This document shows positions 1 to 44,764 of a stretch of DNA of 44,764 bases, one piece after another. The position numbers and the translations under genes are program-made. Origin of the DNA: Bacteroidota bacterium. Its GTDB lineage: Bacteria > Bacteroidota > Ignavibacteria > Ignavibacteriales > SURF-24. The stretch covers positions 1-44,764 of the forward strand of contig JAUZPB010000025.1 in the NCBI GenBank assembly GCA_030706145.1, read 5' to 3'. Positions within the stretch are counted from its first letter, which is position 1; each line of letters opens with the position of its first letter. The notes beneath the pieces were generated by a model that saw nothing but the letters and a program-made list of their open reading frames with translations, had not been told where the DNA came from and searched no databases.

Positions 1-1235
1 CCATCAACTTTGTCATCTTTTAGTTCTTTTATCAGTTTACGGACATCCTTCGTAGTAGATTTATAATCCTTCTCGCCTCTAGCCTGAGCCTCAAAATCGA
101 AATAAAATTCAGGTAATGTAATAACGCCAATTCTAAATGGAGTTCCGTTGTTGTTTATGTCAAGGACTTCCTTTTTAGCAGCTTTGTCTTCAAGTTTAAT
201 TTTATCGCGAACAAGTTTAATTTCCTTTGGTTTAGCATTAGCTCCGCCTTCACCTGGAATTATCTGCAGGCGAACAACAGTGCCTTTTGCCCCTCTGATG
301 AGTTTTACGACATCATCGAGATTTTTCCCGATCACATCGACCATTTCACCACTATCGCCCTGGCCTACACTAATGATCTTATCATTTACTTTTAGAAGTT
401 TACTCTTGAAAGCAGGTCCACCAGCAATAACTTCTTTTACAACTGTATATTCATCCTCGGACTGCAAAGAGGCACCAATACCTTCCAAAGAAAGGCTCAT
501 ATTCATCTTAAAGTTTTCAGACACAGCTGGTGAAAAATACTGAGTATGAGGATCAACTGCCTCTAAGAACTGGTTTTCAAAGAGCTGAAAGACATCTTCG
601 CTTTTGAACTGAAACATTCTTCTTTCGAAATTACGGTAACGTTTTTCAAGAGTCTCTGAGATCTTAGGCCAATCTTTGCCGTCTAGTTTTTCCCGAAGAG
701 CTTCATATTTTATTCTTTTTCTCCAGATTTCATCAAGTTCCTGCTTGTCTTTGGGCCAAGGTTGATTTTTTCTGTCTGCTTCAAGATACTCATCAACAGT
801 AAAATCGAATTCCTTTTGAAGGATATTGCGTATATAGTCCATTCTTTCTTTGACGCGGACCATATACAGGTTAAAAATATCATAGGCGGGTTTTAGTCTG
901 GCAACTTTAATATCATCGTCGAGTTCATATCTAAACTTATTAAAGGCTTCTATATCAGAAGCAAGGAAATAACTTTTGTTTGGGTCAAGTGCCTTTATAT
1001 AATTATCTAAAATAACTGAAGAAAGTGAATCATTCAGATCAGGTTTTTTGTAATGATATCTTGATAAAAGAGGCATTATAAACTGGTCTTCCCTCTGCTG
1101 GACATCCCCCGGTGTAACAACAGGAACAGTAGTAGAATCGTCATCTACCTTCTTAGCATTATTTTCAACTGTACTCTGAGCTCTAAGGCTGAAGGCAGCC
1201 AGCAAAAGAATAAATAGAAGTTTAATTTTGTTCAT
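1..1235 (-). CDS. prc: Carboxy-terminal processing (tail-specific) protease Prc/Tsp, partial (C-terminus beyond window)
   Basis: Minus-strand reading frame open from ATG at 1235 to the left edge, about 411 residues. It begins with a signal-peptide-like stretch (MNKIKLLFILLLAAFSLRAQ), then a mostly helical region with the ALDPNKSYFL and AVDPHTQYFSP segments typical of the Tsp N-terminal domain, then a PDZ domain (SLEGIGASLQ, GGPAFKSKLLKVNDKI, GEMVDVIGK) and the start of the S41 protease core (RIGVITLPEFYFDFE). Prc is a periplasmic serine/lysine protease that degrades or trims proteins with nonpolar C-termini. The catalytic Ser/Lys would lie past the window edge, so activity cannot be judged. 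No clear Shine-Dalgarno precedes the ATG. Assignment is firm at family level. Confidence 0.9.
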   Translation of the reverse strand, partial: MNKIKLLFILLLAAFSLRAQSTVENNAKKVDDDSTTVPVVTPGDVQQREDQFIMPLLSRYHYKKPDLNDSLSSVILDNYIKALDPNKSYFLASDIEAFNKFRYELDDDIKVARLKPAYDIFNLYMVRVKERMDYIRNILQKEFDFTVDEYLEADRKNQPWPKDKQELDEIWRKRIKYEALREKLDGKDWPKISETLEKRYRNFERRMFQFKSEDVFQLFENQFLEAVDPHTQYFSPAVSENFKMNMSLSLEGIGASLQSEDEYTVVKEVIAGGPAFKSKLLKVNDKIISVGQGDSGEMVDVIGKNLDDVVKLIRGAKGTVVRLQIIPGEGGANAKPKEIKLVRDKIKLEDKAAKKEVLDINNNGTPFRIGVITLPEFYFDFEAQARGEKDYKSTTKDVRKLIKELKDDKVD

Positions 1236-1446
1236 TTAGTATTTTCCAATATAGTTATTCTATCCTTTAAAACAACGTCAAGGATTATTAGTTTCAAGTT
1301 TTCACAGTATTTAATCATTAATAACTAATTTAACAAAAAAAAGGGGGATAATAACTCCAAAATGAAAGAATTATTTGCAGATATCTAATTTTACAAAGGC
1401 AAAAATCGACCTCCAAAGATAAAGGGCATAAATTATTGTATAAAAA

Positions 1447-2766
1447 TTAAGAAGTTGAAGTATTTGGGGATTTTGAGGTCTGGGAGACAAGTATTTTATC
1501 GACACGGTTACCATCCATATCGACTATTTCGAAATTTAGGCCTGCACTTTCGAAGCTTTCTCCTTCTGTAGGGACTTTTTCAAGTTTAAGCATAACATAG
1601 CCACCCAAAGTTTGGAAATCCTCATCTTCTTCACCAGGCAGGAGTTCAAGCTGCATCAGATTCTTAAATTCTCCAATTGGAATCATTCCATCGATAAGCC
1701 AAGTGCCATCTTTCCTCTGAACGGCCAATGGTTCAAAATCAGCTCTGGCAGAAAATTCGCCAAGGACTTCTTCAACAAGGTCAGTAACAGTAACTAATCC
1801 CTGAACTCCACCATACTCGTCAATAACTACAGCAATATAGTTTTTTGTTTTCTTAAAGCGTTCCAGAAGTCTCAAGGCTCTTGTTCCCTCAGGTATGAGC
1901 AAAGGCTGAACAAGATTTTTCCTTATATCAAATTCTTTTTTTTCAATCTGGAAAAGAAAGAGATCCTTTACTCGTATCACGCCAAGAAGGTTATCAATGT
2001 CCTCGCTGCATACAGGGAAATTAGAAAAGCCAGATTCCAGAATAATTTTAATGTTTTCCTCATGAGAAGCATTAATGTCAAGCCACAGGATCTTTGTTCT
2101 TGGAGTCATAAAGGATTCAACTCTTTTATCTCCAAGTCTAAAAACAGATTCAAGTATGTCCTGTTCTGCTTTCTCAATAATACCTGCTTTATTACCTTGT
2201 CTAATAAGCATTCTAATTTCTTCTTCAGTAATAGCAGGTTCATTTGAAGGTTTTACACTAAGGAGGTGTAGAATTGCATCTGAGGAAAAGCTAAAGAGCG
2301 TAACAAATGGCTTACCTATTCTTGCAAGCATTTTCATTAAAGGAGAGACTTTAACGGCTATTTTTTCAGGATTGTTCAGACCAATTCTTTTGGGCACAAG
2401 TTCGCCAATGATCAATGTAATATATGTGATAAATACAACAACGAGTGTATAGCCGAGAAAATCGGCATAATTCTTTAACAAAGGAATATAGCTTAATTGT
2501 GCAGCAACTTTTGTCCCAAGTGTAGCACCACTGATAGCGCCAGCAATAACACTTATGGCAGTTATTCCGATTTGGACTGTAGAAAGAAGAGTCTGGGGAT
2601 TATTTTTCAATTCAAGAGCAACTTTAGCCTTTTCACTCCCTTTTCTTGCAAGATTTTCGAGCCTTGTCTTTCTTGAGGAAATTATTGCAATTTCAGACAT
2701 TGCAAAAAGGCCATTTGCAAATCCAAGTATGATTATTAAAACAAGTTCAAAAACTATGCTGCCCAT
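1447..2766 (-). CDS. CNNM/DUF21-CBS-CorC_HlyC membrane protein (hemolysin C/CorB-like)
   Basis: A 439-residue protein with the usual three-part layout: an N-terminal DUF21/CNNM transmembrane domain (about residues 1-190, with MSEIAIISSRKTRLE and IIGELVPKRI motifs), a CBS-domain pair (about 205-330, beginning VESFMTPRTKILWLD, second CBS with YIAVVIDEYGGVQGLVT), and a C-terminal CorC_HlyC domain (about 340-425, with TLGGYVMLKLEKVP). Relatives are inner-membrane proteins linked to Mg2+/Co2+ or polyamine efflux; the annotation hemolysin is historical. It is transcribed alone, about 210 bp from prc and divergent from the ferredoxin gene. Substrate cannot be read from the sequence. Confidence 0.9.
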   Translation of the reverse strand: MGSIVFELVLIIILGFANGLFAMSEIAIISSRKTRLENLARKGSEKAKVALELKNNPQTLLSTVQIGITAISVIAGAISGATLGTKVAAQLSYIPLLKNYADFLGYTLVVVFITYITLIIGELVPKRIGLNNPEKIAVKVSPLMKMLARIGKPFVTLFSFSSDAILHLLSVKPSNEPAITEEEIRMLIRQGNKAGIIEKAEQDILESVFRLGDKRVESFMTPRTKILWLDINASHEENIKIILESGFSNFPVCSEDIDNLLGVIRVKDLFLFQIEKKEFDIRKNLVQPLLIPEGTRALRLLERFKKTKNYIAVVIDEYGGVQGLVTVTDLVEEVLGEFSARADFEPLAVQRKDGTWLIDGMIPIGEFKNLMQLELLPGEEDEDFQTLGGYVMLKLEKVPTEGESFESAGLNFEIVDMDGNRVDKILVSQTSKSPNTSTS

Positions 2767-3032
2767 TTTATAGAGGTCTACCCATTTAATAGATTATTAT
2801 CTTTGAAAACATTAATATTCTTAATTAGAAAATACTTCCATAGACAGGAATTAGCAACACAAAATTAATAAGGGCAAGGCTTACTTTTCACTATAAGATC
2901 AAAATTACTATATTGGGCATAAGAGGAATTCTACATTACTTAGGACTTGATATTGTTAGAATTTATCAATAACATAAAATAGAAGGAAAAACTCAAAAAG
3001 GCATTCATAAAACGGCCAGAGGAGGATTGACT

Positions 3033-3386
3033 ATGACATGGGTAATTACCAGGCTATGTGCAGACTGTCAGGACACAGCATGCGTTAAGGTATGCCCTGT
3101 CGACTGTATTTACGGATTAACCGTTGAAGATTCGAATTATAGGAAACAATTGTTTATAAATCCAGATGAATGTATAAACTGCTCTGCTTGCGAACCTGAA
3201 TGTCCCTGGGGTGCCATTTTTGAAGATTCTGAAGTTCCTGCTATTTTTTCAGAAGATACAGAAATAAATGCTCAAATATTTAATGAGCATTCTCCACAAG
3301 AATTTACTACTACGCCAAAACCAATAAAAGAGAACCCGACTCCTCAGGAGATAGAAGAAAACAAGAGGAAATGGGGATATCTGTGA
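3033..3386 (+). CDS. fdxA: 7Fe-type (3Fe-4S/4Fe-4S) ferredoxin, FdxA-like
   Basis: A 117-residue ferredoxin. The N-terminal motif C-x2-C-x4-C-x3-CP (LCADCQDTACVKVCP) and the second motif C-x2-C-x2-C-x3-CP (CINCSACEPECP) match the FdxA family, where the second Cys of the first motif is usually not a ligand and that site holds a 3Fe-4S cluster. It is followed by an acidic, low-complexity tail ending near KRKWGYL. The start is set by a strong Shine-Dalgarno AGAGGAGG at 3018-3025, seven bases before ATG 3033; a TTG at 3027 in the same frame sits too close to it. A small soluble electron carrier; its partner is not evident. An esterase gene follows 83 bp downstream on the same strand. Confidence 0.9.
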   Translation: MTWVITRLCADCQDTACVKVCPVDCIYGLTVEDSNYRKQLFINPDECINCSACEPECPWGAIFEDSEVPAIFSEDTEINAQIFNEHSPQEFTTTPKPIKENPTPQEIEENKRKWGYL

Positions 3387-3469
3387 GTATTTAGTTATAG
3401 CGTTCTAATTCATAATTTTCAATTAGCATTTTTTCTAATTTACCAACAAAAAAAGAAGAAATTTATTCA

Positions 3470-4105
3470 GTGAAAACCCATAATATAATAATAAACCGGA
3501 CTGCCAGATATTTTTCTCTTGGAGATGTAAATGATTCGCTCCAAGAAATATGGATCGTTTTGCACGGTTATGGGCAGTTAGCATCTGAATTTTTGGCTAA
3601 TTTCGAAGTTCTTGACAATGGGAGCCGCTTAATAATTGCTCCAGAAGGACTATCCCGTTTTTACATAAAAAACAGTATTGGTGAAATCGGAGCCTCGTGG
3701 ATGACGAGTGAAGACAGGCTAAATGAAATAAGTGATTATATCAATTATCTTTCACAGTTAGATGAAGAAATAAGAAAGGATATAAAGGGGAAAAGGATAA
3801 AAACAGTATTACTAGGGTTTTCTCAAGGAACGGCCACAGCAATGCGGTGGTTTGAAAAGTCCAATAATCCCATAGGAGAGTTAATTCTTTGGGGAGGGCA
3901 TATCGCCCCCGATTCCAATTTAAGCTGCAGCAGATATAAAGAAACGCAACTATCTCTGGTATATGGAGCCCAAGATAAATTTATGCTTCCAACGTATTTT
4001 GAAGAAGATATCTCAATTCTAAAAAAATATGATGTAGGCTACAGGGTTTTCAGTTATAATGGAGGCCATACAATAGATGCCGATACACTTCTAAAGCTAG
4101 CTTGA
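3470..4105 (+). CDS. Alpha/beta-hydrolase, phospholipase/carboxylesterase-like serine esterase
   Basis: A 211-residue protein of the small serine-esterase type. The oxyanion-hole HG is at residues 32-33 (VLHGYG), the nucleophile elbow GFSQG places Ser118, the acid is Asp169 (GAQDKF) and the base His200 (GGHTID), so the triad is complete and spaced as in the YpfH/carboxylesterase family. No signal peptide: cytoplasmic. The start is GTG at 3470 with only a weak AGAAGAAA upstream; no better start occurs before the in-frame stop at 3413. Substrate is unknown. The gene ends 25 bp before the convergent isochorismatase-fold gene. Confidence 0.82.
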   Translation: MKTHNIIINRTARYFSLGDVNDSLQEIWIVLHGYGQLASEFLANFEVLDNGSRLIIAPEGLSRFYIKNSIGEIGASWMTSEDRLNEISDYINYLSQLDEEIRKDIKGKRIKTVLLGFSQGTATAMRWFEKSNNPIGELILWGGHIAPDSNLSCSRYKETQLSLVYGAQDKFMLPTYFEEDISILKKYDVGYRVFSYNGGHTIDADTLLKLA

Positions 4106-4130
4106 AGTATCTTCTCTATAGCCTATAAAG

Positions 4131-4700
4131 TTATTTAACAATTTTTGAAATCTGTTTAAACTCATCAGTACCACATACATTCAGAAGTTCGAAAAGTATA
4201 GCTTCTGTTGAAGTTATTTCAGCCCCATTTTTACTCATTCTTTGAAGAGCTATTGTATAGTCAAATTCCTTCCTGGATGATATGGCATCAGAAGCAACAT
4301 CGACCTGGAAATCGTTTGCCAGAAGATCCAGTACAGTTTGCTGAACGCATACATGACTTTCAATGCCACAAACAACAACCTGAGAGATATTTTTTAATTT
4401 CAGAGTTGCAAAAAGTTCATCTGCACCAGAACAGCTAAAACTCATCTTTTGAATTGGGACTAAATCTTTTAACTCATCTAAAAGTTCACCGGCTGTTGGG
4501 CCCAGACCTTTAGGATACTGCTCAGTAAAGAAAATTGGAATGCCAAGGATCTTGCATCCCCGGATCAGTTTTAAGGTATTCGAAATGACTTCTTTGGGAG
4601 AATGCATTACATTAAGAATTTTTTCCTGGATATCAACTATCAAAAGAGCTGTTTTCTCTTTATTTAATATTTTTTCATTTCGGGTTACTAGATCATCCAT
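4131..4700 (-). CDS. Isochorismatase-fold cysteine hydrolase
   Basis: A 189-residue isochorismatase/nicotinamidase-superfamily hydrolase. The catalytic triad is visible: Asp23 (LLIVDIQEK), Lys85 (IQKMSFS) and Cys118 (CGIESHVCVQ), plus the family's conserved cis-peptide region just before the Cys. Length and motif order resemble the ISOC1/YcaC-like branch of uncertain substrate more than true nicotinamidases, because the metal-binding D-x-H-x-H of nicotinamidases is not seen. AAGGAA lies about nine bases before ATG 4700. It starts 55 bp after the C39-like gene on the same strand, so the two are probably cotranscribed. Confidence 0.85.
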   Translation of the reverse strand: MDDLVTRNEKILNKEKTALLIVDIQEKILNVMHSPKEVISNTLKLIRGCKILGIPIFFTEQYPKGLGPTAGELLDELKDLVPIQKMSFSCSGADELFATLKLKNISQVVVCGIESHVCVQQTVLDLLANDFQVDVASDAISSRKEFDYTIALQRMSKNGAEITSTEAILFELLNVCGTDEFKQISKIVK

Positions 4701-4755
4701 CTTATGATTTCCTTATTAAGAGACAAAACAATAGTAATTTTAATAGTAAAATTTT

Positions 4756-5589
4756 TCAATAAATAACTTCCATTCCATATTTACCACAGGCATACATCAT
4801 CAACAACGAAGCCAGATCAACGAGTGCTTTTTTTTCATCCTCCTCATAAATAACCAGATCATAAACCTCGGCAACAAACTGCATGTTACGCAAGATTTTC
4901 TTGAGTTCTTTTACATTTGGAGTCCCATGCCAGAAAGAGACTTTTTTAACCAAAGTATTTTCATATCTTCTGAGGAATTCATTTACAGAAAGGAAATTAC
5001 TGGAATTAGAATTCCTGGGTCTGCAGATATTAATAAGATCATTAAAATAGCTATCCCACTTTTTAGCCAAAGGTTCATTTTTCCTATACATTACCTGCTT
5101 GGCCTTTTCGAGAGTAAAAAGAGCTTTAGTAGAAACTTTAAAAAGAGGAGTAATAGAGTATCCATCATAGCTTGTACAGCCATCAGTATCTATATACTTC
5201 CATCTTTTAAGTAATTGCATAGGAGTAAGAATAGTAATAACTCTTTCAAGTCCACTGTCAACAATAATATATCTATTCTTTTGATACCCGAGTACAGTCA
5301 GCCAATGGCCCCAGTTATTAACGCTCAGAATGCAAGGCAAGCCCTTGTTTAATTCTTTATCAAGTAGTTCCAATGCGCCAAAGGAATCATCCGAGCGGAA
5401 GTATTTCATTTTGCAGTTAAATTTTTTAGCTGCCCTTGCTAAACCAATTTCATCAGTACCAGCCCACCAAGTGCTGCCTGCAGTTTTTGCAATAACTTTT
5501 TCATTCTTAAATATGCCAAGCATTACCAGAGCATATTTAAGTGCAAAAGGACCGCAGTAATACTTATTTGGTTGAGGGTAAAAACTCAT
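4756..5589 (-). CDS. Peptidase C39-like cysteine-peptidase-fold protein
   Basis: A 277-residue protein whose N-terminal half matches the papain-like C39 fold: Cys12 in YYCGPFALKYAL, His95 in NNWGHWLTVLGY and Asp111 in IIVDSG form a plausible catalytic triad. There is no signal peptide or transporter domain, unlike C39 domains of bacteriocin exporters. The C-terminal half (about 140-277) is helical and unrecognised. It is divergent from a D-Ala-D-Ala-ligase-like ATP-grasp gene across a 311-bp gap and is followed on the same strand by an isochorismatase-fold gene. Such a pair suggests making and trimming or transferring an amide-linked small molecule or peptide; that is inference only. Confidence 0.7.
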   Translation of the reverse strand: MSFYPQPNKYYCGPFALKYALVMLGIFKNEKVIAKTAGSTWWAGTDEIGLARAAKKFNCKMKYFRSDDSFGALELLDKELNKGLPCILSVNNWGHWLTVLGYQKNRYIIVDSGLERVITILTPMQLLKRWKYIDTDGCTSYDGYSITPLFKVSTKALFTLEKAKQVMYRKNEPLAKKWDSYFNDLINICRPRNSNSSNFLSVNEFLRRYENTLVKKVSFWHGTPNVKELKKILRNMQFVAEVYDLVIYEEDEKKALVDLASLLMMYACGKYGMEVIY

Positions 5590-5900
5590 TTTAAATGATC
5601 TTTCTCAGGCGAATAATTTGGATTGATACTTAAATTATAAAGCAGCTTATTTGTAATAAAGCTGTATTGTCCGGTTTTATAAAACTGGAATTATTAAAGT
5701 ATAAAAACAAAATATTTAGATAAAACGGGAAACGAATATTCAAATCCAGGTTAATAGATCACAGTATTTAAGCTAAAAAATAGAACAACGCATCTTACTG
5801 ATCATACTGTAAACTAAAATAATTGTTCTAAAACATCAAATATTTTGTAAAGTATTTCAGATTTTATATATTTGAAGTCCAATATAAGAGTAAGCATCAA
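5590..5900. other. Divergent intergenic region between C39-like and ATP-grasp genes
   Basis: A 311-bp AT-rich gap that must hold the promoters for both divergent genes. I see no open frame with a ribosome-binding site. A short imperfect inverted repeat (CAGCTT at 5643-5648, AAGCTG at 5659-5664) lies in the leader of the C39-like gene. No clear -35/-10 pair could be assigned. Confidence 0.5.
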
Positions 5901-6965
5901 ATGAAAGTAGCAGTCGTATATAACCTTTCGCACTCCGACCTGGAGCATTATAAAACGGAATTTACTCCCAAGGAATTGGATTTTGAGCCATATTTTGACG
6001 TGGAAAGCTGCAATCCATTAGAGGGGTATCATTCTATAAGAGATGCCTTAATAAAAGTTGGATACGAGGCTTATTGTCTTAATTTATTTGATGATTACAA
6101 TGCATTTTTGGCAGATTACAAGATTAACTGTCCAGATATAATTTTCAACATGGTAGAGATTTACCGGGACAAAGCTTATTTAGAGATGAGTTTTGCCAGT
6201 CTTCTTGAGATGATGAAAGTACCATATACCGGAGCGCCACCTCTAGCCCTTGGTGTTTGTCAGAGAAAGATAATGACCAAAAGCATATTATCTTCTCTAG
6301 AAATAAGGACACCAAAATTTCAAGTAATTACAAGGCTTGAAGAATTAGGTTCGTTAAAGTTAAATTATCCAATAATAGTAAAGCCATCAATGGAAGATGC
6401 CAGTCTTGGCATAGAGGATGAATCGGTTGTAAGCGATATGGAAGCTTTGAAAAGACGGGTTCAGTATGTTCTTAATCACTTCAAGCAGAATGTTCTTTTA
6501 GAAGAATTCATTGATGGCAGGGAATTAAATGTAGCCGTACTAGGGGATAAAAATCCCAGAGTATTGCCAATAAGCGAAATTGATTTTTCCGAAATGCCTG
6601 CACACTTAAACAACATAGTCAGTTATCAGGCTAAGTGGGATCCATTCCATGAAGCTTATCATATGGCAAGGCCAATCTGTCCTGCGCTACTCCCTCTGGA
6701 AGTAGAAAAAGAAGCAAAGGATCTGGCATTAAGAGCGTTCAAAGCCTTAGGATGCCGCGACTATGCAAGAGTCGATATGCGTTTATCCAACGATAATAAA
6801 TTATATGTACTTGAAGCTAATCCAAATCCAGATCTGACAGAAGATGCCGGGTTTATGCGTTCATCCAGAGCTTCAGGAATGTCTTTCAGGAGAACATTAA
6901 GAAAAATAGTTGAATTTGCCTGGTCGCGAAGAGAAGAAAAAAGAATAATGGATTATGAGGTATAA
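5901..6965 (+). CDS. D-alanine--D-alanine ligase-like ATP-grasp ligase
   Basis: A 354-residue ATP-grasp enzyme related to Ddl. Visible features: VPYTGAPPLALGVCQRK (residues 107-123, the Ddl-like substrate/ATP region), ATP-binding Lys161 (IIVKPSMEDASLGI, where the glycine-rich loop of true Ddl is altered), hinge Glu201-Glu202 (LLEEFIDGREL), and Mg2+-binding Asp292, Glu305 and Asn307 (RVDMRL and VLEANPNPDL). The divergent N-domain and the C39-like/isochorismatase neighbours argue against the housekeeping Ddl, which normally sits with mur genes. More likely it makes an amide bond in a specialised metabolite, peptide or cell-wall variant. Starts at ATG 5901 with no strong Shine-Dalgarno. Confidence 0.8.
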   Translation: MKVAVVYNLSHSDLEHYKTEFTPKELDFEPYFDVESCNPLEGYHSIRDALIKVGYEAYCLNLFDDYNAFLADYKINCPDIIFNMVEIYRDKAYLEMSFASLLEMMKVPYTGAPPLALGVCQRKIMTKSILSSLEIRTPKFQVITRLEELGSLKLNYPIIVKPSMEDASLGIEDESVVSDMEALKRRVQYVLNHFKQNVLLEEFIDGRELNVAVLGDKNPRVLPISEIDFSEMPAHLNNIVSYQAKWDPFHEAYHMARPICPALLPLEVEKEAKDLALRAFKALGCRDYARVDMRLSNDNKLYVLEANPNPDLTEDAGFMRSSRASGMSFRRTLRKIVEFAWSRREEKRIMDYEV

Positions 6966-7045
6966 AACACTTTAAGGGCCATTAGCTTATAAAAATATTT
7001 CAATCGATATCAGGTTTAATCCATTATTCTACTTATGTTTTCTTT

Positions 7046-7579
7046 TCAAGATTCTATTCCCTTTCGGGAGATAATTCCTTTCTGATAGTAATGCTTAACT
7101 TCTTTCATTTCAGTAATAAGGTCAGCCCTTTCCAACAATTGTTCCGGGCAGTATCTGCCTGTCAGTATTAGTTCTACACAATCAGGTTTCATTTCAAGTA
7201 ATGGCAATACATCTTCTACTTTAAGCAAATGAAAGTAAAAAGTCACACAGATTTCATCAAGGACAATAATATCAAACTCTCTGTTTATCATTGCCTTTTT
7301 TGCTCTTTCGAGAGCCATTAGTGCAAAATTTTTATCCTTCTCATCAGGAAGATGTTTTTTAATAACAAAGTTATCATTTCCATATTGTTCAAGAGTAATA
7401 AGATTACTCAGATTCTTAAGAGCTTCAATTTCTCCATAGGGATAGTCTTTCATAAAGTGAATTATAAGAGACTTTAGGCCGCTGCCAGCAGCTCTTAAGG
7501 CCTGCCCTAAGGCAGCAGTTGTTTTTCCCTTTCCATTTCCAGTATATATCTGGATAAATCCATTTTTTAATTTTTGCAT
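7046..7579 (-). CDS. btuR: Corrinoid (cob(I)alamin) adenosyltransferase BtuR/CobO
   Basis: A 177-residue P-loop ATP:corrinoid adenosyltransferase that transfers the adenosyl group of ATP to reduced cobalamin. Walker-type GNGKGKTT at residues 15-22, Walker B-like IIVLDEI, and the family C-terminal blocks LTGRYCPEQLLERADLITEM and KHYYQKGIISRKGIE are all present. It lies 134 bp downstream of btuB on the same strand; the gap holds a hairpin and a 17-bp tandem repeat. Leader AGTGGAA-ATTTT-ATG: the GTG there is out of frame, so ATG 7579 is the start. Together with btuB it forms an uptake-and-activation unit, probably fed by the riboswitch upstream of btuB. Confidence 0.93.
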   Translation of the reverse strand: MQKLKNGFIQIYTGNGKGKTTAALGQALRAAGSGLKSLIIHFMKDYPYGEIEALKNLSNLITLEQYGNDNFVIKKHLPDEKDKNFALMALERAKKAMINREFDIIVLDEICVTFYFHLLKVEDVLPLLEMKPDCVELILTGRYCPEQLLERADLITEMKEVKHYYQKGIISRKGIES

Positions 7580-7604
7580 AAAATTTCCACTCGTGATTTA
7601 TTTA

Positions 7605-7652
7605 GCAACGTATTTTATTTTGCAACGTATTTTATTTTGCAATGTAATTTTT
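7605..7652. repeat. 17-bp tandem repeat in btuR leader
   Basis: GCAACGTATTTTATTTT occurs twice with no spacer (7605-7621 and 7622-7638), followed by a decayed third copy beginning GCAATGTAATTTT at 7639. It lies between btuB and btuR, 26 bp before the btuR start. Confidence 0.95.
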
Positions 7653-7660
7653 CAACAAAT

Positions 7661-7686
7661 TGAGGTAAGCCACAAGACTTACCTCA
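7661..7686 (-). other. Hairpin between btuB and btuR
   Basis: Perfect 9-bp inverted repeat TGAGGTAAG (7661-7669) / CTTACCTCA (7678-7686) with an 8-nt loop, just after the btuB stop. On the minus strand the next bases are ATTTGTTG, so there is no solid U-tract. It may act as a weak attenuator or 3'-end stabiliser rather than a strong terminator. Confidence 0.6.
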
Positions 7687-7713
7687 CTAATAAAGAGATA
7701 CTGTCAACAGACA

Positions 7714-9675
7714 TTAATAGTTAATTCTTATACCTGCATATGCGCTTCTCTTAGGTGTCCCATAGAATAATACTTCCTCATAATCTTCATTAAGCAAGTT
7801 ATCTATCCTGCCAAAAATCTTAAGATATTTAGTAACCTGATAAGAGGCGCTTAAATTAACCAATGTATAAGAGTCAAGTTTAACTCTGCCTTTCAGAGTA
7901 AAGGTAACGGGGTCATATTCATTATCATATCTTTTCCCTGTATTTGCGACTTCCAAATTCAAATCAAGGTCATGAATAGAATAGTCAATATCAAGGTTAA
8001 GCTGGTTTGCTGGCCTTCTTAAGAGCTCAGTTCCGCTTGAGGGTTTATTACTTGTAGTATTTTTACTACTTGTATATGTATAGCTAAAAGAGGTTATTAG
8101 GCCATCAAGCGGAGTGGTCTTAAGCGAGAGTTCGACCCCTTTTGTTTCAGCAGAATCAATATTGATAGTTCTAAAGTTACTATCCATACCAATAAGATTT
8201 GTAAACTTGTTATCAAAGTAAGTCGCTCCCAGAATTAACCTATTATTAAAAAGGTACTGTTCTATTCCAGCATCCCAGCCTTTACTTCTTTCGGCCTTAA
8301 GGTTTGGATTACCATATGAAGGATCAAACAAGTAATACAGTGAAGGGGATTTAAAACCAGTTCCATAGGTTGCCTTCAGCTTTGTATCAGTCTCTGTAAT
8401 AAAATATGCTGGTGCTAGGCGGTAAGTAAATTCGGAGCCGAATTTGTTATGTTTATCGTATCTTATACCCATGCTTCCAAAGTAGCGTCCACTATAGGCA
8501 AACTGCTCCTGCAAGAATATTCCAGTAGTTATAGCTTTTGGTTCAGCAGAACCAGCATTGGGGAAATAACTGGCATAAGGGCCAAACTGGTCAGAATAAT
8601 AATATGTACTTGCTTTTTCGACTGAGTTATCAATACCAAAGCTCAAAGTATTATTTCCGTTTACATATAAATTATTAAGCCATTCAAGTTTATATCTTAA
8701 GCCATCAAAGTCAGCTACAGATGAATAGTTATGCAATTGGTCGGCATCATCAACAGTATGGTTGATATGTCTTAAAGAAGAAAAGCCAACTGTGGGCTGC
8801 CAGAGTCCATTAAAGAATTTTGCATTCAAAGCTGCCTTAAAGACTGACTCTTCTGTTTTAGATGTAAAATTTGGGTCGTCACCATTTTTACTATTTTGAT
8901 CCAAGTCAGCTTTTGATTTGATAAAATTATAATTTATATCAAGGTTAAGATTTTTTGTAAAATTAATGCCTAGTCTAGAAAGAAGAGAATTATTGTATGT
9001 TCCATCTTTTTCAGTATTACCATATTTTTCATTTGCAGAGGAAAAGCCTTTACTATCTAATCTTGAATAACTAACAGAATAATCAAAGATGGAACTACTG
9101 CCATTTAATGTTCCATTTTCTCTAAAAGTATTAAAAGAACCAGCTTCAGTTAAGAGATTAACTTTAAGACTTCCGTCACCTTTCTTTGTAAAAATACTTA
9201 TTACACCTGCGATGGCATCAGAGCCATAGAGAGTACTTTGAGGTCCCCGCAGCACCTCAATTCTTTGAATGTTGTCAGTCTGCAGATTAGTGAAATCAAA
9301 TGCATTAGTAACTGAACTTGGATCATTCATTACAACGCCATCGAGCAGGACCAGAGTGTGATTAGTATTTGCACCTCTCATATAGACATTAGCATTTGTT
9401 CCGGGGCCACCTTGTCTTGAGACACTTAAACCAGGGACATTCCGCAGAAGGTCTATAAGAGAATTCTTGCTGCTGTTTAATATTTCCTTTTCACCTAAAA
9501 TAGTAACCGAGCTGGCCACTTCTTTTTCTGGTGTAGAAAGTCTAGTAGCTGTAACAACAACGTCCTCCTTCAGGTTATATGTCTTTAGAGAATCATTTAG
9601 GTTCTCTTGTGCTAAGCTGGCAGAAAAAGCCATCAGACAGAAAGAGAATAGAGTTGCAGAAAATTCTTTGAGCAT
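7714..9675 (-). CDS. btuB: TonB-dependent cobalamin receptor BtuB
   Basis: A 653-residue outer-membrane receptor. It has a signal peptide ending near AFSASLAQ, a TonB box-like segment EDVVVTATR (about residues 37-45), a plug domain (SVTILGEKEI, DLLRNVPGLSVS, VLLDGVVMNDPS, IEVLRGPQSTLYGSDAIAGVI), and a 22-strand-type barrel ending in an aromatic residue (GIRINY). The cobalamin assignment comes from the riboswitch 140 bp upstream, btuR downstream and plug similarity to BtuB. The start ATG 9675 follows AAAAGGAGT by seven to eight bases. It imports corrinoids with TonB energy. Confidence 0.93.
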   Translation of the reverse strand: MLKEFSATLFSFCLMAFSASLAQENLNDSLKTYNLKEDVVVTATRLSTPEKEVASSVTILGEKEILNSSKNSLIDLLRNVPGLSVSRQGGPGTNANVYMRGANTNHTLVLLDGVVMNDPSSVTNAFDFTNLQTDNIQRIEVLRGPQSTLYGSDAIAGVISIFTKKGDGSLKVNLLTEAGSFNTFRENGTLNGSSSIFDYSVSYSRLDSKGFSSANEKYGNTEKDGTYNNSLLSRLGINFTKNLNLDINYNFIKSKADLDQNSKNGDDPNFTSKTEESVFKAALNAKFFNGLWQPTVGFSSLRHINHTVDDADQLHNYSSVADFDGLRYKLEWLNNLYVNGNNTLSFGIDNSVEKASTYYYSDQFGPYASYFPNAGSAEPKAITTGIFLQEQFAYSGRYFGSMGIRYDKHNKFGSEFTYRLAPAYFITETDTKLKATYGTGFKSPSLYYLFDPSYGNPNLKAERSKGWDAGIEQYLFNNRLILGATYFDNKFTNLIGMDSNFRTINIDSAETKGVELSLKTTPLDGLITSFSYTYTSSKNTTSNKPSSGTELLRRPANQLNLDIDYSIHDLDLNLEVANTGKRYDNEYDPVTFTLKGRVKLDSYTLVNLSASYQVTKYLKIFGRIDNLLNEDYEEVLFYGTPKRSAYAGIRINY

Positions 9676-9817
9676 AGAGTTACTCCTTTTGAATAATATA
9701 AAAGTTGTAACCTTGCGTGGAAAGAGAAATGTAATTATGTGCTAAACTAAGTAACAGGAATGCTAACACAAATAATCAATTATCTCACCTCACCCACGAA
9801 GGCAGATCATTTAGATA

Positions 9818-10000
9818 TTTACGGCAGGTCTCCTGACTTAAGACAGCATTTAACGTCTTCCCAGAAATAGAATGTTAATTCTATTTAATTTACCAGTGAC
9901 TCAAAATTAAATGCTTAGATGTCTTTTACAGTTGCGGGGCAGCACTGGATTTACACCAGTTTCCCTATTCTTCCCGTCATAAAGGCGGGACACCGTAAAA
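9818..10000 (-). promoter_or_regulatory. Cobalamin (AdoCbl) riboswitch
   Basis: On the minus strand, in order: GGTGTCCCG, GGGAAACTGGTG, AATCCAGTGCTGCCCCGCAA, GAGTCACTGG, TGGGAAGACG and AAGTCAGGAGACCTGCC, the conserved cobalamin riboswitch core. P1 is closed by TTTACGG with CCGTAAA (plus coordinates 9818-9824 and 9993-9999). It precedes btuB by about 140 bp. No U-rich terminator follows the aptamer, so control of translation or another platform is more likely than classical termination; when B12 is plentiful btuB (and probably btuR) should be repressed. Confidence 0.96.
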
Positions 10001-10105
10001 TGTTTTGAAAGAACTATTATTAAGTTAAATAATAATTGGAGCTTTTCCAAACTCAAATTCTTAACAGAGTTAATCAATTTTAATTAAGAAGAGATAATGA
10101 TCAAC

Positions 10106-10137
10106 GCAAAAAAAAGGGGCATACTTATAAGCCCCTT
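10106..10137 (-). terminator. Intrinsic terminator after the DEAD-box helicase gene
   Basis: Stem AAGGGGC (10114-10120) / GCCCCTT (10131-10137), 10-nt loop; on the minus strand it is followed by a run of T (plus-strand A-run 10108-10115). It lies 34 bp past the helicase stop codon and separates that gene from the btuB riboswitch transcript. Confidence 0.88.
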
Positions 10138-10170
10138 AATTTAATCACAGAGAGAGAAAAAAAAGTCTTG

Positions 10171-11766
10171 TTAACTTTTTTTATTTGCTACCTCGATATT
10201 TATTCTTTTTCCCCTTATTTGATTATCCTGCATAATATCGAGTATCTCATCGACGTATTTTTCTGGCACGTTGACAAATGAGAATTTATCGTACATGTCA
10301 ATCTCGCCTATTACCTTGCCAGGAATTCCAGTCTCACCGGCAATAGCTCCCAAAATATCACCAGGGCGAATTTTGTCTTTTTTCCCAACGTTAAGAAAAA
10401 GTCTAACAGGTCTTAAGGACCCCCCTTTTACTTTATCGTTCTCAATCTCACCATTATTGGAATCCGAAGTACTTCTTTCCTGGAAAAGATTCATTTTAAC
10501 AAGAGCCGCGGCAATATCGAGAGAATTATATTCTTCATCAAGAAGGTTTTTGACGTAATTAGCATATTTTTTCAAACTACCTTCATCAATAGTCTTTTTG
10601 ACAGTATCAAAGAAGAGATTAACTCTTACTTCCTCGACATCATCAAAAGAAGGGATCGGATTAAGTTTTAGTTTTGTCTTAGTATATTTTTGGATATCCT
10701 TTAATTTATATAGCTCTCTTCCGGTTACAAAGGTAAAGGCTTTCCCAGATTTTCCAGCTCTTCCTGTACGTCCTATCCTATGTACATAATATTCCTCATC
10801 CTGAGGCATATCATAGTTAAAAACAGCCTCAACATTATCCACATCAAGTCCTCTTGCAGCTACGTCAGTTGCCACAAGGATTTCAGTAGAGCCTTTTCTG
10901 AACCTACCCATTACCTTTTCACGTGTTGATTGTTTCATATCGCCATGCAGACCATCAGCAGAATATCCTCTTGCCTGAAGATGTTCAACAAGCTCGTCAA
11001 CTCCCCGTTTAGTATTACTAAAGACAAGTGCTAGTTTTAGGTTATAAAGATCAATAACGCGGCATAAGGCTTCAAGTTTGTTTTTTTCTTTGATCTCATA
11101 ATAAATCTGTTCAGTATTAGGTACAGTAAGGACCTCATGAACAACTTTAATATTTTTAGGACTCTTCAGATATTTTTTTGTAAGTTCAAGTATAGGCTTT
11201 GGCATTGTTGCAGAGAACATAACTGTCTGTCTAGACTTTGGAGTATTCTTCAGAATGAATTCGATATCATCTCTAAATCCCATATCTAGCATTTCATCAG
11301 CTTCATCGAGTACAATAAGTTTTACCTGGCTAAGATCGATTGTTCCTCTTTCCATATGGTCCATTACACGGCCTGGTGTTCCTATTACGACCTGAACTCC
11401 CTTTTTAAGTGCTTTTAACTGTCTTTCAATAGGTTGTCCTCCATAGACAGGAAGGAAACAAACATCTTTTTTATACTTAGCGAGTTTACTCATTTCTTCA
11501 GCAACCTGAATAGCCAATTCTCTAGTAGGGCAGAGAACAACGGCCTGGAGGTTTTTATCGGATTTATTTAGCATTTCAATTGCGGGAATACCGAAGGCTG
11601 CTGTCTTTCCTGTTCCTGTCTGTGCTTGTCCAATAGCATCATGTCTTTCTAATAATACGGGTATTGCCTCAGACTGAATAGGAGTAGCTTCTTCAAATCC
11701 AAGGTCACTAATTGCCTTTTGCATTTCCCTGGAAAGCATCAGCTCTTCAAATTTAATTTTTTTCAT
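10171..11766 (-). CDS. deaD: DEAD-box ATP-dependent RNA helicase with DbpA-type RNA-binding domain
   Basis: About 531 residues. Numbering from ATG 11766: Q motif GFEEATPIQSEAIP (23-36), motif I AQTGTGKT (48-55), then PTRELA, GTPGR, DEAD (VLDEADEMLDMGF), SAT (MFSATMP), the helicase-C motifs VATDVAARGLD and HRIGRTGRAG, and a C-terminal DbpA/CsdA-like RNA-binding domain (VRLFLNVGKKDKIRP ... GKRINIEVA). Relatives unwind rRNA or structured mRNA in ribosome assembly and cold growth. A GTG at 11778 is also in frame, but the same AGTGGAA sequence occurs upstream of btuR where it cannot be a start, so I prefer ATG 11766. The symbol is by general similarity; csdA/dbpA-like is possible. Confidence 0.92.
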   Translation of the reverse strand: MKKIKFEELMLSREMQKAISDLGFEEATPIQSEAIPVLLERHDAIGQAQTGTGKTAAFGIPAIEMLNKSDKNLQAVVLCPTRELAIQVAEEMSKLAKYKKDVCFLPVYGGQPIERQLKALKKGVQVVIGTPGRVMDHMERGTIDLSQVKLIVLDEADEMLDMGFRDDIEFILKNTPKSRQTVMFSATMPKPILELTKKYLKSPKNIKVVHEVLTVPNTEQIYYEIKEKNKLEALCRVIDLYNLKLALVFSNTKRGVDELVEHLQARGYSADGLHGDMKQSTREKVMGRFRKGSTEILVATDVAARGLDVDNVEAVFNYDMPQDEEYYVHRIGRTGRAGKSGKAFTFVTGRELYKLKDIQKYTKTKLKLNPIPSFDDVEEVRVNLFFDTVKKTIDEGSLKKYANYVKNLLDEEYNSLDIAAALVKMNLFQERSTSDSNNGEIENDKVKGGSLRPVRLFLNVGKKDKIRPGDILGAIAGETGIPGKVIGEIDMYDKFSFVNVPEKYVDEILDIMQDNQIRGKRINIEVANKKS

Positions 11767-12044
11767 CAAACGTTCCACTTATGATTTATTTTTTCAGATT
11801 AGACATATAATATACGATTATTAATTCAGAATCTTTCGTATTTGAATATAATTATTAACTATTAAGTTTTGCTATGTTTTTTCAGATAGGAAAGAGAGTC
11901 GTACAGTTTCAATTCAAAATATTCTATTTGCATTTTTACCTTTCGAATTTATAATATAATTTGTAAATAATATCAGAAACTTTAGTATTGCACAAAACGA
12001 CAAGAGTGTAACTGCTCTTTTAAGAAAATTGACTTACAAACAGA

Positions 12045-12539
12045 ATGTATGGTAAGCTTATGAGAAACCTCAATAACACGTTTACCAGAATATTGGTAGT
12101 CTGGTATGCAGTTTTTCAATTGGTCCATCTAGTCTCTCTTATAAGAGCTGCAATAGCTTTACTACAAGGAGGAGTTTTTACATTTCCAGCACTACCTCCC
12201 AAAACAGGCTGGAGCGGACAAACAGGCTTTTTTCTGCTAGGAATGGGAATATTTGATGCAGTAAACATAATAATATCATTGATCTTCGTATATGGATATT
12301 TTACATATGCAAGGTGGCGGCTTACATTTGGAGTATTAACACTTACGGTTATGATGTATTCGGCTTTGGTCTTCGCTTTTGCAACAATCGCCTCAGGAGC
12401 ATGGATGGATAATCTCGTCTCATATATCATAATTACAGTAGCTTTTCTTCCAGTAATAATTCTTTATTATATGTTTACAATGCAGGCCCTAAAGAGCAGG
12501 TTTTATGAATCGAGCGATAGCGGTACATCTATTTACTAA
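12045..12539 (+). CDS. Unrecognised four-helix membrane protein
   Basis: A 164-residue hydrophobic protein with about four transmembrane helices (roughly residues 15-38, 62-86, 90-116 and 124-148), short loops, and a soluble, serine-rich C-terminal tail ending SSDSGTSIY. I do not recognise the family. Start ATG 12045 has no clear Shine-Dalgarno; ATG 12060 (Met6) is an alternative. It stands alone on the plus strand, convergent with the large GH18/deacetylase/glycosyltransferase gene. Its stop codon is the first base triplet of a 36-bp tandem repeat. A real gene is supported by length, coherent topology and the lack of an equally good frame on the other strand. Confidence 0.65.
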   Translation: MYGKLMRNLNNTFTRILVVWYAVFQLVHLVSLIRAAIALLQGGVFTFPALPPKTGWSGQTGFFLLGMGIFDAVNIIISLIFVYGYFTYARWRLTFGVLTLTVMMYSALVFAFATIASGAWMDNLVSYIIITVAFLPVIILYYMFTMQALKSRFYESSDSGTSIY

Positions 12540-12621
12540 TTTGATTCTCTGGTTATTAATATCTCTGGTTATTAATATGACTCTCTGGTTATTAATATCT
12601 CTGGTTATTAATTTGATTCTC
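12537..12621. repeat. 36-bp tandem repeat with nested 15-bp units
   Basis: Two 36-nt units (12537-12572 and 12573-12608) differ at two positions; a third copy is cut after 13 nt (TAATTTGATTCTC at 12609-12621, same as 12537-12549). Within them TCTCTGGTTATTAAT occurs four times (12546, 12562, 12582, 12598). The array begins exactly at the stop codon TAA of the membrane-protein gene. Confidence 0.96.
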
Positions 12622-12654
12622 GGGGATAGTGCAGAGTCGCAATACATCCCCGAG
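12619..12654 (-). terminator. Hairpin between convergent genes, possible terminator
   Basis: 9-bp perfect inverted repeat CTCGGGGAT (12619-12627) / ATCCCCGAG (12646-12654) with an 18-nt loop, 12 bp past the stop of the 1121-residue enzyme and next to the 36-bp repeat. No U-tract follows on either strand, so a true intrinsic terminator is doubtful, but its place between two convergent genes suits a transcript end. Confidence 0.45.
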
Positions 12655-12665
12655 GACTCAAAATA

Positions 12666-15600
12666 CTAATTATGAACCCCAAGCTTAACTTGACCAGTTC
12701 TTTTTAAGATTCCCCAACCAACCAAAGTACCTTTTATAGCAGATAAGATCGATTTAAGGAGCACCCAATACATAAGCTGCCTATAGATAAGGCGTTGAGG
12801 GAAAAGAAGGAAGAGACGTTTTAGGCCTTCTTTTTCAAAACTAAATGCAATCAGGGCTGAAATCAGATCAAGTATCAAGAATAAAAGATAATAACCAATA
12901 ATCTGCTGCCAGTATCCACCAAGTATTCCAAGTACCATCATTAGCTCAGCCAGAGGCGAAAACAAGGGAAGCGCAAAATGGAACAACAAAACGTTTGGCA
13001 GAGCTATAAGTCCAAGAGCCTTATAGTTATGATTAAACAATGTATCCTTATGTTTCCACAAGCTTTGCATAATACCAAAGGACCAGCGGAAGCGCTGTCT
13101 TAAAAACATCTTTAAGGTCTCAGGAGCTTCGGTATAAGCAATAGCTTTTTCATTATACCGGACAGTATAGCCTTGTCTTAAGAGTCTAATTGTAAGATCA
13201 CAGTCTTCTGCCAAAGTATCATTAGTAAAGCCACCAGACTTTAGAATTGCACTTTTTCTAAAAGCGCCAATTGCACCTGGGACGACTGTTATTGCATTAA
13301 GAAGGTCAAAGGCACGCCTATCAAAGTTCTGGCTAGTAATGTATTCAATGGACTGCCATTTGGTAATTATATTTCTTTCATTTCCGACCTTTACGTTACC
13401 AGCCACAGCAGCAATTGATTCATTTTCACTCAATGTTTCAACCAATTTTGTGATAGCATCCGGCATAAGCTGTGTATCTGCATCAATACAGATGATGAAT
13501 TCACATTCGGAGTGTTCAATTCCATAGTTTAGTGCTGTAGCTTTTCCTCCATTTGGTTTTGTAAGCACACATACTCTTTGATCATCAGCAAAAGCTTCTG
13601 AGACAACTTTATATGTATTATCCTTTGAGCCGTCATCGACAAAAATAATCTTAAAATCCGGATAATTTCCTCTTAAGAGGTTATTCAGATTTTTGACAAT
13701 ATGAATTTCCTCGTTATAAGCAGGAACGATAATACTAACCGGAGGCAAAGAGCTATTATTCTGTGAAGAAACAGAAATCTTTCTTTTCTTTTGTATATAA
13801 GCAAGACTTCCAACAAATAAAAGGCGAAGTAGTGCAAGAATGATCCCAAGGAAAAACAGTGTAAAAATAAAGCGGCTTAGCCAGAAAATTGCCTCGGCAA
13901 TAGACCAGTTTACATTTGAGAGGAAAAGATCACTTCTATCCTTAAGTTTTGGCATAATATCGTCTCTGGACTTACCAAGCAGGCCAGAAACAGTGCCAAA
14001 AGTATACCCTTTATCCTTAAAATACTTTATTATTTCTGGAAGAGCCTTTACAGTTTGAGAGCGATCACCGCCGGCATCATGCAAAAGGAGAATACTACCT
14101 AAATTTTCTTCCCTTTTAATACGCCTAATTATAGTATCAGCACTTACCCCCTCCTGCCAGTCAAGAGGATCAATAGAGGCACCTATAGTATAATAATTTT
14201 CATTACGTGCCTCAATTATTGGCAGTATTTCTTGTATATGTTCAGGTTCTGTATCAGCATCATATGGAGGGCGGAAAAGGACGGTAGAGTGTCCAGTGAT
14301 ACTCTCAATCAAACGGCGAGTAGAATTCAGTTCAATCTTTGTCCTTTCATTTCCAGTTATTGCGAGGTTTGGATGCAAGAAGGAATGGTTTCCGATTTCA
14401 TGTCCTTCATTATAAATTCTCTTCAATAAAGTCAGGTTATTTTCAGCATTAATGCCGAGGACGAAAAACGTAGCCGGGACATGCTCTTTTTTTAAGATAT
14501 CGAGTATCTGCGGAGTATATCTATAATCTGGGCCATCATCAAAGGTAAAAACGATAACCTTCTTATTTGCATTTCCGAATTTCCGTATAAGATAAGAAGA
14601 AGGAAGCTGGAGATAATTTTCCTCAGTAATTATTTTTTCTTTATTATCATATTCCAGATCTATTTTACCTGTTTGTGGTGTAGAAACGATATCGAGTATT
14701 TCACCTTCCCCTTCAAAATCGAGACTAGTAGAATGATCGATTGTTTTAAGATCCGACATTTGAAAGGGAGTTCTGTTTAGCCCTTCAGCAGAAAGGTCCT
14801 TATTATAAAAGCGCCACAGGCGTGGATCTTCTCCACCTAAGCGCCAGAGTGCCACACCAGCACATCCAAAATCATTTGCAGTTCTTATCAGGTTAAAACA
14901 TGTAGCAGCATCAGTAAACCAAACCTGATGAGAGTGGTCATTATCATCATAGTAAGAATACTGGAGATTATAATTATTATTGTCGAAATCAATTTTACTA
15001 TCAGACTCCTTAGCTCTAACAAGTGATTCCTGATATGAAATATCCTCAGCAGAGCTACCTTTGGGCCAGTCATAACCATAGGCCGGTATTCCAAGAACAA
15101 GCTTTTCAGAGGGAACCTGATTTACAGCTTTAATAAGATGGTACTCAACCCATTTAATATCGGCAATTGGTCCGGGATCGCTATCGGCATAATGAAGGTC
15201 ATAGGCCATAATCATAAGATAGTTATTATATTTCTGCAGTACTGCATAATCATAGGTAGAATCATCAACCGGTACATCCTGAGATACTATATATCCGTGC
15301 GTACTTAGAGCTTCGAATAGTTCTTTCTGAAACTCCTGTAGCTGAGTTTTATATTTTTCCGAAATACTTTCGATGTCAATATTTATTCCACTAAAAGAAT
15401 ATTTCTTTAATGCATTTAAAATGCTTTTAATAAATCTTGTTCTTTTTGGTTTTGAAGAGATAATTCTTTCTGCGCTTTGTGGATTCCACTTATTGTTATA
15501 ATAATTTGAAACCATGGGAAGTATCTTGATTTTATGGTTCTGCATAAATGAAAATGCGCGAAAATCGATATCAGTATTTATGGTATCGGCATTGTCCTGA

Positions 15601-16031
15601 AAGAAGAACCATTCAGGCATAACCATATTCAGTTTTTCAATATTATCTCTTAAAGAGTAAAAAGACTGTGCATCCCAGTTTACGTAGAAACCCGCTCTTA
15701 TCTGATATCCATTAAGAGGCATTGCATGCCGTTTGGGGTGGTGAAGATTTGGATTAAGAACCATTTTTAGTAGTTCTTTGCGGGACTTGTTAAACAAATT
15801 GTTTTGTTTTGTTGTAATTGTAGTAATTCTTTCGGGATTAAGGACAGTCTTATAAATCTCATTTTCTGCCTTCAGCTTTGGCAGTGAAGTACTACTCGAA
15901 CTAAGTATATCAATTACAACAGAAACACCTGCAAGAATTAAGATAACTATGAAAAATCTTATTGTTCCCTTAAATGTACGCCATCTGCGCCCAGATGCGC
16001 TTAAAAATACTGGTTTATGTTGGTCTGTCAT
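12666..16031 (-). CDS. Three-domain envelope enzyme: GH18-like hydrolase, NodB polysaccharide deacetylase, GT2 synthase
   Basis: A 1121-residue fusion. After one N-terminal membrane helix (about 22-44) comes a GH18-like domain (about 110-415; SGINIDIES has Asp219 and catalytic-type Glu221; YGYDW, MAYDLHY). Next is a NodB/CE4 deacetylase (about 490-690; TFDDGPD with Asp498-Asp499, metal His549 and His553 in HSFLHP, FRPPYDAD, LLLHDAGGD). A second helix pair (about 717-742) leads to a processive GT2 domain (about 763-990; VPAYNEE, VDDGS, DAD at 850-852, EDCD at 942-945, QRFRW at 979-983) and C-terminal membrane helices. The set suggests synthesis of a beta-linked GlcNAc-type polymer across the inner membrane with deacetylation and trimming outside. 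Product is inferred. Confidence 0.9.
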   Translation of the reverse strand: MTDQHKPVFLSASGRRWRTFKGTIRFFIVILILAGVSVVIDILSSSSTSLPKLKAENEIYKTVLNPERITTITTKQNNLFNKSRKELLKMVLNPNLHHPKRHAMPLNGYQIRAGFYVNWDAQSFYSLRDNIEKLNMVMPEWFFFQDNADTINTDIDFRAFSFMQNHKIKILPMVSNYYNNKWNPQSAERIISSKPKRTRFIKSILNALKKYSFSGINIDIESISEKYKTQLQEFQKELFEALSTHGYIVSQDVPVDDSTYDYAVLQKYNNYLMIMAYDLHYADSDPGPIADIKWVEYHLIKAVNQVPSEKLVLGIPAYGYDWPKGSSAEDISYQESLVRAKESDSKIDFDNNNYNLQYSYYDDNDHSHQVWFTDAATCFNLIRTANDFGCAGVALWRLGGEDPRLWRFYNKDLSAEGLNRTPFQMSDLKTIDHSTSLDFEGEGEILDIVSTPQTGKIDLEYDNKEKIITEENYLQLPSSYLIRKFGNANKKVIVFTFDDGPDYRYTPQILDILKKEHVPATFFVLGINAENNLTLLKRIYNEGHEIGNHSFLHPNLAITGNERTKIELNSTRRLIESITGHSTVLFRPPYDADTEPEHIQEILPIIEARNENYYTIGASIDPLDWQEGVSADTIIRRIKREENLGSILLLHDAGGDRSQTVKALPEIIKYFKDKGYTFGTVSGLLGKSRDDIMPKLKDRSDLFLSNVNWSIAEAIFWLSRFIFTLFFLGIILALLRLLFVGSLAYIQKKRKISVSSQNNSSLPPVSIIVPAYNEEIHIVKNLNNLLRGNYPDFKIIFVDDGSKDNTYKVVSEAFADDQRVCVLTKPNGGKATALNYGIEHSECEFIICIDADTQLMPDAITKLVETLSENESIAAVAGNVKVGNERNIITKWQSIEYITSQNFDRRAFDLLNAITVVPGAIGAFRKSAILKSGGFTNDTLAEDCDLTIRLLRQGYTVRYNEKAIAYTEAPETLKMFLRQRFRWSFGIMQSLWKHKDTLFNHNYKALGLIALPNVLLFHFALPLFSPLAELMMVLGILGGYWQQIIGYYLLFLILDLISALIAFSFEKEGLKRLFLLFPQRLIYRQLMYWVLLKSILSAIKGTLVGWGILKRTGQVKLGVHN

Positions 16032-16364
16032 TATAATTCAATGCGATTATTTTTGGAAGAAAACTATTTATTAGGTGGGAGGGAAAAACTTTCCTCCATG
16101 CTTATGTTTTCAACTAGCAATAACTAAATACATTATCATCAGTAGAAAGTTCCACTCTTTCTAAACACAGGTAAAATTGTCTTTCTTTCGACTAACTTTT
16201 CTTAAAATAAAGATATTGAGAGAAAAAACAAATTGAAGATGGAAAAATATCAGAAATAAAAGAGAATAGAAGTGAAGAAGGAAGTGCCCCCCCGAAAAAA
16301 AAGAAGGGCTTTAACTGATCATAGAAATGACACAGATAAAGCCTTTCGAGGCGAAATGAAAATT
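16032..16364. other. Intergenic region upstream of the three-domain enzyme
   Basis: 333 bp without a convincing gene. Near the left end an imperfect inverted repeat GGAGGGAAA / TTTCCTCC (16078-16097) lies in the 5' leader of the minus-strand enzyme gene. Near the right end a C7 run (16287-16293) is followed by an A-rich run and AGAAGGGC, which on the minus strand reads GCCC-TTCTTTTTTTTC-GGGGGGGC. This may be a poor terminator for the upstream amylase gene (stop at 16365). Confidence 0.4.
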
Positions 16365-18224
16365 TTATTTTATCTCAAAGATTGCACCTTCAAGTGCTCC
16401 AACTTCAAGCTGTAATTGTGGATCTATAGAGATCTCTTTTCCACTTTTCAGATCCTTAATAGTTTTTGCATTACCAAGCTGGTCTTCAAGAGTAGAGATC
16501 TTGAAGGATTGTTTTTCATTTTTATTATTCAGAATTACTAAAACTTTCTGATCCTCAGAGGCCCTCATATATGCATAGAGTTCATTAAGAGGAGGGAAAT
16601 GAACGAGCTTACCTTCTGAGAAAGCCCTCTCATATTGTTTTCTTATTTGAAGGAGCTGATGAGTAAAGTCATATACCTCATTTTCCTTTTTTGTTCTTCC
16701 CTGCTTAGTAAATGCATTGTGATCGCTATTAGGGAAACCGCCAGGAAACTCTGCTCTAATTGTACCATCGCTATTTCCACCAACAATACCTATCTCAGTT
16801 CCATAATAGACCTGAGGAATTCCCCGGGTCGTTAGAAGAAGAGTAAGAGCAAGTTTAAACCTATCGTAGTCATTCTTTGTAACATTCAGTATTCTCTTCA
16901 TATCATGGTTATCCATGAAAGTGAGCAAGTTATAAGGATTCTGGAATAAGTAATCTTTTGAAAGTGCATCATATACTCTTCGAATACCTGTTGTAGAATC
17001 CTTAAAAACATCTCTTGCGGCATCACATAGAGAAAAGTCAGTTACTACAGGCAGATGAGTATCAAAGTCCTTATGAAGGACACTTCCACTCTGGAAAGGA
17101 GCAAGGAAGGCAGGATCACCCATCCAGACCTCACCGACAATATTAAAATGGGGATACTCATCAAGTATAATTTTAGCCCAATCAGAAAGGAATTTTTGAT
17201 CTGAGTAAGGATATGTGTCCTCTCTTAGACCATCAAGTCCTGAGGACTCAATCCACCATAGTGTATTCTGTATCAAGTATTTCGCAAGAAATGGGTTTTG
17301 CTGATTTAAATCTGGCATTTCATCTACAAACCAGCCATGGTTGTTAAAGTCTTTTGCAGAGACGTCAGCATGGATATCATAGATTGTCGAGTTAAAGTGG
17401 CGAGTAATGTGATGATCCTTAACAGAACCATTGAGCCAACTTTTGAAAGGAAGGTTTTCAATCCAGGAGTGGAATATGCCAATATGATTGTTTACATGAT
17501 CCAAAATAACCTTTAAGCCTTTCTGGTGGGAAAGATCAACAAGTTTCATATAAAGGTCGTTAGTGCCATAGCGGGGATCTATTTTATATAAATCGGTAAC
17601 AGCGTAGCCATGATAGCTTACCTTAGTATTATTTTCAACTAAAGGATTAATCCAGATCGATGTAAATCCCAGATCTTTAATATAATCGAGGTGATCGATT
17701 ATTCCCTGGATATCTCCACCGTGTCTTCCCATTTCAGAGGAAGGATTATAATGGTCATTCATTCCGGGAAAATCGTTATTTGATTTGTCACCATCAGCAA
17801 AGCGGTCTGGAGAGATCATGTAAATTACATCTTTTGGAGAAAAACCCTGCTGGCAGCCCTGATTTTTTCTTTTATTTATTTGGTATTTGTATTCAACCTT
17901 TTCCTTCCCTTTTGTTAATTGAAGTATGTACTCACCAGGTTTAATTTTCGGCGAAACCTCTACATCAATAAATGAATAGGAAGGACTTTCGGCATCATTA
18001 ACCTTGAGGATCTTAAGCAAAGGAGAATTGAATTTTGCCGAAACACCTTTGAGGTTTTCACCATAGACCATAAGTTGAATTTTATTATATTTCATTCCGG
18101 CCCACCAGTTTGGAGGTTCAACCTTACTAATGTTAACTGATTGGGCCAAAGCAAATTGAAAGGCAAATAAAAGCAGAAGCAGAAGCAGTTTAGATAGTTT
18201 TCCGAAATTCATGAGTATCCCCAT
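16365..18224 (-). CDS. Secreted alpha-amylase-family (GH13) glycoside hydrolase, neopullulanase/cyclomaltodextrinase-like
   Basis: A 619-residue GH13 enzyme. A long Leu-rich signal peptide (LLLLLLLFAFQFALAQ) precedes an N-terminal Ig-like domain (about 30-117) typical of Bacteroidota cyclomaltodextrinase/neopullulanase proteins, then the TIM barrel with conserved region I (KVILDHVNNH), nucleophile Asp336 (DGLREDTYPY), acid/base Glu365 (VGEVW) and Asp438 (FMDNHD), then a C-terminal beta domain. It hydrolyses alpha-1,4/1,6 glucans, probably in the periplasm. Two in-frame starts: ATG 18224 and ATG 18212; the latter has GGGGAT in front and gives a tidier signal peptide. It lies downstream of the ccm terminator. 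Confidence 0.92.
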   Translation of the reverse strand: MGILMNFGKLSKLLLLLLLFAFQFALAQSVNISKVEPPNWWAGMKYNKIQLMVYGENLKGVSAKFNSPLLKILKVNDAESPSYSFIDVEVSPKIKPGEYILQLTKGKEKVEYKYQINKRKNQGCQQGFSPKDVIYMISPDRFADGDKSNNDFPGMNDHYNPSSEMGRHGGDIQGIIDHLDYIKDLGFTSIWINPLVENNTKVSYHGYAVTDLYKIDPRYGTNDLYMKLVDLSHQKGLKVILDHVNNHIGIFHSWIENLPFKSWLNGSVKDHHITRHFNSTIYDIHADVSAKDFNNHGWFVDEMPDLNQQNPFLAKYLIQNTLWWIESSGLDGLREDTYPYSDQKFLSDWAKIILDEYPHFNIVGEVWMGDPAFLAPFQSGSVLHKDFDTHLPVVTDFSLCDAARDVFKDSTTGIRRVYDALSKDYLFQNPYNLLTFMDNHDMKRILNVTKNDYDRFKLALTLLLTTRGIPQVYYGTEIGIVGGNSDGTIRAEFPGGFPNSDHNAFTKQGRTKKENEVYDFTHQLLQIRKQYERAFSEGKLVHFPPLNELYAYMRASEDQKVLVILNNKNEKQSFKISTLEDQLGNAKTIKDLKSGKEISIDPQLQLEVGALEGAIFEIK

Positions 18225-18289
18225 TGTTTAATTGAATTTGCGACTATAAAAATATGGATTATTTTTCTAATCAGAAACTATAAACTAGG

Positions 18290-18339
18290 GATAAAAAAAT
18301 CAAATGCCATATCCTTTGGTATTTTAAGATATGGCATTT
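18290..18339 (-). terminator. Intrinsic terminator after ccmF
   Basis: Perfect 12-bp stem AAATGCCATATC (18302-18313) / GATATGGCATTT (18328-18339), 14-nt loop; on the minus strand it is followed by GATTTTTTTA. It lies 25 bp past the ccmF stop and ends the ccm transcript. Confidence 0.88.
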
Positions 18340-18363
18340 AATAAAGGCTAAATTTATGCTGTT

Positions 18364-20787
18364 TTACTGCTGCCGAGATTCCTTAGAGCGCCTTAGGACC
18401 GAAACAAGGAATCCCATAACCATCAAAAGAACGCCTGTCCATACCAGGCTTATTAGTGGCTTGACGCTTGCCTCAATTGATAAGACTTCCTTTGGCTGTA
18501 CAGTGGTCTGAGATTCACTAGCACCATTCAATTTGGAAATCACAAGGCTAACTTTTCCAGAGGCCTCAAGGTTGGCCATTTGAATTCTAAGATTTGCATC
18601 CTGCAATTCAACAGGGACAAATTCCCTTTCTCCTTTTACTGCACGAAGTAGTGGTTCAACCTCTTTTGTCTTTCCATTATAAGCAACACTAAGCTTAGCG
18701 CCAATCTGGAAATCTCCGCCAGACATCATACTACTCATTGCTTCTTTTGGGAAGTTAAAGCTAGCAAATGTAATCTTTGTCCCTTCAAAAGTTGTAGATT
18801 CACCCTTATTCAAAGAAACTTCATTTCCTCCGGTATTTTGTTTTTGGTTGCCATCATCATATCCCATAGGAGAGACATAGAAGTCCCTTGTCAGTTCGGA
18901 GAGCATATCGGGTTCTCTCATAAGGCTGTTGTTATATTGGCTAAAAAACATTACCGGAGCCACAATAGAGGAATTGTTACCCTTTTTTACTTCAATATTA
19001 AAATGGTACTTTTTCCCATTATCAAAAGGCTGATAGCCTTTGAAAGTAAGTATATAACCAAAGGCTTCTTTTGGCTGATTAAGTGGAAGTTCAATTTGTT
19101 GTTGATGGCTAAAGCCTGCAGAGCCCACAACACCAAGAAGAAATACTGCAATACCAACGTGGGCAACATAAGCTCCAAGCATAATTTTATTTCCGCGAAT
19201 TATCTTATAGGCTATTTCAGCATTTGTTGAAAGTGCAAAGGCAGAGCTAAAAGCAAGAAGTATAAGCATTACATCGCGGAGGCCCGTTATAGCCAGTAAA
19301 ATAGCTGTCAGTACAACTGCTGCAATAACCGAAGGAAGAGACTTTTTAGCTATATCTTTTCCATCGGAAGACTTCCATTTCATAAGCAAACTAAGGCCAT
19401 TTAGCAGTCCGATAATAATTCCAATAGGAAGATTCATCTGATTATAGAATTTTGTTTCGACTGATTGCTTGAATATTGGGGCCGATGTTCCTACAAGTAC
19501 AATAATTGCCGAAGCAATAAGAGCAACTGCACCTGTAAAGAGAGCGAGTTCACGGTTAAGAAGGCTTTTATATGGATCTACCGGAGCAGAGTCAAGATAT
19601 TTCCATCTATAGGCAAGCATACCAAAGCCAAGAAAAGTAAAGCTTAAGATTAGTATTATTAAGAACAGATAAACAGAATACCCCGGGTCAGTAAACGAGT
19701 GCACCGATGCATCGCCAAGGATACCGCTTCTTGTAAGAAACGTACTATATAGCACCAATACATAAGTCATAATAGATAGTATCAAATTTGTTTTTGCAAA
19801 TTCACCAATAGTAGAAGAATTATCCTTTCTAGATAGACTCTTTTTCTGAACAAGGAGCGTATGGATTGAGGCCACACCGACAAGCCAAGGAACCAGGCTT
19901 GAATTTTCCACAGGATCCCATCCCCAATATCCGCCCCATCCAAGAACTCCATAAGCCCAATAACCACCGAGCATGATTGCAAGTCCCAGAATCATAGCAC
20001 AGGAAAGGACCCATGGGAAAGCATGTTTTATCCATTCTTTGTATTCATTTTTCATAAGAGCAGCAATTGCAAATGAAAATGGGACAGTTGAAAGAGCAAA
20101 GCCGGTAAAGAGCATTGGAGGATGAATCTGCATCCAGAAGTTCTGAAGAAGCGGATTTAATCCCTTTCCCTGAATAATAAAGTCATTTATTGCTATTCCA
20201 CCGCTTTGGAGCACAGAATAAAGTTCGGAGCTCATTTTAACGAAGCTTTGTCCTGAATTACCATCGCTGAATAAAAAGTTCTGTATAAATGGGGCACTTA
20301 AAAATGCAGGATTTATATTAGCTGTAGCAAGGAACGTAGGATCAGACCAGATATAAGCGAAAGGATTTTTCAGCATTGGAGAAATCATTACCAGCAGGAA
20401 TGAGGCAGCGAGAGAAAAGACAGACATTACCCTAGATTCCAGGTCACCTCTTTTTGAACAATATTGCTGAAGAACGATTCCAATGATCACGGTCATAATA
20501 GTCCATAGGAAAAAGCTTCCTTCCTGCCCAGCATAAAACGTTGAGATTGTCAGTCCAGTAGCAAGACCGCTACCGCTATAATCATAGACATATTTATATT
20601 GATATTGATGAGTTAAGATGGCATGTAAAAAAAGTGTGGCAGCAACGATTGTTAGCACCGCCATTGCATGATAGCTCCATCTAGCAAGATTTAACGTATT
20701 GTTTGCCCCTTTAAATGTAAAGAAGTACATAACAACAGATGTAATACCAGCTATAAGAGCCAAGGTAAGTAAAATACTGCCGACCAT
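18364..20787 (-). CDS. ccmF: Cytochrome c heme lyase subunit CcmF
   Basis: An 807-residue polytopic protein with the CcmF/NrfE signature: the tryptophan-rich WWD motif GWGGYWGWDPVENSSLVPW (residues about 283-301), IHPPMLFTGFALS just before it (about 221-233), and many transmembrane helices. It holds heme from CcmE and joins it to apocytochrome CxxCH motifs in the periplasm. It is longer than the roughly 650-residue proteobacterial form, with extra sequence at about 140-215 and a long C-terminal periplasmic domain before the last helix. Start ATG 20787 follows AAAGGAAA. It is 157 bp after ccmE, with a hairpin between them. Confidence 0.95.
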   Translation of the reverse strand: MVGSILLTLALIAGITSVVMYFFTFKGANNTLNLARWSYHAMAVLTIVAATLFLHAILTHQYQYKYVYDYSGSGLATGLTISTFYAGQEGSFFLWTIMTVIIGIVLQQYCSKRGDLESRVMSVFSLAASFLLVMISPMLKNPFAYIWSDPTFLATANINPAFLSAPFIQNFLFSDGNSGQSFVKMSSELYSVLQSGGIAINDFIIQGKGLNPLLQNFWMQIHPPMLFTGFALSTVPFSFAIAALMKNEYKEWIKHAFPWVLSCAMILGLAIMLGGYWAYGVLGWGGYWGWDPVENSSLVPWLVGVASIHTLLVQKKSLSRKDNSSTIGEFAKTNLILSIMTYVLVLYSTFLTRSGILGDASVHSFTDPGYSVYLFLIILILSFTFLGFGMLAYRWKYLDSAPVDPYKSLLNRELALFTGAVALIASAIIVLVGTSAPIFKQSVETKFYNQMNLPIGIIIGLLNGLSLLMKWKSSDGKDIAKKSLPSVIAAVVLTAILLAITGLRDVMLILLAFSSAFALSTNAEIAYKIIRGNKIMLGAYVAHVGIAVFLLGVVGSAGFSHQQQIELPLNQPKEAFGYILTFKGYQPFDNGKKYHFNIEVKKGNNSSIVAPVMFFSQYNNSLMREPDMLSELTRDFYVSPMGYDDGNQKQNTGGNEVSLNKGESTTFEGTKITFASFNFPKEAMSSMMSGGDFQIGAKLSVAYNGKTKEVEPLLRAVKGEREFVPVELQDANLRIQMANLEASGKVSLVISKLNGASESQTTVQPKEVLSIEASVKPLISLVWTGVLLMVMGFLVSVLRRSKESRQQ

Positions 20788-20911
20788 GAATAATATTTCC
20801 TTTATTGTTATCTGGTAATTTTGAATTTAATTAAAGAGTAAAAAAAGAGAAAATGCATTTTTATTTCTCTAAATAAGACATGGCGATCTTCATAATACCC
20901 CTCTATAATTC

Positions 20912-20936
20912 AAAAGCCGGGAAATACCGGCTTTTT
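20912..20936 (-). terminator. Attenuator-like hairpin between ccmE and ccmF
   Basis: Stem AAAGCCGG (20913-20920) / CCGGCTTT (20927-20934) with a 6-nt loop. On the minus strand the stem ends CCGGCTTTTG, giving a short U-run. It lies 9 bp past the ccmE stop and could reduce ccmF expression relative to ccmA-E. Confidence 0.6.
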
Positions 20937-20944
20937 CCAAAGAC

Positions 20945-21334
20945 TTACATGCCCGAACTAATTTTAGGCTTACCTTCGTATTTCGAAGGGCATTTTGTAA
21001 GGACGTCAGTAGCATGGAAATACCCGTCTTTATATTTTCCTGTAACTACGACGCTTTGCGCGGCCTCAAAGTTATTGGGCATTGTGCCTGCGTAAACGAC
21101 TTTCATTTCTCTTCCTTCGGCATCCCTCATATAGAAGCTAAAGGTCTTTTCTATGGGGTTAATTTCATAATTTTTTTCTCTAACCCAGCTACCTGTGGCC
21201 TTAAAAGTTTTACTTTTAGCCTGAATAGTAGCAAAATTAGCTTCATACTGAATATTTGTCTGAGTAAACAAATAAATCATAAGTCCCAGAAATGTGACAA
21301 TTATAGCGCCACCAATTAAGTATTTATTTTTCAT
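20945..21334 (-). CDS. ccmE: Heme chaperone CcmE, CxxxY variant
   Basis: A 129-residue periplasmic heme chaperone with one N-terminal membrane anchor (about 5-24) and the CcmE beta-barrel (FKATGSWV, YAGTMPNNFEAAQSVVVTGKY). Classical CcmE binds heme through His in an HxxxY motif; here the motif is LTKCPSKY, with Cys115 and Tyr119. This CxxxY form is known from archaea and deltaproteobacteria with System I*, which lacks CcmH. Its ATG overlaps the ccmD stop codon by one base (TAATG), showing translational coupling. Assignment is firm; the Cys ligand is read directly from the sequence. Confidence 0.95.
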   Translation of the reverse strand: MKNKYLIGGAIIVTFLGLMIYLFTQTNIQYEANFATIQAKSKTFKATGSWVREKNYEINPIEKTFSFYMRDAEGREMKVVYAGTMPNNFEAAQSVVVTGKYKDGYFHATDVLTKCPSKYEGKPKISSGM

Positions 21335-21486
21335 TATACCTTACTCCCTTTGATTTCCTTTTCAATTTGTTTAATTCTTTTATCGAGGTTGTTTAAGAAC
21401 AAGAAAATGCCGGCCCAGACAACCAGAACAATTAAAAGGACAATGTAGATGGAATTACTTTCGAGAAATTTCATTAAGCCGTTCAA
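21334..21486 (-). CDS. ccmD: CcmD-like small membrane protein
   Basis: A 50-codon frame too short for ordinary gene calls. From ATG 21474 it encodes 46 residues: one membrane helix (IYIVLLIVLVVWAGIFLFL) followed by a charged amphipathic tail (NNLDKRIKQIEKEIKG), which is the normal CcmD form. CcmD helps release holo-CcmE from the CcmABC complex. The TTG at 21486 is preferred as start because AAGAGGTGAGG lies at proper distance (GAGG, then six bases), whereas ATG 21474 is 13 or more bases away. The stop overlaps the ccmE start. Position between ccmC and ccmE supports the call. Confidence 0.85.
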   Translation of the reverse strand: MNGLMKFLESNSIYIVLLIVLVVWAGIFLFLNNLDKRIKQIEKEIKGSKV

Positions 21487-21554
21487 ACCTCACCTCTTGA
21501 TCGTTTTGTAAAAGAATAAAATGCAGGGGGGAAATTTCACAAAAGAAATCTCTC

Positions 21555-21588
21555 CGCATTAAACCAGTTTTCGCGTTAAACCAGTTTT
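21555..21588. repeat. 17-bp tandem duplication at the ccmC 3' end
   Basis: CGCATTAAACCAGTTTT (21555-21571) is followed directly by CGCGTTAAACCAGTTTT (21572-21588), 16 of 17 bases the same. The right copy encodes the last codons and stop of ccmC (KLV-stop), so the stop and preceding codons are repeated just downstream. Confidence 0.95.
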
Positions 21589-22274
21589 TTTGTAAGCTTA
21601 TCTTTATAAATAATTGACTTATAGTTCAATCTCCACATCCAGAAAAAAAGAATTGTAAAAGCTGCAAGAGACAAAAAGAAAACAAGCAGCATATTAGAAT
21701 TCATCTTAAAATTAACTACCGGACCGGCATTAGTATCATTAGCCGAGCCAGGGTGCAGTCCTGTCATAATTCTAGGCATAATAAAGATAAAAAATGGGAC
21801 TGTCACAAAAGCAATAATTGAATATACAGCCGAGAGCGAAGCTTTTTTTTCCTCGACCTCAATAGCCGAACGGAGTGCAAAAAACGCTCCATAGATAAGC
21901 AGGAGCATAAAAATGCTTGTCTCACGCGGATCCCAGTTCCAAAAAGATCCCCAATTAAACTTTGCCCAGATAGAACCTGTAACAGTTGCCAGGATGCAGA
22001 AGATGATCCCAATTTGGGCAGCAGCATAAGCCTTTGCATCATCATCGAGGTCCTTTTTTCGCAGATACTGTACACTGTAAATAGTTGATGTAAGAAATGC
22101 TATTACAGTCAACCAGGAAGTAGGTACATGAAAAAATATAATCTTTGCTTTTTCTTCCAGACCGGGAATAATGGGAAACTGGTACCAGAGAGCCGGATGC
22201 TCAACTATAGGAAAAGAAATCCCAGCGATTATCACAAAAGCCATAAGAAGGAAAAGTATTGATTTCCAGACCAT
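21576..22274 (-). CDS. ccmC: Heme exporter/handling protein CcmC
   Basis: A 232-residue protein with about six membrane helices. It has the WWD motif WAKFNWGSFWNWDPRETS (103-120) and the two flanking heme-ligand histidines expected of CcmC: His49 (FFHVPTSW) and His174 (GLHPGS). CcmC presents heme to CcmE at the periplasmic face. Gene order ccmB-ccmC-ccmD-ccmE is the classical one; it begins 34 bp after ccmB. The 3' end is duplicated in a 17-bp tandem repeat. Confidence 0.96.
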   Translation of the reverse strand: MVWKSILFLLMAFVIIAGISFPIVEHPALWYQFPIIPGLEEKAKIIFFHVPTSWLTVIAFLTSTIYSVQYLRKKDLDDDAKAYAAAQIGIIFCILATVTGSIWAKFNWGSFWNWDPRETSIFMLLLIYGAFFALRSAIEVEEKKASLSAVYSIIAFVTVPFFIFIMPRIMTGLHPGSANDTNAGPVVNFKMNSNMLLVFFLSLAAFTILFFWMWRLNYKSIIYKDKLTKKLV

Positions 22275-22308
22275 ATTAGATTCACCTGTTTGTTAATCGT
22301 AAAATATA

Positions 22309-22968
22309 CTAATCTTTCCAAATAAAATCGAACAGCAAAAAAGATGCAGTAAGTATAACAACATTATAGCAGATCAGCACCGTTAGTTCGACATAAGATT
22401 CTCCGATACTTGCCCCATCAATAGAAAACTTTGTCAGTTCGAGCAATGTCAGTATCAGAGGAAGTAATATTGGAAATGAAAGTACCGGATATAAAGTTCC
22501 CTTTGATCCGGCTTTTGCAATAATTGCAGCAATAATAGTTGAAGATGAAGCAATTCCAATATTACCCAGTATGAAAGCCACAATAAAAAGTGACAGATTT
22601 TTAAGGACAAAAGAATCAAATATAAGTGAATAAAGCAAGGCAATTACGATGTTCATCGCAAAGACTAAAATCAGATTAAAAAGCAGTTTTCCGGTAAAGA
22701 CCGTATTTGGGGAGGCAATTAGGTGAAGTGTCATTACAGTGCCACGTTCTTCCTCAGAGACAAAGGCTCTTGACAAACCAGACATAGCCGAAAAGAATAT
22801 TACAACCCACAAAAGCCCACCGGTTAAGTATTCTGAAATCTTTTCACTGCCAATAGAAAATAGGATCACACTTATTGTAACCAAAATGAACATTACTAGA
22901 GCATTTATTGCATAACGTGTTCTAAGTTCAGACTGAATATCTTTTTTAAACAGTGAATAAGCTTTCAT
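22309..22968 (-). CDS. ccmB: Heme ABC exporter permease CcmB
   Basis: About 219 residues with six hydrophobic segments and the CcmB landmarks: an N-terminal KKDIQSELR segment, LLWVVIFFSAMSGLSRAFVSEEERGTV (the highly conserved acidic-arginine region after helix two, quoted in part), and HLIASPNTVFTGKLLFN. It pairs with CcmA as the membrane part of the ABC complex that uses ATP to release holo-CcmE. A TTG at 22980 extends the frame by four codons; ATG 22968 is preferred because it begins at the conserved N-terminus. Neither has a strong Shine-Dalgarno. Confidence 0.94.
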   Translation of the reverse strand: MKAYSLFKKDIQSELRTRYAINALVMFILVTISVILFSIGSEKISEYLTGGLLWVVIFFSAMSGLSRAFVSEEERGTVMTLHLIASPNTVFTGKLLFNLILVFAMNIVIALLYSLIFDSFVLKNLSLFIVAFILGNIGIASSSTIIAAIIAKAGSKGTLYPVLSFPILLPLILTLLELTKFSIDGASIGESYVELTVLICYNVVILTASFLLFDFIWKD

Positions 22969-23043
22969 GTCGATTTTCAAAGATTTTGATTTATAAATGT
23001 TTTGGGAAAATTATTTTAATATAGCACAAGTCCAAAGGACTTT

Positions 23044-23697
23044 CTAAAGTCCTTCTTCAGAGTGTATCATCTTGTATTTCTCAAGCTGAATGACATCCCG
23101 GCAAAGCGAAAGATCACTCTCCTCATTAGAAGCAATAATTACAATAGTAGAGGCAGCTTCAGACTGTATTATCTTATAGACTGTCTCTTTTCCAGAACTA
23201 TCCAGATTTGAAGTTGGCTCATCGAGTATAAGAACTTTGGGAGAGTGCATAAGGGCAAAAATATACTTAAGTCTTTGCTTCATTCCAGAAGAATAACCTT
23301 TAACCTCATCATTGCGCCTGTCGTAAAGCAAGAATTCATTCAGAAGGTAATCAACCTTTTCCTTGTTAAAAGGTACCTCTCTGATTTTGCAGACATGCAT
23401 AAGGTTTTCCTGGGCAGAAAATTCATCATACAGTACGAGATATGGAGCAACAAAGCCAATATGCTCATGCAGCTTATCAGGAGTAATTTTCTTTTCGCCA
23501 AGTAAATGCGTAACACTACCCTTAGAAGCCCCTATAATTCCTGCAAGAATCTTGACCAATGTAGATTTACCAGAGCCATTTTGCCCTGAAATTCCCCAAA
23601 TGCCATTTTGATTAAAACAGAAAGTAATATCCTTAAAGATTAGTCTTCGTCCGTAGATTTTCGTCAGTTTTTCAACTTTTACCTGATAATTACTCAT
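23044..23697 (-). CDS. ccmA: Heme ABC exporter ATP-binding subunit CcmA
   Basis: A 217-residue ABC ATPase: Walker A GQNGSGKST (38-46), signature YSSGMKQRL, Walker B VLILDEPTSNLD and a switch-region IIIASNEESD where the usual His is replaced, as often in CcmA-like ATPases. It heads the ccm genes; its start overlaps the end of the upstream T9SS metalloprotease gene by 8 bp, so translation is likely coupled. Taken alone it could be any small export ATPase, but position directly before ccmB-E makes ccmA the call. Confidence 0.93.
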   Translation of the reverse strand: MSNYQVKVEKLTKIYGRRLIFKDITFCFNQNGIWGISGQNGSGKSTLVKILAGIIGASKGSVTHLLGEKKITPDKLHEHIGFVAPYLVLYDEFSAQENLMHVCKIREVPFNKEKVDYLLNEFLLYDRRNDEVKGYSSGMKQRLKYIFALMHSPKVLILDEPTSNLDSSGKETVYKIIQSEAASTIVIIASNEESDLSLCRDVIQLEKYKMIHSEEGL

Positions 23698-25465
23698 TCT
23701 TAATTACGATCTTTCCCTTCTTTAAATTTCCATTGGAATTTGTGATATAGATATAGACACCAGTAGGCAATTTTTTGCCACTTGAATCCATACCATTCCA
23801 GGTAATAATAAACTTATTTGTAAGAGGATCGGCAAATATATTACGGTTGCCACTATAGACCAGATTCATTCCTGAAGAATAAATATAAACATCAGCATTC
23901 TTCATTTCATTATAAGAAACAGGAAGGCTAAGCTGGTTATTGTTCATAGCATTCTTATAATTAAATGGGTTAGGATATGGAACATCTATCTCAGCATATT
24001 CGACCTTATTACCTTGTACAATCTGATTATTGAAAAAATAAGATTCCAGGAAAACATCTCTTGAACTGCTTAATTGTGCAAAATAATTGTTAACTACTTT
24101 CCTTGATCCATCCGTGGAATCAGAAGAAAGAGTAAACGAAGCCAGAAGATTGTTACCAGGATTTTCAAGTGCGCGGGCAAGGTCGCCGTCGGTAATTTTT
24201 GTAGTAATTGTATCGGTTCTATTATTTCCCGGGACAAAAATATCGATAAAATAGTTAGAAAGCGGTTGACTAGAAATCTGCAATGGGAAAGATGTAGAAC
24301 TAAATGTAGAGGAAGAAGCAATCTTAATGGGAGGATAATTGATAGCTTCAGGGAAGTACTTTCCAGAGACAGTTCTGTAATCAGTATAAAACGTCCATAT
24401 ACCAAATGTATTCAAATCAGTCTTAAAGGAAGAGGTACCATTTGACGCTTCTACGATACTAGAATTAATAGCACTAAGGGCAGGGTTATTAATGTAGAAT
24501 TCCCACTGTCTTTTAATTATAGGAAAGCCATAGATTTGCTTCAAATAAATATTCCAGATGGCCAGATCATAGCCGTTATGCTCCGTAAAAGTTTTTTCAG
24601 GGGCATTAAAATAATTGCGAAGATAACCATAATAGTCGTTGGAAGTATTAAAGACAAACTCCTCCATAGAAGTTGAGGTAAGTTCATGAAAGAAGACATC
24701 AGAATCTCTGTAATTATAATTGCCTATCTGAATTGCATGGTTAAATTCATGAGCTACAGTCACCCTTGCAGCGTCAAAGCCATGAGTATAATAATAGACC
24801 TCCTTAAAATCATTATCGATTGACATATAGCTATTCCACTTTCCAGGAGCGATCTCATTTTCGAAGGATGTATTGCCATAGTCTCCCATATCCTCAATAT
24901 ATATGTCATAAGCATTATCTCCTCCCCTCATGCTATCTATTGGCGGAGGCGGAAAGCCGAGGAAATTTACTTCAAAAGAATAGGCTGAATCTAAAGCAAG
25001 TGCTACTTGATTTACATTTTCCTGAACAGATAAGCTTGCATCATATTGGGGTTTATTTACACCAGAGTTGTCATAATGAATTCTAAAGTGCCCAGATGGT
25101 GAAAGAATACTAGTATCAAGTTTCGGTCTGTCATCAAGGATTTTCAAATTTTTCTGCTGCTGAGAGCTAAAGTACTTAAAATTAGAATGAATTAGGCCCG
25201 TGAGAGGAAAGCCGCATTTATGATCTACAAAATCGGGATTTCCTTCAAAAACGCCGTAGGTGGCACTATGATTTTTTTGTTTTCCACTATAACTTTTCTC
25301 AGATATGTACTTATTATAAATTGAATCTAAAAATCTTTGCGATCTGAAGTTTTCCTGTGATCTGAAGTTTTGCTGTGCCCATAGAAGACCATTTCCAAGT
25401 CCACAAAAAAGGACAAAATACATAAATAAAACACTTATAAAGCAATCTCTTTTATTTTTATACAA
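23690..25465 (-). CDS. T9SS-targeted zinc metalloprotease-like protein
   Basis: A 591-residue secreted protein. An HExxH zinc motif (AHEFNHAIQIG; His239, Glu240, His243) is followed by Glu268/Glu269 (TSTSMEEFVF), the spacing of a gluzincin third ligand. The last 90 residues form a T9SS type A sorting domain (PYPNPFNYKN ... GVYIYITNSNG ... KKGKIVIKNE). The TTG at 25465 is preferred: it gives a signal peptide with a charged n-region (MYKNKRDCF) and has AAGGCGG upstream; ATG 25423 would lose that. It overlaps the upstream FG-GAP gene by 31 bp and ccmA by 8 bp. Right after the signal peptide an 18-bp duplication makes the repeat QNFRSQ-ENFRSQ. Confidence 0.82.
   Translation of the reverse strand: MYKNKRDCFISVLFMYFVLFCGLGNGLLWAQQNFRSQENFRSQRFLDSIYNKYISEKSYSGKQKNHSATYGVFEGNPDFVDHKCGFPLTGLIHSNFKYFSSQQQKNLKILDDRPKLDTSILSPSGHFRIHYDNSGVNKPQYDASLSVQENVNQVALALDSAYSFEVNFLGFPPPPIDSMRGGDNAYDIYIEDMGDYGNTSFENEIAPGKWNSYMSIDNDFKEVYYYTHGFDAARVTVAHEFNHAIQIGNYNYRDSDVFFHELTSTSMEEFVFNTSNDYYGYLRNYFNAPEKTFTEHNGYDLAIWNIYLKQIYGFPIIKRQWEFYINNPALSAINSSIVEASNGTSSFKTDLNTFGIWTFYTDYRTVSGKYFPEAINYPPIKIASSSTFSSTSFPLQISSQPLSNYFIDIFVPGNNRTDTITTKITDGDLARALENPGNNLLASFTLSSDSTDGSRKVVNNYFAQLSSSRDVFLESYFFNNQIVQGNKVEYAEIDVPYPNPFNYKNAMNNNQLSLPVSYNEMKNADVYIYSSGMNLVYSGNRNIFADPLTNKFIITWNGMDSSGKKLPTGVYIYITNSNGNLKKGKIVIKNE
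25341..25376. repeat. 18-bp in-frame tandem duplication inside the metalloprotease gene
   Basis: GATCTGAAGTTTTCCTGT (25341-25358) is followed directly by GATCTGAAGTTTTGCTGT (25359-25376), 17 of 18 bases equal. It is in frame and adds six residues just past the signal-peptide cleavage site. Confidence 0.95.
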
Positions 25466-27630
25466 TTTTCCGCCTTATCGGTATAGACTAAATGATATTT
25501 ATTAGTACTTAAGCTTCTTACAAAATAACTTTCTAAGTTCTTTGTTTCAACTATTTTTTTACCAAGTAAATATTTCTCTTTGTTTAGAAGATCAATTTTT
25601 TCAATAGAACCATTTTTGCTATTATATACAAAAAGATCATTTAGACCACTTATTTTATTTTCCATAGAACAGATCTGTTCTGACGATTGAATTCTCAATT
25701 CCTTTATAGATCCCTGCAGACTAAGCCTATAGCAACTTTGTCCAGAAGAGACAATTGCAAAATTAGACTTTGGATTTAATACAAAATTAAGGGCTTCATT
25801 CTTTTCATTATTAAAAATATCGCCTGCAAAGTTAAAGATAAGCATATTATTGTAAAATGGCAGGACGAATTTTGCCCTGGATTCCTGAATATTCAGATCG
25901 TTGTTTATCAAAATCTTATTAAATGAAAATGCTTTTTTGTCCTTTTTCCAATAAAAGATCGTAACCGTATCATCTACCAACAATTTTGCTTGCAGAACGT
26001 TTGAAGCAAGTGGGTTTGAGCTAAAAGAAGTATAACGGAAATTGCTGTATTTATAGCAAAGGAGTTTGATATTACCATTGTTTTTAGAAAGTACATAAAC
26101 TGCAGGTTTTTCCCCCGACCCAAGTAAGCGTTTTTTGATCTTTAAGTCTTCTATAGCCCCTGAGGAATATATTTTATCTGTTTTTATGAGTTTTTTCTGA
26201 AAATTCACGCTTACAATTTCAATTAGTTTTCTATCCTTACTATAGCAATAAAAGCTTTTTGTCTTACTATTATGATCATCAATATCATAGCCTGTGCAAT
26301 CTTCATGCAAAGAGATGCAATAGAATTTTGAGGGTACCCCAGCGCTGTTCCTTTCAATTAAGTTTAAAGATGGTTTTGCTTTATCAATGTAAGCTAAATC
26401 TACAACACCATCATTTCCAATATCGAAGCAGCGAATAAGTGAAGGTTTTGTTCCCAAAGATATTTTTGTATTATCTCTTAGTCCAGATATCTGATCAATC
26501 AGGTAGAACTCACCAGCATTGCTTAAGGCAACAATACCATGGATGAACTTGCTGTAAAAAGGAGCAAGTTTCATTAACCCATTTTGGGAAAGGTAACGAA
26601 TCTCTGGATAGAATTTAAATTGTTCTTTTGCAAAAAGTACAGAAAGTGTTGATCTATCTTTAGATATATATGAAACATCAATCAATCCGTCGTGGTTAAA
26701 GTCCCCAATAGCAAGATTCTCAATCTGCTCACCTGTAGAGATGGAAGTCTTGTTATTAAATGCAGCACGATAATCACCAAGAAGGAAAGTGATCTGATTA
26801 TTGCATACATAAATAAGGTCAGCAATATTATCCAGATTGAAGTCATAGCAAAGCAAAAGTGATATCTTGCCCTCGGCTCTGATGCGCCTTACCTCATAAA
26901 AGTCACCAATAGAATTATTATAGAAAAACTTAATAGAATTATCTAACAGGTCATAGGCAGCAATATCTGCATATCCATCACCATTAAGGTCAGCAATAAC
27001 TAGATTCGGGAAGACAGACTTAGTCTGAATGACTTTTTCTACAAGTTTTCCATTTCTAACGCTAAAGGAAGAGATTCCATTAAAGGCACCGCCGGAGACC
27101 AATATTTCCTTAGCCCCATCTTTGTCAATATCTGCTAAAACAAGGTTGTCAGGATAAGAATTAACCTTTTTTTCACAAATAAGGCTGACAGCCCCAGATA
27201 CAGAAATCTTTACAATTCCAACAATTCTATCCTTTCTGGAAGTAAATGCATAGAGTGAGGAGGAGGTACTATTTTTTGAATCAGAGAGCAAAGCTAATTG
27301 TGAGATCTCATAGCGGAACTTATTTTTACGAACAGCCTGAAACTTAGCGCCATCTAGTCCTTTATAAACAATTAAGTTGTTATTTCCTGCGCCAAAGACT
27401 AACAAATCCGTATAGGAGTCGCCATTAAAATTACATGGAATAAAGTTACTGAATCCCTGGTCGGTCTTAAAGCTTTCGAACCCGCAAAAGCCATTGATAG
27501 GGATCTGGGCCCTAGAATATGTTCCAGCAATTAACAGGGATAGAGCAATTAGTTTAAAAAAAATATTCCTAACGTGATTGAAGGCGAATATTTCTCCTTT
27601 GTAAGGCTTGGTTATAGCGGCGTATTTCAT
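25435..27630 (-). CDS. Exported FG-GAP/VCBS beta-propeller repeat protein
   Basis: A protein of about 731 residues with repeated D-x-D/N-x-D-G-x-x-D/E loops typical of FG-GAP/VCBS propeller blades: DFNHDGLIDV, DLNGDGYADI, DIDKDGAKEI, DIGNDGVVDL and NFNGDSYTDL. These loops bind Ca2+ in related proteins; the fold usually serves binding or adhesion. A hydrophobic export signal (FFKLIALSLLIAGTYSRAQ) lies near the N-terminus. No sorting domain is seen. The start is unclear: ATG 27630 overlaps the thioesterase gene by 62 bp, TTG/ATG starts further up overlap by up to 116 bp, and a good AAAGGAG near 27600 has no standard start codon after it. The end overlaps the metalloprotease gene. Confidence 0.72.
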   Translation of the reverse strand: MKYAAITKPYKGEIFAFNHVRNIFFKLIALSLLIAGTYSRAQIPINGFCGFESFKTDQGFSNFIPCNFNGDSYTDLLVFGAGNNNLIVYKGLDGAKFQAVRKNKFRYEISQLALLSDSKNSTSSSLYAFTSRKDRIVGIVKISVSGAVSLICEKKVNSYPDNLVLADIDKDGAKEILVSGGAFNGISSFSVRNGKLVEKVIQTKSVFPNLVIADLNGDGYADIAAYDLLDNSIKFFYNNSIGDFYEVRRIRAEGKISLLLCYDFNLDNIADLIYVCNNQITFLLGDYRAAFNNKTSISTGEQIENLAIGDFNHDGLIDVSYISKDRSTLSVLFAKEQFKFYPEIRYLSQNGLMKLAPFYSKFIHGIVALSNAGEFYLIDQISGLRDNTKISLGTKPSLIRCFDIGNDGVVDLAYIDKAKPSLNLIERNSAGVPSKFYCISLHEDCTGYDIDDHNSKTKSFYCYSKDRKLIEIVSVNFQKKLIKTDKIYSSGAIEDLKIKKRLLGSGEKPAVYVLSKNNGNIKLLCYKYSNFRYTSFSSNPLASNVLQAKLLVDDTVTIFYWKKDKKAFSFNKILINNDLNIQESRAKFVLPFYNNMLIFNFAGDIFNNEKNEALNFVLNPKSNFAIVSSGQSCYRLSLQGSIKELRIQSSEQICSMENKISGLNDLFVYNSKNGSIEKIDLLNKEKYLLGKKIVETKNLESYFVRSLSTNKYHLVYTDKAENCIKIKEIAL

Positions 27631-28030
27631 CTTGGGTTTCAGGTATAATTTTAACAGCGTTAAATGGTTTTGCCATATCATCAACAGACACGAATGTCAA
27701 ATAAGCTGAATTGGTATGCATCCTTTGGCCAGTCCTGAATGTATCAGAAAAAACTTTAACTCCGACTTCCATTGATGTAGTAAAGACCCTGTTAACGGAA
27801 GAAACAAGCGTTACGGCATCACCTAGTTTGATAGGATGATGGAAATCGATCCTGTCTACAGAAGCTGTAACGCAAATCCTGTTATTGTGTTTTGCAGCTG
27901 AAAGAGCAGCACAAATATCAATCCAGTGCATCAATTGGCCACCAAGAAGGTTTCCCAACTGATTTGTATGGTTTGGGAGGACAAGTTCAGTCATAGTAAT
28001 AACAGACTCGCTTACGCGTTTTTCATCCAT
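27569..28030 (-). CDS. Acyl-CoA thioesterase (hotdog fold, YciA/BFIT type)
   Basis: A 153-residue single-hotdog acyl-CoA hydrolase. Conserved features: PNHTNQLGNLLGGQLMHWID (16-residue-plus N-terminal block with the catalytic Asn/Asp region), AAKHNNRICVTASVDRIDF and HPIKLGD. Members hydrolyse acyl-CoA to free acid and CoA in the cytoplasm. The start ATG 28030 has a strong GGAGGA seven bases upstream. It is 25 bp after the BamD gene and its 3' end overlaps the FG-GAP gene. Confidence 0.92.
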   Translation of the reverse strand: MDEKRVSESVITMTELVLPNHTNQLGNLLGGQLMHWIDICAALSAAKHNNRICVTASVDRIDFHHPIKLGDAVTLVSSVNRVFTTSMEVGVKVFSDTFRTGQRMHTNSAYLTFVSVDDMAKPFNAVKIIPETQDEIRRYNQALQRRNIRLQSR

Positions 28031-28055
28031 AATTTGTCCTCCACAAAATTTGTGA

Positions 28056-28811
28056 TTACAAACTGCTGGTCTTAGAAAGAGACTCCTGAATTTTCTTTAC
28101 TTCAGCAATGTTAATATCAGAAGGATACTTCTGCAAAAATGAAGAAATTTCTTTTAAGGCATACACATTATCTTTTTTTACAATAAGCAGCTTAATTTTG
28201 TTATACATTGCCATAGGAGCATATTTTGTATCATGATATGTCTCTTCGACAAGAGTATAATAATAAACAGCAGCATTATAGTTTTCCATTACCTCATAGA
28301 TTCTGGCAGCATTATATTCTTTTTGGGCCAGTTTGCTATTTAATTCCTTTATTTTATTCTCTGCCTCAGCAACTCTCTGGTCAGTCGGGAAGAAATCCAC
28401 GAAAGCCTGAAATTCCTCAATACTCTTTTTTGTATAAGTTTGATCCAGCTGGTAGTCAGGGGAAAGTTTATAATATGATTCAGCTAGCATGAATTGAGCC
28501 TGTGGGACAAGTTTACTTGCCGGTATATCCTTGATCAGTTTGCTGTACTCATAAGCGGCCAGAATATATTCCTGTTTCTTAAAGTGACTCTCTGCAAGAT
28601 AATACTGTGCCTGATCGACAACTGAACTACCTGGGAACTGCATCAAGATAGTTTGGAACTCATTTATTGCAGTAAGATAATCTTCGTCATTAAAGAGCTT
28701 CATTGCATAAGTTAAATGTTCGTCAGCGCTCATATTTGTTGTATTAACAGTAGTTGCACATCCTGCAACCACAAGAGAAATCAGCAATACGGATAATATT
28801 TTTTTTATCAT
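28056..28811 (-). CDS. bamD: Outer-membrane assembly lipoprotein BamD
   Basis: A 251-residue lipoprotein. The signal peptide ends in a lipobox (SLVVAGC, Cys18), and the rest consists of about five TPR-like helical hairpins with the BamD pattern (DYLTAINEFQTILMQFPGS, YYLAESHFKKQEYILAAYEY, SIEEFQAFVDFFP). BamD is part of the BAM complex that inserts barrels such as the TonB receptors and PorV-like protein of this window. An upstream in-frame extension to 28910 would put 33 residues before the signal peptide, so ATG 28811 is the start. Confidence 0.9.
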   Translation of the reverse strand: MIKKILSVLLISLVVAGCATTVNTTNMSADEHLTYAMKLFNDEDYLTAINEFQTILMQFPGSSVVDQAQYYLAESHFKKQEYILAAYEYSKLIKDIPASKLVPQAQFMLAESYYKLSPDYQLDQTYTKKSIEEFQAFVDFFPTDQRVAEAENKIKELNSKLAQKEYNAARIYEVMENYNAAVYYYTLVEETYHDTKYAPMAMYNKIKLLIVKKDNVYALKEISSFLQKYPSDINIAEVKKIQESLSKTSSL

Positions 28812-29008
28812 GGACCTATAAATATTGTGTTTATTAGAAAATGATAGCAAAATTAAACAAATTTGCTGCTTATTCAAAGGTAAAAGATAAGTTATGAATT
28901 CTAAAGCCAAATAATTAATAATTCATAAATATCTGGCAAGTATTTTACCCAATTAAGTATTGTACCTTTGAAAAGTAAATTGGTTTCAGGAAAACTCAAA
29001 ATAAAATT

Positions 29009-29647
29009 TTACTTACTTCTAATGCTAAAGAAGAGGTAAATAACAACTGCCGCCGTGCCTAAGGCAACAGCCGGTTCAAGTAAGGATGAAAACAAAGGTT
29101 CGGGAGGCACTTCCCCTTTTGTAAATGGGAAGGCCTGATTTTCCAGGTTTTTCACGTCACTTTGAACAATAGTATCTTCGCTTGTAAAACTAAAGTTATG
29201 GGAATCTTTAACGGCCCCGCGACTGGCAATAACATAGCTTCCATGCAGAGAAATTTCTCTTTTTAATTTATAGCTACCAAAGAAGCTATCACGGAAGATT
29301 TCCGGGTAATTTACTTTTGCATCATCAATTGTAAAATAGACAGAGGAAGAAGAACTATCAGGGATAGTTAAAACGTTTTTGTTTGCTTCTTTGATCAGAG
29401 AAATAACTCTGTTTTCAAAGACGGAATAAGAGTTATTTAAAGAAGTCTTAAGATAAATGTTTTTCGATTGATCAGGAAGTTTGTGTACAAGGCTGACGAC
29501 AGCAGAATCAGCAAGCCTGTAGAGGACATCCAAGTTAGAGACGCTTTTATTGTTTTGAGCCCATACAGGCATTGTTGTCATAAAAAAAATAACAAGGATG
29601 AAAAAAAAGAATAAAATCAGATGATTTTTCAACAATTTTTCAGGCAT
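29009..29647 (-). CDS. Unrecognised exported protein with C-terminal membrane helix
   Basis: A 212-residue protein I do not recognise. It has a strongly hydrophobic N-terminal signal (LILFFFFILVIFFMTTMPVWAQ), a soluble domain of about 140 residues with no obvious catalytic motif, and a C-terminal helix (AVALGTAAVVIYLFFSIRSK) with a basic end, so the domain should sit in the periplasm anchored by its C-terminus. Its ATG overlaps the end of the glutamate dehydrogenase gene by 8 bp (ATGCCTGA), which suggests coupled translation. Confidence 0.75.
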   Translation of the reverse strand: MPEKLLKNHLILFFFFILVIFFMTTMPVWAQNNKSVSNLDVLYRLADSAVVSLVHKLPDQSKNIYLKTSLNNSYSVFENRVISLIKEANKNVLTIPDSSSSSVYFTIDDAKVNYPEIFRDSFFGSYKLKREISLHGSYVIASRGAVKDSHNFSFTSEDTIVQSDVKNLENQAFPFTKGEVPPEPLFSSLLEPAVALGTAAVVIYLFFSIRSK

Positions 29648-30920
29648 AAATTCCGCGAAGTTTTAGTGTTTTTGCGACCTTATCGATTGCAAGCAGATAA
29701 GCTCCCAATCTTAAGGTCTGTTTATATCTTTCTGCATGAAAGAAGACATTATCGAAAGCTTCAAGCATCATTCTTTCAAGCCTTGTGTTTACTTTATCAA
29801 TAGACCAGAAATAGCCCATTCTATCCTGAACCCACTCGAAATAAGAAACTGTAACTCCACCTGCGTTTGCTAAAATATCAGGAACGACAAGAATACCTTT
29901 CTCCTGCAAAATTGGATCTGCCTTTGCCGAAGTAGGGCCATTTGCCCCTTCGACGACAATTTTGCACCTGATCTTATCAGCATTGTTTTTTGTTATTTGG
30001 TCTTCCTTTGCTGCAGGAACCAGGACGTCACATTTGACCTCAAGAAGATCTTCATGACTAATTGTTTCACTTTCAGGAAAGCCAGTAAGGACTTTATTTT
30101 TATTAAAATATTCCATTACATCCGGAATATTTAGTCCCCTGCTGCTAAAAATCGATCCATTAATATCACCAATGGCAAGGACTTTCATTCCGCTTTTAAA
30201 AAGCATATCGGCCGAGACACTGCCAACGTTTCCAAAGCCCTGCACAACAACAGAAGAGCGCGAAGGATCCATATTTCTTTTTCTTAGGGCGGCCAAAGTA
30301 ACAATATAAACGCCACGCCCTGTTGCCTCACGCCTGCCAAGAGAACCGCCAAGAATCAGAGGTTTACCTGTTACTACAGCTCTTGCAGCAGCTTTCATAT
30401 GCATACTATAAGTATCCATAATCCAAGCCATGATCTGCTCATTAGTATTCATATCAGGTGCAGGAATATCTCTTTCCGGGCCAAAAACATCAAGAAGATT
30501 AGCAGTAAATCTTCTTGTAAGTCTTTCTAGTTCTCCCAAAGAGAGTTTATCTGGATCACAAACAATTCCTCCTTTTGCACCTCCGAAAGGTATATTAACT
30601 ACAGCACATTTCCAAGTCATCCAGGCAGCTAAGGCTTTCATTTCATCTAAATTTACATCAGGGGCAAACCTTAGACCTCCTTTTGAAGGCCCAAGTACAT
30701 CATTGTGAATCACCCTATATCCTTCGAAGACCTTAATTTTTCCATCATCCATTTGAATAGGTATTGCTGTAATTATCTGTTTAGTTGGATTTTTAAGGTA
30801 CTGATAGGCTCCGTCTTCCAGGCCTAAGATACGGGCAGCCAGTTCAAATCGTTCCATCATTGATTCAAAGGGATTTTCCCTATCTGTAATCGGTGCAGGC
30901 TCTTTATAATTAATATCCAT
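29640..30920 (-). CDS. gdhA: Glutamate dehydrogenase (Glu/Leu/Phe/Val family)
   Basis: A 426-residue NAD(P)-dependent amino-acid dehydrogenase. GPSKGGLRF (substrate Lys80), WKCAVVNIPFGGAKGGI (Lys104 and catalytic Lys116), PAPDMNTN (Asp156) and the dinucleotide loop VVQGFGNVGS are all present. It interconverts glutamate with 2-oxoglutarate and ammonia. Length fits the hexameric small-subunit class. It has its own intergenic leader after a strong terminator at 31038-31075 and overlaps the next gene by 8 bp. NAD or NADP preference cannot be told with confidence. Confidence 0.94.
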   Translation of the reverse strand: MDINYKEPAPITDRENPFESMMERFELAARILGLEDGAYQYLKNPTKQIITAIPIQMDDGKIKVFEGYRVIHNDVLGPSKGGLRFAPDVNLDEMKALAAWMTWKCAVVNIPFGGAKGGIVCDPDKLSLGELERLTRRFTANLLDVFGPERDIPAPDMNTNEQIMAWIMDTYSMHMKAAARAVVTGKPLILGGSLGRREATGRGVYIVTLAALRKRNMDPSRSSVVVQGFGNVGSVSADMLFKSGMKVLAIGDINGSIFSSRGLNIPDVMEYFNKNKVLTGFPESETISHEDLLEVKCDVLVPAAKEDQITKNNADKIRCKIVVEGANGPTSAKADPILQEKGILVVPDILANAGGVTVSYFEWVQDRMGYFWSIDKVNTRLERMMLEAFDNVFFHAERYKQTLRLGAYLLAIDKVAKTLKLRGIYA

Positions 30921-31037
30921 AGCAAAACACTCACTTTCTCTTAGTATAGGTTATATTTGTAATTTATGGCTAAATTACTCGAAATTCCATAGTCATTTGA
31001 TAATGCTTTACACTTTATATATCAAATCATTTTGATT

Positions 31038-31075
31038 AAAAAAAAGGCCGATTTTATTCAAACCGGCCTTTTTTT
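31038..31075 (-). terminator. Strong intrinsic terminator, end of the foldase/TonB/PorV cassette
   Basis: Stem AAGGCCG (31044-31050) / CGGCCTT (31064-31070), 13-nt loop, flanked by A-run and T-run so that it works on both strands. It lies about 55 bp past the stop of the 500-residue surface protein and insulates gdhA. Confidence 0.93.
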
Positions 31076-31130
31076 AAGAATTATTTGTAAGAAAATTAGC
31101 TTAGCTAATAATTACTCAACAAGTAGATTA

Positions 31131-32633
31131 CTACTTAACAAGCATCATTTTCTTTGACTGACTGAAGCTTCCTGCCTGGATAGTATAGAAGTAAACACCG
31201 CTAGTTAATTTTGAAGCGTCAAATTTAACTTCGTATTTACCGCTAGCCATTTCACCATTAAGAAGAGTCTGAACCTCTTTACCCAAAACATCATAAACCT
31301 TCAAAGTAACATTACTTCTTTCAGGAACACTGAAACGAATAACAGTTGAAGGGTTAAAAGGATTTGGATAGTTCTGTTCAAGAGAATAGCTCTTTGCAAT
31401 TACGTCTGTTTTTTCAACAGATGTCATTGGAGAAGTCTCCTGGTCTTTCTTAATTTCAGCATTTGTCCATGTATCAACAGGAGCAGTATAAGGCTGAGTA
31501 AATGTTCTAGCTGCAGTCTGTTTAATGAATCTTACTCTATAGGCGAAATTAGAATACCCATTAGGTTCATAAGTCCATGTTTTGTTATCAGCACCAACGA
31601 AACCGTATCTGTAAACAAATCCATTCCATGATGGGCCTTTTATTGTCATAGTACCGACATAGATGCTATCACCCTGAGCCTTTGGAGTAAGCTGTACAAA
31701 TCTGTTTGTATCCTGGACTTTCCAGCCCTGAGTTCTCTGGAAAGCAGGTTCAGCGCATACCCAGAAGACCTTATCAGTAGCAAGTTTAAAGTCATTAGTA
31801 CGAGTAGCAGGTCCCATGTTAACCTGGAAAGTAATTGTAGCTGTCTTGCCGGCAGCAATTACCCAATCAGGATTAATACCATCATAATAACCTATTCCTG
31901 CATCCTGACCATCGACACCCTGGAAAAGAATACCTCTGTTTCCACCGCCTGTTACAACTGGCCTTTCATACCTGTTATCTTCTGTAAGGATTGAATCTGT
32001 ATGACCGGCACCGAATCTCATGAAATACTTGTAATCCTGACGTCCGTTTAACTCAGCATTTACGAAAGGAACGGTTAAGAACCATTTAATTGGAACCAAT
32101 GGATCCTTCTGCATGAAAGCTTTAGACTTATCGCTGTCACCCCAGTTATTGAATGAGCCTCTTACAGAAACAGAATCCTTTGTAGGATCAAAGATACCAA
32201 CTTCTTTCATTACGCTCATATCAACTCTGAAGATAATGCTGCCATTACCAACTGGTTTGAATACAGAAATATCATCATAATAAGCTGTAAAGGTAGTATC
32301 GTGAGCTTTCATAATAATGACACGATTATTAACACTTTCCCATCCATTGCCATTGATGACATACTTGAACTGAAGAGTATCACCGACCTTTGCAGAATCA
32401 TAAGTAAACTGCCAGAGTGAATCAGTAGGAGAAAGACGAGTCATTTCAGAAGCAGTAGAATTCCAGCCCTGGAAATTACCAGCAACTGTCATCTTATCCT
32501 TAGTTGGATCGAACTGACTCATTTTTATCTTGACTGCCATATTAACTCTGAAGTTAACCTTATAGACTTGGGCATTAATGGAAATAAGCCCACCCAGCAG
32601 AAGAGTAAGGAAGAACAATAGAGATTTTTTCAT
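31131..32633 (-). CDS. T9SS-secreted surface protein with E-set/carbohydrate-binding-like modules
   Basis: A 500-residue protein with a signal peptide (cleavage near ISINAQ), then repeated beta-sandwich modules: residues about 24-115 (VAGNFQGWNS ... LQFKYVINGNGWE) and about 130-235 (VRGSFNNWGDSDK ... DYKYFMRFGAG), and a third more distant one (about 262-385). The GxFxxW and QFKYV pattern resembles CBM20/CBM48 or SusE/F-type starch-binding folds. The last 85 residues are a classic T9SS type A sorting domain (LEQNYPNPFNPST ... GVYFYTIQAGSFSQSKK). Start ATG 32633 follows AAAGGAG. Final gene of the five-gene cassette; probably a surface-anchored glycan or ligand binder. Confidence 0.85.
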   Translation of the reverse strand: MKKSLLFFLTLLLGGLISINAQVYKVNFRVNMAVKIKMSQFDPTKDKMTVAGNFQGWNSTASEMTRLSPTDSLWQFTYDSAKVGDTLQFKYVINGNGWESVNNRVIIMKAHDTTFTAYYDDISVFKPVGNGSIIFRVDMSVMKEVGIFDPTKDSVSVRGSFNNWGDSDKSKAFMQKDPLVPIKWFLTVPFVNAELNGRQDYKYFMRFGAGHTDSILTEDNRYERPVVTGGGNRGILFQGVDGQDAGIGYYDGINPDWVIAAGKTATITFQVNMGPATRTNDFKLATDKVFWVCAEPAFQRTQGWKVQDTNRFVQLTPKAQGDSIYVGTMTIKGPSWNGFVYRYGFVGADNKTWTYEPNGYSNFAYRVRFIKQTAARTFTQPYTAPVDTWTNAEIKKDQETSPMTSVEKTDVIAKSYSLEQNYPNPFNPSTVIRFSVPERSNVTLKVYDVLGKEVQTLLNGEMASGKYEVKFDASKLTSGVYFYTIQAGSFSQSKKMMLVK

Positions 32634-32694
32634 AAGTACTCCTTTTTTAATAGAAGAGTTAATTAATAAAAGATATAGTTAATTAGGAACATTG

Positions 32695-33723
32695 TCAAAA
32701 CTTTAGTATTAAGCCAAAACTATGAGTATTTCCCAGATATTTATATTTCTGGAAAGAGTAATCAAGAGAAACACCAAAGGAACTCATATAACCATAATTC
32801 AATCCAAATCCCAAAGTCAGTCCTTCCGGACTATCTTTGAGGAAAAGAGTTTTATAACCACCGCGAAGCTGAACTAATTCATTAAAGAGAGAAAGTTCAC
32901 CGCCGACATTTACATACTGAGCATTATCGTTTGGATGGATACCATCAATTGCAATTGTAAGGCGTTGTCCTTCAATAAGTTCGAAATCCCTTGAAATTCC
33001 GATCTGCAGTTTTAGAGGAAGATCATACTTTTCAGTTGCATAATTAACATCAATTGTCCCATTGTTACCTGCACGTGTCTGGTCCGGATCGTGTGTGGTG
33101 AGTAGATCCTCACCTGTCATCTGCATTTTACTACCATAATTAGAAATACTGCTTGAGAAACGGACTCCATAGAAAGGAGTTTTGAAGATTGTACCTATAT
33201 CAAAGCCAATTCCATCAGCACTGGAATTGGAAATATCTTCTCTGATATATTTGATATTAATACCAGCAAGAAAGTCTTCTGTAATATTGCGGGCATATGA
33301 AAGACCAAAGGCATAGCTACCGGCTGAAAACTTTTCACCTGTACCATCCTCATGGTATTCATCTGTTACGTTCATTTGTCCGTAATTCAAAGCTGTGACA
33401 TTAAGGCCGAATGTACCGATCTCACCAAAAGGAAGAGCTGCACCGAAATAGTTAAGATTTATGTCGGCAAACATCTTCGTATAGGTTACAATTGCCTGGT
33501 TTTTATCAAACATAGCCAAACCAGCAGGATTCCAGTACATAGCCTCAGCATCGTTGGAAATAGAGGAAAAAGCGCCACCCATTGCATTAGCCCTGGGGCC
33601 AATACCAATACTTAAGAACTTAGCAGCAGTGGTACCTGTCTTCTTTACCTCTCTGGCGATGGCTGTACCCGAAAGTACAGCCAGCATCAATAAAACTATT
33701 ATATATAATCTTTTCTTATACAC
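32695..33723 (-). CDS. PorV/PorQ-family outer-membrane protein
   Basis: A 342-residue barrel with a signal peptide (MYKKRLYIIVLLMLAVLSGTAIA) and the PorV/PorQ family N-terminus: FLSIGIGPRANAMGGAF followed by DAEAMYWNPAGLA. The rest alternates as beta strands and ends in an aromatic strand (HSFGLILKF). PorV acts as the shuttle/attachment protein that takes T9SS cargo from the translocon. Start is GTG 33723 with AAGGAG eight bases upstream, a case where the RBS decides for GTG. Flanked by two T9SS-type cargo genes, so it may serve them specifically; the family is broad and not all members are T9SS parts. Confidence 0.85.
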   Translation of the reverse strand: MYKKRLYIIVLLMLAVLSGTAIAREVKKTGTTAAKFLSIGIGPRANAMGGAFSSISNDAEAMYWNPAGLAMFDKNQAIVTYTKMFADINLNYFGAALPFGEIGTFGLNVTALNYGQMNVTDEYHEDGTGEKFSAGSYAFGLSYARNITEDFLAGINIKYIREDISNSSADGIGFDIGTIFKTPFYGVRFSSSISNYGSKMQMTGEDLLTTHDPDQTRAGNNGTIDVNYATEKYDLPLKLQIGISRDFELIEGQRLTIAIDGIHPNDNAQYVNVGGELSLFNELVQLRGGYKTLFLKDSPEGLTLGFGLNYGYMSSFGVSLDYSFQKYKYLGNTHSFGLILKF

Positions 33724-33758
33724 TTTTATACTCCTTGAAAAATTTCTTCAAGTTTGAA

Positions 33759-36700
33759 TTATTTTATGACAGCAAATTTACCTATCTTCTCGCCAATACC
33801 GGGGGCATCAATATGGTAAACATAGACGCCATAAGATATTGAAAGTTTATCACCTGAGAGAAGGTCCCATGCCTCGGTACCATTATCCATAGAACTATTG
33901 TGTTCAATAACATCTACCAATTCGCCGCTAACTGTAAATATTCTAATTGTACATCTAGAGGGCAGATGAATAAAATGCAGTGACCTTTGACCTCTTCCGT
34001 TATTGTATGTATTTTTTGGTTCCCATAGGGCAGTAGCAATATATGGATTAGGGACGACCTGTATCTTATCAAGGTCGGTAGTTGCCTGTTGAGTATTTAC
34101 TTTTCCAGCCTGAGCTGTAAACTTAAACATGTCACCATTTAAGAATGGTTTCCTTAGCAGTACAGTCAACGTATCACCTTTTGTAGGTACTCTAAGTCCT
34201 TTGGTAGTATCGACTTCCTGAAGTGACATGCTCCAGGTTGGGACTAATTGGCCCTGAGAGTTATTTTCAAGGAATATAATGAGATCCTCATTCATATTAG
34301 TTGTAGAGAGAACGCCATTACCGCCTAAAGAGGTCTCAGATTCCAGGAAAGCAAATTTAATAAAGCTTTTTGTTGATCTGTTGTAGACACGGAAATTGAC
34401 AGGAGCAGATGGGACCTCATACTTACCCCCAATAGTTGAATTGAAAGTAAATTTAGAAGAAGTATCAATTCCCACAGGACCAAAGATCAATTCATAATCA
34501 TTTGCCTTCAAGAATCCTTTTTGTTCATAATAAGAAAACTTAATAAAATTAAAGTTTGGAATATTCGGATGGTTCCATTTTGAACTAGTGCGGTTAACAT
34601 CCACGCTAGTCTCATTTGTTAATCTAAGGCGGAAGCCATCTGTAATTGGCAGCTCAGCTGCATCAGAAAGTTGTGTACTCTTATTAATAAGAATAGTATT
34701 TGCAGTTGAATCCTTTAATGTGAAGTTTTTCGTCTTAAGTGTGTCCTGACCGCTTGCACTTGTTGCAACAATAAGTGTATCCTCAAATGTTATATAATAA
34801 GTGTGATTATCCTTAATTTTATTAATATCGACGACATCATAGCCAATTGTACCAGTTGTAGTGCCCTGGATGAGGTCAATTTTTCCTAAAGTAGCAGGAG
34901 TATAACCAGCTGCAGGAGCGCTAGGAGTAACGCGGGCGACGTTCTGTCCTAACTGAACAGTTCCATCCTGAAATACTCTAATCGAGATCGGGCATTCAGC
35001 AGGAACAATTTGTCCAGCCGGATAACCCTTGCTATAAGAAACAATCGCATAATAATAAGTAAAACCATTCTTAGCAGTTGAATCAATGAAGGAGTGTTTT
35101 ATACCCGAATCACTACCAAGGTAATATCTAACACCTTCTATACCGACAGAATCATAACCTTTAATTCCATCAACTTGATCAAATGTAACCATTGGAGACT
35201 TGAACTGTTTAGCACCTTTTCCATTAGTAATTACTTCAGCATCTGCAAAAGCGGCATCTGAAGAGCGGTAAATCTTATAGCCTTCAAAATTCTCACCACT
35301 ACCGCCAATTTTTGAAAGATAGCGGTCAAAAGATTTTTCAGCCTTATCATCCCAGTAAAGCGTAACTTTATTATTTCCAGCGATTGCAGTTAAAGTAGGA
35401 GTAATTGGAGCGCTTGCAAACTGATAGTCATTATTATAAGTCTCCTGAGCTTTAACGCGTTTTCTTAGGACTTCTTCCTTACGTATCTGGCCATTAGGAT
35501 CATACTGCGGGCCATTGGCAAAGATAATACCTAAAGAAATTGGTTCAGTCTGACCAGATTTAATCGGGAATAGTCCTGAAGAGACTAACAAGTCGTAGTC
35601 AGCAGCATGAACTAAAGATGGGTCATAATATTTACCAGGAATCATATAATCGTTCCAGAGAGTTTGGTCAGCAACAGTACCCAAGTTAATAGAGCCAGCA
35701 GGAACATACTGAGCATTAGTAATACCAATCTTATCTGTTTCATGTACGTCAGTTACATCTATGTTAGGTTCGCCAGGAAGGCCGAATCTAGCCCCCGAGG
35801 TTGGTTTACCATCACCTTCACCGTAGTCATGAGTATCTGGAACACCATCAAGTCCTACGTCATCTGTAAGTACATTCCAATCACCATCATCATCAATACC
35901 ATTATTACGTGATTCGTCTATCATTTCGTCTATGTTTTCGTCAATATTCTCATCAATTGCACCGTTGTTATCATTGTCAATACCGTCGGCATATTTCATT
36001 CCAAGAGTTGACTGTACTACATTATATAGAATAGTACCAGTACCATTTGGAACGACATAGCGGTAATAAGGAGCATCACTCTTAGCCTGGTCAATCATAG
36101 CCTGAGTAACAACGGGACTTCCCTCCTCACCATTGCCATTATTATCAATACCATCTTTAAAAGCGTGGCCGATATCTTCAGGGCCAACTTCCAGGAGATG
36201 AACTCTACCGGCAAGTTTAGGGTCATTTTTCAGCAGTGGATCATTTTCAACATTAGCAGGCCATCTTTTCCATTTGTCACCTGAAGCCTGGTTGACCATT
36301 TCCTGTGTAACAAGCGGGCTTCCCTGCTCACCATTGCCGTTGTTATCAATACCATCGGCATAACCAAAACCCTTCTGAGTACCGAAGGCAATGTGTGTCT
36401 GGTTTTCGTCAATTAACCCGTTACCATTATTATCAATACCATCGTCAGGGATTTCACCAACGAGCATATCTGCTGTAACAATTGGGCTGTTAGCTTCGCC
36501 ATCGCCGTCATTGTCAATTCTGTCAACAGCATTTCCGGGAGTCTCAAGGAAAGTAACGCCAACAATGCCTACAGGATCAGAGCCAAAGTCAGCAGATCTG
36601 TTATCACGGTCGCGGCTCCAGGCAATAGCATTCTGAAGGTCAAATTCAGAAATGTTATCCTGCGCTCCTGCATTACCGCCAACGAAATCTGCCCACCAGA

Positions 36701-37454
36701 TAGTAACAGCGGCTTTATTAATATCTTTAGTCCCATCGTTTTTTACATACTGAAGTATGTAGAGTACATCCTGAACAAGCACCTGTGACCAGGCAAGGAC
36801 TCTAGTGTCGAAAATGATACCAAGGCCTCTTCTAGTAAGGTCAGTGCTATCCGGGAAGTATTCAAATCTGGCATACCTATCATCAGAAACTCTATAGAAC
36901 ATTTCCTGGTCGGCATTTCTTATGCCCTTACCAAAATAGCCATTCCACTTCCCTTTCCAACCTGGGTCTGTTTCATCGCTCATTCTATCGGGCCAGAAGT
37001 CAGGCCAAGTCGTAGGGTCAATGTCCGTTGCGACCTCAGGGGTAGGCCTTCTTGAATTAAGGTAACCAGGAACAGGTTCAAAGTTCCATGTCTTGCCTTC
37101 GGGGGATTGTCTACCATTATAGACATCGACTATGTGCTGAAGTTTTCCATTTTTGTCGTATACTTCGCCTCCGACCCAAAGGCCTTCCATAGCAAGATAC
37201 ATTTCGCCAGAGTTCTTAGGCCACTCATATGGAGTTTGTTCCTGAAAAGGCACCGCACCCCAGCGGCCTGTCATACCAAAGTTTTGAACAGTAGTATTTA
37301 TATTATTACCTTGTATATTGCCTTTAGCACGTGCTTTAGGGTCTCCACGATCCTTGCTTGGCTGAAAACCGACAACCTTTGGTTGTGCAAAGACATTTGT
37401 ACACAAAAGTAAAATAAAGATTGCTTTTAGTGTAAGTTTTAAAAAGTTCTGCAT
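33759..37454 (-). CDS. Large secreted protein with DNDGDG Ca-binding-type repeats and T9SS-like C-terminus
   Basis: A 1231-residue exported protein (signal peptide ending NVFAQ, residue about 24). Residues about 310-520 hold repeated Asp/Asn-rich loops: RIDNDGDGE (about 311), GIDNNGNGL (about 337), GIDNNGNGE (about 366 and 434), GIDNDNNGA (about 490) and GIDDDGDWN, resembling thrombospondin type 3 or MopE-like Ca loops. Three of them are followed by SP[IL V]VT-x2-M repeats. A tetrapeptide run IDEN-IDEN-IDEM-IDES follows. Later come fibronectin-like sandwich regions, and the C-terminus (PNPYIA ... GVYVYHIDAPG ... KIGKFAVIK) looks like a T9SS target domain. Start ATG 37454 has GAGGAGGT. Confidence 0.8.
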   Translation of the reverse strand: MQNFLKLTLKAIFILLLCTNVFAQPKVVGFQPSKDRGDPKARAKGNIQGNNINTTVQNFGMTGRWGAVPFQEQTPYEWPKNSGEMYLAMEGLWVGGEVYDKNGKLQHIVDVYNGRQSPEGKTWNFEPVPGYLNSRRPTPEVATDIDPTTWPDFWPDRMSDETDPGWKGKWNGYFGKGIRNADQEMFYRVSDDRYARFEYFPDSTDLTRRGLGIIFDTRVLAWSQVLVQDVLYILQYVKNDGTKDINKAAVTIWWADFVGGNAGAQDNISEFDLQNAIAWSRDRDNRSADFGSDPVGIVGVTFLETPGNAVDRIDNDGDGEANSPIVTADMLVGEIPDDGIDNNGNGLIDENQTHIAFGTQKGFGYADGIDNNGNGEQGSPLVTQEMVNQASGDKWKRWPANVENDPLLKNDPKLAGRVHLLEVGPEDIGHAFKDGIDNNGNGEEGSPVVTQAMIDQAKSDAPYYRYVVPNGTGTILYNVVQSTLGMKYADGIDNDNNGAIDENIDENIDEMIDESRNNGIDDDGDWNVLTDDVGLDGVPDTHDYGEGDGKPTSGARFGLPGEPNIDVTDVHETDKIGITNAQYVPAGSINLGTVADQTLWNDYMIPGKYYDPSLVHAADYDLLVSSGLFPIKSGQTEPISLGIIFANGPQYDPNGQIRKEEVLRKRVKAQETYNNDYQFASAPITPTLTAIAGNNKVTLYWDDKAEKSFDRYLSKIGGSGENFEGYKIYRSSDAAFADAEVITNGKGAKQFKSPMVTFDQVDGIKGYDSVGIEGVRYYLGSDSGIKHSFIDSTAKNGFTYYYAIVSYSKGYPAGQIVPAECPISIRVFQDGTVQLGQNVARVTPSAPAAGYTPATLGKIDLIQGTTTGTIGYDVVDINKIKDNHTYYITFEDTLIVATSASGQDTLKTKNFTLKDSTANTILINKSTQLSDAAELPITDGFRLRLTNETSVDVNRTSSKWNHPNIPNFNFIKFSYYEQKGFLKANDYELIFGPVGIDTSSKFTFNSTIGGKYEVPSAPVNFRVYNRSTKSFIKFAFLESETSLGGNGVLSTTNMNEDLIIFLENNSQGQLVPTWSMSLQEVDTTKGLRVPTKGDTLTVLLRKPFLNGDMFKFTAQAGKVNTQQATTDLDKIQVVPNPYIATALWEPKNTYNNGRGQRSLHFIHLPSRCTIRIFTVSGELVDVIEHNSSMDNGTEAWDLLSGDKLSISYGVYVYHIDAPGIGEKIGKFAVIK
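35911..35958. repeat. 12-bp coding tandem repeat (IDEN motif)
   Basis: Four 12-nt units in the 1231-residue protein gene encode the consecutive tetrapeptides IDEN, IDEN, IDEM and IDES (residues about 499-515). Units share a TCGTC or TCATC core and have drifted in the third codon position. Confidence 0.85.
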
Positions 37455-37487
37455 TATTTAGACCTCCTCAAGGTATATGCTTCAAAA

Positions 37488-40175
37488 CTAAAATGATAAT
37501 TCCAGACCTAACTGGACTTGTCTGGGTTCACCGTAAAAAGTTGGATATCTTAAGTACTCTTCAACTGTGTTGTGGCGATTAGCATCAGGAGCAACATTAA
37601 CAGCACTTAAAGTAAAGTCAGGTTCGCCCGTATCGCTAAATACATTTACGACTGTTCTGGCATCCAGCAAGTTGAAGACTCTAAGGAAAGCATTCCACTT
37701 AAGACCAGCCAATTCAAATGTTCTATCAACTTTTAAGTCAAGAACAAACTGATAAGGACGAGTACGGCTATTTCTCTCATTATATAGAGAAGCTCTTCCT
37801 AATTCAGATTCGAACTGATTAAGAGATGGAGTATAAGGAAGCCCAGTACCATAGCGGGCTGTAAGGCTTGCCCCCCAGTTTTCGTAACCAAAATATACAT
37901 TTGCATTTAACAGATGTCTTTGGTCCCAGTCCATAGGATTTAAGGAAAGCTGAGGTTCATTACCACTGGTAGCAGCATAGAATTCGTCATCAGGATTTGA
38001 ATTGCTACCTTCGGCTACCTGGTAAGTGTAATTCAAATCGACTGAGTAATAGTTACTGAAGCGCTTTGAGAGATTAATAGTAATACCTTTTACATTTTCA
38101 TAGTCTTTATTTACATAGTAAGAATAAAGGACAAGGTTTTTTGTCTGAATATTTGGACCTGCAGTAATCCAGTTTCTTACGTCACGATAAAAGCCAGTAG
38201 CATCGACGACGAATTCATTAAAGACCTCCTGCCTGAAGCCGAGCTCATACATAACAGTCTTTTGTGCTTCAAGATCAGGATTACCATAGACTCCATATGG
38301 GCCGCCTGTCTCTGGGACCAGGAACTGACCTCTATTATATAGATATTGGAATGGTGGTATCTGCAGAAAATGTCCATAAGAGAAGTGAATAACACCACTT
38401 GCACTAATTGGATAAGCAATACCAAAGCGAGGACTTAGCTGCCATTTAGCCTTTGCATCTTTATAATAGTAAGGAAGTCTTTGTTCATAAGGAAGGCTTG
38501 CCAAGTCAGGTCTTAGTGCTATATTAGGATTTGGATCCGTGGGGTCAACCAAAACTTTTCCCCTGGAATTAAAATAATCCAACCTAAGGCCAATGTTAAT
38601 AATTACATTTTGATATTCGATCTTATCCTGCAGATAAGCAGAAGCTTCAAGGGGTTTATTATCATATTTTGTTCTATTTGGTGTATTGGGGTCAGGTATA
38701 GATGGTACAAATGGAATTACCTGAACGCCATCTTTTGTAAGAGGCTGCAGTGTATAATCATCAAACTGTAGCCTGTGAGCTTTAGCTTCAAGTCCAAATT
38801 TTAACAAATGATTAGTACTAACCTGGCTAGTAAAGTCAAACTTTCCTGAATAAGAATCAGTCTGCCTGAAAAATCTGTGGAGGTTTGTTCCTTTTGTAAG
38901 GAAGGCATAAGAAACAGTTGACAATGAATCAGGGTGCATATATCTCGGATCAAGAGGATCATTATACAAATATTCCTTAAAATCCTTGAAGAAATATGAT
39001 CCCTTAAATGTATAAAAAGTCGATGAAGAGAGCATATGTGTCAGGGTGTAAGTACCATTATAACTATTAGAATACTTATTTACATTGCCATCAGGATTAT
39101 AGCGGTAAGCATGATCATAGTCCTGATAATTATCCTTTGAATAAAGTCCCTCTACATTCATCTTAATGTTTTGAGTAAGCCAGTAGCTAAGGTTAGCTTG
39201 TCCAATATACCTTCTGCTCCAGTTCATAGGGGCTATACTGTTATCACCTGCTGATCCATTGACTTGATATCTGCGTGTACCATAAAGATAGCCATCATCG
39301 TAGACATAGCGGCCGTTGACAAAAAAGTTAAGTTTTTTGTCTGTAAACGGGACTGGGCCGCTTAAACTTGCCTGTAGGTTTTGTCCTCTGGCCGGGTTAT
39401 ACGATCTATTAATGTGAGGGAAATATGAAGAAAAGTTACTTACGTGGTCAGAGCCATAAAATCTTAAATCGCCATGGAAATCACTACCACCTTCTTTTGT
39501 AACAGTATTTACGATGCCTGACATTGCATTGCCATACTCAGCATTAAAGGTACCACTGATTACCTGGAGTTCCTGGACGCTTGAGTTATCAATATCAATA
39601 CCCCGGCTATTATCATAAACATCTGTGACAGAGATACCATTTACCCAGTAAGCTACCTCACTTGAACGTCCGCCACGTATATGGAAGTCGCCATTAGCAT
39701 CTTTAGTTACACCGGCCTGAAGTTCAATAACGTCGTTAAGTTCAGCAACAGGGAGAGTGCTAATTTGATCGGCAGAAACAGAAGATTGGCTACTAGTAAT
39801 ATCTTTTTGAAGCTTAGTAGCCTCAGCCTGAATTACAACAGTATTTAATTCAACGGAAGTTTCCGATAATTCAACATTTTTAGTAGTAGTCAGATCCACA
39901 GAAACCGAAACGCCTTCAATAACCGAAGGAGCATATCCGATATATTGTGCTCTTATGTTGTATTTCCCGGGAGGGATATTTAATATTACATAGTCACCGT
40001 TTGCATCGGTTGTAGCACCAAGCTTTGTTCCCTCGACAAGGACGGTTACAAAAGCCAGAGGCTCCTTAGTTCTTTTATCGGTGACTTTACCAGTTAGTTT
40101 ACCCGTAGTTCCTGCCCAGACAAGTGTCGAGAAAGCAGTAATAAGAGTAATCATAAGTAGTAGAGCTTTTCTCAT
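37488..40175 (-). CDS. TonB-dependent receptor with N-terminal carboxypeptidase-D-like domain
   Basis: An 895-residue outer-membrane receptor. Signal peptide (MRKALLLMITLITAFSTLVWA), carboxypeptidase-regulatory-like domain (about 25-110; GKVTDKRTKEPLAFVTVLVEG, GDYVILNIPPGKYNIRA), plug domain (about 125-235; ELNDVIELQAGVTKDANGDFHIRGGRSSEVAYWVNG in part, NAEYGNAMSGIVNTVTKEGG) and a large barrel ending in VQLGLELSF. It belongs to the Oar/SusC-like CarboxypepD_reg class. ATG 40175 is the start: GGAG seven bases upstream, while the TTG at 40196 would precede the signal peptide. Second gene of the cassette. Ligand unknown; no SusD partner is present in the window. Confidence 0.92.
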   Translation of the reverse strand: MRKALLLMITLITAFSTLVWAGTTGKLTGKVTDKRTKEPLAFVTVLVEGTKLGATTDANGDYVILNIPPGKYNIRAQYIGYAPSVIEGVSVSVDLTTTKNVELSETSVELNTVVIQAEATKLQKDITSSQSSVSADQISTLPVAELNDVIELQAGVTKDANGDFHIRGGRSSEVAYWVNGISVTDVYDNSRGIDIDNSSVQELQVISGTFNAEYGNAMSGIVNTVTKEGGSDFHGDLRFYGSDHVSNFSSYFPHINRSYNPARGQNLQASLSGPVPFTDKKLNFFVNGRYVYDDGYLYGTRRYQVNGSAGDNSIAPMNWSRRYIGQANLSYWLTQNIKMNVEGLYSKDNYQDYDHAYRYNPDGNVNKYSNSYNGTYTLTHMLSSSTFYTFKGSYFFKDFKEYLYNDPLDPRYMHPDSLSTVSYAFLTKGTNLHRFFRQTDSYSGKFDFTSQVSTNHLLKFGLEAKAHRLQFDDYTLQPLTKDGVQVIPFVPSIPDPNTPNRTKYDNKPLEASAYLQDKIEYQNVIINIGLRLDYFNSRGKVLVDPTDPNPNIALRPDLASLPYEQRLPYYYKDAKAKWQLSPRFGIAYPISASGVIHFSYGHFLQIPPFQYLYNRGQFLVPETGGPYGVYGNPDLEAQKTVMYELGFRQEVFNEFVVDATGFYRDVRNWITAGPNIQTKNLVLYSYYVNKDYENVKGITINLSKRFSNYYSVDLNYTYQVAEGSNSNPDDEFYAATSGNEPQLSLNPMDWDQRHLLNANVYFGYENWGASLTARYGTGLPYTPSLNQFESELGRASLYNERNSRTRPYQFVLDLKVDRTFELAGLKWNAFLRVFNLLDARTVVNVFSDTGEPDFTLSAVNVAPDANRHNTVEEYLRYPTFYGEPRQVQLGLELSF

Positions 40176-40248
40176 AAAGTACTCCAAATTAAACAAAAAA
40201 AATTCAAGTTCTTCCCCATTACACCTTAATATGTAAACGGCTCAAAAT

Positions 40249-42060
40249 CTAGTTTGAATAAGCGCTATCGAGTTTGATATTACTAAGAACATCTTCAAAA
40301 ACTGTAGTCTTTACTTTTTTATTTAACCTATTAAGGTAATCATTCATTATTCCAGCTTGCATTTCCTTTTTGCAGAAAGCCGTAGCCTGCTCTTTAACCA
40401 TATTAAAATCGATAGCCTGTCCCTGTTTTTTCCCCAGGACCTTAAAAATCCCATAGAGGTTTTCTATTCTCATTGGGCCAAGCACTTCGCCGACTTGAGA
40501 ATTCCAGAATTTATCGCGAAACATTCCATACTTAGAAACAGGAGCAAATCCCATTTGGCCTTTATTTTTAGCTGACCATTTACGGACAGAATATTTTTCT
40601 GCAAGATCTCCAAAATCAGAGCCATGGTTGAGCATTAGTTTCAAAGAATCGGCTAATGTCCATCTAGGGACTAAAATTTCCTGGAGGTTTAGTTCATCAG
40701 GAGAAGTAAATTGACTTATATTTTTTAGATAGAAGCCCTTCACTGTTGAATCAGGAAGTTCAACTTTGTGAATTATCTCATCAAATTTATATCTAAGAAA
40801 CACTACGTTAGCAAGTTTATCATACATCATAGAGACTAAAGGATCCTTATCATAGCCTTTGCTGTGAGCTATTTTAATCAGTTTATCCTGAAGTAAAAGT
40901 CCTTTAACTGCATCTTTAAGGTTATTTACTGTAGTTATCTTATCTCTGTGAAAGAAAGGTATTGAATTAACCTTTTTACTAATCTCACTACTTGAATACT
41001 TTTTACCTTCATATTCTACACAATTAAGTGAAGATTTGCGTTTATCTTTAATTTCAATTTTTTTCGAATTAGAGTTCGCTAATTCGTTTAAGATATTTCC
41101 GAGGGCAGTTTCATTGAAATTGACCTTTGACGGGTCAAAAATACTGCTGATATAAGCTCTTTCTGATGGCCCCTTCTTTTTTATCTTTAGCGTCCTTTCA
41201 AGCTTATGTTTTTTGTTAAGGTATTCATTTTCTGTAATCAAAGGATTAGGTTTTCTATCTTCGAGTTTAATAATGCTATATCCATAGACAGTTTTTACAG
41301 GTTTTGAGACTTCTCCAGGTTTGAGTGAATAAGCAACGTCTTCGAAATCAGGATCCATATCGCCCCATGTAAAATAACCTAAATAGCCGCCATTGTTCTT
41401 TAGAGTGCTATCGGTAAAGACCTGTTTTGCCAGAGAATCGAAGCTTACACCTTTTTGAATCTGGTCATAGAGATAATTTGCCTGTTCTTCTGTTGGAGCA
41501 TAGAGATGTCTGGCAGAAATCTGTTCATTTACTCTTTCAAAAGCTGTTCTTAGTTCTTCATCAGTTACAGAAATCTTTGCATAAACTTCACGATCCTTCA
41601 GAAATCCCAGTATTGCCTGGTTTTTGGACCATGCAAGTTCATCTTTATAATTCTTATCTGCCAAAATTTTCTGATTGTTATCATACTCGCTAAGAAGGAT
41701 TTCATTCATAATATTTGTCAGAATGGATTTTCTTGTAGGATAATTGTCTTTTGTTCCAGTTGCAAAAAGGTAATCTGTATACCTATTTACAAATTCATTA
41801 AGAAGAATATTATGAGTTCCGACCTTAGCTATTATAGTGTCACCGGATTTATCAACTTCCAGGTGCAAATTTTTAATAGCATTAGATGTATCAGGCAATA
41901 CACCTTTAATTTTGTTCATATTTGCTAAATTACCCAAATGTGCAGAAGAGTCTGTTTTTTTCAGAAGATCTGCAAAAAGATGACTAGTCATTGCCGGAAG
42001 AAAACCCAAAAGGATCAGCAAAAGGATAAAGGGGAAAATATTTTTTCTAAAATTATTCAT
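40249..42060 (-). CDS. Periplasmic peptidyl-prolyl isomerase with two parvulin-type domains
   Basis: A 603-residue exported foldase. A hydrophobic signal (FPFILLLILLGFLPAM) precedes a SurA-N-like helical region (about 75-175), a parvulin domain (about 180-268; ISARHLYAPTEEQANYLYDQ, NGGYLGYFTWGDMDPDFED, LKPGEVSKPVKTVYGYSIIKL) and, after a helical linker, a second, more diverged parvulin domain (about 455-560; LQEILVPR, NKGQMGFAPVSKYGMF, VGEVLGPMRIENLYGIFKV). Such proteins fold outer-membrane barrels and secreted cargo. It lies 73 bp upstream of the TonB receptor gene and appears to be the first gene of the cassette, so a dedicated chaperone role is likely. Start ATG 42060. Confidence 0.87.
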   Translation of the reverse strand: MNNFRKNIFPFILLLILLGFLPAMTSHLFADLLKKTDSSAHLGNLANMNKIKGVLPDTSNAIKNLHLEVDKSGDTIIAKVGTHNILLNEFVNRYTDYLFATGTKDNYPTRKSILTNIMNEILLSEYDNNQKILADKNYKDELAWSKNQAILGFLKDREVYAKISVTDEELRTAFERVNEQISARHLYAPTEEQANYLYDQIQKGVSFDSLAKQVFTDSTLKNNGGYLGYFTWGDMDPDFEDVAYSLKPGEVSKPVKTVYGYSIIKLEDRKPNPLITENEYLNKKHKLERTLKIKKKGPSERAYISSIFDPSKVNFNETALGNILNELANSNSKKIEIKDKRKSSLNCVEYEGKKYSSSEISKKVNSIPFFHRDKITTVNNLKDAVKGLLLQDKLIKIAHSKGYDKDPLVSMMYDKLANVVFLRYKFDEIIHKVELPDSTVKGFYLKNISQFTSPDELNLQEILVPRWTLADSLKLMLNHGSDFGDLAEKYSVRKWSAKNKGQMGFAPVSKYGMFRDKFWNSQVGEVLGPMRIENLYGIFKVLGKKQGQAIDFNMVKEQATAFCKKEMQAGIMNDYLNRLNKKVKTTVFEDVLSNIKLDSAYSN

Positions 42061-42211
42061 ACAACTTTAGTATAAGATTAATTGATACAAATTAAAATTT
42101 TCATGGTAAAAGTAAATCATTTGTTTCAAAAAGCTAAAGGTCAAAAATGAGAACTTTTTTCAAATGGGCAACAAATTTTTATATTTCCTTACGCCTGTTT
42201 TTTTAAGTTAA

Positions 42212-43714
42212 CTAATCAAAATCCTTTGTTCCTACCAGAGTCATGTCTTCTTTACCAGCCTTTCTTTTATAATATAAATGGCTAATAAAAATAATCAGAC
42301 AGCTCAAAGCGAAAAGAAGCATTGAAGAATAGATAAAATTCCAGTGGTCCAGCATTCCTGTCCCACCGGAGTTACTTTTCGAGCTAGGAGTTGTTATGAT
42401 CAATGTTATACCAATAATTCCAGTAATAAGTAATGTCCTAAAAGCAATTTTCTTGTTACTCTCTTGTAAAAGAGTACTCATAACGAATAAAGCAACAACA
42501 GGTGAAATAAAAATCATCATAATGCCAAAGATGAAAAGAAATAAATCAAAAGTAACGAGCTTAATTGCAGGGACAAGCAACAGAGTAATAACAATAAAAA
42601 CAGTAGTAGCAAGTCTTCCTACCAAAACCAATTTTGAATCCGAAGTATCCGGATTTCCAAATTTGTAAGAGTTAAAGGTAAACAGGGCCGCTCCGCTATG
42701 AAAAATACTGGCTAATGTTGCCATTATTGAACTATATACCCCTATAAGGAGCAAGCTTTTCTCGCTATCATATAAATGCCTCATTGAAATAGCTTTATTT
42801 GCCTGCTGGGAAGCAGGAAGCATTTGATTTCCATTAAAAACAATTATATTAAAGAACAAAACAGTAAATATTCCAATCAATGTAATACTGAAAATAACTC
42901 CTTTGGTTACAGACTTAGGCCCATTAACACTTAAAGCTCTATGAACTATATACTGGTCAACACACCAAAACCAAATAGAAAAGACCAAGAAACAGCCTAA
43001 AAGAGCAGAAACAGAAAAAAAGTCCTTTGGATAACTATCAGAAGCATTAGAAACATTTACGTTAATAAAATTAAAAAACTCCTTGAACTCAATAATATTA
43101 TTTCCTGCAAAAGAGAAATAAAGAGTGCCAAGAATAAGGACAATAGCCTGAAGCAGATGGATATGAATAACAGTTGGAAGACCACCCACCAGCGCTAAAA
43201 CTCCAGCAAACAATACTAAAGAAAGTAAAGTATTTATCGCTTCAACCTTAAAAATTTCCTGAAGAAAAACAGAACTAAGAGAGAGTGTCAAAACTGTTTT
43301 AACAAGTATGAAGAAAAGCAACAACACCCAGGAAAAGTATATACTGCTTTTTCTATCAAAGATCTTTTCTATATATTCAGGCGTAGTAAATAGCTTCAGT
43401 CTTTGATACTTTGGCCAAAATATCTTAACTGAAAGATAGATTACAAACAAAAATATCAGAAGAAGATAGAGGCTATTACAACCGGGCACACTTCTGAGTG
43501 AAAAAAGCCAAAGGAAGTATTCACTTGAGGCAACTGCAATAAAGACAGAAAAGCCAAATACCATCCAGTTAACATTCTTTTTGGCTAAAAAGTATTCAAG
43601 ACTACTGACACCAAAACTCTTTGTAAAATAGACAGTTATTACAAGTATAGCAGATAGATATACGATTAAAATAAATAGATCAGATAAGCTGAATATTTCA
43701 AAAATACTTTTCAT
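42212..43714 (-). CDS. Sodium:solute symporter (SSS/SLC5 family)
   Basis: A 500-residue polytopic membrane protein with about 12-13 helices. Family markers: SSLEYFLAKKNVNW near the N-terminus (after helix one), SSEYFLWLFS, and WFWCVDQYIVHRALSVNGP in the middle, which matches the conserved W-x-x-DQ-x-x-VQRAL signature of SSS transporters. It imports a solute (sugar, amino acid or other) with Na+. ATG 43714 is preferred over a TTG at 43750, as it starts near the first helix; neither has a good Shine-Dalgarno. It sits 151 bp upstream of the cassette on the same strand. Substrate is not predictable. Confidence 0.88.
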   Translation of the reverse strand: MKSIFEIFSLSDLFILIVYLSAILVITVYFTKSFGVSSLEYFLAKKNVNWMVFGFSVFIAVASSEYFLWLFSLRSVPGCNSLYLLLIFLFVIYLSVKIFWPKYQRLKLFTTPEYIEKIFDRKSSIYFSWVLLLFFILVKTVLTLSLSSVFLQEIFKVEAINTLLSLVLFAGVLALVGGLPTVIHIHLLQAIVLILGTLYFSFAGNNIIEFKEFFNFINVNVSNASDSYPKDFFSVSALLGCFLVFSIWFWCVDQYIVHRALSVNGPKSVTKGVIFSITLIGIFTVLFFNIIVFNGNQMLPASQQANKAISMRHLYDSEKSLLLIGVYSSIMATLASIFHSGAALFTFNSYKFGNPDTSDSKLVLVGRLATTVFIVITLLLVPAIKLVTFDLFLFIFGIMMIFISPVVALFVMSTLLQESNKKIAFRTLLITGIIGITLIITTPSSKSNSGGTGMLDHWNFIYSSMLLFALSCLIIFISHLYYKRKAGKEDMTLVGTKDFD

Positions 43715-43824
43715 ATATGGTTTACTGCAGGAATCGTACCAACAATCCAAAGTAAGATAAAGTAAGTAATTACAACAGGTTAGGCAGATGTTGAAAAGAT
43801 TGTATTATTAAAAAGATAACGCAA

Positions 43825-43845
43825 GCATTATTAAAATAATAATGC
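43825..43845. repeat. Small inverted repeat upstream of the symporter gene
   Basis: GCATTATT (43825-43832) / AATAATGC (43838-43845), 8-bp perfect arms, 5-nt loop, in the leader about 110 bp before the symporter start. It could be an operator or leader hairpin; no regulator can be named. Confidence 0.4.
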
Positions 43846-43890
43846 ATGAAATGCTAAAGGCGGTAAGTCATAAGTTAATGATATAGCAAG

Positions 43891-43946
43891 AAGATGAGTC
43901 ATAATGGTAAGATGAACCTTGATGGAAAGATGAGTATAGGAGATGA
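43891..43946. repeat. 18-bp imperfect tandem repeat (AAGATGA units)
   Basis: AAGATGA begins units at 43891, 43909 and 43927 (exact 18-bp period), with a shortened fourth, GAGATGA, at 43940. Units one and two agree at 13 of 18 bases. It lies between the symporter and the sigma-54 activator genes, just before a 13-bp hairpin. Confidence 0.8.
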
Positions 43947-43977
43947 GTGTTTAGTCAGCATTATACTAAACACTCAT
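43943..43977 (-). terminator. 13-bp hairpin after the sigma-54 activator gene, possible terminator
   Basis: Perfect inverted repeat ATGAGTGTTTAGT (43943-43955) / ACTAAACACTCAT (43965-43977), 9-nt loop, 21 bp past the activator stop. It is the longest perfect stem in the window but lacks a U-tract on the minus strand, so it may end the transcript by another route or protect a 3' end. Confidence 0.5.
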
Positions 43978-43998
43978 AACTAATAATTATTTAAGCAA

Positions 43999-44764
43999 TC
44001 ATTTAAGTCCAAGATCCTTACACATGCGATGGAAATTAGGGGGTGCCAGTCCCAGTTTTTCAGCAGCTTTAGCGTCAGAACTAGATACATCTCGCACAAA
44101 CTTAAAATATTTTTCTCTAAAAATAGCTTCGGCCTGTTTTAAGGGGATGATATCCTCTTCTTTAAAGATGTTAGCAAAATCTCCATAGCTCCCTCCGCTG
44201 TTAGCTGGAAGAGAAATGAGTGACTGCTTAATATTAAAAGGTGTAATTTTGTCTTCGACATAGAAAAGGAGTCTTTGAACGACATTTTTCAGTTCGCGTA
44301 CATTGCCTGGCCAGTCATATTCCTGGAGCATTCTTAGAGCCTCAGGTTCAATCTCCGGTTTAGGTCTTTTGATTTCATCACAGAAGTAATCCAGAAAGTG
44401 GTCCAAAAGTAAAGGAATATCAGAAATTCTATCCCTCAATGTGGGAACTGTAATAGGAACTACATTAAGTCTATAGTACAAATCTTCCCTAAAGTGCTTA
44501 AGTGAAACCTCTTTGCCAAGGTCCTTATTAGATGCTGCAATAATGCGCACATCAATTTTGACGTTTGTAGTTCTGCCTATTTTTTCAATTTCTCCTTCCT
44601 GAAGAACTCTTAGGAGTTTAACCTGAGCATTAAGTGGAAGCTCAGCAATCTCGTCAAGAAAAATCGTTCCATTATTAGCCTGTTCAAACAATCCGGGTTT
44701 ACTCTTACTGGCACCAGTAAAAGATCCCTTTTCATAGCCAAAGAGCTCGCTTTCAATTAAATCG
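43999..44764 (-). CDS. Sigma-54-dependent transcriptional activator (NtrC family), partial (N-terminus beyond window)
   Basis: Frame open to the right edge, about 255 residues. It shows the AAA+ sigma-54 interaction core: [16 protein letters not shown] (the sigma-54-contacting loop, as GSFTGA instead of the common GAFTGA), Walker [49 protein letters not shown], and [16 protein letters not shown] linker leads to a Fis-type helix-turn-helix ([22 protein letters not shown]). Walker A and any receiver domain lie outside. The C-terminus resembles NtrX-like regulators. It drives sigma-54 promoters on ATP hydrolysis; its targets are unknown. Confidence 0.93.

Follow-up and report, generated by a model that had tools for sequence, protein, structure and literature searches.

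Our analysis has shown that the window, by which we mean the whole 44,764-nucleotide stretch of DNA under study, carries a complete, though shortened, set of cytochrome c maturation genes. As read from the sequence, they lie in the order ccmA-B-C-D-E-F on the minus strand (18364-23697), with the following features.

23044..23697, minus strand: ccmA, heme exporter ATPase, 217 aa (ABC_tran 87 bits; operon position)
22309..22980, minus strand: ccmB, heme exporter permease, 223 aa, TTG start (PF03379 CcmB 63.7 bits, above cut-off)
21576..22274, minus strand: ccmC, WWD-family heme-handling protein, 232 aa (PF01578 92.7 bits, above cut-off; TIGR01191 ccmC 106.9 bits)
21334..21474, minus strand: ccmD, 46 aa, single TM (sequence; PF20077 CcmD_alt 24 bits, E=4e-5, above cut-off)
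20945..21334, minus strand: ccmE, heme chaperone with CPSKY motif, 129 aa (PF03100 64.5 bits, above cut-off)
20978..20992, minus strand: CPSKY codons, Cys115-Tyr119 of CcmE (sequence; Cys115 codon at 20990-20992)
20903..20935, minus strand: ccmE-ccmF intergenic hairpin with a 9-bp stem and a weak T-run (RNA fold -15.5 kcal/mol, z -1.8)
18364..20787, minus strand: ccmF, cytochrome c synthase, long form, 807 aa (CcmF_C 92 bits, Cytochrom_C_asm 88 bits, over Pfam cut-off)
~18296..18341, minus strand: intrinsic terminator 3' of ccmF, 16-bp hairpin then T7 run (-18.5 kcal/mol, z -4.7)
16365-18224: amylase-like gene, the next beyond the ccmF terminator

Chance is not an issue for this locus, since the genes match their own families and stand in the right order. 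The TIGR01189 ccmA match of ccmA (89.6 bits) lies under its cut-off. The ccmD gene was missing from the list of open reading frames and was found by reading the sequence; its stop overlaps the ccmE start in TAATG. The hairpin between ccmE and ccmF is a possible attenuator, for which a z of -1.8 is no strong evidence. Neither ccmG nor ccmH follows ccmF in the ccm locus. The initial annotation had described the same gene order, terminator, amylase and lack of ccmG/ccmH, and all of this was confirmed from the sequence.

Also as first annotated, CcmE carries C115-PSK-Y119 instead of HxxxY, and the alignment places Cys115 at the position of E. coli His130. This is the single CcmE of the whole genome, a search for a second copy with HxxxY having found none, and in a tree it groups with Cys-type proteins of the same order and not among HxxxY proteins. 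Judging from the sequences surveyed, the cysteine is not confined to this lineage: every CcmE that was read in 85 genomes of the same phylum (44 families) has it, and CPSKY CcmEs are found in 18 named phyla too. For the Cys variant, a review names mainly delta-proteobacteria, Chloroflexi and Firmicutes (PMC3601427), and our survey broadens this documented range, as every CcmE read in the phylum has the cysteine. A literature search that did not cover most subscription journals found nothing on CcmE or CcmH of Bacteroidota. In experiments on Desulfovibrio and Methanosarcina, heme has been shown to bind to Cys-CcmE, and maturation to proceed without CcmH (PMC3601427, PMC9084895).

We also searched the rest of the genome for the components that the locus lacks. 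CcmH (PF03918) gave no match, even at E<=1, in this 98.5% complete genome, although its fragmentation into 345 contigs leaves some room for a CcmH that is missing from the assembly or very divergent. A survey of 395 genomes likewise turned up no genuine CcmH. Although the lack of CcmH belonged to the original description of System I*, it is not a defining mark of the Cys type, because CcmH is retained by a third of the bacteria with a Cys-CcmE (Stevens et al., PMC3601427). In a whole-genome search for System II genes, the sole ResB/CcsB match was sub-threshold and lay within CcmF itself (E=0.06); it was not counted as proof. A third WWD protein (PF01578) was rejected as CcsA, and is regarded as HemX-like because its gene adjoins hemA. 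Seven Redoxin-family (PF08534) proteins and DsbD/CcdA are encoded elsewhere in the genome, so the initial statement that CcmG is lacking can be made for the locus only. There are cytochromes to mature: several multiheme c-type cytochromes are encoded, the CXXCH DNA pattern has 432 matches (147 for the control), and the open reading frames that were read contain 5, 6 and 6 CXXCH motifs. Judging from these searches, the bacterium very probably has no way of making c-type cytochromes other than the ccm operon.

From its sequence, we are confident that the locus is a System I*-type Ccm operon of an Ignavibacteria-class bacterium, and equally so of the general pathway, in which DsbD and at least one of the redoxin-family proteins would supply the reductant. 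With the System I* of Desulfovibrio (Allen 2006; Goddard 2010; reviewed in Stevens 2011, PMC3601427) it shares the CPSKY cysteine at the His130 position, the CcmABCDEF core and the lack of CcmH. The Desulfovibrio Ccm has been shown to work in E. coli without CcmG/H, a capacity that is putative in the present system. The Desulfovibrio CcmF is also short (642 aa, with a beta-region of 121 aa in L181), while that of the window has 807 aa and a second beta-domain, D2, which is absent from the three Desulfovibrionia genomes examined. The original claim that this lineage holds the same variant thus stands for its System I* type (Cys CcmE, no CcmH, no System II), but not for its CcmF. The Ccm of Methanosarcina acetivorans (Gupta 2022, PMC9084895) similarly has a CxxxY CcmE and no CcmH/I; however, it has no CcmD and its CcmF is split in two proteins, in contrast to the CcmD and single long CcmF chain found here. 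The E. coli System I (ccmABCDEFGH) has in common with the window the ccmABCDEF order, the CcmF fold and all four heme-ligand histidines, but it possesses an HDENY CcmE, CcmG and CcmH, and its CcmF, at 647 aa, has a single beta-domain. With CPSKY in CcmE and no CcmH, the genome lacks both the HxxxY motif and the CcmH of canonical System I. System II CcsBA (Helicobacter hepaticus 7S9Y/7S9Z; 'beta cap', PMC10663686) is likewise CcmH-free and built on a WWD core. It has no CcmABCDE, and its CcsB forms a domain or protein of its own; no ResB/CcsB gene exists in the window genome.

The CcmF of the window has the features of a synthase. Its AF2 model (pLDDT 90.5) has the fold of T. thermophilus CcmF (6ZMQ; Z 36.1, 563 residues, rmsd 2.6), the WWD motif WGGYWGWDPVEN occupies residues 284-295, and H222, H309, H363 and H543, comprising two P-His and two TM-His, align with the heme ligands H173, H261, H303 and H491 of E. 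coli. In a quick tree it falls among named Ignavibacteriota; long branches in that tree (Halorussus with Desulfovibrio) produced joins that we do not trust. Three regions of the protein need to be distinguished.

20125..20367, minus strand: periplasmic loop before P-His1, aa 141-221, 81 aa (alignment)
18856..19116, minus strand: D1, the beta-domain present in all CcmFs, aa 558-644 (alignment; AF2 strands 561-644)
18472..18855, minus strand: D2, second periplasmic beta-domain, aa ~645-772 (hhalign, structure match, genome survey)

D2 is a tandem copy of D1, as its hhalign match with the D1 domain of short CcmFs indicates (P 94%, E 1.8e-7). Foldseek alone returned only non-significant, lipocalin-like matches for D2, with CcsBA at rank 34, and structure re-alignment then ranked 6ZMQ (511-609, Z 11.2) and CcsBA (101-305, Z 10.2, 88 residues) at the top; the latter match gives D2 the fold of the periplasmic beta-region of CcsB in CcsBA. 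D2 is all-beta and has no cysteine, and, given its match to the beta-domains of CcmF and CcsBA, a degenerate CcmH was ruled out. Being cysteine-free, D2 could therefore replace only the substrate-handling role of CcmH. It is a larger and far more widely shared enlargement of CcmF than the loop at 141-221. The new element here, on the basis of the genomes compared, is this second beta-domain, which is absent from CcmH-containing systems.

D2 and CcmH were never found together in any genome given a whole-genome check. One D2-poor CcmF (L063) was dismissed as an exception, since the same genome also encodes a D2-bearing CcmF. We can speculate that D2 supplies apocytochrome docking or active-site capping, a task performed by CcmH elsewhere, though we advance this only tentatively. 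In such a scheme, duplication of the beta-cap would have created a chamber in the periplasm resembling that of CcsBA, where the apocytochrome is docked and the heme site guarded. D2-bearing CcmF might then be a distinct, self-sufficient subtype of synthase for which CcmH is dispensable, a proposal that we hold with limited confidence. The observations concern gene content, the CcmE motif, the absences, the conserved heme ligands, the duplication that gave D2 and the lack of D2 in genomes with CcmH; we infer every biochemical step of the pathway. How heme is attached by a Cys-type Ccm without CcmH has been a standing question since 2006, and the 2011 review reported that bioinformatics had found no feature compensating for the missing CcmH (PMC3601427). 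If the proposal is true, D2 would be such a feature, and D2-bearing CcmF would serve much of the Bacteroidota, Ignavibacteriota, Negativicutes, Armatimonadota and others. As a cysteine-free copy of the synthase's own beta-cap, D2 makes the CcmH question testable by domain deletion.

A somewhat better-placed explanation, which still falls short of being probable, is that this is a plain System I* in which one CcmF clade has inherited D2 as an ornament, unrelated to CcmH loss. D2 would then be a stability, lipid or envelope adaptation, and the tasks of CcmH would be unneeded or done by TlpA-like proteins. Desulfovibrio and the Coriobacteriia manage with neither CcmH nor D2, ccmABCEF is enough in Methanosarcina (PMC9084895), and the Coriobacteriia branch below the D2 clade, so that CcmH was seemingly lost before D2 arose. 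The association of D2 with CcmH amounts to 2 changes on the tree (2 pairs), which made the independent-pairs test powerless and leaves the association without independent statistical weight. As far as these sequences indicate, the exclusion reflects about one evolutionary gain in one clade and does not prove causality. Against a mere ornament, CcmH occurs in 0/56 rows with D2 versus 14/20 without it, and D2 has been retained across at least eight phylum-level groups, with no genome-wide loss in the genomes checked.

Besides a compensating D2, an unrecognized CcmH-like protein elsewhere could do the job of CcmH, but this is improbable. Weak CcmH matches occur in nine genomes of the same order, and those that were read are zinc-ribbon proteins with two CcmH-like cores. 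They were rejected as true CcmH, since their genes, where read, adjoin DUF2318-like, heavy-metal-binding and ABC permease genes in metal-transport surroundings and not ccm. Furthermore, the window's own genome has none at E<=1, and most CcmH-less relatives are without them. Finally, the initial annotation had noted an 807-residue CcmF with extra sequence at about 140-215, both of which are real, and its suggestion that this loop substitutes for CcmH is very unlikely and, as a general role, largely refuted by the alignment: the AF2 model shows an ordered loop (pLDDT 88-93 in most blocks) that runs directly into P-His1, near the active site, yet a length of 81 aa is confined to the order of the window, compared with 28-58 aa in other CcmH-less Ignavibacteriota and Bacteroidota and 27 aa in Negativicutes and Thermoanaerobaculia, the same as in E. 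coli-type CcmF. All rows of that order have the 81-aa loop (27-58 aa in the others), and an order-specific role is possible.

Our analysis supports the reading that this contig encodes a System I*-type cytochrome c maturation locus. The initial annotation had described such a locus, and gene order, Pfam matches and the CcmE motif read from the sequence (LTKCPSKYEG, with Cys115 and Tyr119) bear it out. Six genes make up the operon:

23044-23697, minus strand: ccmA, ABC ATPase; best family matches mixed, TIGR01189 (ccmA) at 89.6 bits, below cut-off
22309-22980, minus strand: ccmB, Pfam CcmB over cut-off
21576-22274, minus strand: ccmC, Pfam over cut-off
21334-21474, minus strand: ccmD, 46-aa single-TM protein, CcmD_alt over cut-off
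20945-21334, minus strand: ccmE, Pfam over cut-off
18364-20787, minus strand: ccmF, Pfam over cut-off

The identification of ccmA is by position. The ccmD stop overlaps the ccmE start. Past the end of ccmF come first a strong hairpin with a T-run and next an amylase-like gene. Expression of ccmF could be attenuated by a 9-bp hairpin in the ccmE-ccmF gap (20903-20935; folding statistics weak, z -1.8). By eye, 12666-16031 encodes one 1121-aa protein with GH18-like, polysaccharide deacetylase and family 2 glycosyltransferase domains.

The assembly (5.34 Mb, 345 contigs) encodes a single CcmE. No CcmH match was found at E≤1 in the whole 98.5% complete genome, and ResB was absent from it except for a sub-threshold match within CcmF itself. 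Three proteins match PF01578, namely CcmC, CcmF and a third considered HemX-like because it is encoded directly before hemA. The CXXCH DNA pattern gave 432 matches versus 147 in the reversed control, and ORFs with 5, 6 and 6 motifs lie on contigs read directly. Since CXXCH proteins are present and other synthases were not found, a substrate exists for what is, as far as visible, one synthase. The proposed lack of CcmG can be stated for the locus only, as the genome encodes seven Redoxin-family proteins, DsbD (601 aa) and a CcdA-like protein. We predict that CXXCH would be reduced via DsbD and a redoxin and that heme would be attached by CcmF, whose TM-heme ligands would be H309 and H543.

Cys-type CcmE is not peculiar to this lineage. 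CcmE is encoded in 253/395 genomes of the phylum, and all CcmEs read from 85 phylum genomes (44 families) carry the Cys, as CPSKY or, once, CPSRY. A KCPSKY codon scan covering 84,980 species returned at least 120 stretches, and 117 of the 120 listed are true CcmEs. The matches listed, which are lower bounds, span at least 18 named phyla, including Bacteroidota (at least 59), Ignavibacteriota (8), Acidobacteriota (7), Myxococcota (7) and Bacillota (6), each likewise a minimum, and at least two archaeal ones. In a CcmE tree of only 85 columns, with the motif columns left out, a single branch (SH-aLRT 95) separated the five HxxxY proteins, all from Pseudomonadota, from the rest, and the window CcmE was placed among same-order Cys proteins. 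Three Ignavibacteria-class loci (L065, about 7716; L070, about 7989; L178) have a second CcmE-like OB-fold gene, lacking the Cys motif, adjoining the CPSKY ccmE. A CcmE-annotated protein of a Halorussus plasmid (L236, 10923-11294) has SVRAHEGSD at the motif position, neither HxxxY nor CxxxY.

CcmH was matched at E≤0.001 in only 11/395 phylum genomes, always weakly. The same-order matches that were read were rejected as zinc-ribbon proteins with CcmH-like cores adjoining metal-transport genes. Two of these are L037 1195-2019 and L040 1081-2022 (FVCGCGSCGEESLEVCDC...KYG); L034, L035, L038 and L039 probably encode the same kind of protein. Neighbors include DUF2318-like, heavy-metal-binding and ABC permease genes. 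As judged from sequence, these would be CcmH-like domains outside cytochrome maturation.

Two regions of the window CcmF are enlarged, the aa 141-221 loop and the C-terminal periplasmic region (from TM-His2 to the last TM). The loop, which the initial annotation thought might replace CcmH, is 81 aa in the window's order only and 27-58 aa in the other CcmFs compared. The C-terminal region spans 237 aa in the window and about 215-390 aa across the long-CcmF groups (Ignavibacteriota, Bacteroidota, Balneolota, Calditrichota, Armatimonadota, Negativicutes, Spirochaetota and Thermoanaerobaculia). All the unfused CcmFs examined from systems with CcmH have 120-124 aa here, namely those of E. coli, Ruegeria, Klebsiella, Methylobacterium, Cupriavidus and Psychrobacter and the CPSKY systems with CcmH of Metabacillus/Cytobacillus plasmids, Acidobacteriota, Eiseniibacteriota and Myxococcota. 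CPSKY CcmE also occurs with CcmF ORFs (776-1037 aa) that include a fused CcmH domain; these were seen in Acidobacteriota, a Pseudomonadota-labelled MAG and Myxococcota (L224 428-3133, L215 3399-6509, L222 868-3195). The Bacillaceae plasmids of Metabacillus and Cytobacillus (L233, L240) combine CPSKY CcmE and short CcmF with a CcmH lacking the usual LRCxxCQ motif.

AlphaFold2 modelled the window CcmF with confidence (pLDDT 90.5, pTM 0.86), and the model shares its fold with T. thermophilus CcmF (6ZMQ, Z 36.1). In it, two beta-domains follow one another with their strands in the same order: D1 (561-644), common to all CcmFs, and D2 (655-752). Profile comparison of D2 with D1 gave P 94% and E 1.8e-7 for short CcmFs and P 81% for long ones. 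Folded alone (pLDDT 85.8), D2 aligned best with 6ZMQ 511-609 (Z 11.2, 94 residues), and next best with residues 101-305 of System II CcsBA (Z 10.2 and 8.4); the CcsB beta-region has been proposed to shield the active site as a "beta cap" (PMC10663686). Judged by profiles and predicted structure, D2 is a tandem copy of D1. A profile of D2 built from Bacteroidota, Ignavibacteriota and Balneolota sequences matched Calditrichota (8e-26), Negativicutes (3e-14), Armatimonadota (1e-11), Thermoanaerobaculia (8e-11) and Spirochaetota (1e-7), with no convincing match in short CcmFs. Two large Saprospiraceae-type CcmFs (L157, L198) seem to have an extra copy.

For 76 rows, CcmH was scored either across the whole genome or at the locus, and D2 and CcmH never occurred together (0/76); 56 had D2 without CcmH, 14 CcmH without D2, and six neither. 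D2 was absent genome-wide from 11 CPSKY genomes with CcmH, and the Desulfovibrio-type and Coriobacteriia genomes lack both. In the sole case of apparent D2 loss (locus L063), another CcmF of that genome bears D2. In a CcmF core tree built without D2, the window belonged to a fully supported group that also holds a named Ignavibacteriales genome and lies within Ignavibacteriota, and the D2 rows formed one clade (SH-aLRT 97). The exclusion is therefore essentially one event, for which an independent-pairs test has no power. The branching suggests that CcmH was lost before D2 arose.

In a predicted E. coli complex, the CcmH CXXC domain lies beside the CcmF heme site (PMC8975832). The obvious candidate role, a tentative and rather doubtful hypothesis, is that D2 would take this space in D2-type CcmF. 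D2 contains no Cys, so the thiol chemistry of CcmH is beyond it, leaving at most substrate docking or capping. The locus type is known; D2, its duplication origin and its exclusion from CcmH genomes were not found in the literature searched (few subscription journals covered) and, within it, are the new part.

A MAG bin labelled Comamonas (L193) has CPSKY CcmE and D2-bearing CcmF without CcmH; these genes probably come from a contaminating Bacteroidota contig. One Calditrichota genome (G426) encodes three D2-bearing CcmFs, which suggests synthases dedicated to different cytochromes.
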